From Novibacillus thermophilus (GTDB lineage Bacteria > Bacillota > Bacilli > Thermoactinomycetales > Novibacillaceae), in contig NZ_CP019699.1 of NCBI RefSeq assembly GCF_002005165.1, positions 1,302,001 through 1,366,000 of the forward strand: 64,000 bases of DNA. The letters are read 5' to 3'. Numbering within the stretch: the first letter of the stretch is position 1; each line of letters begins with the position of its first letter. This document shows, one piece after another, positions 1 through 64,000 of this stretch. Below the pieces are notes generated by a model. It was not told where the DNA came from and did not search any database. It saw only the letters and a list, made by a program, of their open reading frames with translations. Position numbers and translations under genes: made by a program.

Positions 1-180
1 TCCAGGCGCACGTTTGTGTTCAGGTGCGTGTCCCCGGCGCCGTTTCGTTTTAGCTGTTATGCGCTCGTGACACGTGGGACACATGTACGTCTGTAATGGT
101 TTGTTACGCAATCTTTTCGCTTCGAGGGAAGTGTCGTCTAACTCGTAGACGGCATCACACAAAATACATTGAACGCGCAT
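1..180 (-). CDS. ylaI: YlaI family (DUF2197) small zinc-ribbon-like protein, 3' end cut by window edge
   Basis: The reverse strand reads an ATG at 178-180 followed by 60 open codons that run off the left edge, so the C-terminus is missing. Two CxxC pairs are visible, at residues 5-8 (CILC) and 34-37 (CPTC), the arrangement of a small zinc ribbon, followed by a Lys/Arg-rich stretch. The N-terminus and the spacing of the Cys pairs resemble B. subtilis YlaI as I remember it. It lies just downstream of a ylaJ-like gene on the same strand, as in Bacillus. The function of the family is unknown; zinc binding is inferred only from the Cys pairs. Confidence 0.75.
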   Translation of the reverse strand, partial: MRVQCILCDAVYELDDTSLEAKRLRNKPLQTYMCPTCHERITAKTKRRRGHAPEHKRAPG

Positions 181-252
181 AGTATGGCCCCTATCTCAAT
201 GAAGCATTAGCATAAAGATAAAAGACGACCCGACCGAAGTCAAGCACCGTGT

Positions 253-858
253 CTAGTGTTGTGACGGCCGATCTTGGCGGGGCTGCTTCGGAGTTGGCGT
301 CTGGTTTTGCCGTTGTTGTTCCGTTTGGGTCGGAGGCTGTTCTTCCCGCTCCACTTCCCGCGAAGGTTGCGGGCTGATGCGTCCGGCGATATCGGCCAGT
401 TCTTCTACAATTCCTTGGATCGGCCGACCTTGCCTCAAATCTTCGTTCACCTCGCGAATGCGTTGCACGAGATCGGTGTCTGCTGTCACGATGGCGTTAG
501 CGCCGTGTGGATCATCTTTTAACGCTTGAGCGACGGTGTATTTCAACGTCCCGACACGACTGCGGTCCAACGTCGGGTCAACGTCGATGCCGACAACGGC
601 GTAAGGTCCTGCCACGACGGCAGTCGCTCCCTTCACGTTCGGAACGTCCGTGGCGAGCTTCGCCAGGCGGTCCGACTTTTCTTGTGCGGACAGTCGCTCT
701 CGCTGTTCGGGGGCCGTTTGCTTCACCGCCTGCGGTCTCTCTTGGCTCACTTCCGGCGGAGGTGCCGCTTCATTGGCAGGCGGCTTGTTCTCTGTCTGAC
801 AGCCGATGAAAGCGAACAGGAAGAACGAAAAGGTCAAGATCACAATCGGATGGCGCAT
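253..858 (-). CDS. ylaJ: YhcN/YlaJ family sporulation lipoprotein
   Basis: A 201-residue protein with a short hydrophobic signal peptide ending in a lipobox (FIGC, Cys20), so it is expected to be lipid-anchored outside the membrane. The centre (about residues 65-160) looks like the YhcN/YlaJ fold found in spore lipoproteins; the flanking segments are Pro/Gln/Glu-rich and low in complexity. The start is supported by GGAGGG just upstream on the reverse strand. It is followed on the same strand by ylaI, the order seen in B. subtilis. Members are linked to spore formation or germination, but a biochemical role is not known. Confidence 0.8.
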   Translation of the reverse strand: MRHPIVILTFSFFLFAFIGCQTENKPPANEAAPPPEVSQERPQAVKQTAPEQRERLSAQEKSDRLAKLATDVPNVKGATAVVAGPYAVVGIDVDPTLDRSRVGTLKYTVAQALKDDPHGANAIVTADTDLVQRIREVNEDLRQGRPIQGIVEELADIAGRISPQPSREVEREEQPPTQTEQQRQNQTPTPKQPRQDRPSQH

Positions 859-980
859 AGTTACCCTCCCTTTCTAATCAATCTCATAAGTAGTGTAACC
901 ACGAACGAGGTAATCATTCTTTTTAAGTTTAATCGCTCCAGTCGATAATGAATACGAATAGCGAAAAGGCGTGAATACTG

Positions 981-1009
981 TTGAAGTTTGGCGGTTAACG
1001 TGTCATGAT
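981..1009 (+). promoter_or_regulatory. Possible sigma-A promoter of the M23 peptidase gene
   Basis: TTGAAG at 981-986 and CATGAT at 1004-1009 are separated by 17 bp, and the start codon follows about 40 bp later. The -10 matches the consensus at only four of six positions, so this is tentative. Confidence 0.3.
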
Positions 1010-1050
1010 TAAATTTAGACAACGGGGAATCGGGGAATGGAGGAGTGACA

Positions 1051-2337
1051 GTGAGGTCGAAGAAGATCGTCTCGGTTGTCGTCAGCGGGGCGCTGGCTCT
1101 GTCTTTGACAGCGCCGTACAGTACATACGCCAACGGCGAGATAGACAAAAAAATTTCAGAGATTGAAGAGAAAATTAACCAAAGCGAGCGCAAACAAAAA
1201 GAGATTGACCAAAAGCTGCAAGATAATAAAGCAAAGCAAGAGGAAGAACGGCGCACACTTTCTCAACTGGAAGCGGACTTGGAACAAACGAAGTCGGAAA
1301 TTGAGTCGTTAAACCGTCAAATTGCTGACACGGAGAGGGAATTAGATCAGACGGAAGAAGAGCTGAAAGAAGCGGAGAAGCGCGTAGCTGAACGGGACAA
1401 GCTCCTCCGGGAACGGGTGCGGCTGCTTTACGAAAACGGGAAAGTGTCCTATCTGGAGGTGCTCTTCCAGGCGACGAGCTTCCAGGACTTTTTGTCGCGT
1501 TTCGAGGCGGTACGCTCAGTATCGGAACGTGATAAAGAATTGCTGGAGGAGAACCGCCGCGATCGGGAAATCATCGCATCGCACAAGAAAAAGATGGAGG
1601 AGCAGCTGGCAACACTGGACGACCTCAAGGAAAAGGCGAATGAGAAGCGCCGGATACTGGCGCAGCAGGAAAAGGAACACCAAACGAAATTGGCTGCCTT
1701 ACAGAGGGAAGCCGGACATTTGGAGACTATAAGTGAGGAAGAGGAGAAGGCCGTCAACGACCTGATTGGACAACTGGCACAAGCAGAAGCGGAAAAGGAA
1801 GAGTGGCAGCGACAGGAGGCGCAGCGCAAGCAACAAGAAGAGAAAAAACAAAGGCAACAAAAGGAAGGACAGAAAAAACGGGAGGGGAAGTCAGGCAGTA
1901 GCCAAAGCGCATCCCCTCGAGCTAGAGTCTCGTCGACATCGTCTAGCGCTCCCCAGTCGTCTTCTTCCGGATTCGCATGGCCGGTTCCAGGGTACAAGGC
2001 GAACTCATTTTTTGGGATGCGCTGGGGAAGACCTCACAACGGTATAGACATTGCAGCGCCTATAGGTACGCCGATATTGGCGGCTGCAGATGGAAAGGTG
2101 ATTGAAGCACGCCCCTCCAGTGGGTACGGGAACATCGTGGTGATTTACCACGGGAATGGCATATCCACGAAATACGCCCATATGACATTCAGTTCGATTA
2201 CAGTCAAAGTAGGGCAACACGTCAAAAAAGGACAACAAATAGCCAGTGTCGGAAATGAAGGGCGTTCAACAGGCCCCCACCTTCACTTTGAAGTGCTGAA
2301 GTGGAACACGCCTGTCGATCCGATGCAGTACTATTGA
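1051..2337 (+). CDS. M23 family murein hydrolase (EnvC-like), coiled coil plus LytM domain
   Basis: An exported peptidoglycan endopeptidase. It opens with a Lys/Arg-rich signal peptide (residues 1-28), then a long Glu/Lys/Gln-rich coiled coil (about 30-235), a Ser-rich linker, and a C-terminal LytM/M23 domain of about 120 residues. The zinc ligands of the family are visible: HxxxD in HNGIDIAAP and the HLHFE motif near the end. This layout matches EnvC/PcsB-like proteins that cut cross-link peptides during division or wall remodelling. An upstream GTG at 1045 also keeps the frame, but GGAGG at 1039-1043 is correctly spaced only for the GTG at 1051. It appears to be a single-gene unit closed by a strong terminator. 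Confidence 0.85.
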   Translation: MRSKKIVSVVVSGALALSLTAPYSTYANGEIDKKISEIEEKINQSERKQKEIDQKLQDNKAKQEEERRTLSQLEADLEQTKSEIESLNRQIADTERELDQTEEELKEAEKRVAERDKLLRERVRLLYENGKVSYLEVLFQATSFQDFLSRFEAVRSVSERDKELLEENRRDREIIASHKKKMEEQLATLDDLKEKANEKRRILAQQEKEHQTKLAALQREAGHLETISEEEEKAVNDLIGQLAQAEAEKEEWQRQEAQRKQQEEKKQRQQKEGQKKREGKSGSSQSASPRARVSSTSSSAPQSSSSGFAWPVPGYKANSFFGMRWGRPHNGIDIAAPIGTPILAAADGKVIEARPSSGYGNIVVIYHGNGISTKYAHMTFSSITVKVGQHVKKGQQIASVGNEGRSTGPHLHFEVLKWNTPVDPMQYY

Positions 2338-2353
2338 GCTGTGCTTTTCTACT

Positions 2354-2383
2354 AGCCGGGACATCCTTTTCCCGGCTTTTTCT
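2354..2383 (+). terminator. Rho-independent terminator after the M23 gene
   Basis: Hairpin arms AGCCGGGA (2354-2361) and TCCCGGCT (2370-2377) are followed by a T tract. It lies between convergent genes (M23 on plus, MFS on minus) and serves the plus-strand gene best. Confidence 0.75.
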
Positions 2384-2394
2384 TCTGTGACGTT

Positions 2395-3557
2395 TTAGCC
2401 TTTCCACGCGATAGGTGCAATGCGCGATTTGGCAGTGAGTGATATAAACAGCGCAATCATGGCCATCGTAAACAGAAAGGCGGCGAAAAAAGGTGAGATG
2501 TATGTGCGCAGCGTGCCGGCAATCATCGGCCCTGCGACGTGCCCGCTGGAGAGGAGTGCCGCGTGGACGCCAAACACTTTTCCGTAATCGTGGGGGGAAG
2601 CGGCGGCGGTCAAGATGGTCGTTTTGGCCGGAAAGAGCATGCCGTGCGCGGCTCCTTTCACGAATAACAGCAGAGCCAGCGGTACTGCCAGCTGTAATGA
2701 GAGGATGTAAAACAGAATCGCTATGGTCAACAGAGCGACGAAGCATCGGGTATAAGGGGAAAAGCGGTTCAGCCATCCCTGACTCAACGTGATGAGTGAC
2801 CCGAATCCCATGACGGTCAGCAAGAAGCCGGTAGTGGTTGAACTCTCTCCTGATTGGGCCATGACATAGGGAACCTCGTACATTAAAATTCCCTGTCCGA
2901 GGGACGTCGTCATCGCCGTTAAAAAAGCTGGGAGCAACATCGTGTCCGACGAGATGGCGAGGACAGATTTTCCGTGGGCGACTTGTTTGGGGGCGGCAGA
3001 AGGGGATTGCCGATCCTCTGTTATCGCAATCCACCCGGTCACCCCCCGAACATTAAAATTAAGCCGAACAGGACAAATGTGCGATCGAAACCCAATTGGT
3101 CGGCCAACCAGCCCCCGATGACCGGTGACACGATGGAAGCGAGGGTAATCATCATGCCGTTTTTGGCCATGATGCGTCCCTGTTCTTCCAAGCCGGTTCC
3201 CTGTTTTCCAAGAAAGGCGAAACAAGCCGGTGAAAGAAACGCAATGACAAACCCCGTCATGAGTCTGAGGTAGAACAGTTGCGAAGCACTGGATACCGTT
3301 CCTTGAAACAGTAGGAAGATACCCGCTAAACACAAACTTAAAACGATGAATACTTTGCTCCCGAAGCGGTCGATGAGTGGTCCGGCCATGATGTTCCCTG
3401 CCATGTTCGCGGCAGAGTAACCGGCTAATATAAACCCGAGCAGTGCAGCCGACGCACCCAAGCTGTAAGCGTAATGCGGCAGGATCGGATGTTGGGCGTG
3501 CAAATCAAAAAAGGCGAGAAACAGTAGCGCGTACAACCATATGGTCCGGTTCGTCAC
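2395..3557 (-). pseudogene. MFS transporter, reading frame broken by one base at a G6 run
   Basis: A 12-helix major facilitator protein read in two pieces. The N-terminal part (to about 3039) contains the MFS loop motif (GPLIDRFGSK), and the C-terminal half continues in the next frame from GVTGWIAITE to the stop at 2395. On the coding strand the break coincides with a run of six G (C6 at 3042-3047); adding one G joins both frames seamlessly. The start is taken as GTG at 3557 with AAAGGA nine bases upstream; an ATG at 3611 is also in frame but has no good ribosome site. The substrate is not predictable; it resembles drug or sugar exporters of the MdtG/YqgE sort. Either a pseudogene or a sequence error. 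Confidence 0.75.
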
Positions 3558-3637
3558 AGAAGTCGTCCTTTCGCGTCTTTTGTAATCAATATATGGGACA
3601 ACGTCGGACATTAGAACGGAGCAGGGTGTCGGGTGTA

Positions 3638-3666
3638 TTGACAGCCGGAGATCAGTCGTATATAGT
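3638..3666 (+). promoter_or_regulatory. Near-consensus sigma-A promoter
   Basis: TTGACA (3638-3643), a 17-bp spacer and TATAGT (3661-3666) form one of the best promoters in the window. The nearest plus-strand gene (ResA-like, 3885) starts about 210 bp downstream, so it would make a long leader, or an untranslated RNA. A palindrome covers the expected start of transcription. Confidence 0.5.
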
Positions 3667-3689
3667 ATATACCTGTATAGGGTATATAC
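3665..3689. promoter_or_regulatory. Operator-like palindrome overlapping the 3638 promoter
   Basis: GTATATACC (3665-3673) and GGTATATAC (3681-3689) are perfect inverted copies with a 7-bp gap. The site overlaps the -10 box and the expected +1 of the promoter at 3638-3666, the usual place for repressor binding. The cognate regulator is unknown; the GTATA/TATAC ends recall operators of GntR-family (YtrA-type) repressors, but that is a guess. Confidence 0.45.
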
Positions 3690-3739
3690 ACAGACTAGGG
3701 AGACATCGAACGTTGGGAATCCTCAGCTTTCACAGTTGT

Positions 3740-3768
3740 TTGTCCATCGCTGACACCTGTAGTATACT
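3740..3768 (+). promoter_or_regulatory. Probable sigma-A promoter of the ResA-like gene
   Basis: TTGTCC (3740-3745), a 17-bp spacer and TATACT (3763-3768) lie about 115 bp before the ResA-like start codon. Confidence 0.45.
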
Positions 3769-3884
3769 TCTTAAGTGACCCGTTTTGTCGGGAGATGTTC
3801 ACACATTTCCCTTCGAAGTGGTCTATCCTTATCTTAAGGCGTATTGTTCAGTTTAACCCCAAATGAAGGACAGGTGCTGATGGG

Positions 3885-4424
3885 ATGCATAAAAAAAAGA
3901 GAAGGTACTGGATACGCGTCAGCGTATTGACCTTATTCACGATGCTGCTCGGCTTTGCCATATATCAGACGGTTTTGAGCGACCAGTCAGAGGTGTTGGA
4001 AGAAGGGGATAAGGCGCCTGACTTTACTCTGCAGACGCTGGAAGGGGAAGATGTCGCGCTGTCGGATTACCGCGGGCAAGGCGTACTCATCAACTTCTGG
4101 GCATCGTGGTGTGAACCGTGTAAGGCAGAGATGCCTGCTATCGAGCGCCGTTACGAGAAGTTCAAAGAACACGGCTTTGAAGTGTTGGCGGTGAATGTAG
4201 GGGAATCAAAGCTTTCGGTCAAAGGGTTTGTTCGCGGATTTGACCTTAGTTTTCCCATTTTACTCGATCCGGATAAACATGTGACGACGGACCTGTACCA
4301 TATCGGGCCGTTGCCGTCCTCCATCTTTGTCAAACCGGACGGAACGGTTAGCAAAATCGTCATCGGACAGATGAACGATTCGCTCATTGAGCAGAACGTA
4401 CTGAACATACTGCCGGAAGAGTAG
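3885..4424 (+). CDS. resA: ResA/TlpA-like membrane-anchored thiol-disulfide oxidoreductase
   Basis: A 179-residue extracytoplasmic thioredoxin-fold protein. One N-terminal transmembrane anchor (about residues 10-28) is followed by an AhpC/TSA/TlpA domain with the active site WASWCEPCK near residues 70-78 and the cis-Pro loop at LPSSIFV. The CEPC active site is that of ResA, which keeps apocytochrome c thiols reduced for heme attachment. It is not next to resB/resC here, so it may be a ResA-like paralogue with another reduction role. The adjacent copper genes could instead point to delivery of reduced thiols for copper proteins; that is inference. It converges on csoR with only a few bases between stops. 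Confidence 0.8.
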   Translation: MHKKKRRYWIRVSVLTLFTMLLGFAIYQTVLSDQSEVLEEGDKAPDFTLQTLEGEDVALSDYRGQGVLINFWASWCEPCKAEMPAIERRYEKFKEHGFEVLAVNVGESKLSVKGFVRGFDLSFPILLDPDKHVTTDLYHIGPLPSSIFVKPDGTVSKIVIGQMNDSLIEQNVLNILPEE

Positions 4425-4429
4425 TGCGG

Positions 4430-4711
4430 TCACTTTGTCAGCCGTTTCACGACGTCCATTAATTCATCGATCGCGTCATCTTCATTGTTATTTTTAATCG
4501 CTTTACTGACACAGTGCCGCGTGTGATCTTCCATTAACTTCAAGGCCACTTGGTTCATCGCCGACTTGACGGCGGCTACTTGAAACAGTATGTCGATGCA
4601 GTAACGATCTTCTTCGATCATCCGTTGAATTCCTCTCACTTGGCCTTCAATGCGTTTTAAGCGGTTGAATAACTCTGTTTTGTGCGGTTGTACGACCGAT
4701 TTGTCACGCAT
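4430..4711 (-). CDS. csoR: CsoR family copper-sensing repressor
   Basis: A 93-residue all-helical regulator of the CsoR/RcnR family. The Cu(I) ligands Cys-His-Cys are visible as YCIDIL (Cys38) and HTRHC in the second helix. When Cu(I) binds, the tetramer releases its operator. It is divergent from copA, and a perfect inverted repeat sits at the copA promoter (4850-4870). csoR has its own promoter (4747-4775), placed outside that palindrome, so it may be made constitutively. GGAGGG precedes the ATG at a good distance. Confidence 0.9.
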   Translation of the reverse strand: MRDKSVVQPHKTELFNRLKRIEGQVRGIQRMIEEDRYCIDILFQVAAVKSAMNQVALKLMEDHTRHCVSKAIKNNNEDDAIDELMDVVKRLTK

Positions 4712-4746
4712 GCAGCGTCCCTCCGCTTGATACAGGGTATGCTGCT

Positions 4747-4775
4747 ATTTTAGCAACGAGACACAGGGAAGTCAA
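4747..4775 (-). promoter_or_regulatory. Sigma-A promoter of csoR
   Basis: On the reverse strand TTGACT (4775-4770), a 17-bp spacer and TAAAAT (4752-4747) lie directly upstream of the csoR ribosome site. Confidence 0.55.
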
Positions 4776-4818
4776 TTTCACAAACCTTGATAGTAAAGGA
4801 TTTATTTAGGTTTTCTAG

Positions 4819-4848
4819 TTGAATGTTCAGTTGGAGCCATTTTACAAT
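4819..4848 (+). promoter_or_regulatory. Sigma-A promoter of copA
   Basis: TTGAAT (4819-4824) and TACAAT (4843-4848) with an 18-bp spacer lie immediately before the CsoR-type palindrome. Confidence 0.5.
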
Positions 4849-4849
4849 T

Positions 4850-4870
4850 TACGTATACCCCCAATACGTA
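4850..4870. promoter_or_regulatory. CsoR-type operator at copA
   Basis: Perfect inverted arms TACGTAT (4850-4856) and ATACGTA (4864-4870) flank ACCCCCA. The C-rich core and A/T-rich arms resemble CsoR sites. It begins two bases after the copA -10 box, so a bound repressor would cover the transcription start. Confidence 0.6.
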
Positions 4871-4896
4871 TATGAAGCAGGAGGGTAGGAGCTTCC

Positions 4897-7163
4897 ATGT
4901 CAACAGATGAGGGAGCAACCCGGACAACAAACGAAACCAAAGTGAATCTTGCCGTTACAGGGATGACGTGCGCCGCCTGCGTCAACCGAGTAGAAAAGGC
5001 ATTGAACCGCGTTGACGGGGTTGTGCAAGCCCATGTCAATCTGGCGAATGAGAAAGCGTCCGTGACCTACATTGAAGGGAGAGCGACTTCAGCAGATCTT
5101 ATCGCGGCTATCGAAAAGGCAGGTTACGCCGCGGCCCCGTCAGACGAGGCGACAGCTGAGAAAGAGAAAGAAGAGCGGGAGATTCGATACAGGCGCCAGC
5201 GGACAGCGTTTTGGGTCGGAGCCATTGTATCCGTGCCGTTTCTCATACAGATGACAGGCGATTTCACTGGCAACGCGTCCCTTGCGATTCCGCCGATCGC
5301 GCAGTTTGCCTTGGCTACACTCGTTCAGTTCTCGATCGGCTGGCGCTTTATGCGCGGCGCGTACAACGCTTTGCGCGGCGGAAGTGCGAATATGGACGTG
5401 CTGGTTGCCATGGGGACGTTGGCCGCGTACTTGTACAGTACAGGGTTGTTGATTTTAGGGAAGACAGAAGGATTCTACTATGAGACGTCAGTCATTATTA
5501 TAACGCTTATCATACTCGGAAAAATGTTGGAAACTCGCGCCAAGGGGAGGACGACGGAAGCGATCAAAAAATTGATGGAGCTTCAACCTCAAACGGCACA
5601 CCTCGTACAACACGGCGAAACGGTTGACATTCCAGTGGAGAAGGTCCAAACGGGCGATGTGCTGCTGGTGAAGTCAGGTGAGAAAATTCCGGTGGACGGG
5701 GTCGTGGTGAAAGGCTATACGTCGGTTGACGAGTCGATGCTGACGGGAGAGAGTCTGCCGGTTCCCAAACAGGTGGGCGACCGCGTCGTCGGGGCAACCG
5801 TCAACACACACGGTTCGATCCACGTGAAAGCGACGAGGGTCGGCAAGGACACAGCCCTGTCACAAATCATTCGCCTCGTGGAAGAGGCGCAAGGGTCTAA
5901 AGCGCCGATACAGGGGCTGGCCGACAAAATATCCGGCGTGTTTGTCCCCTTGTTATCGGAATTGCAGCCCTGACTTTTGTCATGACGGCGTTTTTTGCCG
6001 GACTTACACCGGCGTTTGTCAGCGCCGTGGCCGTGTTGGTGATCGCGTGCCCGTGCGCTCTCGGCCTGGCCACACCGACGGCTGTCATGGTCGGAACGGG
6101 GAAAGGGGCCGAACACGGCATCTTGATCAAAGGAGCCGAACACTTGCAAGCGATGCGGGAGGTAGATACAGTCGTTCTGGACAAAACGGGAACCATTACA
6201 AAGGGTGAACCGCAAGTGACGGACGTCACCGCATTCAACACGATCCAAGGAAGCCTCCCCGTGGTCAAAGTAAACCGGGGCCGCCAAATAGGCGGCGGGG
6301 CAGAAGAAGAACTGATCCGCCTCATGGCCAGTGCGGAACAAGCGTCAGAACACCCCCTCGGTCAGGCCTTGATTAAAGAAGCGAAGAAACGCAACTTGCC
6401 GTTGTCCGAGGCGAGGGACTACAGTGCCGTTCCGGGGCACGGAATTCGGGCCGAAGTGGAAGGAAAGGTCGTTTACGTCGGGAGCAAGCAGTGGATAGAG
6501 CGGCAACAAGTTGACATCTCAGCCCACGTGGGGCAGATTGAAGCATTAGAAAAGGAAGGAAAATCGATTCTGTTGGCTGCAATTGACGGCCAGTTGGCTG
6601 GTTGCGCAGCAGTTGCCGACACGGTGAAAGAGACGTCCGCCCAAGCGGTACACGAGTTGCAAGCCATGGGGATAGAGGTCGTGATGATGACGGGAGATAA
6701 CAGGCGGACGGCTGAAGCTATTGCGGCAAAAGTCGGGATTGAGCACGTCTTGGCTGAAGTGTTGCCCGAACGAAAAGCCGACGAAGTGGCGAATCTAAAA
6801 CGTCAAAAGCAAAAGGTGGCGATGGTCGGGGACGGCATTAATGACGCACCCGCCCTTGCCACGGCAGATGTCGGGATTGCCATCGGCACCGGAACAGATG
6901 TGGCCATTGAAGCGGCCGATATTACGTTGATGCGGGGAGACTTGCTGTCCATCGTCGACAGCATCCAGCTGTCCCGGGCGACGATGCGGAAAATCAAACA
7001 AAATCTGGGTTGGGCGTTCATCTACAATGTAGCCCTCATTCCCGTTGCGGCTGTCGGTCTGTTAAGCCCCATTCTTGCGGGGGCCGCCATGGCTATGAGT
7101 TCGGTGTCGGTTGTGGCCAACACGTTACTCCTGAACCGCTGGAGGCCGCGACACGGGTCGTAA
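4897..7163 (+). pseudogene. copA: Copper-exporting P1B-type ATPase CopA, frame broken by one base at a C4 run
   Basis: A Cu(I)-exporting ATPase that reads as two overlapping frames. Part 1 (4897-5973) carries one heavy-metal-associated domain (GMTCAAC near residue 25), the first membrane segments and the actuator TGES loop. Part 2 (from about 5950) carries the CPC metal site ([16 protein letters not shown]), the phosphorylation motif DKTGT, and the hinge [10 protein letters not shown]. The break lies at GTCCCCTTG, C run 5946-5949; one extra C gives the usual [12 protein letters not shown] transition. All catalytic motifs are intact, which argues for a sequence error rather than decay. No copZ-like chaperone gene is seen next to it. 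The gene is presumably repressed by CsoR through the palindrome at 4850-4870. Confidence 0.88.
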
Positions 7164-7184
7164 GCTCACAGCGACAAGGACACC

Positions 7185-7213
7185 CCCGGGGGTTGAAATG
7201 CACCCCGGGTTTT
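7185..7213 (+). terminator. Probable terminator after copA
   Basis: CCCGGGG (7185-7191) can pair with CCCCGGG (7203-7209), followed by TTTT. It lies 22 bp past the copA stop. The T tract is short. Confidence 0.5.
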
Positions 7214-7375
7214 CGATTGCCACATAACCCCTCATGCCCCTTTGCGGCACCGACGATGGCATGAAAGTCGTGTAACTCGGGTGGGAAGGGGATGTGTTAT
7301 GTGCGGGTGTTGAACACGGCAACACGTATTTTCAGCGTAGACCTGCTTGTGCAGTTGAGATAGTATAGGAATTAG

Positions 7376-8038
7376 GTGGTGGCAGTGCGACAAAACCTTT
7401 TCAAATTGGCTGTCCTGATTCTTATGTTGTCCATTGGCTTTATGACTGTGCGCAGTTTTGGCATCGATCGGTTGACGCCTGCTGCTTTTCGCGATTTTAT
7501 ACTGTCTTTCGGCACGTGGGCCCCGCTTTTGTACATATTTCTCTATACAGTGCGCCCGCTGTTTTTGTTTCCGGCTTCGCTGTTGTCTATTTCCGGCGGC
7601 ATTACGTTTGGGCCGTGGTGGGGGACGTTGTACGACTTGATCGGCGCGTCCCTCGGGGCTTACTTGTCATTTGGGCTTTCCCGCGCTCTCGGGAGGGGGA
7701 CGGTGGAAAAATGGTTCGGGCGGCGTATCCACAAGTTGGACAACTTTGTGGCTGAGAACGGCTTCCGTACCATTCTCTTTTTAAGGCTGATCCCGATGTT
7801 GTCGTTTGACGCCATCAGTTACGGAGGTGGCCTTTCTAAAATACGCTTCTGTCACTTTGCGCCGGCCACCACCATCGGCATGATACCCGGCGCGTTCACG
7901 TTTAATTTTTTAGGGCACTCTTTGCACGACGTGTTTTCTCCGACATTTTATGTAGCCGTTGGCCTTGTGCTGCTGCTCGTCTTACTCCCCGTCATTCACA
8001 AATCTTTCAAAGGAAGACGGCACAAGGATGTCGTCTAG
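7376..8038 (+). CDS. TVP38/TMEM64 (DedA-superfamily) membrane protein
   Basis: About 220 residues and strongly hydrophobic, with roughly six membrane segments. The family core is visible around residues 60-150: the FLFPASLLSISGG entry, the GAxLGAYLSFGLSRALGRG segment and the FLRLIPMLSFDAISYGGGL motif. Family members (SNARE-associated/VTT domain) are linked to lipid scrambling or transport; a specific role is not known here. Three in-frame GTG codons (7376, 7379, 7385) could start it; the AGGTGG immediately upstream may favour 7385. It stands alone between the copA terminator and a MITE-like repeat. Confidence 0.75.
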   Translation: MVAVRQNLFKLAVLILMLSIGFMTVRSFGIDRLTPAAFRDFILSFGTWAPLLYIFLYTVRPLFLFPASLLSISGGITFGPWWGTLYDLIGASLGAYLSFGLSRALGRGTVEKWFGRRIHKLDNFVAENGFRTILFLRLIPMLSFDAISYGGGLSKIRFCHFAPATTIGMIPGAFTFNFLGHSLHDVFSPTFYVAVGLVLLLVLLPVIHKSFKGRRHKDVV

Positions 8039-8094
8039 ACAACTCCTTCCCATAAGTACATGATGCGGACATGTCGTGCGATTCACTGTGGGAA

Positions 8095-8214
8095 GGGGAT
8101 GTCTGAAGACAATTCCAAAAGTAGTGTCCTCTGATGCTCATTTTTCACTCTGCTCATCCGATAGGATCTCTGCCAATTCAAAGATGCTATCTTCTATTGT
8201 CTTCAGATATCCTC
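8095..8214 (+). repeat. MITE-like inverted-repeat element, copy 1
   Basis: A 120-bp noncoding element bounded by imperfect 19-bp inverted repeats (8095-8113 and 8196-8214; 17 of 19 positions pair). The interior is clearly similar, with small gaps, to the reverse complement of 29907-30041 (shared blocks include GGGGATGTCTGA, ACAATTCC, TTCACTCTGCT and CGATAGG). No transposase is present. I could not define a target-site duplication. Confidence 0.6.
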
Positions 8215-8255
8215 ATGATGTACCGTTCACTGTTGGTGTCGCAAAGAGGGATGAC

Positions 8256-8291
8256 AAAAGCCCCCTCGCATCCTTAGAGTGCGAGGGGGCT
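8256..8291 (-). terminator. Rho-independent terminator of acnA
   Basis: AGCCCCCTCGCA (8259-8270) pairs perfectly with TGCGAGGGGGCT (8280-8291). On the reverse strand the hairpin is followed by TTTT, 12 bases past the acnA stop. Confidence 0.85.
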
Positions 8292-8302
8292 GTCGCGATC
8301 TG

Positions 8303-11026
8303 TTACGCTTCTTGCGAAGCGAGGAAGTTGCGCAAGACGAGTTGCAAGATCCCGCCGTTTCTGTAGTAGTCGATGTCGACTTGGCTGTCGAGACGTGCGA
8401 TCACTTCGAACTCAAACGTCGATCCGTCCGGGCGCGTGCCGGTTACGGTCAGTGTTTGCTGCGGTTCCAGGTCATCGTTCAAACCCGTGATGTCGAACGT
8501 TTCGTCGCCTTTAATGCCGAGGGATTGCCAGCTTTGGCCATCTTTCAGCTGCAGCGGCAGTACTCCCATGCCGACGAGGTTGCTGCGGTGGATGCGCTCA
8601 AAGCTCTCAGCGATGACGGCTTTGACCCCGAGCAGGTTGGTGCCTTTTGCCGCCCAGTCGCGGGAGCTTCCGGTGCCGTACTCTTTACCGGCAAAGACGA
8701 CGAGGGGCTCTCCTTCTTCTTTGTACTTCATCGCGGCGTCGTAAATAGGCATGATATCTCCCGTGTGCACGTATTTCGTCACGCCGCCTTCCGTCCCCGG
8801 CGCCATCTGGTTGCGGATGCGGATGTTGGCAAACGTGCCGCGCATCATCACTTCGTGGTTACCGCGGCGGGAGCCGTAGGAGTTGAAATCGCGCCGCTCC
8901 ACTCCGCGACTGATCAAGTACTGTCCGGCCGGACTGTTGATGGCGATGGACCCGGCGGGGGAAATGTGGTCGGTCGTGACCGAATCCCCGAGCAGTGCCA
9001 GGACACGTGCCTTTCGGATCGGCTCGATGGACCCTGCTTCAGGGGAGAGGCCTTGGAAGAACGGCGGTTCTTGAATGTACGTGGATTCACTGTCCCATTC
9101 GTACAGCGTTCCTTCCGGCGCGTCCATCGCATTCCAGCGTTCGTTGTCGTCGAAGACGCGGGCGTACTCTTGGCGGAACATTTCCGGTGTCACCGCAAGG
9201 GAAATCGTGTCTTCGATTTCTTTGGACGTGGGCCAGATGTCTTTCAAGTAAACGGGCCGGTTGTCGCTGTCGTAGCCGATCGGGTCTTTTTGCAAGTCGA
9301 TGTTCACCGTTCCGGCCAGCGCGTAAGCGACGACGAGCGGCGGAGAGGCCAAGTAGTTCGCCTTGACGAGGGGGTGAATCCGCCCTTCGAAGTTGCGGTT
9401 GCCGCTCAGCACGGAGGCGACGGTCAAGTCGTTGTCTACTATCGCTTTCTCGATTTCGGGTTTCAGAGGACCGCTGTTTCCGATACACGTCGTACAACCG
9501 TACCCGACGAGGTTAAAGCCGAGTTGTTCCAGGGACGGCATCAAACCGGCCTTTTTCAAATATTGGGTTACGACTTTCGAACCGGGAGCGAGGCTTGTCT
9601 TCACGTAAGGGGGTGTTTTCAACCCGCGTTCGACGGCTTTTTTGGCGACTAAGCCGGCTCCGATCATGACGGACGGGTTGGACGTGTTCGTACAGCTGGT
9701 GATGGCGGCAATGGCAATAGAGCCGGTGCCGATAGCTGTCTTCGTCCCGTCTTCGAGTGTGATCTCGACTTTTTGGTCCATGTCGTCTTCGGACAAACCA
9801 AATCCGCCTTGTTCGATCGGAGTTTGTGTCACTTCTTGGAATTTCTTTTGCATGTCACGCAGCTCGATCCGGTCTTGCGGCCGCTTCGGCCCGGCCAAGG
9901 ACGGCGTAACCGTCGACAAGTCGAGCTCCAGCGTGTCGGTGTACTCTGCATCTGGCGTTTCATCGGTACGGAACAAGCCCTGTGCTTTAAGGTACGCTTT
10001 GACGAGCTCGATCTGTTCGTCATCACGTCCGGTCAGGTGCAAGTACTTCAGCGTTTCGTCGTCGACGGGGAAGAAGCCCATCGTCGCGCCGTATTCCGGC
10101 GACATGTTGGCGACGGTCGCCCGGTCGGCAACGCTTATGTTACTCAGGCCTGGGCCGTAAAACTCGACGAATTTGCCGACGACGCCCTTTTTCCGCAGCA
10201 TGCTCGTCACGGTCAAGGCCAGGTCGGTGGCAGTGGCTCCTTCTGCCAGTTTCCCAGTCAGTTTGAACCCGATCACCTCAGGTTCCAACATGTACAGAGG
10301 TTGTCCCAGCATGCCGGCTTCGGCTTCAATACCGCCCACGCCCCAGCCGACGACTCCGATGCCGTTGATCATCGTCGTGTGTGAGTCGGTTCCGACGAGG
10401 GAGTCGGGGAAGAGAAACGTTTCGTCCCCAATTTGTTTTTTCTGTACGACTTTTGCGAGATACTCCAAGTTTACCTGATGGACGATCCCCGTTGCCGGAG
10501 GGACGACCTGGAAGTTCTCGAAAGATTTTTCTGCCCATTTCAGCAGGCGGTACCGTTCTTCGTTCCGTTCGAATTCCAGATTCATATTGTACTCGAGGGC
10601 GTCCTTCGTTGCGTAGCGGTCCACTTGCACCGAATGGTCGATGACCAGATCGACTGGCACAAGGGGGTTAATCCGTTCGGCGTCACCGTTCATCCGGGCC
10701 ATGGCACTGCGCAGGGCTGCCAAATCGACGACAGCCGGAACACCTGTAAAGTCTTGCAGTACGATGCGCGCAGGCTTAAACGGGACTTCGCGCTTCGCCG
10801 GAGACTTAGCATTCCAGTTGGCCAGCTGCTCGACGTGCTCCGTTTTGACGGCGTGGCCGTCCCACTGTCGGAGCACGGCTTCCAGCAGCACTTTAATGGA
10901 AAAAGGCAGGCGGGATACGTTGCCTATGCCTTGTTCTTCCAGGGCCTGCAGTCGGTGGTACTGATACGTCTTGTTTCCAACAGTTAACGATGCCTTTGTT
11001 TTGAATGGAAACAGTTTGTCAGTCAA
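8303..11026 (-). CDS. acnA: Aconitate hydratase A
   Basis: 907 residues, the normal length of a monomeric bacterial AcnA, which converts citrate to isocitrate in the citric acid cycle. The 4Fe-4S cysteines are visible in [11 protein letters not shown] and [10 protein letters not shown], and the swivel-domain substrate loop lies near [10 protein letters not shown] at the C-terminus. The N-terminal [12 protein letters not shown] segment is typical. Translation appears to begin at TTG (11024-11026) with AGGTGA eight bases upstream. The gene stands alone: a strong terminator follows it and a 235-bp AT-rich region separates it from the divergent cadC-like gene. In Firmicutes acnA (citB) is often repressed by CcpC or CodY; paired direct repeats lie upstream (11113-11146). 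Confidence 0.95.
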
Positions 11027-11112
11027 TGATGTTCACCTCGCACATAATCTCCCATATATACCGTCTTTATCTTAACATTTCCGCGCAAGCTGTACCACCA
11101 TAAGGATCTTTT

Positions 11113-11146
11113 GTATTTTTTATAAAAATCGATTCGTATTTTTTAT
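11113..11146. promoter_or_regulatory. Direct repeats between acnA and cadC
   Basis: GTATTTTTTAT occurs twice (11113-11123 and 11136-11146), 23 bp start to start, about two helical turns. It lies in the AT-rich divergent region. It may be a tandem regulator site or an UP-element; no known factor is assigned. Confidence 0.3.
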
Positions 11147-11260
11147 CACATGCCCAAAAATAATCAAACAATCATTTTATTATGTGACTGAATATGATAA
11201 TGTATACGGTAAGGCTGTCCTCACTTAGCGTTATTTTTCGGTATGAAAGGGTTGAAGTCT

Positions 11261-11611
11261 GTGCCCAACGATGTGTGCGAAGTTTTTTGTTACGACGAGG
11301 AAAAAGTTAAGCGTGTGCGCAAGACTGTGGATCGCGTAGAAGGCGTTGAGATGATGTTCAAGGCTTTAGCGGATCAGACGCGGCTCAAAGTGGCTTACGC
11401 CCTTTTACAGGAAGAGGAGTTGTGCGTGTGCGACATCGCCAACATCATCGGCACGTCCACCGCTAACGCTTCCCACCACTTGCGAACCCTTCGCAACATG
11501 GGTCTGGCGAAGTACCGCAAGGAAGGTAAACTCGTCTTTTACGCCTTAAAAGACGAGCACATTCGGACGCTGATCGAAACGGCGCTCATTCACCACGAGG
11601 AGCGGGAGTAA
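11261..11611 (+). CDS. cadC: ArsR/SmtB family metal sensor, CadC type
   Basis: A 116-residue winged-helix repressor closely resembling staphylococcal CadC, the Cd(II)/Pb(II)/Zn(II) sensor. The four-cysteine site is present: Cys6 and Cys10 (VCEVFC) in the N-terminal arm and Cys55/Cys57 in ELCVCDIA at the alpha-3 helix. The second zinc site in the last helix also seems present (Asp98, His100, His111, and His112 or Glu113). The recognition helix reads TSTANASHHLRTLR. I chose GTG 11261 because AAAGGG lies nine bases upstream; ATG 11243 is in frame but lacks a ribosome site. The following czcD gene is its likely target. Confidence 0.85.
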   Translation: MPNDVCEVFCYDEEKVKRVRKTVDRVEGVEMMFKALADQTRLKVAYALLQEEELCVCDIANIIGTSTANASHHLRTLRNMGLAKYRKEGKLVFYALKDEHIRTLIETALIHHEERE

Positions 11612-11721
11612 CCGGTCGGGAAGGAAGGTTGATTGCCTTGACGAGGAGCGTTTATAGCGTAAGTGGATAAGTTTGTCCCTTTTGGCAACAAGAAGTATAT
11701 CACATGTGGGGAGATGTCTGG

Positions 11722-12648
11722 ATGTCCGATCATCACGCACACGGCCACCATCACACGAAGACCAACCGCAAAGCCCTGTTTATAGCGTTTCTCACGATAT
11801 TTGGGTTCATGGTCGTCGAGGCCATTGGCGGGTGGCTGACCGGCAGTTTGGCATTGTTGTCAGACGCGGGACACATGTTCAGCGATGCGGCTGCGCTGTT
11901 TTTGAGCCTCACGGCGATGCGGATTGCCGCACGACCGCCTTCGGCGGCTAAAACGTACGGATACCATCGAGTTGAAATACTGGCGGCGTTCATCAACGGC
12001 CTGACGCTGGCTGTCATCTCTTTCGCTATTTTTTGGGAAGCGTACGAGCGGATTCAACAACCGCCGGTTGTTATGAGTTCCGGCATGCTTGTCGTTGCGG
12101 TTGTCGGCCTTATCGTCAATGTCATGGCGGCGTACGTGTTAATGAAAGGCGACACGAAAGGAAATTTAAATGTGAGAAGCGCCTTTTTGCACGTGGTCGG
12201 CGATCTGTTCGGTTCGTTAGGGGCGATCACAGCGGGAACCCTAATGTTACTGTTTGGTTGGTACTGGGCGGACCCCCTCGTGAGTGCACTCATTGCTGCA
12301 TTCATATTGTGGAGCGGCTTGCGGGTCTTGCGCGATTCGGTGCACGTCTTGATGGAGGGGACACCGAAACACCTTTCTTTACAAAAACTGAGCGATTCGT
12401 TGATCAGCCTGTCCGGTGTAAAAGAAGTACACGATTTACACGTGTGGACCGTGACGTCTGGATTTACGGCGTTAAGTTGTCACCTCGTCGTGGATGAGGC
12501 GGTTAACAGCCAGCGTCTGTTGCGAACGGCCAAACAGGTGTTACACGATGAGTACGGTATTGAACACTGCACGCTACAGCTGGAAACTGGCAAGTTGTGT
12601 GATGAAGAGAACATATGTGAAGGGCGGCGCACACCGACGCGGACGTAA
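11722..12648 (+). CDS. czcD: Cation diffusion facilitator, CzcD type (Zn/Cd/Co exporter)
   Basis: A six-helix proton/metal antiporter of 308 residues that exports Zn(II), Cd(II) or Co(II) from the cytoplasm. Visible marks are the His-rich N-terminus (SDHHAHGHHH), the two HxxxD metal sites in helices II and V (SDAGHMFSDAAAL and HVVGDLFGSLGA), and a cytoplasmic ferredoxin-like C-terminal domain from about residue 210. The start ATG 11722 is preceded by GGGGAG; an ATG at 11704 is in frame but unlikely. It lies about 110 bp after the CadC-type sensor, which suggests metal-induced co-regulation. Confidence 0.9.
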   Translation: MSDHHAHGHHHTKTNRKALFIAFLTIFGFMVVEAIGGWLTGSLALLSDAGHMFSDAAALFLSLTAMRIAARPPSAAKTYGYHRVEILAAFINGLTLAVISFAIFWEAYERIQQPPVVMSSGMLVVAVVGLIVNVMAAYVLMKGDTKGNLNVRSAFLHVVGDLFGSLGAITAGTLMLLFGWYWADPLVSALIAAFILWSGLRVLRDSVHVLMEGTPKHLSLQKLSDSLISLSGVKEVHDLHVWTVTSGFTALSCHLVVDEAVNSQRLLRTAKQVLHDEYGIEHCTLQLETGKLCDEENICEGRRTPTRT

Positions 12649-12717
12649 AAGTGGCAAACGGGTCTCCTTTTTGTGTAAACTGGTATATGACATGAGAAAA
12701 CGTGAGAAGGTGTCACG

Positions 12718-13179
12718 ATGAGACGGGGAATTTCAGTGTCTCTGATGATCGTGTGGTCCGTGTTTTTCCTTGCAGCCTGCCACACGGATACAGAATTGGC
12801 TAAAACCGGAGACGTTAGGGAGGCGACTCCGGCGGCTGACGTATTGCCGACATTTCTGTCCGGGAAGTCCGAGGATGTGCAGTCGGTTTACCGTATTGCC
12901 GCCGAACGCCGACAAATGTTGCAGCATATTCCGTGTTATTGCGGATGCGGAGATTCGGTCGGGCACCAAAGCAACGCCGACTGTTTCGTCTACACCGTTA
13001 AGGAAGACGGTGCGGTAGTATGGGACGATCACGGGACGAAATGCGGCGTGTGCTTGGAAATCGCCGTGAAGTCTGCCCAGATGGCAGCAGAAGGGGCGGA
13101 TATCAAAACAGTGCGCCAAACGATCGACGCGCAATACGGAACGGGTTATGCCGATCCGACGCCGACTCCGCTACCGTAA
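12718..13179 (+). CDS. PCYCGC-motif lipoprotein
   Basis: A 153-residue secreted lipoprotein: hydrophobic signal peptide, lipobox FLAAC (Cys21), then a domain with the family signature PCYCGCG at residues 72-78 followed by a conserved SNADCF and a later KCGVC pair. These motifs define the PCYCGC (PF13798) family of Bacillales. The regularly placed cysteines suggest metal binding or a redox role outside the membrane, but no function is established. Its position right after a metal sensor and metal exporter makes a link to metal handling plausible; this is inference. Confidence 0.8.
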   Translation: MRRGISVSLMIVWSVFFLAACHTDTELAKTGDVREATPAADVLPTFLSGKSEDVQSVYRIAAERRQMLQHIPCYCGCGDSVGHQSNADCFVYTVKEDGAVVWDDHGTKCGVCLEIAVKSAQMAAEGADIKTVRQTIDAQYGTGYADPTPTPLP

Positions 13180-13233
13180 CAGCATGTGGACGGCAGGGGG
13201 CACACAATTTTGACAAACAGAGGAGGACAGGCA

Positions 13234-13875
13234 ATGGCGCTTCACGTTCGCGCTTTTGTTTTGGGACCGATTATGACGAACGCGTACTTAATGTGGGACG
13301 ACTCATCTAAAGGTGGTGTCGTAATCGACCCGGGCTCAAATCCGGAGCAGCTGCTCGATCTGATCCGTACTGAAAACCTGACGATTGAGGCAGTACTTCT
13401 CACTCACGCCCACTTTGACCACATCGGCGGTGTGGAAGACGTTCGCGCTGTGACGGGCGCTCCGGTGTACGTGCATCGTGAAGAAGCAGAGTGGTTGACG
13501 GACCCGGCCCAAAACGGTTCGGCGTTGTTTGGCGTGGGAGACGTCCGCGGAAAAGAGGCCGACGTGCTACTTTCCGGGGGAGAAGTGCTGACGTTTTTCG
13601 GCACAGATGTAAAAGTCCTGTTCACGCCTGGGCACTCTCCCGGAAGCGTGAGTTTTTATTGGGAAAAAGATCGTTTGCTCGCGAGCGGAGACGTCCTCTT
13701 TCAGGGGTCCGTCGGGCGGACTGATTTGCCCGGGGGGAATTACGAAACGTTAATGGGAAGCATCGAGAAAATTATGGACTTGCCAGAAGAGACGCGGGTC
13801 CTGCCCGGACACGGCCCTGAAACGACCGTCGAGCGGGAGCAGACGGGAAATCCGTTTATCAGCGGGCTGTCATAA
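13234..13875 (+). CDS. yqgX: Metallo-beta-lactamase fold hydrolase (YqgX/glyoxalase II-like)
   Basis: 213 residues with the binuclear metal motif THAHFDH (His58, His60, Asp62, His63), then TPGHSPGS, SGDVLF and LPGHGPET further on, the ligand order of glyoxalase II-like hydrolases. This matches B. subtilis YqgX; the likely reaction is thioester hydrolysis such as S-lactoyl-thiol, which in this lineage would involve bacillithiol. The start ATG 13234 follows GAGGAGG with good spacing; upstream in-frame codons are poor. YqgY is encoded one gene further on, the B. subtilis order apart from the intervening methyltransferase. Confidence 0.85.
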   Translation: MALHVRAFVLGPIMTNAYLMWDDSSKGGVVIDPGSNPEQLLDLIRTENLTIEAVLLTHAHFDHIGGVEDVRAVTGAPVYVHREEAEWLTDPAQNGSALFGVGDVRGKEADVLLSGGEVLTFFGTDVKVLFTPGHSPGSVSFYWEKDRLLASGDVLFQGSVGRTDLPGGNYETLMGSIEKIMDLPEETRVLPGHGPETTVEREQTGNPFISGLS

Positions 13876-14089
13876 GCAGGAAATCTAACTTAACCCTTCA
13901 ACGCTCGTATGGATGTTGGGACCGTACTAAAGCCGACGCTTTCGGTCACTTTTTTTATCGCCCATTCTCGCCATTCGCAACAAGTGGGAAGCTGTCTCTG
14001 CCGGGTCTGCGGAGGCAAACGATCCGAATCATTTTCAGAATCATTTGTACGAGAATGTGCCGTTTGTTTTAAGGGAGGGGAGAGGTGTT

Positions 14090-15178
14090 TTGACACCGCT
14101 TGCGGAGTGGATTAAAGAACAGACGTTGAGGCGCGTGGGAAACCGTGTAACATTCAAGGAGTTTATGGAGTGGGCGCTGTACCATCCGACTCTCGGTTAC
14201 TACCGCCGCGCGGGGACGAAAGTCGGGAAGGGTGGCGATTTTTATACGAGCGCTCACGTCGGGTCTGTGTTCGGCAAGGCTGTGGCGGAGTTTCTGAACA
14301 ATCTCGCGAAAGCGTTCGAAGGCGAACAGTGGGCAATTGTTGAATTCGGCAGCGGAGACGGAAAACTGGCAGACGACATTTTGCGTTACTTGCGTGAAAA
14401 GCCGGCAGTTGAAACGTTGGAAGGTTATTATTTGGTCGAATCTAGCCCGTACCACCAACAGTTGTCTGACACAAGGTTCAAGGGCGATCCCCTCGTTCGC
14501 CGGGTGAACAGATTAGACCAAGCCGTCACTGGGCATCCCCTTGTAGTCATTTCCAACGAGTTGATCGATGCCATGCCGGTTCATCGGTTGCAATACGTCG
14601 ATGGGCATTGGGGTGAACTGTACGTCACGTGGAATGAAGGAAAAGGCACCTTCGAAGAGGTGGTGGGGGAATGTTCGACACCTGACTTAGTCCGCTACGT
14701 CCAGGAAGAGCATCCGCCCGACAGGGACGGGCAAACGATTGAAGTGAATTTAGAAGCGTACAGGTGGTTGAAAGAACTGGCCTCGTCACTCTCAAAAGGG
14801 TTTGTCCTCACTATCGATTACGGGTACGAAAAAGATGAATTGTGGCGGGAAGAACGGCGTCGCGGAACACTCATGTGCTACTATCGCCATCGTGCCGTGA
14901 CCAACCCTTACGTTCGCGTCGGTGAACAGGATATGACGTCGCACGTCAACTTTTCTTCCCTCAAGCGTTGGGGACGTACATTCGGATTAACGCCTCTCAA
15001 GTTTGTTTCGCAGCGGGAGTTTTTAGTCGAGGCAGGCATTTTGCAGTCATTGCGCGATCACGACAACCCGGACCCGTTCAGCGAAACGGCCAGGCGCAAT
15101 CGGGCCATCCGCCAGCTCATCATCCCTGGAGGAATGGGGGATACCTTCAAAGTGCTCTTACAGGGAAAAGGGATATAA
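14090..15178 (+). CDS. MidA/NDUFAF7-like SAM-dependent methyltransferase
   Basis: 362 residues of the DUF185 family, named for eukaryotic NDUFAF7 (MidA), a protein-arginine methyltransferase. Visible are the N-terminal region YHPTLGYYRRAGTKVGKGGDFYTS, where the family's DFxTS element sits, the SAM-binding loop VEFGSGDGKLADDIL, and the SNELIDAMPVHR motif. The substrate in bacteria is unknown. I place the start at TTG 14090 because AGGGAGGGGAGAGG lies just upstream; the TTG at 14045 has no ribosome site. It sits between yqgX and yqgY. The intergenic 13876-14089 shows no gene or clear signal. Confidence 0.8.
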   Translation: MTPLAEWIKEQTLRRVGNRVTFKEFMEWALYHPTLGYYRRAGTKVGKGGDFYTSAHVGSVFGKAVAEFLNNLAKAFEGEQWAIVEFGSGDGKLADDILRYLREKPAVETLEGYYLVESSPYHQQLSDTRFKGDPLVRRVNRLDQAVTGHPLVVISNELIDAMPVHRLQYVDGHWGELYVTWNEGKGTFEEVVGECSTPDLVRYVQEEHPPDRDGQTIEVNLEAYRWLKELASSLSKGFVLTIDYGYEKDELWREERRRGTLMCYYRHRAVTNPYVRVGEQDMTSHVNFSSLKRWGRTFGLTPLKFVSQREFLVEAGILQSLRDHDNPDPFSETARRNRAIRQLIIPGGMGDTFKVLLQGKGI

Positions 15179-15217
15179 AAAAAAAAAAACAGGGGCAACC
15201 GTGACGGTACCCTCTGT
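15177..15217 (-). terminator. Probable terminator of yqgY
   Basis: Between the convergent stops an imperfect hairpin (outer arms ACAG/CTGT, inner ACCG/CGGT) on the reverse strand is followed by a run of 13 T (A run 15177-15189). Confidence 0.55.
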
Positions 15218-15456
15218 CACGAGCTTCCCATCATAAAGAATGACCAAAAGACCATCCCGATGAAGGCGATGACCATATATCCGCCAAAAACAAACAAGTA
15301 CGCGCGTTCAGACAAGCGAAAGTAGCTTAATACCAAAAAGACGAGTGCCTGGAATAAGAACAGTCCGGCTACTGTCGCCATATCTCCGGCAAAAAACATC
15401 AACGTGATCGCGAACAAAAAGAAGGCCAAGACGCGAAACATGCGATCCATACCCAT
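15217..15456 (-). CDS. yqgY: YqgY family (DUF2626) small membrane protein
   Basis: About 79 residues with three hydrophobic segments; the sequence after MDRMFRVL matches B. subtilis YqgY (DUF2626), and the neighbourhood (yqgX upstream) is the same. The function is unknown. I place the start at ATG 15456, preceded by GAGGAGG; the longer frame that begins at 15486 would put the ribosome site inside the gene. A near-consensus TTGACA (15571-15576) lies upstream on the plus strand, but it points away from this gene. Confidence 0.75.
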   Translation of the reverse strand: MGMDRMFRVLAFFLFAITLMFFAGDMATVAGLFLFQALVFLVLSYFRLSERAYLFVFGGYMVIAFIGMVFWSFFMMGSS

Positions 15457-15633
15457 ATCATCCACTTCCTCCTCAAACAGACTCAAACCTTATTTTTGCC
15501 CATGTCATCATTTCCATACCCTATTATAAACGACGAGATGGAGAGTGTAAACGACGGAACGGTTCGTCCCTTGACAAAAATGAAAACTTTAAGGACGCAA
15601 AGTGTGGAACCGTGTCACGTTTTTTAGGTGAAC

Positions 15634-15663
15634 GTATATTATAGATAAAAAATGGATATACAA
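15634..15663 (+). promoter_or_regulatory. Sigma-F-type promoter of rsfA
   Basis: GTATA (15634-15638), a 15-bp spacer and GGATATACAA (15654-15663) fit the sigma-F consensus GYATA-15-GGNNANANTW at all but one position. In B. subtilis rsfA is transcribed in the forespore by sigma-F. The start codon lies about 70 bp downstream. Confidence 0.55.
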
Positions 15664-15734
15664 GATTCTATGAAGTCTACCATTTGCATACAGATAGATC
15701 AGAACAAATTTTTAAGAACAGGAGGGTGACACGA

Positions 15735-16352
15735 ATGCCGTCAACGCGTCAAGACGCATGGACCGAAGATGACGATCTCTTACTGGCAGAGGTTACACTT
15801 CGACACATAAGAGAGGGAAGTACTCAGTTAGCAGCTTTTGAGGAAGTAGCCGAAAAACTGGGCAGGACACCTGCAGCTTGTGGTTTTCGCTGGAACAGCT
15901 GTGTTCGCAAAAACTACGATGCCGCGATACAGATTGCCAAGTCTCAGCGTCAAGGGCTTAACAAACGACGACGTAAAAAGCAGGTGTCGGTATCACAGAG
16001 TGAATTGGAAAGGCAGAGCGACCCCGTCTCGTCCCTCGCGACCGTCATTCGATTTTTGCGGCAGCACAAACAGGAGTACGCCGAAACGAGTAAACGCGTT
16101 CGGCAGTTAGAAAAACAGTTGTCTGAGCGAGAGGCGGAATTGGAACAGCTACGCACTGAACACGAAGAATTAAAAAGAAAAGTGAACAACACGGAAGCCG
16201 ATTATCAATCCATTAACGACGACTACAAGGCGCTCATCAAGATCATGGAGCGGGCTCGAAAATTAGCTCTACTTGACGAAGAAGACAGCAGTGAAGAAAA
16301 GCCGAAGTTTAAGATGGACGTCAACGGAAATCTTGAACGCGTCGACAAGTAA
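15735..16352 (+). CDS. rsfA: RsfA family forespore transcription factor
   Basis: 205 residues. The first 60 residues ([20 protein letters not shown] onward to [13 protein letters not shown]) form the Myb/SANT-like DNA-binding domain of RsfA, which tunes sigma-F-dependent transcription in the developing spore. A basic linker (NKRRRKKQ) follows, then a long Glu/Lys coiled coil (about 110-180) likely for dimerisation. ATG 15735 is preceded by AGGAGGGTGA; earlier in-frame codons are not used. The same neighbour order (rsfA homologue ylbO, then ylbP, then bshC) occurs in B. subtilis, though there ylbP is oriented differently relative to a panE-like gene that is absent here. Confidence 0.88.
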
Positions 16353-16354
16353 CA

Positions 16355-16378
16355 AAACCCTCGGATCGAGGGTTTTTT
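16355..16378 (+). terminator. Terminator between rsfA and ylbP
   Basis: AAACCCTC and GAGGGTTT form a short perfect hairpin with TTTTTT on the plus side and AAAA on the other, so it can also stop ylbP transcripts. Confidence 0.8.
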
Positions 16379-16386
16379 ACTTTAGA

Positions 16387-16863
16387 TCAAGCATCTACGA
16401 GGGACACACTTTCTGGCGTCCAAACGTACGGGTTTTCTCCCCGGTCGCGAATCGGGTTGTATTTGACCGGCCGAAACCCCATTTTTAACCAGAATTCGTC
16501 TGCACGGCAGCGGGAATTCGTCTTGATGGGGAGCCCCATGTTTTTGGCGTGGTTGACCAGTGCGGTCCCATAATCTTGATTGCGATATTTCGGCAGCACT
16601 TCCAATTTCCACAATTCGAAATAGTCTTGGGGAGGATGGAAATACCGGTCGTACTTGCCGTCAATGCGGTAGAGACTCATTCGGGCGATGAGTTGATTGT
16701 CCGCGTAAATGCCGTAAAACGGGGAATCGCTGTCGTTTTCAATGATATTTTGCCGCAAGTCGTCAAGCATAGAGAGTTCTTCCAAGCCGTACTCGCGAAA
16801 TTTCTGGAATTCCTCCAACGTTTTGTAGTTGATCTTCAACCGCTCCACTTTCACGTCACCCAT
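16387..16863 (-). CDS. ylbP: YlbP family GNAT N-acetyltransferase
   Basis: 158 residues matching the YlbP family of Bacillales; the segments VERLKINYKTLEEF and SPFYGIYADNQLIARMSLYR are typical. The acetyl-CoA binding region of the GNAT fold is seen as LEVLPKYRNQDYGTALV (variant of the R/Q-x-x-G-x-G/A loop). The acceptor substrate is unknown. The start ATG 16863 follows GGGGGAAG; an ATG at 16884 is in frame but lacks a ribosome site. It converges with rsfA on a shared terminator. Confidence 0.85.
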   Translation of the reverse strand: MGDVKVERLKINYKTLEEFQKFREYGLEELSMLDDLRQNIIENDSDSPFYGIYADNQLIARMSLYRIDGKYDRYFHPPQDYFELWKLEVLPKYRNQDYGTALVNHAKNMGLPIKTNSRCRADEFWLKMGFRPVKYNPIRDRGENPYVWTPESVSLVDA

Positions 16864-17123
16864 GTGAGCTTCCCCCTTTAACACACTGTTCGGTCGTTAT
16901 GTTTATTATACACTAAAAAAATGGGTTCAGGGATGATGATTGTTACACGGTTACCCATTGGGATTAAGGAGACAATACACAGGAACGGCTGCCCGAAGGA
17001 GACGGCGTGCGCCATTTTTTTCATCTGCTATACTATGGACATACACGTCTTTTAGACGTTCTCTCGACATTTTGCAGGAGGAAGATTTTTATCTCCTTCG
17101 CGTTGGGAAAGGGGCGGAATCGT

Positions 17124-18685
17124 TTGGGACGTTCTCCCAAAGTTATAACTGCTGCTCTCTTTGTCAGTGTACATCTCGCCTTGTTGGACGTCGGCCTTCT
17201 CGTACCCTCTTTGACTTCTATCGTTCAAGAGTGGAACGTATCGTACAGTTGGGTTATACAGGTCATCACGCTTTACGTCTTGATGCTCGTCGTCAGTGTG
17301 CCCTTCGTCACAGCGTTGTCTCGCCGTGTCGGTCGGCAGTTTACGTTGACGGCTTCGTTAGCGGTGTTCGGAATTGGCGCCATCATCTCTGGCATTTCTC
17401 CTAATTTTTTTACACTGCTTGTCGGTCGATTGTTACAAGGCGTTGGCGGCGGTGGTATGTTGGCGTTGGCGGCCCACTTGATCGAAAAGCGGGAAGGTGT
17501 GCGGCGTCTTGGGCCAGTTCGTATACCGCTGGCTGCTGGCGCGATATTGGCGTTCATGGTCGGCGGTTTAATTGCAACGACTTTCCATTGGCGCTACATC
17601 TTTATTCTTCAAATATGTCCGGCATTGTTGACGCTCGTCTTTATCGCGTGTAAACCGGGAAAAGGGCCTGCTGGCCGAAGGCCGCTTGATGCCGTCGGGC
17701 TGTTGCTATTTACTGCTGTCGTCGTGAGCTTGATGGCCGGGATTGCGTCCTTGCGACCGGAATCTTTTGGGGCGTCCGTGTTCAACAGAGACGTATTCCC
17801 GTTTCTCGTCGCTGCCGCCGGCCTCTTAGTCCCTTTTTTAATGGTAGAGCGGCTGCACGACGCCCCGATTTTGCCGTTCGATTTTTTTCGACGGCAGCGG
17901 AATGTGTTAGGGGCCCTCGTCAGCTTGTTTTCAGGCATGAGTTGGGGGCGTTGCTGTATATTCCGTCTTACGCAGAAAATGCGCTTCGCCTCAAAGGGGG
18001 AGCTGGTGGTTACTTGCTTGCCATTTTAGTCGTGGTCGTCGTCGGGGCCGCTGCCATTGCCCACCGGCCGGCTGAACAGTACGGTCAGGGGGAAACGGCG
18101 GCTGCCGGATTTATTTTGATGGCCTACGGCTATTTAATGTTGGGGACTGCGGTCACCGAGTTCTGGGGATTCGTGTTGTCCTTGATGATGACGGGACTTG
18201 GTATCGGAGTGACCGCAAATATGTTGTCCGAAGAATGGAACCAGCCTTCAGACAGTAGGGGGAAGCAGAACCGTACGATTTTGTCGGTCGTCCGCTATTT
18301 TCGCGTTTTCGGCATCACCATCGGTGCGGCGTTATTCTCTACATTTCTTTTACAGGCGACGGACAAAATTCCAGAGAGGGTCAGGGAATCGTTAGGTGTG
18401 ACATCTCCAGGCGAAGCGGGCGTCTCCGGTGGAGTGTTTGCCGAACTGGTGACCGGCAGTGCCCAGGTGATCGTGCCCGATGCCGATAGGTTGAGGGAAT
18501 ATGTCCCCGATCACATCGCAGATTCAACACAAGAGTTGATCGTCCGACAAATTATGCGCGTCATCCGCGGAACGTTGACAGAAGGCTATCAAGACTTGTT
18601 CGTGGCCGCTGCTATTTTTTCTGTCGTCGGGTTCGTATGTGCGTTGGCCGTTGTCCGCATGGAGCGAGACAGTTATGGGAAATAA
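17124..18685 (+). pseudogene. DHA2-type (EmrB/QacA-like) MFS drug exporter, frame broken by one base at a G5 run
   Basis: An MFS permease of about 520 residues with around 14 membrane segments, typical of the DHA2 drug:proton antiporter branch; motif C-like text (GRLLQGVGGGGMLAL) is clear. Two frames are needed: the first runs to about 17948 (NVLGALVSLFSGMSWG), the second continues ALLYIPSYAENALRLKGGAGG to the stop at 18685. One extra G in the run 17944-17948 joins them. The true N-terminus is uncertain: TTG 17124 (GGGGCGG upstream) is my choice, while an open frame extends back to GTG 17007. It sits where B. subtilis has a panE-like gene, between ylbP and bshC. Substrate unknown. Confidence 0.7.
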
Positions 18686-18696
18686 AGGGGGGGCGA

Positions 18697-18725
18697 TTTA
18701 AAGCAGTGGCACATCGTGCTATACT
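18697..18725 (+). promoter_or_regulatory. Possible sigma-A promoter upstream of bshC
   Basis: TTTAAA (18697-18702), a 17-bp spacer and TATACT (18720-18725). The -10 is strong and the -35 weak; about 155 bp of untranslated leader would precede bshC. Confidence 0.3.
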
Positions 18726-18883
18726 TGAGAGAATGAATGGCTCGTTCCACTTTCAGGACAGATCCCCGTGCCGATTATGCCGCATCAGTAAAATGAAAAT
18801 CGTGTGGCTCTTCACGCTGCACGCCTTGATGCTGGCGGCATGACAGCACATTATTTTGAGGGTAGAAAGGGATTGGAGTTCCG

Positions 18884-20512
18884 ATGCATATACAGCCAGT
18901 ACACCTGCCGCGGCGCCACTCGCTGTCGGATTTATACATACATGATTTTGAGCGCGTTTCGGCGTTATATGAATACCCTCCATACAGACAGGATAGTTTT
19001 GACAGGCGGTGGCAGAAGGTGACACGGGCAGAAAACCGCGCAGATCGCTCGGCGCTCGCAGAAGCCCTTCATGTTTACAATGAGCGCGTGAACCGGCACC
19101 AGGCGGTTCTCGACAATATTCGTCTGCTTGAACGGAGAGACAGCGTCGTCGTCATTGGAGGGCAGCAGGCAGGCGTGATGACTGGACCGCTCTACACGAT
19201 CAGTAAGGCGGTTACGATCTTGCAATTGGCCCGCGAACAACAGGAAAAGTTAGGGGTTCCCGTCGTACCCGTGTTTTGGATTGCCGGAGAAGATCACGAC
19301 TTGCTGGAAGTAAACCACGTCTGGGTGACGGGTGAAGACATGCGGCTACGAAAAGTGAGGATGGGTCAGGACGACGGCTTCAAGCGTTCGATCGGCCTTC
19401 GACCGTTGACTTTGTCAGAAGTTGACACATTTTTGAAGGCGGTAGCTGACGCCCACCCGGATTCTCACTATAAAAATACGTGGCTCCATAAGCTGCGTCA
19501 GTTGGCTGAACAGTCGAAAACGTGGAGCGACTGGTTTGCCCAAATCTTTCACTGGTTTTTCGCCCGTGCCGGGCTCGTCCTCTTCGACTCGGCCGCAGGG
19601 GAGTTCAAGCAGGTCGCAGCCCCGTTTTATGCGCGGTTGATTGAAGAAGCTGAACGGCTAAACGAAGCGGTCTTGGCCGGAACTCGCCACGTAGAGCAGC
19701 TAGGTTTTCGCCCGCAGGTCGAGGTGCTCCCGCAGCAGGCTAACCTGTTCGTGGAGGAAAACGGGGAACGTCAGCTGTTGCTCAAACAGGGGGACGCGTA
19801 TACGAGTAAAGGCGAAGGTGCGCATTACACCGCCAGTCAATTGAAGGATCTCGCCTGTACACAGCCGGAAAAGTTCAGCACCAATGTCGTATCGCGCCCG
19901 CTGTTGCAAGATTATTTGTTTCCGACGCTGGCTTGCGTTCTCGGACCGGGAGAAATTGCTTACTGGGGCCAGTACAGGCAAGCTTTCACTTTATTCGGGC
20001 ATCAGATGCCAGTCCTCCACCCCCGCGTAGGTTTCACCCTCGTTGAACGCCCGGTTGCCAAAACGATGCAATCGTTTGACTTGTCGCCGATTGACGCGAT
20101 GTTTCGTCTGGACGACTTTCGCGAACAGTGGCTTCGCACACAGGAAGACATAGACGTTGAGGCGTTGTTCTCCCAATTAGCTGAAGGGATGGCACAATTG
20201 CACGAGACGACATTACAGCCGTTGCGATCGGTTAACCGCGGCGTAGAGGAACTTGCAGCGAAGAACCGTGAACGCATCTTGCGCGAATTGGAGTATTTGG
20301 AAGGACAGGTACAGAAAGCGATTCGTTTGAAACATCGCGCTGTTCTGCAACAGTTCGACCGCGTCCAGCTTAGTTTGATGCCGCACGGTAAACTTCAGGA
20401 GCGTGTGTACAATGTGTTTCGCTACGTCAACCTGTACGGACGGGACTGGCTAGATACGTTAATCGGAGAGCGCCTCGATTTAACGCATTCCCACTACATG
20501 GTATACTTGTGA
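18884..20512 (+). CDS. bshC: Bacillithiol biosynthesis cysteine-adding enzyme BshC
   Basis: 542 residues, the usual BshC length. It adds L-cysteine to glucosaminyl-malate, the last step of bacillithiol synthesis. Typical stretches are visible: VVIGGQQAGVMTGPLYTISKA (a Rossmann-like nucleotide-binding motif near residue 90), FWIAGEDHDLLEVNH, and ACVLGPGEIAYWGQYRQAF near residue 350, with a C-terminal coiled coil. The gene stands just before the division cluster, as yllA does in B. subtilis. ATG 18884 is preceded by a weak AAAGGG/GGAG site. Its presence shows that this organism uses bacillithiol as its low-molecular-weight thiol. Confidence 0.93.
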   Translation: MHIQPVHLPRRHSLSDLYIHDFERVSALYEYPPYRQDSFDRRWQKVTRAENRADRSALAEALHVYNERVNRHQAVLDNIRLLERRDSVVVIGGQQAGVMTGPLYTISKAVTILQLAREQQEKLGVPVVPVFWIAGEDHDLLEVNHVWVTGEDMRLRKVRMGQDDGFKRSIGLRPLTLSEVDTFLKAVADAHPDSHYKNTWLHKLRQLAEQSKTWSDWFAQIFHWFFARAGLVLFDSAAGEFKQVAAPFYARLIEEAERLNEAVLAGTRHVEQLGFRPQVEVLPQQANLFVEENGERQLLLKQGDAYTSKGEGAHYTASQLKDLACTQPEKFSTNVVSRPLLQDYLFPTLACVLGPGEIAYWGQYRQAFTLFGHQMPVLHPRVGFTLVERPVAKTMQSFDLSPIDAMFRLDDFREQWLRTQEDIDVEALFSQLAEGMAQLHETTLQPLRSVNRGVEELAAKNRERILRELEYLEGQVQKAIRLKHRAVLQQFDRVQLSLMPHGKLQERVYNVFRYVNLYGRDWLDTLIGERLDLTHSHYMVYL

Positions 20513-20572
20513 TGTTTCCGGTCACTTGTAAGTTTTGCCAACCGTTACAGTTCAAATGTGGAGGTAGTCGAG

Positions 20573-21832
20573 ATGAACGCGAGAGAAAAAAGTCAGATTG
20601 AGAACATCGGACTAGCAAAAGACGGCCATTTGAAAATCGCATGGGTAAAGGAACACATGCCGGTGTTGAACCGCATACGGGCCCAATTTGAGGAAGAACA
20701 GCCGTTTGCCGGTCTTAAAGTCGCTATTTCACTCCATTTGGAGGCCAAGACGGCTTATTTGGCGAAAGTGATTCAAGCGGGGGGAGCCGATGTGACCATC
20801 ACCGGGAGCAATCCGCTGTCCACTCAAGATGACGTCTGTGCCGCCCTCGTCGAGGACGGCATTACGGTGTTTGCCCGCTACAATCCGGAACCTGACGAAT
20901 ACAAAGAGCATTTAATCCGCACTCTGGAAACGGAGCCAGACTTGATTATTGACGACGGCGGAGACCTCGTCAGCATCTTGCACGACGAGCGCCAAGATCT
21001 GATTTCCCGTGTGCGCGGGGGCGCTGAAGAAACGACGACAGGCATTTTGCGCTTGAAATCGCTGGAAAAATCGGGAGAGTTAAAGTTCCCGATGATTGCC
21101 GTCAACGACGCCTACTGCAAGTACTTGTTCGACAACCGATACGGAACGGGACAGTCGGTCTGGGACGGGATTAACCGGACGACCAACCTCGTCGTCGCAG
21201 GCAAGACTGTTGTAGTGGTCGGTTATGGATGGTGCGGCCGCGGCGTGGCCATGCGAGCCAAAGGGCTTGGAGCAAAAGTCGTCGTCTGTGAAGTGGACGC
21301 CATTAAAGCAGTTGAAGCACACATGGACGGACACACTGTGCTGCCGATGACAGAGGCGGCCAAAGTCGGGGATTATTTCGTGACGGTTACTGGCAACTAC
21401 GGTGCCATTAGTCGAGAGCATTTCACTGTGATGAAGGATGGTGCCGTACTGGCGAATGCCGGTCACTTTGACGTGGAAGTGGACAAGGCGGCTTTGGAAG
21501 AAATGGCGGCGGAGAAACGCGAAGTCCGCAAAAATATCGACGAGTATGTCATGCCGGACGGACGAAGGTTGTACTTATTGGCTGAAGGGCGGTTAGTTAA
21601 CTTAGCTGCAGGGGACGGTCATCCGGCGGAAATTATGGACATGACGTTTGCCTTGCAGGCCTTGTCATTGAAATACGTCAGTGAAAGGTACGAGACACTA
21701 GGAAGCAAGGTACACACAGTTCCGTATGAGCTCGACGAAGCAGTCGCCCGCTTTAAACTGGAAGCACTCGGCATCCAGCTCGACACACTGAGCGATGAGC
21801 AAAAAAGGTACTTAGAAAGCTGGAAGTGGTGA
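20573..21832 (+). CDS. ahcY: S-adenosylhomocysteine hydrolase
   Basis: 419 residues. It reversibly splits S-adenosylhomocysteine into adenosine and homocysteine, removing the inhibitor of SAM-dependent methyltransferases. Visible are the substrate region SLHLEAKTAYLAKVIQ and the NAD-binding loop VVVVGYGWCGRGVAMRAKG. It is of the shorter class (about 400-420 residues), found in Thermotoga and archaea, not the roughly 470-residue form. Many Bacillus species use the MtnN/LuxS route instead, so its place between bshC and mraZ is noteworthy. ATG 20573 follows GGAGGT. It is 60 bp after bshC and probably co-transcribed; a terminator follows. Confidence 0.95.
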   Translation: MNAREKSQIENIGLAKDGHLKIAWVKEHMPVLNRIRAQFEEEQPFAGLKVAISLHLEAKTAYLAKVIQAGGADVTITGSNPLSTQDDVCAALVEDGITVFARYNPEPDEYKEHLIRTLETEPDLIIDDGGDLVSILHDERQDLISRVRGGAEETTTGILRLKSLEKSGELKFPMIAVNDAYCKYLFDNRYGTGQSVWDGINRTTNLVVAGKTVVVVGYGWCGRGVAMRAKGLGAKVVVCEVDAIKAVEAHMDGHTVLPMTEAAKVGDYFVTVTGNYGAISREHFTVMKDGAVLANAGHFDVEVDKAALEEMAAEKREVRKNIDEYVMPDGRRLYLLAEGRLVNLAAGDGHPAEIMDMTFALQALSLKYVSERYETLGSKVHTVPYELDEAVARFKLEALGIQLDTLSDEQKRYLESWKW

Positions 21833-21877
21833 GATCCTGTTCAGTGCGTTAACAACAATTTCCATAAAAAAATTCTC

Positions 21878-21906
21878 AATCCTGCACGGTTTGTGCAGGA
21901 TTTTTT
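21878..21906 (+). terminator. Rho-independent terminator after ahcY
   Basis: AATCCTGCAC (21878-21887) and GTGCAGGATT (21893-21902) pair perfectly, followed by T6. It separates the bshC-ahcY unit from the dcw cluster. Confidence 0.9.
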
Positions 21907-21932
21907 GTGCGATCTGTTGTATACTATAGTTG

Positions 21933-21967
21933 TGGTGGAAAGTGGGGAAAAGTGGGGACAAAGGGTG
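21933..21967 (+). promoter_or_regulatory. MraZ operator: four 5-bp repeats at 10-bp steps
   Basis: Repeats TGGTG (21933), TGGGG (21943), TGGGG (21953) and GGGTG (21963) start exactly 10 bp apart, separated by 5-bp spacers, as in known MraZ binding sites upstream of dcw clusters. Two overlapping candidate -10 boxes (TATACT 21920-21925, TATAGT 21925-21930) lie just before, so the repeats would cover the transcription start. MraZ bound here would repress its own operon. Confidence 0.75.
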
Positions 21968-21987
21968 AATAAAGGAGGGATAGTGGT

Positions 21988-22419
21988 ATGTTCATGGGTG
22001 AATACCGCCATACAATCGACGACAAAGGACGTATCATTATCCCTGCCAAATTTCGCGACGAGTTGGGAAAAACATTCGTCGTCACCCGCGGCTTGGACAA
22101 TTGTCTGTTTGCCTACCCTTCCCCTGAGTGGCAACAGTTGGAACAAAAATTGAAAACATTGCCGTTTACGCGTTCTGACGCCCGGGCCTTCACACGCTTT
22201 TTCTTTTCTGGGGCGACTGAGGTCGAGTTAGACAAGCAAGGGCGAATTAATGTCCCTGGCAACTTGCGGCAGTATGCCAAGTTGGAAAAGGAGTGTGTCG
22301 TGCTCGGCGTTTCCAACCGCGTGGAGATTTGGAGTAAGCGCATATGGGAAGACTACTTTCAAGAATCTGAAGAATCGTTTAACGACATTGCTGAAAAGCT
22401 TGTGGACCTTGAGTTGTAA
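21988..22419 (+). CDS. mraZ: Transcriptional regulator MraZ
   Basis: 143 residues with the two SpoVT/AbrB-like DXXXR repeats of MraZ: residues 5-50 ([21 protein letters not shown]) and 80-125 ([20 protein letters not shown]). It forms a ring-shaped oligomer that binds direct repeats at its own promoter and controls the dcw genes. It starts the cluster and is followed about 50 bp later by rsmH. ATG 21988 is preceded by AAAGGAGGGA. Confidence 0.97.
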
Positions 22420-22469
22420 CGGTTTAGCCGATCGTCGAGCCTCGCTGTCCATAGTGGAGTGACTTTACG

Positions 22470-23417
22470 ATGTTTCGACACCGCCCCGTTTTGTTGCGAG
22501 AAACGATTGCCGGTTTAAACATTAAGCCGGACGGAACGTATGTGGACGCCACCCTCGGTGGGGCCGGACACAGTCAACGCATTGCGAGTCAACTGTCAGA
22601 TGACGGGCGTTTGATTGGAATTGATCAGGATGAAGCGGCCCTGGATGCGGCTCGTCAACGCTTAGCAGACGCGCCGTGCCACGTTGAACTCGTAAAGGCA
22701 AACTTTCGTCATCTGTCAGATGTGTTGGATGACCTGCAACTCAAAACGGTAGACGGTGTGTTGTTTGACGTTGGCGTGTCTTCGTTCCAGTTAGAGACGG
22801 CTGAGCGCGGATTCAGTTACCACACCGAAGCGGTGTTGGACATGCGCATGGATTTGAACAACCCGCTTACGGCATACAAGGTGGTCAACGAGTGGGACGG
22901 GAACGAAATCGCCCGCATCTTGCGGCGATACGGGGAAGAGAAGTACGCGCGAAACATTGCCAGTGCCATCACAAGATACCGGGCGAAAAAAACGATTGAA
23001 ACGACGACAGAACTGGCAGGAATCGTGAAGAGCGCGATACCGGCTGCTGCGAGGCGTCAAGGACCCCATCCGGCCAGGCGCACGTTTCAGGCGATCCGCA
23101 TCGCGGTCAACGACGAATTGGGAGCATTGGGAGACGGACTGGACGCGGCCATTGAACGCACGGCAGTAGGCGGCCGCATTTGTGTCATTACGTTTCACTC
23201 TTTGGAAGACCGCCTGGTGAAAGAACGGTTTCGCAAAGGGAGTGAAGGGTGCACGTGTCCGCCTGATTTTCCAGTGTGTGTGTGTGGACATCGCCAGACA
23301 CTTAAAATTGTCAACCGCAAGCCCATTATCCCATCAGAAGCTGAAGTAGAAGACAACCCGCGGGCGCGTTCGGCGAAGCTGAGGATTGCCGAGAAATGGA
23401 AGGAGGAAAGCAAGTGA
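22470..23417 (+). CDS. rsmH: 16S rRNA (cytosine-1402-N4)-methyltransferase RsmH
   Basis: 315 residues. It methylates the exocyclic N4 of C1402 in the ribosomal P site using SAM. The start MFRHRPVLLRE is diagnostic, followed by the SAM loop VDATLGGAGHS at residues 25-35, the FDVGVSSFQL catalytic motif, the RTFQAIRIAVNDEL segment and the SLEDRLVKERF motif. It is the second dcw gene; its stop codon overlaps the GTG start of ftsL, implying translational coupling. Confidence 0.97.
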   Translation: MFRHRPVLLRETIAGLNIKPDGTYVDATLGGAGHSQRIASQLSDDGRLIGIDQDEAALDAARQRLADAPCHVELVKANFRHLSDVLDDLQLKTVDGVLFDVGVSSFQLETAERGFSYHTEAVLDMRMDLNNPLTAYKVVNEWDGNEIARILRRYGEEKYARNIASAITRYRAKKTIETTTELAGIVKSAIPAAARRQGPHPARRTFQAIRIAVNDELGALGDGLDAAIERTAVGGRICVITFHSLEDRLVKERFRKGSEGCTCPPDFPVCVCGHRQTLKIVNRKPIIPSEAEVEDNPRARSAKLRIAEKWKEESK

Positions 23418-23818
23418 AGACGTACGGAAATCTTGCAACTGTACCAAAACCGAAACCGAGGACACGGCGTGTCACGCGGAAAGTGATCCGCAAAAAAGGA
23501 CTGCCTGTCAAGGAAAAACTGTTATACTTGTGCACCGTTATCGTGTTTGTCCTCATCACAAGCTGGGTGCTTTCTCAACAGGCGGAACTGGCAGAAATCA
23601 ATTACGAGATTCAAAAGGTTGAAGAACAGGTAGTTCAAGTGGAAGACCACATCACGACACTGGAATCAAAAGAAAAAGAACTGCTTGAGCCAGAGCGGAT
23701 TAAAAGGATGGCAAGGGAGAGGGGCCTCGTGTTTGATCCGTCCAGAATTCGGTCGGCCACAGGCGAAGAGGACCGCGAAAAAGAACATTCTGATAATGCC
23801 GTGAAAGACAACTTTTAA
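23414..23818 (+). CDS. ftsL: Cell division protein FtsL
   Basis: 134 residues: basic cytoplasmic N-terminus, one transmembrane helix (about 42-62, LLYLCTVIVFVLITSWVLS) and an extracellular coiled coil with a leucine-zipper pattern, the FtsL layout. With DivIB and DivIC it forms the complex that activates septal synthases. The start is GTG 23414, overlapping the rsmH stop, with GGAGGAA upstream; the ATG at 23396 would place the ribosome site inside the gene. The sequence itself is poorly conserved, so position in the cluster is a major part of the evidence. Confidence 0.88.
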   Translation: MKTYGNLATVPKPKPRTRRVTRKVIRKKGLPVKEKLLYLCTVIVFVLITSWVLSQQAELAEINYEIQKVEEQVVQVEDHITTLESKEKELLEPERIKRMARERGLVFDPSRIRSATGEEDREKEHSDNAVKDNF

Positions 23819-23839
23819 GTACGGGAGAGAGTGCTCGAA

Positions 23840-26059
23840 ATGAAGCGAACCACCCTGGAAATGCGCCTGCGATTACTTGTGATCGGGCTGGTTCTGGTCG
23901 TGTTAATGACGACACTCGTCGGGCGCCTGTTTTACATTCAGGGGGTCAAGGCAGAGGAATACACCGAGCAGGCCAGACAATTTTGGGTCAAAGAAGAAGT
24001 GTTAAAACCGAAACGGGGATCGATTTTGGACCGGGGCGGCGATGTCCTGGCCCAAGAGACGCAAGCTTATACGATTGCCGTCTATTTGCCGTCGTTTCGA
24101 AAAGGAGACACATCGCCAGAAGAAGCGGCCCGGCAGTTAGCTCCGTTGCTGAGAATGAGTGAAGCAGACATCGCGCAACGCCTTTCACGGAAAGACGTTG
24201 ACCAAGTGGAGTTAAAGACGTCAGGGTTTAGCTTTAAAGTGAGTAAAGACGTGAAAGACGACGTAATGGAACTCGGGTTAGAAGGAGTGCACGCGATCCC
24301 GACGACGGAAAGGTTTTATCTCAACCACTCCCTCGCTGCCCACGTCCTCGGTTTTTTGAACAACGAAGGCGATCCTGTCAAAGGGGCAGAGGCAGCGTAC
24401 AACGAGCTGATGCAGGGGAAGCCGGGCAAAGCGTTTTTCAGTCAAGACCGAAACGGGATTGAAGTCGCCAGTCGGGAAAAACAGTTTGATCCACCGGTTA
24501 ACGGGAACGACGTCGTCTTAACCATCGATCGGCGTGTGCAGGAAATCGTCGAAAAGGCGCTGGACGAAGCAGTGCAAGAATGGTCACCTGTCGGGGCGAC
24601 TGCGATCGTCATGAATCCGAAAAACGGTGAGATTTTGGCGATGGCTAACAGGCCGACGTACAATCCGAACGAGTTTTACAACGCTGACGAAACAGAGTTA
24701 CTTAACATCGCGACGGAAAGTGTGTTTGAACCCGGATCGACGTTTAAAATTATTACACTCGCTGCGGCACTGGAAGAGGGTAAATTTCATCCCGATGCCA
24801 CCTACAGATCCGGCGCTATTGAGGTGGACAATGTCGAGCTTCACGACTGGCGCCCTGGGGGATGGGGCGAGATAACGTACGCTGAAGGTGTGCAGCTCTC
24901 GAGCAACGTCGCCTTTGTCCGCTTGCAGCAGATGTTAGGGAAATCGTTTGATACATACGTTGAGCGCTTCGGTTTTGGGCCGTACGGCGAAGCGCGCACT
25001 GGAACACCGACTGGCATCGACTTAAATGAAGAGAGCGGTTTGTTGCCGGACCCGAAACGCTTGCAGCAAAGCCGTTTGGAAAGGGCAACGTCATCGTACG
25101 GACACGGACTGTCGGCCACACCGATTCAGCTCGTCTCAGCCTATTCCGCTGCTATTAACGGTGGGACGCTGTATAAGCCGCAATTGTTGAAAGAAGTGCG
25201 GCATCCTGAAACAGGGGCTGTACTGGAAGAAACGAAGCCGTTGCCCATTCGGGACAACATCATTTCGGAGGAGACGTCACGTCACGTAAGAGAGCTGTTG
25301 TACAGTGTCGTCAACGGAGAAAAGGGGACTGGCAAAGGGGCCAGCGTTCCCGGTTACAGCATCGGAGGGAAAACGGGGACGGCCAACAAATACAAGTCCC
25401 CGTATTCGTACGTTTCCTTTGTCGGTTTTGCCCCCGCCGACGACCCTGAAGTCATCTTGTACGTCGCGTTGGATGAACCGAAGAGCCAAGACGCGACAGG
25501 AGGTAACACAGTCGCGCCCATTGCACGTACGATTTTTGAGCAAATGTTGCCCCTTTTGCGCATCGAACCGTCATCGGGTGATCAAGGGGCAGACGGCGGC
25601 GTTCCAAGTGAAGAAAAAGAAGTTGAAAGCGAGTTAGACCCATCCACCGTTGTGTTGCCGGATGTTCAAGGAAAACGTCTCGAGGAAGCGCAACAAGAAC
25701 TTAAGTCCCTGTCCCTCGAAAGCGAAGTGCTAGGAGCGGGAGACGAGGTGTTGGACCAGGTGCCGGAATCCGGGACAGTCGATCGGTCGAGAACGGTTTA
25801 CTTGCTCACTGAAGAGCCGTCTGCCGTGACAATGCCCGACTTGCGATTTAAATCGTTGCGTGAAGCAATGGCCATTTGTGACATGCTGGGACTCGAGGTC
25901 CGTGTGGACGGAGAAGGGTACGTGTACGCCCAGAGCATTGAACCGGGCGCACGCCTGCTGGATACTGACTCCATCAATCTCGTACTCAAATCGAATGCCG
26001 AAATATACGAGAGTTTGGCCGAAGAAGAGGAGGAAAGCGAAAATCGGGACCTAGACTGA
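23840..26059 (+). CDS. pbpB: Penicillin-binding protein 2B, septal class B transpeptidase
   Basis: 739 residues. A short cytoplasmic tail and membrane anchor precede the pedestal domain (KRGSILDRGG), and the transpeptidase follows with active-site SxxK in GSTFKI, SxN in LSSNVAF and KTG in GGKTGTAN. Two PASTA domains close the protein (about 590-650 and 655-720), then a Glu-rich tail. It cross-links septal peptidoglycan at division and is the B. subtilis PbpB equivalent. ATG 23840 has GGGAGAG upstream; a GTG at 23831 is also in frame. It sits 21 bp after ftsL in the operon. Confidence 0.95.
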   Translation: MKRTTLEMRLRLLVIGLVLVVLMTTLVGRLFYIQGVKAEEYTEQARQFWVKEEVLKPKRGSILDRGGDVLAQETQAYTIAVYLPSFRKGDTSPEEAARQLAPLLRMSEADIAQRLSRKDVDQVELKTSGFSFKVSKDVKDDVMELGLEGVHAIPTTERFYLNHSLAAHVLGFLNNEGDPVKGAEAAYNELMQGKPGKAFFSQDRNGIEVASREKQFDPPVNGNDVVLTIDRRVQEIVEKALDEAVQEWSPVGATAIVMNPKNGEILAMANRPTYNPNEFYNADETELLNIATESVFEPGSTFKIITLAAALEEGKFHPDATYRSGAIEVDNVELHDWRPGGWGEITYAEGVQLSSNVAFVRLQQMLGKSFDTYVERFGFGPYGEARTGTPTGIDLNEESGLLPDPKRLQQSRLERATSSYGHGLSATPIQLVSAYSAAINGGTLYKPQLLKEVRHPETGAVLEETKPLPIRDNIISEETSRHVRELLYSVVNGEKGTGKGASVPGYSIGGKTGTANKYKSPYSYVSFVGFAPADDPEVILYVALDEPKSQDATGGNTVAPIARTIFEQMLPLLRIEPSSGDQGADGGVPSEEKEVESELDPSTVVLPDVQGKRLEEAQQELKSLSLESEVLGAGDEVLDQVPESGTVDRSRTVYLLTEEPSAVTMPDLRFKSLREAMAICDMLGLEVRVDGEGYVYAQSIEPGARLLDTDSINLVLKSNAEIYESLAEEEEESENRDLD

Positions 26060-26184
26060 GAGGAGGTCTCACGGACGTGTGAGACGAATGAGGCGGTAAA
26101 AAATTCGCCGTCCATGGCGTGGAAGGCTTTAAGCCGGTGTTGACCGACAGCATTCACAGCCAACCAGCTGCTCCTTCCGTCTTG

Positions 26185-26214
26185 TTCTATTTGCGGGACA
26201 AGGCGAATACAGAT
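26185..26214 (+). promoter_or_regulatory. Possible sigma-E promoter of spoVD
   Basis: GAATACAGAT (26205-26214) resembles the sigma-E -10 (CATACANT), and TTCTATTT (26185-26192) lies at about the right distance for the -35. In B. subtilis spoVD has its own sigma-E promoter, which fits the 187-bp gap here. The match is partial. Confidence 0.35.
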
Positions 26215-26246
26215 GTACAAATGTCAGCTCCGGGAGGAACACAGCC

Positions 26247-28175
26247 TTGCGCGTTTCAACGGTGACGGTACGAAAACGGCTCTTTTTCGCTTTATGTGCG
26301 GCTGTACTCATCTTCGGCGGATTACTCGGCCGCCTGGCTTACGTTCAATTGGTAAAAGGGGAGTGGCTGTCCAGCCAGGCAGAGGAACTGTGGACGCGGA
26401 ACATCCCGTTTGAAGGGAAAAGGGGACAGATCCTCGACCGAAACGGCGAAGTGCTAGCTTACAATATTTCGGCTCCTTCCGTCCTCGCTATTCCGAGTCA
26501 AGTGAAAGACCCGTCCCAAACGGCGGAAACTCTGGCGCGGCTATTAAAAGCAGATGCGAAAAAAATTTACAAAACGTTGACAAAGAGAGAACTGATCGTT
26601 CGCATAACGCCGGAAGGGCGCAGGATTTCTGAAGATTTGGCGAAGGAAATCTACGCCCTCAACTTACCTGGCATCGTCATTGCCGAAGACAGTAAGCGCC
26701 ACTATCCAAAGAAAAGTTTTGCCGCGCATGTCCTCGGTTTTACCGGCATTGACAATCAAGGCTTGAGCGGGTTAGAGAAGGTGTACGACGATAAATTAAT
26801 GGGCAAACGCGGTTACGTCTCGTTCGAGTCCAAAGGAAGCGGTGAAGAAATTCCGGGAGGGGTTGACCGCTTCACCCCGCCGGAAGACGGGTTAAACCTC
26901 GTGACGACGATCGACGCATCGATCCAATCAATTATGGAACGGGAATTGGATCAAGCGATGGCCGAGTACAACCCTGACGGTGTACTCGGCATTGCCATGG
27001 ACCCGAAAACGGGAGAAGTGCTGGCGATGGCGAGCCGCCCTACGTACGAACCCGAAAATTTCCAAGACGCTGACCCGGACGTGTACAACCGCAACACCCC
27101 GATATGGCGAACGTACGAGCCTGGCTCCACCTTTAAAATTATTACGCTAGCCGCTGCTCTGGAAGAAAACAAAATTAATTTAGATGATCACTTTCACGAT
27201 CCAGGTTACATCGAGGTGGGAGGGGTTCACCTTCACTGTTGGAAAAAAGGAGGACACGGCTCCCAGACGTATCTGGAAGTCGTCGAAAATTCGTGTAACC
27301 CGGGCTTTGTCCGGATGGGACAATTAGTCGGGACAGACGATCTCTTTCAATACATCCGCAAGTTCGGCTTCGGGAAGAAAACGGGCATCGACTTACCGGG
27401 GGAAGCGTCAGGCATTTTGTTCAAACCGGAACAAGTCGGTCCGGTAGAACTCGGAACGACATCCTTCGGCCAAGGTGTGTCCGTGACGCCGATTCAACAG
27501 GTCGCCGCAGTGTCGGCAGCGATTAACGGCGGCACGACGGTCCAACCGCACGTGGCGAAAGAGTGGATAGACCCGGAAACCGGGGAGACCGTGGAACGGA
27601 TGACACCAAAAGCGGGAGAACGCGTCATTTCGGAAGAGACGTCTGAGAAAGTGCGCCAGTCTCTGGAGAGTGTCGTGGCGAAAGGCACGGGCCGCCGCGC
27701 GTTTATTGACGGTTATCGGGTTGCCGGGAAGACTGGAACGGCCCAGAAAGTTGGACCTGACGGGACGTATTTAGAAAACAACCACATCGTGTCGTTTATC
27801 GGCATTGCGCCGGCAGACGATCCGGAAATCGTCATCTACGTAGCCGTTGACAATCCGGAGGGGATCCAGTTCGGGGGTGTCGTCACAGCGCCAATTGTCA
27901 AACGGATCATGGCGGACAGTTTGCAGAGTTTGGGAGTGGAACCGCGTCAAGAGCAAATCGAACCGGAAGTGGTGTACCCTGACAAGCCTTATGTGGAAGT
28001 GCCTGATTTACTTCAGTTAGAGCGGCGCGAGCTGCAAGCTAGTTTGTACGACTTGCAGTTGCAGGTCGTCGGAGAAGGCAGAACCGTCGTCGAACAGTCG
28101 CCTGCTCCCGGTACGCGGGTGAAACAAGGGTCGACGATTCGCGTTTATTTGGGTGGGGAATCGGGGAGAGAATAG
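26247..28175 (+). CDS. spoVD: Sporulation-specific penicillin-binding protein SpoVD
   Basis: 642 residues, class B PBP required for spore cortex synthesis with SpoVE. The opening MRVSTVTVRKRL closely matches B. subtilis SpoVD and settles the start at TTG 26247 (GGGAGGAA upstream). Motifs: RGQILDRNGEVLAYN pedestal entry, active-site GSTFKI, SCN in VVENSCNPGF, KTGTAQ, and a single C-terminal PASTA domain. Unlike PbpB it has one PASTA unit. The 187-bp gap before it holds a hairpin (arms GTCTCAC 26066-26072 and GTGAGAC 26079-26085) without a T tract, and a possible sigma-E promoter. Confidence 0.95.
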   Translation: MRVSTVTVRKRLFFALCAAVLIFGGLLGRLAYVQLVKGEWLSSQAEELWTRNIPFEGKRGQILDRNGEVLAYNISAPSVLAIPSQVKDPSQTAETLARLLKADAKKIYKTLTKRELIVRITPEGRRISEDLAKEIYALNLPGIVIAEDSKRHYPKKSFAAHVLGFTGIDNQGLSGLEKVYDDKLMGKRGYVSFESKGSGEEIPGGVDRFTPPEDGLNLVTTIDASIQSIMERELDQAMAEYNPDGVLGIAMDPKTGEVLAMASRPTYEPENFQDADPDVYNRNTPIWRTYEPGSTFKIITLAAALEENKINLDDHFHDPGYIEVGGVHLHCWKKGGHGSQTYLEVVENSCNPGFVRMGQLVGTDDLFQYIRKFGFGKKTGIDLPGEASGILFKPEQVGPVELGTTSFGQGVSVTPIQQVAAVSAAINGGTTVQPHVAKEWIDPETGETVERMTPKAGERVISEETSEKVRQSLESVVAKGTGRRAFIDGYRVAGKTGTAQKVGPDGTYLENNHIVSFIGIAPADDPEIVIYVAVDNPEGIQFGGVVTAPIVKRIMADSLQSLGVEPRQEQIEPEVVYPDKPYVEVPDLLQLERRELQASLYDLQLQVVGEGRTVVEQSPAPGTRVKQGSTIRVYLGGESGRE

Positions 28176-28238
28176 GCCAATGTGTAGTAAACGTCTTAAT
28201 GCCGATGTGGTAAAATAGGAAAGGTTTCATGTGCAAGT

Positions 28239-28258
28239 GCCAGGGAAACCTGGCTTTT
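28239..28258 (+). terminator. Weak terminator-like hairpin between spoVD and murE
   Basis: GCCAGG and CCTGGC close a GAAA tetraloop, followed by TTTT. Only a 6-bp stem and four T, so it may only attenuate transcription. Confidence 0.3.
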
Positions 28259-28337
28259 CGATTTGGAATGTCTTTCGTGTCCGGAATTGGCAATACTGGA
28301 AGACACATCGTGTTGAACCGAGGAGGTGACCCCTTCT

Positions 28338-29825
28338 TTGCAACTGTCTGAATTGGCAGAGCAGCTCGTCCTGTCGCATGTAGAAGGGAACGGGAACATA
28401 GAGATAAAGGGAATTCAGATTGACTCCAGAAAGGTGGAGGCGGGGGATCTGTTTATCTGTTTGCGCGGGTTTACGGTGGACGGCCACACGTTTGCCCGGC
28501 AGGCGGTGGAACGGGGGGCTGTCGCGTTAGTCGTGGAAGAGCGGCAACGTGTGAACGTGCCGCAGTTGATCGTACCAGATACGAGAAGGGCCATGGCGAT
28601 GTTGAGCAGCTATTTTTACGGCAACCCTTCCGAGTCGCTGCACTTAATCGGTGTGACGGGAACGAACGGCAAGACGACAACGACCCACCTTATTCACCAC
28701 ATACTGACAGAGTGGGGAAAGACAGCCGGTTTGATTGGCACGATTCACATGCGTGTCGGCAAACGAACGGTCGAGATGAACAATACGACGCCGGAAGCCC
28801 TTGAACTGCAGCGCTACTTGTATGAGATGGTGTCAGAAGGCGCCGAATACGCGGCTATGGAAGTGTCGTCACACGCCCTCGATTTGGGAAGGGTGCGCGG
28901 TTGCCGTTTCCGGACGGCCGTGTTTACCAACTTGACGCAGGACCACCTCGACTACCACGGGACGATGGACCGTTACCGCGAGGCCAAAAGTTTGCTGTTT
29001 AGCCAGCTGGGAAACAGTTATGCACCGGATGCCCCGTCTTTTGCCGTGTTAAATGCAGATGACGAAAACAGCGCCTATTTTGCTCGGCGGACGGCGGCAC
29101 AAGTCGTTACATACGGCATCGACCGACCAGCGGATGTACAGGCGAAACACGTCGTCATCGACCAGCGCGGAACGTTTGTTGATGTCGAAACGTTTCGAGG
29201 AAATTTGCGTCTAACGTTGCAACTGGTCGGCAAGTTCAGTGTATACAACGCGCTGGCCGCTTTAACCGTCTGTTTGCTGGAAGGTGTTCCCCTCGATGTC
29301 ATCCAGAAGAGTCTTGAGAGTGTAACGGGTGTCAGCGGGAGGTTTGAGCGAGTCGACGCAGGACAGGACTTCACGGTTTTGGTCGACTACGCGCACACCC
29401 CGGACAGTTTGGAAAATGTACTGCAAACTGTAAAAGAGTTTGCCGATGGTCGCATTTTTTGCGTGGTCGGCTGCGGCGGGGACCGAGACCGGACGAAGCG
29501 GCCGATCATGGCCCAGATTGCCGTGCAGTACAGCGACTTAGCCGTACTGACATCGGATAACCCGCGCACCGAAGATCCGGTACGCATCCTCAACGATATG
29601 GTCGACGGCATTCAAGACGCCAATCGGGATCGGTATATCGTTATTTCGGACCGGCGCGAGGCTATTCACTACGCCGTTGGAAAGGCGAAGGCCAAAGATA
29701 TCGTGCTCATCGCAGGGAAAGGTCATGAGACGTACCAAGAGATCAACGGGAAACGGCACGACTTTGATGACCGCGAAGTGGCGCGGGAAGCGTTACAGTT
29801 ACGGGAAAAAATTACCGATGCGTAA
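28338..29825 (+). CDS. murE: UDP-MurNAc-L-Ala-D-Glu:meso-diaminopimelate ligase MurE
   Basis: 495 residues. It adds the third residue of the peptidoglycan stem peptide in the cytoplasm. The P-loop GTNGKTTTTH lies near residue 110, and the C-terminal motif DNPRTEDP is the meso-diaminopimelate-specific DNPR signature, so the wall is of the A2pm type. The start is TTG 28338, eight bases after AGGAGGTGA; the GTG at 28326 lies within that ribosome site. It is followed by a 300-bp gap before murF that holds a repeat element with a terminator. Confidence 0.95.
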   Translation: MQLSELAEQLVLSHVEGNGNIEIKGIQIDSRKVEAGDLFICLRGFTVDGHTFARQAVERGAVALVVEERQRVNVPQLIVPDTRRAMAMLSSYFYGNPSESLHLIGVTGTNGKTTTTHLIHHILTEWGKTAGLIGTIHMRVGKRTVEMNNTTPEALELQRYLYEMVSEGAEYAAMEVSSHALDLGRVRGCRFRTAVFTNLTQDHLDYHGTMDRYREAKSLLFSQLGNSYAPDAPSFAVLNADDENSAYFARRTAAQVVTYGIDRPADVQAKHVVIDQRGTFVDVETFRGNLRLTLQLVGKFSVYNALAALTVCLLEGVPLDVIQKSLESVTGVSGRFERVDAGQDFTVLVDYAHTPDSLENVLQTVKEFADGRIFCVVGCGGDRDRTKRPIMAQIAVQYSDLAVLTSDNPRTEDPVRILNDMVDGIQDANRDRYIVISDRREAIHYAVGKAKAKDIVLIAGKGHETYQEINGKRHDFDDREVAREALQLREKITDA

Positions 29826-29906
29826 CTTCCACGTCATGTAACACCAAGTTTCTGAAAGTAAATGTGGTCACGCTTATAGTATCGGCGCGCAATCCGTAGC
29901 GGGAGA

Positions 29907-30041
29907 GGGGTGTCTTGAGACAATGGAAGACAGCTTCCGTGATAAACGATGGCCCTATCGAAACAGCAGAGTGAAGAATCAGCTTCAGAGGCAGTGACCT
30001 CGATCGGTCACTTTTTTCTGGAATTGTTTTCAGACATCCCC
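29907..30041 (-). repeat. MITE-like inverted-repeat element, copy 2, between murE and murF
   Basis: Noncoding, about 135 bp, ended by imperfect inverted repeats (29907-29924 and 30023-30041). Its reverse complement aligns with 8095-8214 over most of its length. Inside is a 7-bp-stem hairpin followed by T6 (29993-30017) directed along the mur genes. No transposase is encoded. Confidence 0.6.
29993..30017 (+). terminator. Intrinsic terminator within the repeat between murE and murF
   Basis: AGTGACC (29993-29999) and GGTCACT (30006-30012) pair perfectly and are followed by T6. It faces the direction of dcw transcription and would reduce read-through into murF. The matching region of copy 1 lacks this hairpin. 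Confidence 0.65.
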
Positions 30042-30125
30042 TCCCCACAACACGTAGCATGATTTTCACTAATCTCGTAGGCATGAGAGTCTATTTTACT
30101 CGTCAGAAAGGATGGAGTGTCAACT

Positions 30126-31520
30126 GTGCAGACGACGCTTCAGCAATTGACCGATTGGCTTGGACTGGACAGTGCCGCAGTACGTCAAACAGAAAAAGGT
30201 GAGACCACATTGACCGGTGTTTCCACGGACACGCGTACGCTCGCAGCGGGGAATTTGTACATACCGCTGATCGGCGAACGATTTGACGGCCACGACTTTA
30301 TCAGAGAGGCAGTGGAGGCCGGGGCAGGGGCCGTCATGTGTCAACAAGACAGGGAGGTGCCGGCAGTCGACTGTCCTGTCATCGTCGTGCGGGATACGCT
30401 CGAGGCGTTGCAATGTTTGGCGCGGGCTTACCGCCGTCATTTAGGTATACCGGTCATCGCTGTCACCGGGAGCAACGGTAAGACGACGACGAAAGATTTG
30501 ACTGCCGCTCTACTGTCCGTCAAGTGGAAGGTGCACAAAACGAAAGGAAACTTAAACAACCACATCGGGTTACCGCTCTCCCTTTTGTCGATGGAAGAAG
30601 ACACCGATATGGCCGTCGTCGAGATGGGGATGAACCATGCAGGGGAGATCGAACTTCTTTCCCGCATTGCAACTCCGGATATTGCCGTCATTACGAATGT
30701 AGGCGATGCGCACATGGAGTTCTTCTCCGACAGACGGGGGATCGCCCGGGCGAAACTGGAAATTGTCGCAGGGTTGAAACGTGACGGCGTACTGTTTTTG
30801 AACGGTGACGATCCCCTCTTGGGCGAAGAAGGGGCGCATTTCAAAGGGGACGTGAGAAAGGTCGGTTTTTCTCCCGGATGTGAAGAAGGAGCGACTGACA
30901 TTCGCATGAAGGCGACAGGGACACAGTTTACGGCAACGCGGGACGGCTTACATTATCACATTCCGGCCCTCGGCAAGCACAATGTGTTGAACGCTTTGTT
31001 CGCCATTGCCGTCGGGCGGCATATGGGCTTAACAGGCCACGAGATGGCGGACGGCTTGAAGAGGGCGCTGTTAAGTGGACGTCGCTTGGAATTGAGAGAG
31101 ACACCGGCCGGCATGTGGATCGTCGACGATTCGTACAACGCCAACCCCATTGCGGTCAAGGCCGGCATCGAGGCGTTGGTAGAACTGGAAGGCAAACCGC
31201 GAAAGTGGGTGTTGTTAGGCGATATTTTAGAGCTCGGAGAGCGCGAAGAATCGATGCACCGCGACGTTGGAGCGTTCGTGGGCGATAAGCCGGTTGAATA
31301 CATTTTTACGGTCGGCCGTCGCGCCCGCTGGATTCACGAAGCGGCACTGGACGTGCGGCGAGACGAGGGGCATGTCATTCATTTTGAAACTGTAGAAGAG
31401 GCCATTCGGGAGTTGAAGCGCGTGGAAGATCCGAACGCCGCCTTGCTTGTTAAAGCGTCTCGCGGCAAGGCCCTTGATCGAGTGGTGGAAGCCCTGTGCA
31501 CTTCCCGTTCTGAACTGTAG
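30126..31520 (+). CDS. murF: UDP-MurNAc-tripeptide:D-alanyl-D-alanine ligase MurF
   Basis: 464 residues, last cytoplasmic peptide-adding step of peptidoglycan precursor synthesis. The P-loop [10 protein letters not shown] lies near residue 110; [10 protein letters not shown] and [13 protein letters not shown] are typical of MurF. Start codon choice is uncertain: GTG 30126 (GGATGGA nine bases upstream) or GTG 30117, which lies very near that site. Because an intrinsic terminator lies about 100 bp upstream, murF may rely on read-through or on a promoter that I could not recognise. Confidence 0.93.
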
Positions 31521-31539
31521 GATAGGAGGTTTGGTCCCT

Positions 31540-32502
31540 ATGGACGTGCGCGAAATTTTGATACCGATTGTCGTCTCATTCCTCATAACAGTACTGGTCT
31601 CTCCCCTGTTTATTCCAGTTCTGCGGCGGCTGAAGTTTGGGCAGAGCATACGGGAAGAAGGGCCGAGAGCTCATTACAAAAAAGCGGGAACGCCGACAAT
31701 GGGCGGAATTATTATTTTACTTTCCTTGACGTTGACATCTCTCGCATTTGTACAGCGCAACACCGAATGGTGGATCCTGCTGTTTGCTACGTTAGGTTAC
31801 GGAGCGATCGGTTTTTTGGATGACTTTATCAAAATAGCGTTAAAACGTTCCCTCGGGTTGACGGCTAAACAAAAATTGGCCGCACAACTCATCGTCGCCG
31901 GCGGCTTGTACTGGATTCTCATCCGAAATGGGTTTTCGACTGATCTTTCGGTGCCGGGGACGGATTGGTCCATTGATTTAGGATGGCTGTATTTTCCCTT
32001 TCTTGCCCTCATCATGTTGGCGACGAGCAATGCCGTCAACTTGACGGACGGGTTAGACGGCCTGTTGGCCGGTACGGCTGCCATCGCCTTCGGGGCGTTT
32101 GCGGTCATTGGCCTGATGTTCAGTCAGTACACGGTGGCGCTGTTTTCTGTTGCCGTCGTCGGCGCATTGCTCGGTTTTCTCGTTTTCAACGCCCACCCGG
32201 CCCGTGTGTTTATGGGGGATACCGGCTCTCTCGCCCTGGGAGGAGGGCTTGCCGCGACGGCAGTGCTGACCAAATCTGAACTGTTGTTAATCGTGATCGG
32301 CGGTGTGTTCGTCATTGAAACGCTGTCGGTCATGTTGCAGGTGATGTCGTTTAAACTGCGGGGTAAACGCATTTTTCGCATGAGTCCCATTCACCATCAT
32401 TTCGAGTTGGCCGGCTGGTCGGAGTGGCGCGTAGTGGCGACGTTCTGGGCGGTAGGGTTTCTGTTCGCCGCCGTCGGGTTGTTACTGGGGGTGAAGGGAT
32501 GA
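31540..32502 (+). CDS. mraY: Phospho-N-acetylmuramoyl-pentapeptide transferase MraY
   Basis: 320 residues, ten predicted membrane helices. It transfers phospho-MurNAc-pentapeptide to undecaprenyl phosphate, forming lipid I. Seen are [12 protein letters not shown] in the first loop, the aspartates of LDDFIK, the [15 protein letters not shown] signature and the loop motif [17 protein letters not shown] 31540 follows AGGAGG. Its TGA overlaps the murD start (ATGA), implying coupling. Confidence 0.96.
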
Positions 32503-33866
32503 CGTTACAGCTAGACTGGTCGGGCAAACGAGTGCTCGTGCTCGGACTGGCCCGGAGCGGCGTCGCGGCTGCAAAGCTGCTGCACCAGGCTGGTGCCCAT
32601 GTCACGGTGAACGACAGGAAAGAGCGCCGGGATGCACCGGAAGCGGCCGAACTGGAACAGTTGGGCGTGCGTGTCGTGTGCGGCGGTCACCCTCCTGACC
32701 TCATTCACGAAAAACTGGACTGCGTCGTCAAAAACCCGGGCATACCGTACAGCATCCCTCCCATCCAACAAGCGTTGCGACGACAGATTCCCGTCGTGAC
32801 GGAAGTGGAGATCGCGTATTTGTTCACCCAGAGCCCGTTTGTCGGGATCACGGGGTCCAACGGCAAGACGACAACCACGACCCTCGTCGGCGAAATGTTA
32901 AAAGCGGGCGGGATTCGCCACGTCGTGACGGGAAACATCGGACAAGCTTTGACAGAAGTCGCCCATAAGACGCATGAACGGGAATGGATCGTGGCGGAGT
33001 TGAGCAGTTTTCAACTGAAAGGGACTGTTCGGTTCCAGCCGCGCGTGGCGGCCCTTTTAAATATCGTCCCCGCCCACCTCGATTACCACGTCACGATGGA
33101 CGACTACATCGCATCGAAACAAAAGCTGTTTGCCAATCAAACGGGAGACGATATGGCCGTCATTAACGCTGACTGCCCAAGGAGCGCGGAACTGATTCCG
33201 GAAGTGAACGCCACCGTGTTTACTTTTTCACGGCGGCAACGCGTCGAACAAGGGGCTGATGTGCGCTCAGGGTGGATTTACTTTCACGACTCGAACGGGA
33301 AGAGCGAACGGATACTGCCTGTAGAAGAAGTGGCGTTGCCGGGCGGGCACAACTTGGAGAATGTCCTGGCGGCGGTCGTGATTGCTAAACAGTGCGGCTG
33401 TACGACAGCGGCCATTTCTGAGACACTGCGCCGCTTTAAAGGGGTGGAACACCGATTGGAGTTCGTCCGCGAACGGGACGGGGTACGCTATTACAACGAT
33501 TCCAAGGCGACGAATCCTACGGCCACGATTCGCTCTTTGGAATCGTTCAGTGCCCCGGTTGTGCTCATTGCCGGAGGTTTAGATCGCGGCGTAGACTTTC
33601 GCGAACTGGTACCTGTGTTTCGGGAACGGCTTTACGGCCTCGTCGTTTACGGTCAAACGGGTGACATCTTGCTGCAGCGGGGTGTCGAGGCGCGTGTCCC
33701 CGTCGTCAAACGGGTTGACCGTTTGGAGGAGGCGGTTCGCGAGTCCAGTCACATTGCCCGACCCGGCGACACGGTCCTCTTGTCCCCCGGCTGTGCCAGC
33801 TGGGACCAGTTTACGTCGTTTGAAGAAAGGGGAGGCATGTTTAAACAAGCTGTGCATAGGCTTTAA
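32499..33866 (+). CDS. murD: UDP-MurNAc-L-Ala:D-glutamate ligase MurD
   Basis: 455 residues. It adds D-glutamate to UDP-MurNAc-L-alanine. The N-terminal Rossmann-like LGLARSG, the P-loop [10 protein letters not shown] near residue 120, the [10 protein letters not shown] motif and the C-terminal [17 protein letters not shown] are all characteristic. It starts at ATG 32499 overlapping the mraY stop. spoVE follows after about 65 bp. Confidence 0.96.
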
Positions 33867-33930
33867 CAAGGACTAGCTTTATGGGCTGTTCCTTGCCGTT
33901 TTGAACAGTCTGTCGAAGGGTGGCCTTGTG

Positions 33931-35027
33931 ATGCCTGAGGGACAAAAACCTCCCGACATGTGGCTGATGGCAGCCACGGGACTGTTGCTGTTGATCGGTG
34001 TTTTAATGGTGTACAGTGCCAGTGCCGTGATCGCTTATCACCATTTTGACGACTCCCTTTTTTACGCCAAGCGGCAGTCGTTGTTCGCCGTTCTGGGCGT
34101 TTTGGCTATGATGTGGGTGCTGCGCATCGACTACGGCGCATTCCGAAAGTGGTCTAAACCGGCTCTCATCGCATGTTTTATTTTGCTCGTCGTCGTCCTC
34201 ATTCCCGGTGTAGGCATTTTGCGCAACGGAGCCCGCAGTTGGCTGGGAATCGGGGCATTTAGCATCCAGCCGTCGGAATTCACGAAGTTGGCCATGATCG
34301 TCTTTTTAGCCCACTGGCTCGCTGATCACCAGCGCAAATTAACGCGTTTTACTGCCGGACTGCTCCCGGCACTTGCCGTTCTCACTTTGGCTTTCGCCCT
34401 GATCATGCTGCAACCGGACCTGGGGACGGGAAGTGTCTTGTTCGCGTCGGGTTTATTGATGGTATTCGTGGCCGGCATGCGTGTGAAACACATGCTGGCA
34501 CTGATCGGGTTAGGGGTGGTCGGTTTAGTCGCGTTAATTGTGTCGGCTCCTTACCGCATTCAGCGCATAACCGGGTTTATCGACCCGTGGCAAGACCCCC
34601 TCGGCTCAGGTTACCAGATTATCCAATCGCTGTACGCAATCGGTCCGGGAGGGCTGATGGGGTAGGCTACGGCATGAGTAAACAAAAGCACCTCTACCTG
34701 CCGGAGCCGCAGACCGACTTTATTTTTTCGGTTACAGCGGAAGAGTTGGGGTTTTTAGGAGGCGCGACCGTTATCATTCTCTTTGCGATTGTCGTCTGGC
34801 GCGGTTTGCACATCGCCTTTCGAGCTCCGGATTTGCCCGGCACGTTGATGGCAGTCGGCGTCACCGGACAAATTGGCATTCAAGCGATTATGAACATAGG
34901 GGTCGTGACGGGAGTCTTTCCCGTGACCGGGATTACGTTGCCCTTGTTAAGTTACGGCGGATCATCCCTCACGTTGACGATGCTCTCAATCGGGGTACTC
35001 TTAAACATATCCCGTCACACTCGCTAG
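33931..35027 (+). pseudogene. spoVE: SEDS protein SpoVE (FtsW/RodA family), frame broken by one base at a G4 run
   Basis: About 365 residues once repaired: a ten-helix SEDS glycan polymerase very like B. subtilis SpoVE, which occupies the same place between murD and murG and builds spore cortex with SpoVD. The first frame runs to GPGGLMG and stops at a TAG; the sequence continues VGYGMSKQKHLYLPEPQTDFIF in the next frame. Adding one G to the run 34659-34662 restores a single gene. The SEDS marks SIQPSE, the EPQTDFIF segment and the C-terminal LLSYGGSSL are all present, arguing that the break is a sequence error or very recent. The start ATG 33931 has GAAGGGTGG upstream. Confidence 0.88.
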
Positions 35028-35054
35028 CCATTTCGTTTACGGCCGCAAATTATG

Positions 35055-35060
35055 TATAAT
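35055..35060 (+). promoter_or_regulatory. Possible -10 box of a promoter before murG
   Basis: A perfect TATAAT (35055-35060) lies 70 bp before murG, but no good -35 is found at the right distance. A small hairpin (arms GTGCC 35086-35090 and GGCAC 35097-35101) lies between it and the gene. Confidence 0.25.
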
Positions 35061-35130
35061 GAGGACATTGACTGTTCGCTTGGTGGTGCCCGTTCAGGCA
35101 CTAGTGTCTAAGCGGAAAAGGGTGGTTAGT

Positions 35131-36246
35131 TTGCGCGTACTGTTAACCGGCGGCGGAACCGGCGGACACATATACCCCGCCCTTGCCATGGCCCGTGAAC
35201 TGGAAAGGCGCTCACGGGATCATGAGATGTGTTACATAGGGACGGAGGAGGGGCTGGAAGCCGACATTGTGCCGAAAGCGGGAATTCCGTTTGAATGCGT
35301 GAATGTACAAGGGTTTCGGCGTCAACTGTCATGGGACAACGTGCGGACAGTGAAAAAGTTTGTGCAGGCGACACGTCGGTCTAAGCGATTGATCCAGTCC
35401 TTTGCGCCAGATGTGGTGATCGGGACAGGCGGATACGTGTGCGGGCCTGTCGTCTACGCGGCACACAAGTTGGGAATTCCCACTTTAATCCACGAACAAA
35501 ATGTCATTCCCGGGTTGACGAACAAGTTTTTAGCTCGTTACGCCGATGTCGTCGCCGTCAGTTTTGAAGGTTCGGAACAATATTTTAAAAGGGCAGCCTG
35601 TCTCGTTCACACTGGCAATCCGCGGGCGTCGGAAGTGGCTGCCGCCAGTAAGGTGAACGGGCGTACGTCGCTCGGGATCGCGAAGGATGACACGAAACCG
35701 ATCGTCCTTGTCGTCGGGGGAAGCAGAGGGGCTCGCCCCATCAATGAAGCGGTCGTTCACATGGCGCCGCGCATCCTGGAACAAGATGCGTTTTACGTCG
35801 TGTACGTCACGGGAAACGTTCACTATGAGGACGTATCCCGTCAATTGGGCGACGTGTCAAGCCGTCAGCTGATCGTCAAGCCGTACATTTACAACATGCC
35901 GGAAGTGTTGGCAGCCTCCAGTCTTGTCGTGAACCGGGCGGGGGCGTCGACGTTGGCCGAAATAACGGCACTCGGATTGCCTTCGATTTTGATCCCGTCA
36001 CCCTATGTCACTAACAATCACCAGGAGGCCAACGCCCGCTGGCTGGAAAAACAAGGGGCCGCCAGAGTGATACTGGAGCGGGAACTTTCCGCAGACACGC
36101 TGTGGCGAGAGATTCGCGAGGTGATGGAGCACCAAAGCCGACGGGAGGCGATGCGCCAAGCGGCCGCTAAACTGGGGCAGCCGCAAGCTGCCGGCCGGAT
36201 CGTAGAAGAGTTGGACAAGTTAGTGAACAAGCGAGGCGTTCACTAA
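35131..36246 (+). CDS. murG: UDP-GlcNAc:lipid I N-acetylglucosaminyltransferase MurG
   Basis: 371 residues, GT28 glycosyltransferase that turns lipid I into lipid II on the inner membrane face. The first glycine-rich loop GGGTGGHIYPAL lies at residues 7-18, the second loop is GGSRGARPINEAV, and the nucleotide-sugar site is RAGASTLAEITALGLP. The start is TTG 35131 after AAAAGGGTGG; the long upstream open frame has no support. murB follows after about 115 bp. Confidence 0.95.
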   Translation: MRVLLTGGGTGGHIYPALAMARELERRSRDHEMCYIGTEEGLEADIVPKAGIPFECVNVQGFRRQLSWDNVRTVKKFVQATRRSKRLIQSFAPDVVIGTGGYVCGPVVYAAHKLGIPTLIHEQNVIPGLTNKFLARYADVVAVSFEGSEQYFKRAACLVHTGNPRASEVAAASKVNGRTSLGIAKDDTKPIVLVVGGSRGARPINEAVVHMAPRILEQDAFYVVYVTGNVHYEDVSRQLGDVSSRQLIVKPYIYNMPEVLAASSLVVNRAGASTLAEITALGLPSILIPSPYVTNNHQEANARWLEKQGAARVILERELSADTLWREIREVMEHQSRREAMRQAAAKLGQPQAAGRIVEELDKLVNKRGVH

Positions 36247-36361
36247 TCTGATCAGTCTCAAAGGGCTGCTGTCACGATTACGAAAAGCCAAGCATAAAAT
36301 GCAGTATGCCTCGCTTGACGTTGCCGACCGTGTGAGCGGTGGACAAAGGAGGTTCGTACCC

Positions 36362-37270
36362 GTGCAAAAGATTGTGCAGCTGTTGCGCCAGGCAGGCGTC
36401 TCGCGTGTGACGGCCGATGAGCCCTTGGCTCACCACACAACGTGGCGGATCGGAGGGCCTGCCGATGTGTTTGTTTACCCCAAAAGTAAAGATGAGTTGC
36501 AAAAGGCGATGCACATCCTCTACCAGGAAGGGATTCCGTGGCGCGCCATAGGGCGGGGGTCTAATTTGTTAGTGAGGGATGCCGGCATTCGCGGTGCCGT
36601 CATCAAGTTAGGGGATGGACTGGACCACGTGACGATCGATGGCGTTCAAGTCACCGCGGGAGGCGGGTACTCTTTCGTGGGCCTGGCTGGCAAAACGGCG
36701 AAGGCCGGTTTGACCGGATTGGAATTCGGAGTCGGAATTCCTGGCACGGTAGGCGGTGCTGTCTACATGAACGCAGGAGCCCACGGGTCGGACGTCTCGA
36801 GAATCCTCGTCTCCGCCGAAGTGATGCTGGACACGGGGGAGTGGGAGATCATGACGGCGGAAGATTTGAAGTTTCGCTACCGCACGAGCGCCCTTCAAGA
36901 AGACAAACCCGGCATCGTAACAGAGGCAACCTTCCGCCTAACCCCCGGCAACGCCGAGGAAATTATGGCGAATGTACGAGCCTACAAACAGAGGCGGAGC
37001 CGCACACAGCCTATTCAATACCCTTGTGCCGGCAGTGTCTTTCGCAACCCACCGGGAGATTACGCCGGAAACTTAATCGAATCTGCAGGGTTAAAAGGGT
37101 ATCGAATCGGGGATGCAGAAGTGTCTGAGCTTCACGCCAACTTCATCATCAATCGCGGAGAAGCGACGGCAGAGGACGTCCTGGCGTTAATTTCCCACAT
37201 ACAACAAATCGTAAAAGATAAATTCGGCGTCGAACTGCAAACGGAAGTTCAGGTGGCAGGCGAAGAGTAA
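36362..37270 (+). CDS. murB: UDP-N-acetylenolpyruvoylglucosamine reductase MurB
   Basis: 302 residues. A flavoprotein that uses NADPH to reduce enolpyruvyl-UDP-GlcNAc to UDP-MurNAc. It shows the FAD-binding HHTTWRIGGPADVFVYP segment, GRGSNLLVRD, the GIPGTVGGAVYMNAGA loop, and the catalytic serine region AGSVFRNPPG, with no Tyr-loop insertion, i.e. type II MurB as in other Firmicutes. GTG 36362 follows AAAGGAGGT; a longer open frame reaches 36299 but has no ribosome site. Confidence 0.95.
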   Translation: MQKIVQLLRQAGVSRVTADEPLAHHTTWRIGGPADVFVYPKSKDELQKAMHILYQEGIPWRAIGRGSNLLVRDAGIRGAVIKLGDGLDHVTIDGVQVTAGGGYSFVGLAGKTAKAGLTGLEFGVGIPGTVGGAVYMNAGAHGSDVSRILVSAEVMLDTGEWEIMTAEDLKFRYRTSALQEDKPGIVTEATFRLTPGNAEEIMANVRAYKQRRSRTQPIQYPCAGSVFRNPPGDYAGNLIESAGLKGYRIGDAEVSELHANFIINRGEATAEDVLALISHIQQIVKDKFGVELQTEVQVAGEE

Positions 37271-37373
37271 ACGAAAGTGTCAGTTTTATGAGGTGTTCTG
37301 CCTTTTGCACGACTGTGAGATCTGTTAAAATAATATCGTATCAAAGCGATGATATAAAGAGGAGCCGGTAAAA

Positions 37374-38168
37374 GTGCCTGCCTCCATTCCTCCCTTTCGA
37401 GAAAAAAAAGCAAAAGTGACCCATCCGAACCGTTGGGCGATTGGGTTTATCCTTTTCTTTTTTATATCCGCCCTCGTGTTGCTATTCTTTCAATCCCCGC
37501 TGAGCAAAATTCAACACATTGAGATAAAAGGTCAAGAGACGTTGGAAGAAAACGAGATTGCAGCACAAGTGTCATTAGCACCTGGCGTGCAGTTTTTCGA
37601 ATGGGACCGGGAGAAAGCGGAGGAGAGACTTAGGAAATATCCGCAAGTAAAAGATGTGGCAGTCACAAAGATTTTTCCTGGGAAAGTGGTCATCACCCTC
37701 AGTGAGTGGCGGCGGGTTGCCTTGTGGCTTCATGCAGATGACGGTTCCGTCGACCGGTTGCACCCCGTTTTAGAGAACGGTTCTGTTTTAGACGAACCGT
37801 GGGATGGAAAAGTGGACAAGCCCCTGCTTCGCGGGTGGGAGGACGTGTCGAAGGTGAAAGCCCTCAGCCAGGAACTGGCAAAAGTTGAACCAGAAACGCT
37901 GCGTACGCTTTCGGAAATTCACCCACATGAGAGTGACTTGTACGATGACGAAGTGCGCGTTTTCACTGATGAAGGGAATGAAGTTATTACGCGTATCTCC
38001 ACTTTCCGCGACAACATTGCCCAATACCGAAAGTTTATTCCTGACGATGCAAGAGGTATTGTGCACATGACGTACAGCGAAGACTTCGGGTGGTTTGAAC
38101 CTTACGTTAAAGAAGACACGCGAGACGAGGAGCAGGGGAGTGAAGCAGACGATACGAGACAGCCGTAA
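37374..38168 (+). CDS. divIB: Cell division protein DivIB (FtsQ)
   Basis: 264 residues: basic cytoplasmic N-terminus, one membrane helix (about 22-42), a POTRA domain (about 45-115, beginning IQHIEIKGQETLEENEI), then the beta domain and an acidic disordered tail. It is the Gram-positive FtsQ, a partner of FtsL and DivIC in septum activation. GTG 37374 is preceded by GAGGAG. B. subtilis has ylxW, ylxX and sbp after this gene; they are absent here. Confidence 0.9.
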   Translation: MPASIPPFREKKAKVTHPNRWAIGFILFFFISALVLLFFQSPLSKIQHIEIKGQETLEENEIAAQVSLAPGVQFFEWDREKAEERLRKYPQVKDVAVTKIFPGKVVITLSEWRRVALWLHADDGSVDRLHPVLENGSVLDEPWDGKVDKPLLRGWEDVSKVKALSQELAKVEPETLRTLSEIHPHESDLYDDEVRVFTDEGNEVITRISTFRDNIAQYRKFIPDDARGIVHMTYSEDFGWFEPYVKEDTRDEEQGSEADDTRQP

Positions 38169-38394
38169 AATGTGCCCAAAATTCTTGAAAAATGCCCCTT
38201 TTTCGTCGATACAGAGCAATAGGTGGCAGAAGGGGGAGAAATAGAAACTTGAACGTCGCGTTTTCCGTTTTCAAAAGGAGAGCCCGTGTAAAAGCGAGCC
38301 TTCTCCCAATAAACTCTTCCCAATCCGCTAAAGATACGGTAGAGTTAGAATAACGATCGACGTAATATTTTCCACTGCAAAATTTGCACAGAAA

Positions 38395-38422
38395 AAAGGA
38401 ATTGCTCGATGATCTGTGGAAA
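38395..38422 (+). promoter_or_regulatory. Sigma-H-type promoter upstream of ftsA
   Basis: AAAGGAATT (38395-38403), a 12-bp spacer and GTGGAAA (38416-38422) fit the sigma-H consensus RNAGGAWWW-(11-12)-RNNGAAT with one mismatch. In B. subtilis one ftsAZ promoter is sigma-H-dependent and raises FtsZ at sporulation onset. The rest of the 302-bp gap 38169-38470 holds no gene that I can recognise. Confidence 0.5.
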
Positions 38423-38470
38423 TAAACACATATCGGTCTTTAAAGTGGGATGCAGAGGAGGTGCCACCGG

Positions 38471-39709
38471 TTGAGCAGTGAGTTTATCGTGAGTTTGGAC
38501 ATGGGATCATCCAAAGTCCGCGCCATTATTGGAGAAATAAACGACGGAACGATCCAGATTGTCGGTGTAGGCACTGCCGAGTCCCGGGGAATCAAAAAAG
38601 GAGCCATTGTCGACATCGATCAAACCGTTCATTCCATTCGCGAAGCTGTCAATCAAGCGGAACAAATGGTCGGAATTGACATTGATGAAGTGTACGTGGG
38701 CATATCAGGGAATGACATCGAACTGCATGCCAGTCACGGGGTCGTCGCTGTCTCCAGTGACGACCGGGAAATTAGGCAAAAAGACATTGAACGGGTGTTG
38801 CAAGCATCCCGTGTCATTGCCATACCGCCCGAGCGAGAAATCATCGATGTCGTACCAAAACAATTTTTAGTAGACGGGCTTGGCGACATCCAAGACCCGC
38901 GCGGGATGATTGGCGTTCGTTTGGAAGTTGAGGCCACCGTCATTACAGGGTCTAAGACGATCTTGCACAACGTGATCCGCTGTATCGAGAAAGCGGAACT
39001 GGGCGTTGCCGGAATCTATTTGCTGCCGCTCGCCAGTAGTGAGGTGGCTCTGTCAAAAGACGAAAAACAGCTCGGTGTTGTACTGGCCGACATCGGGGCA
39101 GGGACGACGACGATCGCCGTTTTTGAACAGGGAAACTTGGTGGCTTCACGGGTTATACCGATCGGCGGGGAATACATAACGAATGACGTATCTATCGGCT
39201 TTCACACGCAGTTCGATATAGCTGAGAGAATTAAAGTCAAATACGGGTGTGCCTTGATCGAAGACGCCTCACGAGATATTCAGTTTAAAGTTTCCCGCAT
39301 TGGAAGCAACGAAGAGCAGGAGTACAACCAAGTAGATCTCGCGGAAATTATTGAACCGCGGGTCGAGGAAATGTTTGTTTTGATCCGGCAGGAATTAGAG
39401 CAAATGGGTTACAGGGAGCCTCCTGCGGGAGGGTATGTCCTGACAGGAGGGGTGATGTCTTTAGCCGGGACGATTAAAGTCGCCCGGAATACGCTGGCGA
39501 ATTCCGTCCGCGTCGCTGAACCGGACGATGTCGGAGTGCGGGACCCGTCTTACACGAGCGGGGTCGGTGTCATACGCTTCGCGCTCAAGCAACAGCCGGG
39601 ATCCACGCGCTCGTCCACAGGCGGACAGAAGAAAAAAACAAGACGGACGGTTCGTCGGAAGGAACCGTTTTTGCAGCGGGTCAAGAGTTGGCTGAGCGAA
39701 TTTATTTAA
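38471..39709 (+). CDS. ftsA: Cell division protein FtsA
   Basis: 412 residues, actin-like ATPase that tethers FtsZ to the membrane. The phosphate 1 motif SLDMGSSKVRAIIGE is at the N-terminus, the second phosphate loop is LADIGAGTTTIAVF, and the adenosine motif is LTGGVMSLAG. The last residues PFLQRVKSWLSEFI form the membrane-binding amphipathic helix after a Lys/Arg-rich linker. The start is TTG 38471 with AGAGGAGGTG upstream. ftsZ follows after 35 bp in one transcript. Confidence 0.96.
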   Translation: MSSEFIVSLDMGSSKVRAIIGEINDGTIQIVGVGTAESRGIKKGAIVDIDQTVHSIREAVNQAEQMVGIDIDEVYVGISGNDIELHASHGVVAVSSDDREIRQKDIERVLQASRVIAIPPEREIIDVVPKQFLVDGLGDIQDPRGMIGVRLEVEATVITGSKTILHNVIRCIEKAELGVAGIYLLPLASSEVALSKDEKQLGVVLADIGAGTTTIAVFEQGNLVASRVIPIGGEYITNDVSIGFHTQFDIAERIKVKYGCALIEDASRDIQFKVSRIGSNEEQEYNQVDLAEIIEPRVEEMFVLIRQELEQMGYREPPAGGYVLTGGVMSLAGTIKVARNTLANSVRVAEPDDVGVRDPSYTSGVGVIRFALKQQPGSTRSSTGGQKKKTRRTVRRKEPFLQRVKSWLSEFI

Positions 39710-39744
39710 TGGATTTTGGAGACTGACTGCGAGGGGGAACGACG

Positions 39745-40845
39745 ATGTTAGAGTTCGAAATGGATGTTGAACAAGTCGCGCAAATAAAAGTCATCGGTGT
39801 CGGTGGCGGGGGCAGCAACGCCGTGAACCGAATGATTGACAGCGACGTGAAAGGTGTCGAGTTCATCGCCGTCAATACGGATGCTCAGGCGCTGAACCGT
39901 TCACTGGCTGAAACGAAACTGCAAATTGGAGACAAGTTGACCCGGGGACTGGGGGCTGGTGCCAATCCGGAAATCGGGAAGAAAGCGGCAGAAGAATCAC
40001 GGGAGAGTATCGAGAACGCGTTAAAGGGTGCGGACATGGTATTCGTGACGGCCGGAATGGGCGGTGGAACGGGTACAGGAGCGGCACCGGTCATTGCAGA
40101 AGTCGCCCGGGAGGTGGGAGCGTTGACGGTGGGCGTCGTCACTCGACCGTTTACGTTTGAGGGACGTCGCCGTTCACAGCAAGCGGAAAACGGGATTGTG
40201 GCGTTGAAAGACAAAGTCGATACGCTCATCGTCATTCCGAACGACCGTCTTTTGGAAATTGTGGACAAAAATACGCCGATGTTGGAGGCTTTCCGTGAAG
40301 CTGACAATGTTCTCAGGCAAGGTGTACAAGGCATTTCTGACTTGATTGCCGTTCCTGGACTCATCAATCTCGACTTCGCCGACGTGAAGACGATCATGAC
40401 CGAGCGCGGCTCGGCACTGATGGGAATCGGCATGGCCACGGGAGAGAACCGGGCGGCTGAAGCGGCCAAAAAAGCGATCTGCAGTCCCCTGTTGGAGACA
40501 TCCATCGACGGGGCGCGCGGCGTGTTGATGAACATCACCGGGGGCACCAATCTCAGTTTGTACGAAGTCAACGAAGCGGCAGACATCGTCTCCTCGGCTT
40601 CGGACCCGGAGGTCAACATGATATTCGGTGCCGTCATTAACGAAGATTTAAAAGACGAAATACTCGTGACGGTCATCGCGACTGGTTTTGAACATCAAGA
40701 ACAGGGGCAGGCAAAGCCGAGCAAGCCCCAGTTCCAACGCACCCGAAGTGTCAACGACAACCACGAACTGAATATCAGGCCGTTCAACAAGCCGGATGAC
40801 AATCTGGACATTCCGACGTTTTTACGGAATCGGCGTAACAAATAA
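39745..40845 (+). CDS. ftsZ: Cell division GTPase FtsZ
   Basis: 366 residues, the tubulin homologue that forms the Z ring. The GTP-binding tubulin signature GGGTGTG lies near residue 105, the N-terminal [17 protein letters not shown] is typical, and the catalytic T7 loop is [12 protein letters not shown] short flexible linker leads to the conserved C-terminal peptide [14 protein letters not shown], which binds FtsA and SepF. A strong terminator follows, making ftsZ the last gene of this unit. Confidence 0.98.
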
Positions 40846-40870
40846 TTCGGTACAAGGCCGCGTTGTGACT

Positions 40871-40897
40871 AAAAACAGCCTCATTTGGGCTGTTTTT
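40871..40897 (+). terminator. Rho-independent terminator after ftsZ
   Basis: AAAAACAGCC (40871-40880) and GGGCTGTTTTT (40887-40897) pair around TCATTT, with the T tract forming part of the arm. It lies 19 bp before the start codon of the next gene. Confidence 0.85.
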
Positions 40898-40915
40898 ACA
40901 TGGGAGGAGTTTTTG

Positions 40916-42510
40916 GTGGGTGACGTACTGTTCACGGGGGGAAAAATTGCGACCCTGGATTCAAATGGAACGATCGCGGAAGCCCTCGTTGCGAGGGACG
41001 AGCGCATATTGGCCGTCGGGAGTGCGCACGAGTTAGAGCTTCAGTTTGGCCGTCACGGGGTGAAGCGAGTAGATTTGGGTGGAAAGACCGTCGTTCCGGG
41101 ATGGATCGACAGCCACGCCCATCTCATCGGATACGGGATGAAGTTGCTGCGACTTTCGTTGGAAGACGTGACCGACCGGGCAGAACTCATTCGCCGGTTG
41201 AAAGAGAAAGTGGCACACACCCCTCCGGGTGAGTGGATCGTCGGAATGGGATGGGACGATAACCATCTCAGTGGCGGAGATATGCTCAACCGCTTTGACC
41301 TCGATGCGTTGTCGCAAGTGCATCCGATCGTGCTCATTCGCGTCTGTACCCATGTCGTCGTCGTCAATTCGTTGGCATTGAAAATGGCCGGAATGGATCG
41401 ATTGAGGGCTGATCCCCCGGGTGGAAAAATTTTGCGCACGGAAGGCGGAGAACCGAACGGATTTTTGTTGGAAAAAGCGGCGGAAATGATGAAGCGGCAC
41501 GTGCCGGAGATGACGAAGCACCAACTGGAAAAAGCGACACAGCTGGCGATCCTTGAAGCTCACAAGCTCGGCCTGACGAGTGTGCATACGGAAGATATCC
41601 GTTATGCCGGGGGAGTGGACCAGACGTGGTCGATTTATCGACGGCTGATAGGGCCCAGTGCTTATCGGCTGCGTTGCCATCTTCTCATCCACCACGACGG
41701 GTTGAACGAGTTGTGTAAACGCAACTGGTCGACGGGATACGGGGACGACTGGATAAAGGTTGGAGCGATGAAAATTTTTGCAGACGGTTCTTTGGGCGGA
41801 AGAGGGGCTTGGCTGTCTGAACCTTACGCTGATGCACCGGACCAGACGGGCGTACGCGTACACTGTCACGGCGTGATGCTTGAGCTGATTCAAAAAGCGC
41901 GCAGACAGGGCTTGGCCGTCGCTGTTCACGCCATCGGGGATGCGGCACTGGAACAGATCCTCTCCGCGTTGGAACGCGTCCCTTCGCTGTCGTTTCCTGA
42001 CCGGCTCATCCACGTGCAAGTGATTCGTCCCGACCTTGTCACACGGATGAAAAAAAGCCATGTCGTCGCCGATATTCAACCGCGGTTTGTCGTCAGCGAC
42101 TTGCCTTGGGTGAAAGAGAGACTGGGAGATTCTCGCCTGAAGTGGTCTTACGCGTGGAAGACGCTCATGGACGCTGGAATTCCGTTAGCGGGGGATCTGA
42201 CGCTCCAGTTGAACCCCTCAACCCACTGTTAGGTGTTCACGCAGCGGAAACGAGGCGGGCGCCTGGAGTGGAACATGAAGGTTTTTTTAAGGAACAGCGC
42301 CTCAGCCGCATGGAGGCGATCCACCTTTATACGAGGGGAGGGGCTTACGCCAGCGGCGAACTGGATGTGAAGGGCACACTTGAACCAGGCAAACTGGCCG
42401 ATTTTGTCGTCCTCTCCCACGATATTGTGGACGAACCAGATCCGGACGTCCTGTTAGACGCAAAAACTGAAATGACTGTAGTCGGAGGAGAGATCGTGTA
42501 TTCGTGGTAA
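40916..42510 (+). pseudogene. YtcJ-like metal-dependent amidohydrolase, frame broken by one base at a G5 run
   Basis: About 530 residues after repair; an amidohydrolase 3 family (PF07969) enzyme of the YtcJ kind. The N-terminal metal motif is VVPGWIDSHAHLIGYG near residue 60, a lone His in AVHAIGDAALEQIL is further on, and the C-terminal VKGTLEPGKLADFVVL is typical. The first frame stops at 42232; the sequence resumes as GGSDAPVEPLNPLLGVHAAE when one G is added to the run 42190-42194. GTG 40916 follows GGGAGGAG. The gene sits between ftsZ and spoIIGA, where I do not recall it in B. subtilis. Substrate unknown. Confidence 0.78.
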
Positions 42511-42679
42511 ACCTTCCGCTGTCAGTGCACGCGTTAGTGGCTCCCTGCTGCCTTTTCCAAAATGCGCTCATGACCTTCAGGTATGCTACTTGATGCTTGC
42601 AGAACCAACCCCTTTCCGCGCACCGTCTCGTTTTTTTGACGAGTGCGTTTTCCCTCCAAGCGAACCGTTTTTCATAGAT

Positions 42680-42695
42680 GGCGTCCATGGACGCC
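42680..42695. other. Perfect 16-bp palindrome in the 343-bp gap before spoIIGA
   Basis: GGCGTCCATGGACGCC is self-complementary over its whole length. It lies in the noncoding stretch 42511-42853, which also holds a small hairpin (arms CTCGT/ACGAG near 42628-42644) and then the spoIIG promoter. It could be a protein site or part of a terminator (no T tract on the plus strand). Confidence 0.35.
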
Positions 42696-42750
42696 CCCTT
42701 CTTCCTAATCTCCCCTCACTGATGACACTTCAACACAAAAAGGTACACTG

Positions 42751-42819
42751 TTCGACGAAAAAAATTATCAGCCTACTAGCATGTTTTGACAGCCTTCGAA
42801 ATAGAATTGGGTATATACT
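42751..42819 (+). promoter_or_regulatory. Spo0A-dependent spoIIG promoter with 22-bp spacer
   Basis: TTGACA (42786-42791) and TATACT (42814-42819) are separated by exactly 22 bp, the hallmark of the B. subtilis spoIIG promoter, which sigma-A cannot use without phosphorylated Spo0A. Spo0A-box-like sites on the reverse strand sense are present: TTCGACGAA (42751-42759), TTTGACA overlapping the -35 (42785-42791), and TTCGAAA (42795-42801). The spoIIGA start lies 35 bp downstream. Confidence 0.8.
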
Positions 42820-42853
42820 GTTTACACCTTCACTTTTTGAGAGGAGTTTGGAC

Positions 42854-43762
42854 ATGACGGTGTATGCGGACATGGTCTTTCTCCTCAATTTTTGCGTGGA
42901 CTTTCTGCTCCTCTGGCTGACGATGGCCATTCGCAAGCAGAAAACCGCGTATTGGCGGTTAGCGGTAGCCGCCGTACTCGGGGCGTGCTATGCCGTCATG
43001 ATGTTAGCTCCTGTCGCATCGTGGGTGTTTGCGTGGGGTGTCAAATTGTTATGGTCGTGCCTGATGGTGTTCGTCGCGTTCGGATACCGCAGTAGGCCTG
43101 CCTTTTTGCGCAACTGGGGCGTGTTTTATTTCACGTCGTTTGTGGTGGGAGGCGGCATGTTCGCGGCACACTATTTTTTGCTCGATCACCAAGAGGCTTT
43201 AAACGGTCTACTGGTAACCCAGTCCGGTGGGATGGGAACACCGGTGACGTGGACGTTCGTGGTCCTCGCTTTCCCGCTGGTGTGGTTCTACTCCCGACTC
43301 ACCTTTAAATCTTTGGCCGAAAGGCAAGACATTCACCACTTTCTCGTACACGTGGAGATCCAGATCGGGAAACGAGGACTACGCACGGTAGGGTTTATCG
43401 ACACGGGCAATCAACTCCGCGATCCGTTCACGCGGACGCCGGTGATGATAGCGGAACACAGATTAATCGCCCCTCTGTTGCCCCCACCCGTAAAAAAAGC
43501 CGTCAAAGAACGCGACGTGACCGCGGGTTTGTCACGGCTTCCGCCTGAATGGGGGACCCGGATGAAACTGATCCCTTACCGCAGTGTGAGGCGGGGAACT
43601 GACTTTCTCTTGGCGTTGAAGCCGGACAAGGTTCAGGTCGTGCGGGAAGGGCGCACGTTTAGTGTCAACGATGTGCTCATCGGGTTGGACAGTGGACCGC
43701 TGTCTTCTGACGGCACGTACCAAATGATTGTACACCCGGCGTGCGTGGATGAAGCGGTTTAA
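42854..43762 (+). CDS. spoIIGA: Sporulation sigma-E factor-processing peptidase SpoIIGA
   Basis: 302 residues. Five membrane helices occupy the first 150 residues, then a cytoplasmic aspartic protease domain with the catalytic DTG at residues 183-185 ([12 protein letters not shown]). It cleaves pro-sigma-E in the mother cell after the SpoIIR signal. ATG 42854 follows GAGAGGAG; the upstream frame continues open but lies in promoter sequence. It is co-transcribed with sigE, 22 bp downstream. Confidence 0.93.
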
Positions 43763-43784
43763 ACGATTGGAGGAGGGAATAAAA

Positions 43785-44507
43785 GTGTTCTTAAAGTGGA
43801 AATGGTTTTTTTATTTGTGGTGGTACCGCTTCTTACTGTTAACGGGAATCAAAACGGAAGAGATTTACTACATTGGCGGCAGTGAAGCGCTGCCCCCTCC
43901 TTTAACGAGGCAAGAAGAGGAACATTTACTGCAAAAGCTCCCGTCAGGAGATGCCGCTGTTCGCGCGGTGTTAATTGAGCGCAATTTGCGCCTCGTCGTC
44001 TACATTGCTCGCAAGTTTGAAAACACCGGGATTAACATTGAAGACTTGATCTCTATCGGCACGATCGGTTTAATCAAAGCGGTGAACACGTTCGATCCGG
44101 AAAAAAAGATCAAGTTGGCGACGTACGCGTCGCGCTGCATTGAAAACGAAATTTTAATGTATTTGCGGCGCAACAACAAAATACGGACCGAAGTCTCTTT
44201 CGACGAGCCGCTAAACATCGACTTGGACGGAAATGAGCTACTGTTGTCCGACGTGATGGGAACAGAGAGCGATACGATTTACCGCGACATTGAAGACGAA
44301 GTAGACAAAAAAATTTTAAAGAAGGCGTTAGAGACGTTAAACGAACGCGAGCGGACGATCATGAAACTGCGTTTCGGCCTGGAAGGCGGGGAAGAAATGA
44401 CACAAAAAGACGTCGCCGACCTGCTCGGTATTTCACAATCGTACATCTCGCGTTTAGAAAAACGGATTTTAAAACGGCTGCGCAGAGAATTCAACCGTAT
44501 GGTGTGA
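43785..44507 (+). CDS. sigE: RNA polymerase sigma-E factor (pro-form)
   Basis: 240 residues. The first 27 or so residues are a hydrophobic, Trp-rich pro-sequence ([18 protein letters not shown]) ahead of the conserved [17 protein letters not shown]; by analogy SpoIIGA cuts before YYIGG. Region 2 ([32 protein letters not shown]) and region 4 ([22 protein letters not shown]) are complete. It is the early mother-cell sigma factor. GTG 43785 follows GGAGGAGGG. The following sigG gene starts 140 bp later. Confidence 0.96.
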
Positions 44508-44647
44508 TTGCTAAAGTATATTTTCCTGCTGCAAGATCATTCGCCTTTTTTAAAAAAATCAATGACGTGTGATATTGGAGGCGAACTTATAATTTTCCTT
44601 CCCGAGGAGATACTGTTCAGTAATGCTGCTCCTTAGGAGGGAGAATC

Positions 44648-45430
44648 GTGACACGGAACAAAGTTGAGATCTGCGGGGTGGACACGTCCAAACTTCCCGT
44701 TTTGAAAAACGAGGAAATGCGGGAGCTTTTCCGCAAATTACAGTCAGGAGAAACATGGGCTCGCGAAAAACTCGTCAACGGAAACCTCCGTTTAGTGTTA
44801 AGTGTCATACAGCGATTCAACAACCGGGGCGAATATGTGGACGATCTGTTTCAGGTCGGGTGCATCGGCTTGATGAAAGCGATCGACAACTTTGACCTCA
44901 GTCAAAACGTGAAATTTTCTACATACGCCGTTCCGATGATTATTGGGGAGATCCGTCGCTATCTTCGGGACAACAATCCGATTCGGGTCTCGCGCTCTCT
45001 TCGGGACATCGCCTACAAAGCCTTGCAAGTGCGGGACACATTGACCAGCCAACATTCGCGGGAACCGACGGTACAGGAAATTGCCGAACAGTTGAATGTC
45101 CCGAAAGAAGATGTCGTGTTCGCACTAGATGCCATTCAAGATCCGGTGTCACTGTTTGAGCCGATATACCACGACGGGGGAGATCCCATTTACGTGATGG
45201 ACCAAATTAGTGACGAACGCAACAAAGATGTGCAGTGGGTAGAAGAAATTGCCCTGAGGGAAGCGATGCACAAGTTGAACGACAGGGAAAAATTGATTTT
45301 ATCGATGCGATTTTTTGACGGCAAAACGCAGATGGAGGTCGCAGACGAAATCGGCATTTCTCAGGCGCAAGTCTCCCGCCTCGAAAAAGCTGCCATCCAA
45401 CAAATGCAAAAAAACATTAAGACATCTTAG
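44648..45430 (+). CDS. sigG: RNA polymerase sigma-G factor
   Basis: 260 residues, the late forespore sigma factor. The N-terminal NKVEICGVDTSKLPVLKNEEM is the SpoIIAB-binding element found in sigma-G; region 2 shows RLVLSVIQRFNNRGEYVDDLFQ, and region 4 ends QMEVADEIGISQAQVSRLEK. GTG 44648 follows AGGAGGGAG. The order spoIIGA-sigE-sigG is conserved. I looked for a sigma-F/G promoter upstream and found only a partial -10 (GGCGAACTTA at 44580-44589) without a matching -35. Confidence 0.96.
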   Translation: MTRNKVEICGVDTSKLPVLKNEEMRELFRKLQSGETWAREKLVNGNLRLVLSVIQRFNNRGEYVDDLFQVGCIGLMKAIDNFDLSQNVKFSTYAVPMIIGEIRRYLRDNNPIRVSRSLRDIAYKALQVRDTLTSQHSREPTVQEIAEQLNVPKEDVVFALDAIQDPVSLFEPIYHDGGDPIYVMDQISDERNKDVQWVEEIALREAMHKLNDREKLILSMRFFDGKTQMEVADEIGISQAQVSRLEKAAIQQMQKNIKTS

Positions 45431-45450
45431 CCGCCCTCTGGCGGTTTTTT
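45431..45450 (+). terminator. Terminator after sigG
   Basis: CCGCC and GGCGG close a CTCT loop, followed by T6, immediately after the sigG stop. Confidence 0.85.
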
Positions 45451-45517
45451 AAGTACATCCCAGGCGTTTGTCTCATATACTCATACTAAAGCATATGAAC
45501 GGGAATGGGGGAATCCG

Positions 45518-45835
45518 GTGATCAAAATTTCAGACTTGCAAACGAAAGACGTTGTTAACATTCACGACGGGAAAAAGTTGGGGCACGTGAACGATCTAGA
45601 GCTGGATCTCGAACGGGGACGCGTTGAAGCCATCGTAGTGCCCGCGTCTACGAAAGTATTCAGTCTGTTTGGAGGAGAGGAGTACGTCATTCCTTGGCGC
45701 AACATCGTAAAGATCGGCTCCGATGTCATCCTCGTGCGCTTACAGGGAATCCCTTCAAACCACGACGTCTACGACCCTGAAGAAAAACTTTACCAACGCT
45801 CCGTCATCACGGCGAAACATGGGCATAAAAACTGA
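45518..45835 (+). CDS. ylmC: YlmC/YmxH family sporulation protein (PRC barrel)
   Basis: 105 residues of the PRC-barrel family; MIKISDLQTKDVVNIHDGKKLGHVNDLELD matches the YlmC/YmxH group of spore formers. B. subtilis ylmC is also just after sigG. The role is unknown; family members are expressed during sporulation. GTG 45518 follows GGGGGAA. It is flanked by terminators on both sides and is thus a single-gene unit; I could not assign its promoter with confidence, although CATACTAA near 45482 recalls a sigma-E -10. Confidence 0.85.
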   Translation: MIKISDLQTKDVVNIHDGKKLGHVNDLELDLERGRVEAIVVPASTKVFSLFGGEEYVIPWRNIVKIGSDVILVRLQGIPSNHDVYDPEEKLYQRSVITAKHGHKN

Positions 45836-45838
45836 AAG

Positions 45839-45860
45839 CCTCTGCACAAGAGGTTTTTTT
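45839..45860 (+). terminator. Terminator after ylmC
   Basis: CCTCT (45839-45843) and AGAGG (45849-45853) around GCACA, followed by T7. Confidence 0.75.
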
Positions 45861-45918
45861 GTTTGGACATTTGTCAACCGGGTGAGTTGTGGTAATATGA
45901 AATGAAGGAGGATGGGTT

Positions 45919-46725
45919 GTGGAGCCATTTCGTTACGAAAAGGTGCAGGGGATACCTGTGACAGTGATTTCGGATTGGCTTAAGGAATCCCCGACACTTG
46001 CCGCTGGCATGAGCGCAGGACAGCACTACGGGTTACATCGGGAGCAGGACGACCCCCGCGCCGTCGTCCCGAACCGCGACAGACTGGCACGGGCGCTAGG
46101 GTTTTCCCTCGACGCTTGGACGAGTGCAACGCAAGTTCACGGAAAAAACGTCGTGCGGGTGACCCGGGCTGAGCGCGGTGCCGGCAATCGCAAGCGCGAA
46201 ACGGCTATTCCAGCCGCTGACGGGCTTGTGACGGACGAAAGGGATATCCTTTTGACTGCATTTTACGCAGACTGTGTCCCGCTCTTGTTTTGGGACTCCG
46301 ATCGTGGCGCCGTCGGAGTCGCCCATGCCGGTTGGCGAGGGACTGTTCTCGGGATTGCCCGGGAAATGGTGGAACGGATGAAGCGGGAATTCGGGACCGA
46401 CCCGGGGTCCGTTCGCGTGGCGATTGGCCCTTCCATCGGTTCCTGCTGTTACGAAGTGGACGATCGCGTAGTCGATGCGCTGAAGGAACAAATCCCTGAC
46501 TTGGACGACGACATCGTGCACCCCAAAGACAATGGACGGTTCATGCTGGATTTAAAACGGGCGAATGCGGACATCTTGAGGCAAGCCGGCGTCGAAAACA
46601 GTCGAATGTCCGTGACAAACTTTTGTACGAGTTGTGAAGAATGGCTGTTTTTCTCCCACCGGCGAGACGGTGAAAAGGCAGGTCGCATGGTAGCCTGGAT
46701 CGGAATCAGAAAGGATGAATCGTAA
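45919..46725 (+). CDS. pgeF: Peptidoglycan editing factor PgeF (YlmD, LACC1 family)
   Basis: 268 residues of the multicopper-polyphenol oxidoreductase/LACC1 family. Zinc ligands are visible: QVHG near residue 74, the TAFYADCVPLLFW cysteine, HAGWRGT, and SIGSCCYEVD. Members hydrolyse purine nucleosides, and the E. coli homologue guards against misincorporated stem-peptide residues. It heads the ylm group here (pgeF-ylmE-sepF-ylmG-ylmH-divIVA). GTG 45919 follows AAGGAGGATG. Confidence 0.9.
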   Translation: MEPFRYEKVQGIPVTVISDWLKESPTLAAGMSAGQHYGLHREQDDPRAVVPNRDRLARALGFSLDAWTSATQVHGKNVVRVTRAERGAGNRKRETAIPAADGLVTDERDILLTAFYADCVPLLFWDSDRGAVGVAHAGWRGTVLGIAREMVERMKREFGTDPGSVRVAIGPSIGSCCYEVDDRVVDALKEQIPDLDDDIVHPKDNGRFMLDLKRANADILRQAGVENSRMSVTNFCTSCEEWLFFSHRRDGEKAGRMVAWIGIRKDES

Positions 46726-46728
46726 GAC

Positions 46729-47424
46729 GTGGACAGTCAGACAATTGCTCGCAACATTGAACGCGTAAAGGCAACGATCGCCGACGCCTGCCGTAGAAGC
46801 GGTCGAAGACCGGAAGACGTCAGGCTCATCGCCGTGACGAAATACGTCGGGATCGACACGACACGCGCTGTCCTCGATTTGGGGATCGAACACATCGGCG
46901 AAAACCGCGTTCAGGAAGCTGTACCGAAATACGACAAGCTCGGGTCAAGGGGAACGTGGCATTTCATCGGCCATTTGCAAAGCAACAAAGTGAAGAACGT
47001 CTTAGGCCGATTTACATATATACACTCATTAGACCGCCATTCTCTGGCTAAAGAAATACAAAAACGTGCGGCAAAACGCGCCATGACCGTGAACTGTCTT
47101 TTGCAAGTCAACGTGTCGGGGGAGAAGAGCAAATTCGGTCTGGCCCCGTCAGAATTAGTGGAGTTTGCAAAAGAAGTGGCAGAAATGTCGAACATCCGAA
47201 TCGTAGGGTTAATGACGATGGCTCCTTTTGTCGACAACCCAGAAGAGGTGCGCCCCGTGTTCAGGGAATTGCGGTCACTGCGGGATCAACTTTACCGTTT
47301 AGAACTTCCGCAGGTTGGAAAGCTGGAACTGTCGATGGGGATGTCCAACGATTACACGGTCGCCATTGAAGAAGGAGCGACGATGGTCAGGTTGGGGTCC
47401 GTGTTAGTCGGACGTGAAAGCTGA
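46729..47424 (+). CDS. ylmE: YggS/PLPBP family pyridoxal phosphate homeostasis protein
   Basis: 231 residues, a TIM-barrel protein that binds pyridoxal 5'-phosphate on the lysine in LIAVTKYVG (near residue 36). Other marks are GENRVQEAVPKY, WHFIGHLQSNKVKN and LSMGMSNDYTVAIEEGATMVRLGS. It keeps free PLP in balance and has no enzymatic reaction of its own known. It lies 3 bp after pgeF, so the two are coupled. GTG 46729 has only a modest ribosome site (AAAGGATG, distant). Confidence 0.92.
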   Translation: MDSQTIARNIERVKATIADACRRSGRRPEDVRLIAVTKYVGIDTTRAVLDLGIEHIGENRVQEAVPKYDKLGSRGTWHFIGHLQSNKVKNVLGRFTYIHSLDRHSLAKEIQKRAAKRAMTVNCLLQVNVSGEKSKFGLAPSELVEFAKEVAEMSNIRIVGLMTMAPFVDNPEEVRPVFRELRSLRDQLYRLELPQVGKLELSMGMSNDYTVAIEEGATMVRLGSVLVGRES

Positions 47425-47459
47425 GGACTTTTTGAAGTGGGAAAGGAGAGTGACGGGAT

Positions 47460-47876
47460 ATGTTCAACCGCATTATGGGGTATTTCGGTCTTCAGGAAGA
47501 AGAAGAGATTTACGAGGAAATCGAGGAACCTGAACAGGAAGAACGTAGAGAAGACCGAAAACGGCGGCAAAGTGGAAACGTCGTGTCACTACACAGTCAA
47601 AAAAACGTAAAATTGGTGTTGTTTGAACCGCGAACGTATGAAGAAGCACAAGAAATTGCCGATCATTTGCGTAACCGCAAGCCGGTCGTCGTCAACTTAC
47701 AGCGGATGCGCAAAGAGCAGGCAGTCCGCATGGTCGACTTTTTGAGTGGAACCGTGTACGCCGTAAACGGAAATATACAGAAATTGGGGCACGACATTTT
47801 TTTGTGTACCCCGGATAACGTAGAAGTGCACGGAACGATCACGGATATGGTCAAGGATGACGTTGACAGGGCTTGA
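47460..47876 (+). CDS. sepF: Cell division protein SepF
   Basis: 138 residues. An N-terminal amphipathic membrane anchor ([11 protein letters not shown]), an acidic/basic linker and the C-terminal FtsZ-binding SepF domain (about 50-135; [21 protein letters not shown]) are clear. SepF forms rings that bundle FtsZ and attach it to the membrane, overlapping with FtsA. It sits in the standard place after ylmE. Confidence 0.94.
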
Positions 47877-47885
47877 GGTGATGGA

Positions 47886-48167
47886 ATGTTTTTCAACTGG
47901 TTAATTGACACTGTTCAAATGTTATTTACCATCTATTTTTACGTCGTGTTTGCGTACATCATTATGTCTTGGGTGGGAGGACGCGATTCTGCCATCGGGG
48001 AGGTTATCGGACGTGTGGTGGAACCGTACCTGGCTCCGTTTCGAAGAGTGATCCCGCCTATCGGCATTTTCGACTTTTCACCTATCGTCGCCATGATTGC
48101 TTTGCGATTTCTCGAACTCGGTGTCATCACAGTCATACGGTGGATTGCGGGGTTGATCGGTTCATGA
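47886..48167 (+). CDS. ylmG: YggT family membrane protein YlmG
   Basis: 93 residues with two or three hydrophobic helices; FAYIIMSWVGGRD and the VEPYLAPFRRVIPPIGIFDFSPIVA motif identify the YggT family. It is thought to help organise membrane and division sites, but its molecular role is unclear. It starts 9 bp after sepF, and its TGA overlaps the ylmH ATG. Confidence 0.9.
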   Translation: MFFNWLIDTVQMLFTIYFYVVFAYIIMSWVGGRDSAIGEVIGRVVEPYLAPFRRVIPPIGIFDFSPIVAMIALRFLELGVITVIRWIAGLIGS

Positions 48168-48952
48168 AGGCTGAGCCTTCCATTTTGCAGCACTTTCGCG
48201 AAGACGAAAGGCCATTTATCGAACGTGTGGAAGAGTTGATCGAACGTGTCACTGTCCGCCAACGACCTGAACTGACGAATTTCTTAAATCCTCGACAGCG
48301 TTCGATTCTTCGTACGCTCGTACAGCGTTCCGCAGACGTCCGCTGCGTTTTCGACGGCGGGTACGAGCAGGCAGAGTACAAGCGGTGTTTCATAGCGCCG
48401 GATTACTGGCAAGCGCGGCCGGATGAGATGGACTTAAGGTTTTTGCAGATTCACGGGAAAAGTCCATTTCACACGCTTCACCACCGAGATTATTTGGGGG
48501 CCCTTTTACATTTAGGCATTGAACGTGACAAAATCGGAGATTTGCTCACTGTTGAAGACGGATGTCAGGTTGTGACGACGCGCGAGATGGGGATGTATAT
48601 TCGACTCAACTTAAAGCAGGTGCACCGTGTCCGCGTGACTGTAGAAGACATAGAACGCGAACAGCTTACCGTGCCGGAAGAATCGTTAAAAGAGCGTACG
48701 GTTTCGGTTGCCTCCCGACGGTTAGACGCGGTTCTCAGTGCGGCATATCCCCTTTCCCGCAGCAAAACCGTGCCTCTCATCCAGTCGGGCAAGTGCAAGT
48801 TAAACTGGAAGGTGGAACAAAATCCGGCGGCCACGGTCAGTCCAGGGGATACACTGTCCTTGCGCGGTTACGGAAGAGTGCGTGTCTTGGCAGTGGAAGG
48901 TGAAACAAAGCGGGGACGCACGCGCTTGAGAATCGGAAGCCCAACTCGTTAA
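48164..48952 (+). CDS. ylmH: S4-domain RNA-binding protein YlmH
   Basis: 262 residues with a C-terminal S4 RNA-binding domain (about 185-245; SRRLDAVLSAAYPLSRSKTVPLIQSGKCKLNW) and an N-terminal YlmH/Sll1252 domain. Recent work links YlmH homologues to rescue of stalled large ribosomal subunits; in this cluster it has been treated as a division-associated gene. It begins at ATG 48164, overlapping the ylmG stop; the longer open frame upstream lies within ylmG. Confidence 0.9.
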   Translation: MKAEPSILQHFREDERPFIERVEELIERVTVRQRPELTNFLNPRQRSILRTLVQRSADVRCVFDGGYEQAEYKRCFIAPDYWQARPDEMDLRFLQIHGKSPFHTLHHRDYLGALLHLGIERDKIGDLLTVEDGCQVVTTREMGMYIRLNLKQVHRVRVTVEDIEREQLTVPEESLKERTVSVASRRLDAVLSAAYPLSRSKTVPLIQSGKCKLNWKVEQNPAATVSPGDTLSLRGYGRVRVLAVEGETKRGRTRLRIGSPTR

Positions 48953-49035
48953 TGGAATGGTCCAGCTTAGCAGGAATTTGTCTCATTCGTGTCGAAATCG
49001 TTAAAACGGCAACAATACTTGGAGGTGTCCAGTCC

Positions 49036-49539
49036 ATGCCCTTAACGCCTTTGGATATACATAATAAGCAATTTAGTCGCAGTTTTCGCGGTTATAACGA
49101 AGAAGAAGTGAACGAGTTTTTGGATCAAATTATTAAAGACTTAGAGCTTATCATAAAGGAAAAAAAGAAAGTAGAAGAGGAAAACGAAGAATTGCGGGAA
49201 AAGCTGAGCCACTTCTCCAATATAGAAGAGAGTTTGAGCAAATCGATTTTAGTGGCACAAGAGACAGCCGAAGAAGTGAAGGCCAACGCTAAAAAAGAAG
49301 CGCAACTCATCGTAAAAGAGGCAGAAAAAAATGCCGATCGCATTATCAACGACGCCTTGGCTAAAGCGAGGAAAATCTCCATCGAAATCGACGAGCTCAA
49401 ACGCAGGGCGGCGACATACCAGTCGCGCTTTCGCAGCTTGGTGGAAGCCCAACTGGAGATGTTGGAACATAACAGCGATTGGGACGTATTGAAAGAGCTG
49501 GAAGAGGAAATAGAAGAAGTAAAGGAAGAGGTCTCTTAA
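49036..49539 (+). CDS. divIVA: Septum site-determining protein DivIVA
   Basis: 167 residues, mostly coiled coil. The N-terminal lipid-binding domain MPLTPLDIHNKQFSRSFRGYNEEEVNEFLDQ is characteristic; the rest is Glu/Lys-rich heptads. DivIVA settles at curved membrane at poles and septa and recruits MinJ/RacA partners. ATG 49036 follows GGAGGTG. A weak hairpin (GGTCTC 49530-49535 and GAGACC 49554-49559) overlaps the stop codon region and may end the ylm transcript. Confidence 0.95.
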   Translation: MPLTPLDIHNKQFSRSFRGYNEEEVNEFLDQIIKDLELIIKEKKKVEEENEELREKLSHFSNIEESLSKSILVAQETAEEVKANAKKEAQLIVKEAEKNADRIINDALAKARKISIEIDELKRRAATYQSRFRSLVEAQLEMLEHNSDWDVLKELEEEIEEVKEEVS

Positions 49540-49568
49540 GACAAGGGTTTTGGGAGACCGTTTTGTAC

Positions 49569-49598
49569 TTGACGATGGCTGTCGCCATTCAGTATACT
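49569..49598 (+). promoter_or_regulatory. Sigma-A promoter of the ileS T-box transcript
   Basis: TTGACG (49569-49574), an 18-bp spacer and TATACT (49593-49598), immediately before the T-box leader. Confidence 0.65.
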
Positions 49599-49614
49599 TC
49601 TTTACAAACATTGA

Positions 49615-49898
49615 ACGCTTTAAAGACGATGACCGGGGCAGTAGGTGACGGCCCTCTTCTTGAAGCGAGCTGGGGACGGTGAAAGCCCAGTGTATGGCCA
49701 TCTCCGAACATCTCCCGCAAGTTGTCGCCTGAACGTTTCTGAGTTTAGCGTAAACGCTCTGAATCAGTAAGGTAGAACGTCTTTCCTCCACGTTACGGAG
49801 GGCGAAAGAGGTACTTCTGTTTTGATGACGGCAGAAGTGCTATCTAGGGTGGTACCGCGGGATTCCCTTCTCGTCCCTAAAGGACAGAAGGGTTTTTT
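49615..49898 (+). promoter_or_regulatory. T-box riboswitch controlling ileS, specifier ATC (isoleucine)
   Basis: The conserved T-box sequence AGGGTGGTACCGCG is at 49846-49859. Stem I shows the S-turn AGTA (49640-49643) and the facing GAAC (49706-49709), followed by the specifier ATC (49710-49712), an isoleucine codon. The tRNA-pairing bulge reads TGGT, matching a tRNA with discriminator A. The terminator is CCCTTCTCGTCC (49865-49876) paired with GGACAGAAGGG (49882-49892), then T6. Uncharged tRNA-Ile would stabilise the antiterminator and switch on ileS. Confidence 0.93.
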
Positions 49899-50008
49899 AG
49901 TTGTTGGCCCCCGTCCTTTGCGCGGGAAAGGCGGTACCGGATGAGCGGAGAGTGGAGTTGTAGTAAGGATTGAATACGACAGATTACACGTTTAAGGAGT
50001 CATGAGGA

Positions 50009-52795
50009 ATGGATTACGGCAAAACGTTGAACTTACCGAAAACAGACTTTCCGATGCGCGGCCAATTGCCGAAGCGGGAGCCGGACATACAAAAGTGGTG
50101 GGACGATATCGACATTTACCGTCAGGTGCAAGAGCGGCAGAAGGGCAAACCGAAGTTCGTCCTCCACGACGGGCCGCCGTATGCCAACGGCGACATTCAC
50201 ATCGGCCACGCGTTGAACAAAATTTTGAAGGACATGATCGTCCGCTTCCGGACGATGCAAGGGTATGACGCACCGTACGTGCCGGGGTGGGACACACACG
50301 GCTTGCCGATTGAGCAGGCGATCATCAAAAAGGAAAAACTCGACCGCAAAAACATACCCGTCAACGAGTTCCGGAAGATGTGCGCCGAGTACGCTATGAA
50401 GTATTTGGACATTCAGCGGCAACAGTTTAAACGGCTCGGGGTGCGCGGCGATTGGGAGGACCCGTACATCTCGTTAAAGCCGGAATACGAGGCGGCGCAA
50501 ATTCGCGTCTTCGGAGAGATGGCGAAGAAAGGGTACATTTACCGCGGCATGAAGTCCGTCTACTGGTCGCCTTCGTCGGAAACAGCGCTGGCCGAGGCGG
50601 AGATTGAGTACAAAGACAAGCGGTCCCCCTCGATTTACGTGAAGTTCCCGGTCAAAAACGGAAACGGCGTCGTACCGGAACGGGATGCGTTTGTCGTCAT
50701 TTGGACGACGACGCCGTGGACGATCCCGGCGAACCTCGCCATCGCCTTGCACGAAGATTTTACGTACGCTTTAGTGCGCGCCGGCGGAGAGCAGCTGGTG
50801 ATGGCCCGTGAGCTGGTAGAACAGGTGATGGCGAAAGCGGAAATAACCGACTACGACATCGTCCGGACGTGGAAGGGCAGCGAATTGGCCGGTGTCGTTT
50901 GCCGCCACCCACTGTACGACCGCGAAAGTCCAATTATTTTCGGCGATCACGTCACCCTCGATTCGGGGACCGGATGCGTGCACACGGCGCCCGGACACGG
51001 GGAGGAAGACTTTGAACTGGGGAAGAAGTACAATCTCGGCGTCCTGTGTCCGGTCAATGAGAAAGGCGTGTTTACAGAGGGCGCGCCTGGTTTTGAAGGG
51101 TTGTTTTACGATAAAGCGAACAAACCGATCACGGCGAAACTGGATGAGAAAGGTTATGTCTTAAAGCTGGAATTCATTACCCACCAGTACCCCCACGATT
51201 GGCGCACGAAACAACCGGTCATCTTCCGGGCGACCGAGCAGTGGTTTGCCTCCATCGACGGGTTTCGTCACAAGATGTTGGAGGAAATCAAGAACGTGAA
51301 GTGGATTCCGCACTGGGGAGAAGTGCGCTTGCACAACATGATTGCCGAGCGCAGCGACTGGTGCATTTCCCGTCAGCGGGTATGGGGGGTCCCGCTCCCG
51401 ATTTTTTACTGCAATCAGTGCGGGCACGAGCTCATCACCGACGAGACGATCGACCGCATTGCCGAACTGTTCGCCCGGGAAGGGTCTTCCGCCTGGTACG
51501 AAAAGACAGAGGAAGAACTGCTCCCCGACGGTGCCGCTTGTACAAAGTGCGGACACGACTCGTTCACGAAAGAAACGGACACGATGGACGTCTGGTTTGA
51601 CTCGGGCTCCAGTCACGTTGCCGTTCTGCAACAGAGGGAAGATTTGAAGTGGCCGGCAGACTTGTACCTGGAAGGGTCCGATCAGTACCGCGGCTGGTTT
51701 AACTCGTCCCTGTCCACGTCAGTGGCGGTGTACGGCCAGGCACCGTACAAACAAGTGTTGAGTCACGGGTTTACCCTTGACGGCGAGGGGCAGAAAATGT
51801 CCAAGTCCCTCGGGAACACTGTCGCCCCGCAAGACATTATGAAGCAGTACGGAGCCGACATTTTGCGGTTGTGGGTGTCCTCCACTGATTACCAGGCAGA
51901 TGTGCGCATCTCCGACGACATTCTCAAGCAGATTTCGGAGGTGTACCGCAAAATTCGCAACACGATGCGTTTCTTGCTCGGAAACTTAAACGACTTTGAC
52001 CCTGCCCGGCACCGGGTGCCGTACGCCGAGTTAGAGGAACTGGAACGCTACGTGTTGGCGAAGACACAACGGTTGATCGGTCACGTGAGGGAAGCGTACG
52101 ACACGTACGCATTCAACAATGTGTATCAGGCTGTGCACAACTACTGCACCGTATTTTTGAGTCAATTTTACTTCGACATTCGCAAAGACCGCCTATACAC
52201 GGAATACCGTGACGCAGCCGTAAGACGGGCGACACAGACGGTGCTGTACGATGTGCTCACGGCCCTCGTCCGCTTGATTGCACCAGTGCTTGCCCACACC
52301 GCAGACGAAGTGTGGCAGTACGTTCCGGGGACGGACGTCGTAAGCGTTCAGCTCACAGACTTCCCGCAAGTGGACGAGGCGCGGTTGGATGAGGATCTGG
52401 AGCGAAAGTGGGACAAATTGTCCGAGTTGCGCGACAACGTGTTGAAAGCACTGGAAGAAGCGCGACAGGCGAAATTAATCGGAAACTCCCTCGGCGCATC
52501 CGTCGAACTGTTTCCGAATGAGTCGTCTTACCCGTTGCTCAAACAAGTGGACCGCCTGGACCACTGGTTGATCGTCTCAGACGTGACGTTACACGAACCT
52601 GGAGTGGCCTCCCCTGAAGGGGCCGTTCAGTTCGACGATTTACACGTGAAAGTGCACAAAGCGGAAGGGAGTAAGTGCGAGCGGTGCTGGACGATTTCAC
52701 CGCAAGTGGGGCAAGACAAAGAGTACCCGGACTTGTGCCGGCGCTGCGCCACGACGGTGAGGGAACATTATGCTGACGCGATGGCGAACGACTGA
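50009..52795 (+). CDS. ileS: Isoleucyl-tRNA synthetase
   Basis: 928 residues, class I aminoacyl-tRNA synthetase. The HIGH motif ([14 protein letters not shown]) lies near residue 60, KMSKS ([10 protein letters not shown]) near 600, an editing CP1 domain between them ([15 protein letters not shown]), and a C-terminal zinc finger with CERCW and CRRC. Its length and zinc finger suit the common bacterial form (IleS1). It is transcribed alone from a T-box leader and closed by a strong terminator. Confidence 0.97.
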
Positions 52796-52833
52796 ATGCC
52801 GTAAGACTCACGACTTTCTCTCTGCGTTTCTTA

Positions 52834-52874
52834 AGCCCCTTACCTGTCTAACGTGGACAGGTAAGGGGCTTTTT
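52834..52874 (+). terminator. Terminator after ileS
   Basis: AGCCCCTTACCTGTC (52834-52848) and GACAGGTAAGGGGCT (52856-52870) pair perfectly over 15 bp, followed by a T tract. Confidence 0.93.
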
Positions 52875-52955
52875 GATTGAATGGCGGGCAATTCGGACAG
52901 ATTAATAGACGTGTAGGAACGTCAGACAAAAAAGTCACGAAAGGATGTAGACACG

Positions 52956-53654
52956 GTGAAGCGCGAACAATTAGAACAACTCCGGGAAGAGCTGTTGCGA
53001 GAACGGCAGGAATTAGAGGCCCGCTTGCAGGAGAGTGAACATGGCGGATTGGCGGTCAGCATGAACGATGCCATCGGGGAGCTCTCGGGATACGACAACC
53101 ATCCGGCCGACGTGGGAACGGAGCTGTACGAACGGGGGAAAGACATCGCGCTAAGCGAGCAAAGAGAAAAACGTCTTCGCGAGATCGATGAAGCGTTAGA
53201 CAGAATGGCTGACGGAACTTACGGGGTTTGTGCTGAATGCGGCCGGGAAGTGCCGTATGAGCGGTTGAAAGCCAATCCGGCAGCCAAATACTGTGCAGAA
53301 CACCAACCGCGGAGCGATGAGATCGACCGCCGGCCTGCCGAAGAAGACGTGCTCGCTCCTCCGTTTGAGAAGCACCAATTCGATACGGGCGATTTTACCG
53401 GTTTTGATGCTGAGGACGCGTGGCAAGCGGTGGAACAGTACGGCACCTCCAATCCGCCGGATTTTTACCGGGAAGGGGAACACTACAACGAGTTGGGCAA
53501 CGAAGCGGACGAACGCCGCGGCGCGGTAGAAGACATTGAGGAGGTGGCGACGACGGACACATCCGGCAGGTCGCTCAAAGACGGTTGGGCGGACGTGACG
53601 CGGAATGCGGCCTACCGTCGCCTACAGGCCGAAGAAGACGCGGAACGGTCTTAA
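52956..53654 (+). CDS. ylyA: TraR/DksA-type zinc-finger regulator, YteA/YlyA family
   Basis: 232 residues. An N-terminal coiled coil (KREQLEQLREELLRERQELEARL) precedes a DksA-type zinc finger with ligands in VCAECG and YCAEH (residues about 88-115), then an acidic C-terminal extension of the YteA family. Such proteins bind RNA polymerase through its secondary channel; B. subtilis YlyA, encoded at this position between ileS and lspA, acts with sigma-G in sporulation. GTG 52956 has only a weak ribosome site (AAAGGATG). Confidence 0.85.
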   Translation: MKREQLEQLREELLRERQELEARLQESEHGGLAVSMNDAIGELSGYDNHPADVGTELYERGKDIALSEQREKRLREIDEALDRMADGTYGVCAECGREVPYERLKANPAAKYCAEHQPRSDEIDRRPAEEDVLAPPFEKHQFDTGDFTGFDAEDAWQAVEQYGTSNPPDFYREGEHYNELGNEADERRGAVEDIEEVATTDTSGRSLKDGWADVTRNAAYRRLQAEEDAERS

Positions 53655-53727
53655 GTTGTCCCCCTTTTGGCGCTGTGCTACAATGCTGTGGAAGCGAAGC
53701 GCAAGGTGTGTTTAAGGGGGAAATCGT

Positions 53728-54216
53728 TTGATAATTTACTACGTTGTCGCTCTCATCGTCGTCGTCATCGACCAGGTCACGAAATACATGATCGTCAAAA
53801 CGATGGAGCTGTCAGAGACGATTCCGCTCATCGAAGGAGTCTTTCACATCACGTCGCACCGCAACCGGGGAGCGGCCTTTGGAATTCTCCAGGATGCACG
53901 TTGGTTTTTTATTGTCATAACAGTGATCGTCGTGGCGGCGATCGTCTGGTACATGCCGCGCATTCGAGGCCAAAAGGTATCATTGTGGGGTTTTACTCTC
54001 ATCTTGGGGGGAGCTGTCGGCAATTTTATCGACCGACTGCTTAAGGGAGAAGTCGTCGACTTTTTAGATTTTCGCCTCATCCATTTCCCCATTTTCAACG
54101 TGGCAGATTCGTGCATCGTGATCGGGGTCGGGCTGCTGTTGTTGGACACACTGCGCGAGGCGAAACAGGCAAAATCGGTCGAGCGGCTAAAAGTCGAGGT
54201 TGAGGACGAACCGTGA
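53728..54216 (+). CDS. lspA: Lipoprotein signal peptidase LspA
   Basis: 162 residues with four membrane helices. It removes the signal peptide from diacylglyceryl-modified prolipoproteins. The aspartyl active site is seen in GGAVGNFIDR and PIFNVADSCIVIG; HRNRGAAFGIL and VVDFLDF are conserved. The start is TTG 53728 after AAGGGGGAAA. Its stop overlaps the GTG of the following pseudouridine synthase gene. Confidence 0.94.
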   Translation: MIIYYVVALIVVVIDQVTKYMIVKTMELSETIPLIEGVFHITSHRNRGAAFGILQDARWFFIVITVIVVAAIVWYMPRIRGQKVSLWGFTLILGGAVGNFIDRLLKGEVVDFLDFRLIHFPIFNVADSCIVIGVGLLLLDTLREAKQAKSVERLKVEVEDEP

Positions 54217-55151
54217 GTGTGTCTGAACGAGAAAAGTCGTACGAGTGGCAGGTGGAAGATGCAAGGGCCGGTCAACGGGTGGACAAATTCGTAACGGCGC
54301 AGGGAGAATGGTCCCGTTCCCTCGTCCAGTCGTGGATAGCGGAAAAGCGGGTGACGGTCAATGCACGGGCCGTCAAGGCCAATTACCGTCTGCAACGGGG
54401 GGACCGCGTCGCCTTGCGCGTCCCCCCGCCGGAACATTTGGCGGTGACACCGGAGGAGATACCTTTAGACATCGTCTACGAAGACGCAGATATCGTTGTG
54501 GTGAACAAGCCCCGCGGCATGGTCGTTCACCCGGCTCCGGGGCACCACACCGGAACCCTCGTCCACGCTTTGTTGGCCCACTGCGGCAATCTGTCGACCA
54601 TAAACGGGGTGTACCGGCCGGGGATCGTGCACCGCATTGACAAAGACACGTCGGGACTGCTCGTGGCTGCAAAAAACGATTCTGCCCACGCGTCCCTCGC
54701 CTCACAACTGTCTGCCCATACTGTGGAACGGTCTTACACGGCGATCGTCCACGGAGATATGGGCCACGAGCGGGGAACGGTGGATGCCCCGATTGGGCGA
54801 AATCCGAATCAACGTCAAGAAATGGCGGTCGTCCGCAAAAACGGAAAACGAGCCGTCACCCACTTCGTCGTCAGAGAGAAATTTAAAGGATACACACTTG
54901 TGGACTGCCGATTGGAAACGGGGCGGACCCACCAAATTCGCGTTCACATGGCCTTCATTGGGCACCCTTTAGTCGGCGACCCGAAATACGGTCCGAAGAA
55001 AAACCGCTTTTCGATTCAAGGACAAGCCTTGCACGCCCGGACCCTCGGATTTACCCACCCCCGCACTGGAGAAGAGATGACTTTTGAAGCGCCGCTCCCG
55101 CAAGACATGGTGGACATTTTAAACCGCTTGCGCCGGGAATCGGGTCTTTAG
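54213..55151 (+). CDS. ylyB: RluD family 23S rRNA pseudouridine synthase
   Basis: 312 residues: N-terminal S4 RNA-binding domain (about 15-75), then the RsuA/RluD catalytic domain with the active-site aspartate in HRIDKDTSGLL. The ETGRTHQIRVHM motif is complete. By similarity it makes pseudouridines near positions 1911-1917 of 23S rRNA. GTG 54213 overlaps the lspA stop. In B. subtilis the gene (ylyB) likewise lies between lspA and pyrR. Confidence 0.93.
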   Translation: MSVSEREKSYEWQVEDARAGQRVDKFVTAQGEWSRSLVQSWIAEKRVTVNARAVKANYRLQRGDRVALRVPPPEHLAVTPEEIPLDIVYEDADIVVVNKPRGMVVHPAPGHHTGTLVHALLAHCGNLSTINGVYRPGIVHRIDKDTSGLLVAAKNDSAHASLASQLSAHTVERSYTAIVHGDMGHERGTVDAPIGRNPNQRQEMAVVRKNGKRAVTHFVVREKFKGYTLVDCRLETGRTHQIRVHMAFIGHPLVGDPKYGPKKNRFSIQGQALHARTLGFTHPRTGEEMTFEAPLPQDMVDILNRLRRESGL

Positions 55152-55178
55152 TCATTCATCGTGTCAAAGAGACAGTCC

Positions 55179-55331
55179 ATGAAAGGCTGGATTTTGTACA
55201 GTCATGCAGCGAATCCGGAGCCGGAATGGTATGAAATTACCCGGCTGGTCGACGTCGCGAGAGAAAGACAGAAGCGTCCGCTTAGGGAAACCCGGGAACC
55301 GTTGGAGCGCTGTTGGGTCCATCGGCCGTGA
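55179..55331 (+). pseudogene. Short ORF resembling the N-terminus of a RimK-type ATP-grasp ligase (possible remnant)
   Basis: A 50-codon frame starts MKGWILYSHAANPEPEWYEI and continues TRLVDVARERQ, which looks like the first 30 or so residues of RimK-like ATP-grasp proteins; the remainder is Arg/Pro-rich and unlike the family. The ribosome site (AAAGAGACAG) is weak. It precedes the pyr promoter. It may be the 5' stub of a deleted gene, or chance. I recognise the similarity from memory only. Confidence 0.3.
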
Positions 55332-55341
55332 AAAAAAGTGG

Positions 55342-55370
55342 TTGACTTCCTCTCCCGCATCTCGCATAAT
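55342..55370 (+). promoter_or_regulatory. Sigma-A promoter of the pyr operon
   Basis: TTGACT (55342-55347), a 17-bp spacer and CATAAT (55365-55370), just before the first PyrR attenuator. Confidence 0.7.
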
Positions 55371-55495
55371 AAGGTCAGTAAACGACATAAGGCACCTTTA
55401 AAGGACAGTCCCGTGAGGCTGGCAAGGGTTTATAGTACGGAGCAAGTGGACGAGTGTGAGCTCCTTGCCTGTCTGTGGGCAAGGGGCTTTTTTTG
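55371..55495 (+). promoter_or_regulatory. PyrR attenuator 1, before pyrR
   Basis: The PyrR-binding loop CAGTCCCGTGAGGCTG is at 55406-55421, followed by GCAAGG. The terminator is GCTCCTTGCC (55460-55469) with GGCAAGGGGC (55478-55487) and T7. The GGCAAGG after the binding loop can pair with CCTTGCC to form the antiterminator; UMP-bound PyrR would stabilise the binding hairpin and permit termination. Confidence 0.92.
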
Positions 55496-55509
55496 CAGAG
55501 AATCACTGA

Positions 55510-56061
<552 letters not shown>

Positions 56062-56148
56062 TTCAGTCCCGTGAGGCTGACAAGGGGAATGCCCTTTCCG
56101 GTGGGAAGGTGGAAACCTCTTGTGCCTGTGGCAGAAGAGGTTTTTTTT
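56062..56148 (+). promoter_or_regulatory. PyrR attenuator 2, between pyrR and pyrP
   Basis: Binding loop CAGTCCCGTGAGGCTGAC begins at 56064, followed by AAGGGG. The terminator AAACCTCTT (from 56113) pairs with AAGAGGTTT and ends in T8. Confidence 0.9.
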
Positions 56149-56205
56149 GAGGAAACATTCCCTTGAGGCATTGGGACAACATGCTACACCAAGGGAGGAA
56201 TGAAG

Positions 56206-57579
56206 ATGAACAACCAGCATATTGTGATGGATGTACATGAACGGCCAAAACTGGTCAAATGGGTGGCTTTAAGTGTACAGCATTTGTTTGCGATGTTCGG
56301 AGCGACGATTCTCGTGCCCATTTTAACGGGGCTCAGCGTATCGGTGGCCTTACTTGCCAGCGGAATTGGAACGCTCACCTTCCTGATCGTCACGAAGGGA
56401 AAACTGCCGGCTTACTTGGGGTCGTCTTTCGCCTTCATCGTTCCGATTATTTCCGTGTCCCAAACCCAGGGGGTCGGTGCGGCACTGTTCGGATGTTTTT
56501 TGGCCGGTGTCGTGTACGGCGTCGTATCGCTGCTCATTTTCCGCTTTGGCGTCAACTGGCTGAACCGACTGCTCCCTCCCGTGGTCATCGGTTCCATCGT
56601 CATCGTCATCGGCCTCGCGTTAGCGGGAACAGCTGTAGACATGGCCAGCACGACCCAAACTGTCGTGGAAAAACCGGAGACGGTGGAAGAATTTCACGCG
56701 TTGCCCGGTACAGTTGAAAACATTGATGAAGAAAACAACACGGTCACGCTCAAACAGTACTCGTTGAAACATTTTCTTGTGGCGTTGGCCACTCTCGCCA
56801 TCGCCATCGCAGCCAACATGTTTTTCCGCGGGTTTTTCGGCCTGATTCCGATCTTGATTGGCATTGTCGGGGGATACATCGTCGCTTTGTTTGCCGGGAT
56901 GGTCGACTTGACGCCGGTGCGCAAAGCCAAATGGTTCGTCATCCCCCAGTTGACGACACCGGAACTGTCGTGGCACGCGGCGGTCGTCATTGTCCCGGTG
57001 GCCCTCGTCACGCTGGCTGAACACATCGGACACCTCATCGTCACCAGCGGGATCATGAAACGCGATTTGATGCAAGACCCCGGTTTGCACCGCTCGATTT
57101 TGGGGGACGGGTTGGCGACGTCCATCGCGGCCCTCATCGGAGCTCCGCCGAACACGACTTACGGAGAAAACATCGGGGTGATGGCCCTTACCCGCGTGTT
57201 CAGTGTGTTCGTCATCGGAGGCGCCGCCGTCTTTGCCGTACTGTTCGCCTTTATCGGCAAACTGGAAGCCCTCATCGCCTCCATCCCTACTGCGGTGATG
57301 GGTGGCGTCTCCATTCTGTTGTTCGGCATTATCGCGTCGGCAGGCTTGAGGATGCTGGTGGAGAGCGAAGTGGACTTCGGCGAGAAGCGGAATCTCGTCA
57401 TCGCCTCGGTCATCCTTGTAATCGGAATCGGCGGTGCCGCGCTGAAGTTTGTCGGTATTCACCTGGAGATCGAAGGGATGGCGCTGGCGACATTCGTCGG
57501 CATTTTACTCAACTGGGTGCTGCCCGGTAAAGAACACGCCGGCAAACCTGGAAATCTCGAATTCGGCAAAGTTTCATAA
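56206..57579 (+). CDS. pyrP: Uracil permease (NCS2 family)
   Basis: 457 residues with about 12-14 membrane segments. It imports uracil with protons. The N-terminal QHLFAMFGATILVPILTG and the substrate region VTLAEHIGHLIVTSGIM with APPNTTYGENIGVMALTRV mark the UraA/PyrP branch. A hydrophilic stretch (about residues 150-185, EKPETVEEFHALPGTVENID) seems to be an enlarged external loop. ATG 56206 follows GGGAGGA; ATG 56200 is too close to that site. Confidence 0.93.
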   Translation: MNNQHIVMDVHERPKLVKWVALSVQHLFAMFGATILVPILTGLSVSVALLASGIGTLTFLIVTKGKLPAYLGSSFAFIVPIISVSQTQGVGAALFGCFLAGVVYGVVSLLIFRFGVNWLNRLLPPVVIGSIVIVIGLALAGTAVDMASTTQTVVEKPETVEEFHALPGTVENIDEENNTVTLKQYSLKHFLVALATLAIAIAANMFFRGFFGLIPILIGIVGGYIVALFAGMVDLTPVRKAKWFVIPQLTTPELSWHAAVVIVPVALVTLAEHIGHLIVTSGIMKRDLMQDPGLHRSILGDGLATSIAALIGAPPNTTYGENIGVMALTRVFSVFVIGGAAVFAVLFAFIGKLEALIASIPTAVMGGVSILLFGIIASAGLRMLVESEVDFGEKRNLVIASVILVIGIGGAALKFVGIHLEIEGMALATFVGILLNWVLPGKEHAGKPGNLEFGKVS

Positions 57580-57589
57580 ACGGTGTCTG

Positions 57590-57730
57590 AAACGACGCAA
57601 GCCTTTAAACACAGTCCCGTGAGACTGGCAAGGCGAGTTGAGATCTTGACTGGTAAGCGCACCTTTGTGCGCACCAGAATGACGTAGTTTGTCGACACTC
57701 CTTGCCGTGATCGCGGCAGGGAGTTTTTTT
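57590..57730 (+). promoter_or_regulatory. PyrR attenuator 3, between pyrP and pyrB
   Basis: Binding loop CAGTCCCGTGAGACTGGC begins at 57612, followed by AAGG. An extra stable hairpin follows (CTGGT 57650-57654 with ACCAG 57673-57677, inner GCGCAC/GTGCGC), likely part of the antiterminator. The terminator pairs ACTCCTTGCCG (57697-57707) with CGGCAGGGAGT (57714-57724), then T7. Confidence 0.92.
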
Positions 57731-57761
57731 GCGAGAACTGAAAGCTGGAAGGAGATGCCGA

Positions 57762-58712
57762 ATGGAAGGCGGACACGTAATCACGATTGACGCATTGGGG
57801 ACAGGAACTATCGAACGGCTGTTGGAACGTGCCGAACAGTTTGCCCACTCTGACAGGGACGAATTTCGTCACGTGCTGCGAGGAAACGTGATGGCGCCCC
57901 TCTTTTACGAACCGAGCACGAGAACGCGCTGTTCGTTCGAGATTGCAGCGAGGCGTCTAGGGATGGACGTCATTTACTTTGACGCTGACGTCTCCAGTGT
58001 CACGAAAGGTGAAAGTTTGTGGGACACGTTGCAAACGTTGGAAGCGATGGGCGTCAATGTGGCGGTTCTGAGACATCCCCGCAACGATGTGTACGCGACA
58101 CTGCCGGGAAAGCTTGAGATGCGTTTAGTGAACGCCGGCAACGGGACGCTGGCCCACCCGACCCAGGCGCTCGTCGATTGGCTAACGATGCGTCAAACAT
58201 TTGGGACGCTCTACGGTTTGACGGTGGCCATTGTGGGTGACGTCCGGCACAGCCGCGTCGCCCGCTCCAACATTGCCGGCCTCGTCCGTCTAGGAGCGAA
58301 CCCCATCGTGAGCGGACCCGATGTGTTCCGCGACGCTGAAGTGGAGTGTGTCGCCCCTTACGTCCCGTTTGAAGAGGCACTGCGCGACGCTGACGTGGTG
58401 ATGATGTTGCGCATCCAGCGTGAACGGTTGGAGGAGAACTTGGCGTGGGAGATGGACGACTACTTGCATCAGTACGGGTTGACGGAAAAGCGGTTGGAAC
58501 TGTTGAAATCCCGGGCAATCGTGATGCATCCCGGACCAGTCAACCGGGGAATCGAACTTGACGAGGCGGTGATCGAACACGACCGTTCGCGCATTCGACA
58601 GCAAGTCGCAAACGGCGTGTACGTGCGGATGGCCGTGTTAGAGTACGTTTTGGGAAGGGGAATGGATCGTGAGGCTCATGATCAGGCAGGCGAAGTGTTA
58701 CCGCTCAGGTGA
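57762..58712 (+). CDS. pyrB: Aspartate carbamoyltransferase
   Basis: 316 residues, condenses carbamoyl phosphate with aspartate, the committed step of pyrimidine synthesis. The carbamoyl-phosphate motif FYEPSTRTRCSFE (about residues 48-60) and the aspartate-side HPGPVNRGIEL are present, as is HPTQALVDWLTM. ATG 57762 follows GGAAGGAGATG. Its 3' end overlaps pyrC by about 44 bp. Confidence 0.97.
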   Translation: MEGGHVITIDALGTGTIERLLERAEQFAHSDRDEFRHVLRGNVMAPLFYEPSTRTRCSFEIAARRLGMDVIYFDADVSSVTKGESLWDTLQTLEAMGVNVAVLRHPRNDVYATLPGKLEMRLVNAGNGTLAHPTQALVDWLTMRQTFGTLYGLTVAIVGDVRHSRVARSNIAGLVRLGANPIVSGPDVFRDAEVECVAPYVPFEEALRDADVVMMLRIQRERLEENLAWEMDDYLHQYGLTEKRLELLKSRAIVMHPGPVNRGIELDEAVIEHDRSRIRQQVANGVYVRMAVLEYVLGRGMDREAHDQAGEVLPLR

Positions 58713-59961
58713 GTGGATACTGACGGATGTCCGCGTAGACGATGGGATCATCACCAGCGTCGGCGACAGGCTGCCCACAGGGGATGAAGATGAAATCGTG
58801 GAGGCAAACGGGAAGACGCTCCTCCCCGGTTTGATCGACGTGCACGTCCACTTGCGCGAACCGGGTTTTGAGGAGAAGGAGACGATTGCGTCGGGGAGCC
58901 GTGCCGCGGCGCGCGGCGGCTTTACCACCATTGCCGCGATGCCGAACACAGAGCCGGTAACGGACACGGCCGATCTGGTGAGGGAACAGTACAGAAAAGC
59001 TGGAAAAGAGGCGGTCGTGAATGTCCACTTTTACGGGGCGATAACAGAAGGTTTAAGAGGCGAGGAGTTGACCGATTTTCAAGCACTGAAAGAAGCCGGC
59101 GCCTTCGCTCTGACAGACGACGGCGTGGGTATCCAAAGTGCGGGGCAAATGCTTGCTGCGATGGAGAGGGCGAAAGAGGTGGGATTAACCGTCGTCGCCC
59201 ACTGTGAAGACAATTCCCTCGCCGACCGCGGAGTGATGCACGACGGGGAGAAGGCCAGCCGGTTGGGGCTCCCGGGTATTCCCGCTGAAGCGGAAGCGGC
59301 ACACATCGTGCGGGATGCGCTGCTGGCCGAGCGGACGGGGGTCCACTACCACGTTTGCCACGTAAGCAGTGCCGCTTCGGTTCAAGCCATTCGCGAAGCG
59401 AAGCAGCGGGGCGTCCACATGACGGCCGAAGTGACACCGCACCACCTCGTTTTAACGGAAGACGATATTCCAGGAGACAATGCACTGTACAAAATGAACC
59501 CGCCGCTGCGCTCGGCCCGCGACCGATCCGCCTTGATGGCCGGACTGCTGGATGGCACGATAGACTTTATTGCCACAGATCACGCGCCCCATGAAACGGC
59601 GGCAAAACGGCGCGGATTTCGCGGCGCGCCGTTTGGCGTCATAGGGCTTGAAACCGCGTTTCCCCTTTTGTACACCCGCCTCGTATTAACCGGTTTTCTG
59701 ACATTGGAGCAACTTGTAAAACGGATGAGCACTGCTCCGGCGGCTTGTTTTGGCTTGCCTGGAGGCGTTATTTGCGAAGGGGCACAGGCGGACCTGACGT
59801 TGGTCGATCTGGAACGGGAGGAGACTGTCGATCCGGCTGCGTTTTACAGCAAAAGTGAAAATACGCCGTTTTGCGGCTGGCGGCTGACGGGCTGGCCGGT
59901 GTGGACGATGGTGGGCGGGCAGGTCGTGTACGACGAGGCGCAAGGGGGAATCACTGGGTGA
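58669..59961 (+). CDS. pyrC: Dihydroorotase
   Basis: 430 residues, class I dihydroorotase of the amidohydrolase superfamily; it cyclises carbamoyl aspartate. Zinc ligands: HVHLREPG near residue 60, the histidine of HCEDNSLADRG, HVSSAAS, and the catalytic DHAPHE. GTG 58669 (AAGGGGAATGG upstream) or ATG 58678 may start it; both lie inside the end of pyrB. The stop overlaps the carA GTG. Confidence 0.95.
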   Translation: MRLMIRQAKCYRSGEWILTDVRVDDGIITSVGDRLPTGDEDEIVEANGKTLLPGLIDVHVHLREPGFEEKETIASGSRAAARGGFTTIAAMPNTEPVTDTADLVREQYRKAGKEAVVNVHFYGAITEGLRGEELTDFQALKEAGAFALTDDGVGIQSAGQMLAAMERAKEVGLTVVAHCEDNSLADRGVMHDGEKASRLGLPGIPAEAEAAHIVRDALLAERTGVHYHVCHVSSAASVQAIREAKQRGVHMTAEVTPHHLVLTEDDIPGDNALYKMNPPLRSARDRSALMAGLLDGTIDFIATDHAPHETAAKRRGFRGAPFGVIGLETAFPLLYTRLVLTGFLTLEQLVKRMSTAPAACFGLPGGVICEGAQADLTLVDLEREETVDPAAFYSKSENTPFCGWRLTGWPVWTMVGGQVVYDEAQGGITG

Positions 59962-61034
59962 AAGCACAGCTTATTTTACAAGACGGGACGCGGTTTACAG
60001 GGGTCTCGTTCGGTAAGGAAGGGACCGTTTTGACGGAGGTCGTGTTTAACACGAGCCTGAGCGGTTACGAAGGAGTGTGGACCGATCCTTCCTATGCCGG
60101 ACAATGCATCGTCATGACACATCCGCTCACCGGCAACATCGGGATCAACCGGAAAGACATGGAGGCGATCCGGCCTTACTGCGACGGAGTGGTGGCGCGC
60201 TACGTCAGTCAGTCTCCGTCCCACTGGCGGTCCACTGGCCGCGTGGCAGACTGGTTTCGCCAAAACGGCCTGTTCCTGATCGGGGAGGTCGACACGCGCA
60301 TGCTGACACGCCACATCCGCCGCCACGGCTCGATGAAGGGACTGGTGACGACTGAAGAACTGTCGGAAGAGGAAATAGCTGCGGAGTTGACCAAACCTTT
60401 AAACCGCGAACGGGTGGCACGCGTTTCTCGCAGGGAGGCGACGGTCATACCCGGCCGTGGCCCGCGTATCGCCATCGTCGATTTCGGCGTCAAGTCCGGT
60501 ATCGTGCGGGAATTGGTAGAACGAAACTGTGAGGTGGTGATCGTCCCTTACGACACGACGGGAGAGGACTTAATGTCGCTCTGTCCAGACGGCGTCGTGC
60601 TGTCCAACGGCCCGGGAAATCCGGAAGACGTGCAGAGCGTCGTCCCGACGGTTCAAGGGCTGATGTCCCGAGGTGTGCCGCTGTTCGGAATTTGCCTCGG
60701 GCATCAGCTGATGGCATTGGCCTGTGGAGCGAGAACGGAAAGAATGTTGTTCGGTCATCGCGGCGGCAATCACCCAGTACAGGAAGTCGAGAGCAAGCGG
60801 GGGTGGATGACGGCACAAAACCACAGTTACACCGTTACGAGGGACAGTGTGATAGGCACAGATCTCGAAGTGACCTACGTGTCACTCCACGACGGTACGA
60901 TCGAAGGTTTGCGCCACGTGTACCAACCGGCTTTTTCCGTTCAGTTTCATCCCGAAGCATCCCCTGGTCCCCGTGATACCGTGCACCTGTTTGACCGTTT
61001 CCTGGCGCTAGTCGCAGCAGACAACATTCACTAG
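59958..61034 (+). CDS. carA: Carbamoyl-phosphate synthase small subunit
   Basis: 358 residues. The C-terminal class I glutamine amidotransferase domain has the nucleophile in FGICLGHQLMALA and the histidine in VQFHPEASPGP; the N-terminal half is the CarA domain (GVSFGKEGTVLTEVVFNTSLSGYE). It supplies ammonia from glutamine to CarB; in the pyr operon it is the pyrimidine-specific form (pyrAA). GTG 59958 follows AAGGGGGAA and overlaps the pyrC stop. Confidence 0.95.
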   Translation: MKAQLILQDGTRFTGVSFGKEGTVLTEVVFNTSLSGYEGVWTDPSYAGQCIVMTHPLTGNIGINRKDMEAIRPYCDGVVARYVSQSPSHWRSTGRVADWFRQNGLFLIGEVDTRMLTRHIRRHGSMKGLVTTEELSEEEIAAELTKPLNRERVARVSRREATVIPGRGPRIAIVDFGVKSGIVRELVERNCEVVIVPYDTTGEDLMSLCPDGVVLSNGPGNPEDVQSVVPTVQGLMSRGVPLFGICLGHQLMALACGARTERMLFGHRGGNHPVQEVESKRGWMTAQNHSYTVTRDSVIGTDLEVTYVSLHDGTIEGLRHVYQPAFSVQFHPEASPGPRDTVHLFDRFLALVAADNIH

Positions 61035-61087
61035 CGACGTGTGACTTGTGAGCGTGCACCTTGCCGTAAAATTTCGGTGAGGATACG

Positions 61088-61237
61088 GTGGATACGGAGA
61101 AACTGAAATACTCGCTTCTTCACGACAGGTCACTGAGTCAGGGAAATGGGAAGCAAAGCGGGTCACGTCGTGTCGTCGACGACTTGCCAAGGGAAGTGGC
61201 CGAAAGGGCATTACGATACGTTAAAGGAGGACGTTGA
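61088..61237 (+). CDS. Possible 49-residue small protein between carA and carB
   Basis: An open frame from GTG 61088 (GTGAGG upstream) to a TGA at 61235-61237, one base before the carB start codon. It reads [17 protein letters not shown] and ends [13 protein letters not shown], helix-like and charged. Pyr operons I know have carA and carB adjacent, so the 204-bp gap is unusual. No homology is recognised; it might be a leader peptide coupled to carB or chance. Confidence 0.25.
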
Positions 61238-61238
61238 G

Positions 61239-64000
61239 TTGCCGAAACACGCACACATACGCAAGGTGATCGTCATCGGTTCCGGTCCTATCGTCATTGG
61301 GCAGGCGGCCGAGTTTGACTACGCTGGGACACAGGCGTGCCGAGCTTTAAAACGACAAGGTGTCGAAGTTGTTCTGGTAAACAGCAACCCGGCGACGATT
61401 ATGACCGATCCGGAGACGGCAGATGCGGTGTACGTCGAACCGTTGACGAAAGAGTGCCTCACTCGCGTGATACGAAAAGAACGTCCGGACGGGCTGTTGG
61501 CGACGTTAGGCGGACAGACGGGTCTCAATCTCGCTGTGGAGTTGGTCGAGGACGGTGTGTTGGAACGAGAGGGCGTCCGCCTGATGGGAACGGACATTCA
61601 CGCCATTAAAGGGGCGGAAGACCGGGATTTGTTCCGCGAACTGATGAAAGAAATCGGGCAGCCGGTACCGGAAAGTGACATTGTGCACTCTGTGGAAGAG
61701 GCCGTTCACTTCGCTCTCGGGATCGGCTATCCCGTCATCGTCCGTCCCGCCTATACACTGGGTGGGACTGGCGGCGGCATCGCCCACTCGGAAGAAGAGC
61801 TACGCCAGGTGACAGAACGGGCTTTAAGGTACAGCCCCATCCGGCAGGCCCTCGTCGAAAAAAGTGTCGCTGGGTTTAAAGAGATCGAGTTTGAAGTGTT
61901 GCGCGATTCAAGCGATCACTGCATCGCCGTGTGCCACATGGAAAATGTCGATCCCGTCGGGGTTCACACCGGTGATAGCATTGTCGTCGCCCCCGTCCAA
62001 ACACTGGCGGACCGCGAACTGAACATGCTCCGCACTGCCTCCCTTGACATCATCCGAAAGCTCGGCATTGAAGGCGGGTGCAACGTACAGTTCGCCCTCG
62101 ATCCACACAGTGACGCGTACTACGTCATCGAAGTGAACCCGCGGCTGAGCCGTTCCAGTGCCCTCGCATCTAAAGCGACAGGTTATCCGATTGCGAAAGT
62201 CGCGACGCTCATCGCGTTGGGGTACACCTTAAACGAAATCGTCAACCCGGTGACAGGTCGGACGACTGCTCTGTTTGAACCGAGCTTGGACTACATTGTG
62301 ACCAAAATTCCCCGTTGGCCGTTTGACAAATTTCCAGGGGCTGAACGGCGGCTCGGAACGCAAATGAAGGCCACTGGTGAAGTGATGGCTATCGGGCGGA
62401 CATTTGCAGAATCGTTGCAAAAAGCGGTACGCTCCCTCGAACTGGAGACGGCGGATTTCTTGTTTCCGCCTTACTCGGAACTGGACGCACACACATTGGA
62501 TTCCCTCGTGCAACGCCCCCACGATATGCGGCTATTTGCCCTTGCAGAAGCGTTGCGGCGCGGCAAAACAGTTGACGAATTGCATCAACAAACGGGGATT
62601 GACCGCTTCTTCCTTGCCGAGCTGGAACAGCTAGTGAAAATGGAGCGGGAACTTCAGGCAAAACCGTTGACCGAAGCGCGGCTGTATACGGCGAAGCGTT
62701 ATGGATTCAGCGACGAAACGATTGCCCGTTTAAGCGGGCGACAGACAGAAGACGTGCGAGCGCTGCGCCGTACGTGGCGCATCCAACCGGTTTATAAATG
62801 CGTCGATACGTGCGCTGGGGAGTTCGCCGTTGAGAGCCCGTACTACTACAGCACGTACGAAAGGGAAGATGAAGTGGAGACAGGTGTTTCGCCGTCCGTC
62901 ATCGTCGTCGGCAGCGGCCCGATACGCATCGGGCAGGGGATTGAGTTCGATTATGCAACGGTCCATGCGGTACAAGCGATTCGCGAGGCTGGCTACGAAG
63001 CAGTTATTGTGAACAACAACCCGGAGACAGTTTCGACTGATTTCGACATGTCCGACCGGCTGTACTTTGAACCGCTGCACGTCGAGGACGTCCTCCACGT
63101 CGTCGAACGGGAAAAACCGCTCGGCGTCGTCGTGCAGTTCGGCGGACAGACATCACTCAACTTAGCCCGGGAACTGGACCGGCGGGGTGTTCCCCTCCTG
63201 GGGACGTCCATGGAGAGTCTCCACCGGGCCGAAGACCGCGAGCAGTTTGAGCGCTTGTTGAAACAATTAGGCATCCGGCGTCCCCCCGGCGTGACTGTCG
63301 CATCAGGGGACTCTGCGCTGAGTAAAGCGAGCGCCCTCGGTTATCCCGTTCTCGTCAGGCCTTCGTACGTCCTCGGCGGGCGGGCGATGCAAATTGTACA
63401 CAGCGAACAGGAGCTGGAAGCGTATCTCAAAGAAGCGGTGAAGCTCAATCCGGAAAGTCCTGTCTTAATCGACCGCTACCTGCAGGGAAAAGAAATTGAA
63501 GTCGACGCCGTTTGCGACGGGGAACACGTCCTCGTGCCGGGTATTATGGAACACGTGGAGCAAGCAGGTGTTCATTCGGGAGACTCCATCGCCGTTTACC
63601 CTTCCCCGTCGCTCAGTGGGAGTCAAAAAGCGCAAGTCGTCGAGATTACGGCGAGAATAGCCCGGGAATTAAACGTACGGGGACTGTTGAACATTCAATT
63701 CGTCCTTTTTGGCGGCGAGCTGTACGTGCTGGAAGTGAACCCCGGGCGTCGCGGACGGTCCCGTTCATGAGCAAAGTGACCGGGTTGCCCATAGCTCGGC
63801 TGGCAACGCGGGTGATGCTGGGAGAGTCGTTAGAAGACCTTGGACTGCCATCGGGTTTGTGGCCGGAAAAATCACAAGTAGCAGTGAAAGTGCCTGTGTT
63901 TTCCTTCGCCAAACTGTCCGAAGCAGAAGTGACTCTCGGTCCGGAGATGAAATCGACAGGAGAGGTGATGGGACGGGATGTCTGTTTTACCCGCGCCCTG
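61239..64000 (+). pseudogene. carB: Carbamoyl-phosphate synthase large subunit, frame broken by one base at a C4 run; runs off the window
   Basis: The first 840 residues show both ATP-grasp halves: [21 protein letters not shown] at the start, [22 protein letters not shown] in the first half, and the second copy [16 protein letters not shown] near residue 560. At 63740-63743 the frame derails after EVNP and stops at 63770. Adding one C gives [22 protein letters not shown], which is the second-half equivalent of the conserved motif and stays open to the window end. Loss of one C in the assembly is the simplest reading. TTG 61239 follows AAAGGAGG. The C-terminal regulatory domain lies outside the window. 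Confidence 0.9.

Follow-up and report, generated by a model that had tools for sequence, protein, structure and literature searches.

A dispersed MITE-like palindromic repeat carrying a terminator-like hairpin lies between murE and murF of Novibacillus thermophilus

Folded dispersed repeats are already known as a kind. In Streptococcus pneumoniae, BOX, RUP and SPRITE are small dispersed folded repeats, and SPRITE resembles a Rho-independent terminator; the same account adds that co-transcribed pneumococcal repeats are thought likely to influence neighbouring genes, that some BIMEs inserted in operons are transcriptional attenuators, and that SPRITE is enriched in regions said to be more insertion-tolerant than sequences between co-transcribed genes (PMC3049150). 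ERIC, Correia/NEMIS and YPAL are presented in a second source as short intergenic inverted-repeat elements, most such elements being smaller than 200 bp, with TA at their ends and a duplicated target; some are co-transcribed, their stem-loops have been proposed to affect mRNA stability, and the effect of ERIC depends on its orientation (PMC2229807). REP and GTAG-tagged palindromes are intergenic (PMC3733652), and bcr1 designates repeats dispersed in genomes of the Bacillus cereus group (PMC6542083). Set beside SPRITE, RUP and BOX by description, the family analysed here likewise consists of small dispersed folded repeats, terminator-like and in a Firmicute host; unlike SPRITE as portrayed there, most of its strand-assignable copies lie between co-directional genes. 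Compared in the same way with the descriptions of ERIC, Correia/NEMIS and YPAL, it is ~258 bp long, has other ends and displays no visible duplication. REP and GTAG-tagged palindromes, which have associated transposases, share with it an intergenic palindromic nature, and short solo palindromes occur here too, but the present element is much longer, and no Y1 transposase match was found in its genome. Its likeness to bcr1 (~155 bp) is one of description, both being dispersed Firmicute repeats. By analogy, the family plausibly works like the pneumococcal and ERIC-type repeats. Among the papers listed on N. thermophilus and on such repeats, no title or opening of an abstract described it, and the way most of its copies face is a little unexpected.

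The window analysed is a 64,000-nt stretch of the N. thermophilus genome (contig NZ_CP019699.1, positions 1,302,001 to 1,366,000), and positions below are those of the window. Within it, murE (28326–29825, + strand) is an ORF with Pfam Mur ligase domains that stops at 29825, and murF follows at 30126–31520 (+ strand). For murF, the GTG at 30126 fits better than the GTG at 30117 given in the mechanical ORF list: an alignment by eye puts it level with the start of the sister-genus protein (MRTTFDQ..), and it follows the sequence AAAGGATGG at 30107–30115 at a suitable distance of 10 nt. Counting from this codon, the gap at 29826–30125 measures ~300 bp, as the original prediction had claimed. The genes 3′ of the gap are closely packed in the ORF list. 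MurF protein matches were obtained in 60 of 61 genomes, own genome included, and the best named match was that of Melghirimyces thermohalophilus (55%), in a comparison that possibly left out records from the own genome or near ones. The MurF of the sister genus (L266) contains extra segments within the protein, some of them low-complexity by eye.

Most of the gap is filled by one imperfect palindrome of ~258 bp (29852–30109, + strand), delimited by blast and covariance-model matches in the own genome, shared end motifs and the outermost stem of the predicted fold. An inverted-repeat element had been proposed at 29907–30041; the repeat is there, but that extent was too short, because the ends lie at ~29852 and ~30109, judging by the outer stem TTTCTGA/TCAGAAA and by what is homologous among the copies. 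On its left the element opens with CTGAAA (29852–29857, +), located 21 nt 5′ of GTATCGGC, a motif and spacing also present in copies L133 and L134 and degenerate in L136. Two inner inverted arms, TAGCGGGAGAGGGGTGTCTTGAGACAAT (29897–29924, +) and ATTGTTTTCAGACATCCCCTCCCC (30023–30046, +), were recognised by reading the sequence and from the consensus of copies. Of this inverted repeat, the pairing of GGGAGAGGGGTGTCTTGAGACAAT (29901–29924) with ATTGTTTTCAGACATCCCCTCCC (about 30023–30046) represents the inner part only; 22 positions of the inner arms are paired in the consensus of six copies, and the outer arms of the murE-murF copy pair imperfectly in the fold. The right terminus, read directly at 30104–30115 (+), is CAGAAA running into GGATGG and so forms AAAGGATGG, the likely Shine-Dalgarno sequence of murF; CAGAAA itself (30104–30109) was placed by eye, having been missed by the right-end scan.

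A terminator-like hairpin followed by a T-run (29993–30017, + strand) lies in the part of the element that is core to the family. Its perfect 7-pair stem, AGTGACC-TCGATC-GGTCACT (29993–30012, loop of 6), runs into T6 (30012–30017) and faces murF, just as had been predicted. The stem is modest, with G-C in 4 of 7 pairs and a predicted energy of -10.4 kcal/mol, and the arrangement of a G+C-containing stem and then a T-run is that of an intrinsic terminator. A strict count of perfect stems (at least 7 pairs, at least 3 of them G-C) running into T6 found 3 in the 64-kb window versus a mean of 0.03 expected from 30 first-order Markov sequences, while a looser terminator scan of the window found 2, no more than the 2.2 expected. 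The two other stems of the strict count (16357–16373 and 21880–21900, both +) are probably ordinary gene-end terminators. A hairpin and terminator 5′ of a gene would also be the layout of an ordinary cis-regulatory RNA leader of murF, such as a riboswitch or a T-box. We regard this as very improbable: Rfam scans of the gap returned 4 matches at E ≤ 10, all with E ≥ 1 and far below the gathering scores, which led us to reject a riboswitch, T-box or other known RNA here, whereas the gathering scan does detect the T-box leader (49620–49881, +) and the PyrR binding site (56051–56148, +) of the window. Furthermore, copies of the repeat stand 5′ of unrelated genes.

Judged by its matches, the element is a member of a family of ~260-bp non-coding palindromic repeats dispersed in the own genome, which was searched as one contig of 3,629,225 bases. 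Blast with the gap yielded two best dispersed matches, with E 1e-25 and 2e-25, followed by another five (2e-8 to 4e-5), with 71–86% identity to the gap copy over the pieces matched at E ≤ 4e-5. Blast with two of the copies thus found gave one further copy (E 4e-25 to one of them) and weaker fragments, and the use of that further copy as query added nothing firm in the own genome. A covariance model built on six copies produced 24 rows at E ≤ 10, several of which were the same palindrome on both strands; at E ≤ 1.2e-4 they represented 11 distinct places, of which 8 reached E ≤ 1e-11. Among the other 3 is L143, which consists of two paired arms and has no strand; the remaining 10 of the 11 are strand-assignable. 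To these can be added a further fragment from blast (L008, E 4e-5), weaker relics (L150, L152 and L153; covariance model E 0.1–0.7) and short solo palindromes (L148 and L151, together with L045, L071 and L100 from weak blast or pattern matches). The window harbours a second copy at 8078–8233 (- strand), flanked by an aconitase gene (Pfam), whose 3′ end faces it, and by a convergent ORF. Open frames of 83–96 aa cross 4 of 16 copies and were taken as chance. The repeated string TGCTTTGAGACAAT, with 13 matches in the genome, was considered and discarded as unrelated; in the two loci compared it lies inside a near-identical repeat of 1.7 kb. This 1.7-kb stretch, 99% identical between L103 and L109 of the own genome, is probably an insertion sequence.

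Both ends of the family were scanned at 17 places. On the left, CTGAAA located 21 nt before a GTATCRGC-like string was found in four (L131, which is the murE-murF copy, L133, L134 and the degenerate L136), a match in L143 being judged spurious; on the right, CTGAAA 21–23 nt after GTGCCG was found in L132, L137 and L146, with CTGACA in L138 as the fourth. Run at random places, the left-end scan succeeds in 4.4% of cases and the right-end scan, for which the spacing was set a little narrower, in 3.6%. No copy was picked up by both scans. Allowing 2 mismatches, the end pattern TGYCTKAAGACAAT had 94 matches versus 53 for its reversed control, and TAGCGGGAGAGGGG had 42 versus 44, which indicates that most 2-mismatch matches of the latter are chance; they were therefore excluded from the copy count.

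The family agrees with the general description of a MITE in being short (~258 bp), non-coding, dispersed in several copies and bounded by terminal inverted repeats, and, for the murE-murF copy only, in having an empty site in relatives. No target-site duplication was evident by eye at the element, and the CTGAAA present at both ends in direct order is common to the copies, so it is no plain target duplication. An autonomous parent was not noticed among the matches to the end patterns. One transposase family was looked for, PF01797. This Y1 transposase of RAYT/IS200 type gave 0 matches in the own genome and was positive in 5 of 14 control genomes; a REP/RAYT link was rejected on this ground. 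Since neither a target duplication nor a parent transposase was found, strict MITE membership is unproven, and the family is most likely a MITE-like repeat. Of the MITE-like insertion originally proposed, the repeat and the insertion are supported.

The comparison with relatives bears on insertion. Under stricter filters, with which weak matches are lost, none of 41 further genomes from the order had a member of the family at E ≤ 0.01. Blast rows at E ≤ 1 came from 40 of 61 genomes, own included; among the matches listed, those outside the own genome covered 16–32 bases with E 0.009 or more and were taken as chance. A covariance-model match in the sister genus (E 0.05) was dismissed as weak, with no evident resemblance by eye, and plasmid and phage collections gave no family match at E ≤ 0.01. 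Loci were obtained for 30 of the genomes with a MurF match, own included. The murE-murF distance is -20 to 17 bp, that is, overlapping or near, in 27 of 29 relatives measured, all from the same order, versus ~300 bp here. In these measurements the start of murF was taken as the start codon nearest the aligned position; L241, L251 and L252 have no start codon there, and an estimate was used. The remaining two relatives were L247, with 85 bp and possibly an earlier start, and L242, with 323 bp. The 323-bp stretch of the latter, relative G032, is of different sequence as far as read by eye. In the sister genus, read separately, the two genes are 4 bp apart and the likely Shine-Dalgarno sequence lies inside the end of murE. 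The dispersed copies, together with the lack of the element at the murE-murF junction of the relatives measured, point to an insertion here, and the comparison of gaps that the original prediction had called for thus supports it. These results support the view that the element was inserted where murE and murF formerly overlapped or nearly touched, and from them we infer that the family has been mobile.

We then considered how the copies face their neighbours, with flanks read from ORFs and named in part by Pfam. A strand could be assigned to 14 of the 17 places examined. Co-directional genes flank 11 of these, convergent genes one (L135) and divergent genes one (L138), and the context of L136 is unclear. 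L132 lies between genes for a PD-(D/E)XK nuclease and a UvrD-type helicase, and L146 between genes for a diacylglycerol kinase and a cytidine deaminase; from these Pfam domains and customary gene order we take them to be addB-addA and dgkA-cdd, respectively. L137 occupies dnaB-purA, L150 spoIIE-tilS, and L134 has plsY as a flank. Some assignments are weaker: the upstream flank of L134 is read as an ORF, that of L153 is an ORF with no Pfam match, and some flanking genes lie 400–730 nt away. Among co-directional contexts, the terminator strand is sense in 10 of 11 and antisense in one (L133) (two-sided P = 0.012), in a post hoc count that takes in the weak matches L150, L152 and L153, the hypothesis having been formed after seeing the data. 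With the firmer copies only (L131, L132, L133, L134, L137, L141, L146 and L008), 7 of 8 are sense (one-sided P = 0.035). Replication-strand bias was set aside as a cause: assuming an origin near position 1, strands were mixed by eye on both halves of the contig.

The right end also recurs beside start codons, adjoining those of the addA-like and cytidine-deaminase genes. At murF, L132 and L146 it passes straight into GG (CTGAAA|GG at the latter two), so that it forms or abuts the likely Shine-Dalgarno sequence of the next gene. Both this and the sense orientation would suit a domesticated control element, kept because it sets the balance between murF-mraY-murD and murE, or because its right end serves as a ribosome-binding cassette. 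We consider such a role quite unlikely, as the orientation count is post hoc and falls to 7 of 8 with the firmer copies, three junctions only are concerned, and relatives do without the element at murE-murF.

The region 29840–30116 folds at -87.6 kcal/mol versus a shuffle mean of -72.4 (z = -3.5; 0 of 200 shuffles as good), and the whole gap is predicted to form one long RNA hairpin with its outermost stem near the element ends; 29880–30025 by itself is unexceptional, 48 of its 200 shuffles being as good (z = -0.64). The consensus fold obtained from six copies carries an unfavourable covariation term of +2.4 kcal/mol, with a two-sided change in 6 of 35 pairs, which gives no support to selection on RNA structure. 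Several other copies have a weak hairpin over the homologous stretch (-4.3 in L132, -2.3 in L133, -5.1 in L134, 0 in L138 and, without T-run, -5.4 in L141); it is kept in L137 (-7.3) and L146 (-9.8). A range of 0 to -9.8 kcal/mol in seven others, versus -10.4 in the murE-murF copy, likewise leaves selection for termination without support. A crude terminator search of 13 copies gave hairpins at a shifted position for L132 and L153, nothing for L136, L141 and L152, and a stable hairpin for the divergent L138, and hence cannot tell sense from other copies. Such data allow for an inert spacer, a decayed and tolerated repeat whose hairpin does little and is read through: the copies have diverged (71–86% identity), several hairpins are weak, covariation lends nothing, and neutral decay would account for the relics and solo palindromes. 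This reading is possible but a good deal less probable than a functional one, because in the murE-murF copy the stem is perfect and leads into a T-run and the whole-gap fold is well below that of shuffles.

On balance, we favour, with some confidence, the explanation that the inserted MITE-like repeat acts in the RNA as a partial attenuator or processing site, murF being translated from the Shine-Dalgarno sequence at the right junction. During transcription, the hairpin and U-run would form before the 3′ arm is made, and part of the transcripts would stop or pause there, resulting in attenuation. Transcripts that read through would fold into the long double-stranded hairpin, which RNase III might cleave. 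Translation of murF would be uncoupled from that of murE and would start from AAAGGATGG. No promoter-like site reached the scan threshold between the hairpin and murF (30013–30116); the only match of the scan (29852–29880) is 5′ of the hairpin, with 1.2 expected by chance. Therefore murF-mraY-murD presumably rely on read-through, as the close packing of the downstream genes also makes probable, and termination must be partial, given that murF is essential.

Taken together, these findings indicate that a tightly packed essential cluster can accommodate, between two genes of cell-wall synthesis, a repeat that bears a likely terminator. Should the sense bias hold, it would go against the simple expectation that intra-operon terminators get purged. 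More speculatively, and at rather long odds, a mobile palindrome might enter or survive in operons preferentially in one orientation, as a package of leaky terminator, long RNA hairpin and partial Shine-Dalgarno sequence. If true, the repeat would swap translational coupling (murE-murF, addB-addA, dgkA-cdd) for an independent, tunable junction. The family itself, now defined and matched by an empty murE-murF site in relatives, offers a test case for the effects of repeats on operon expression.
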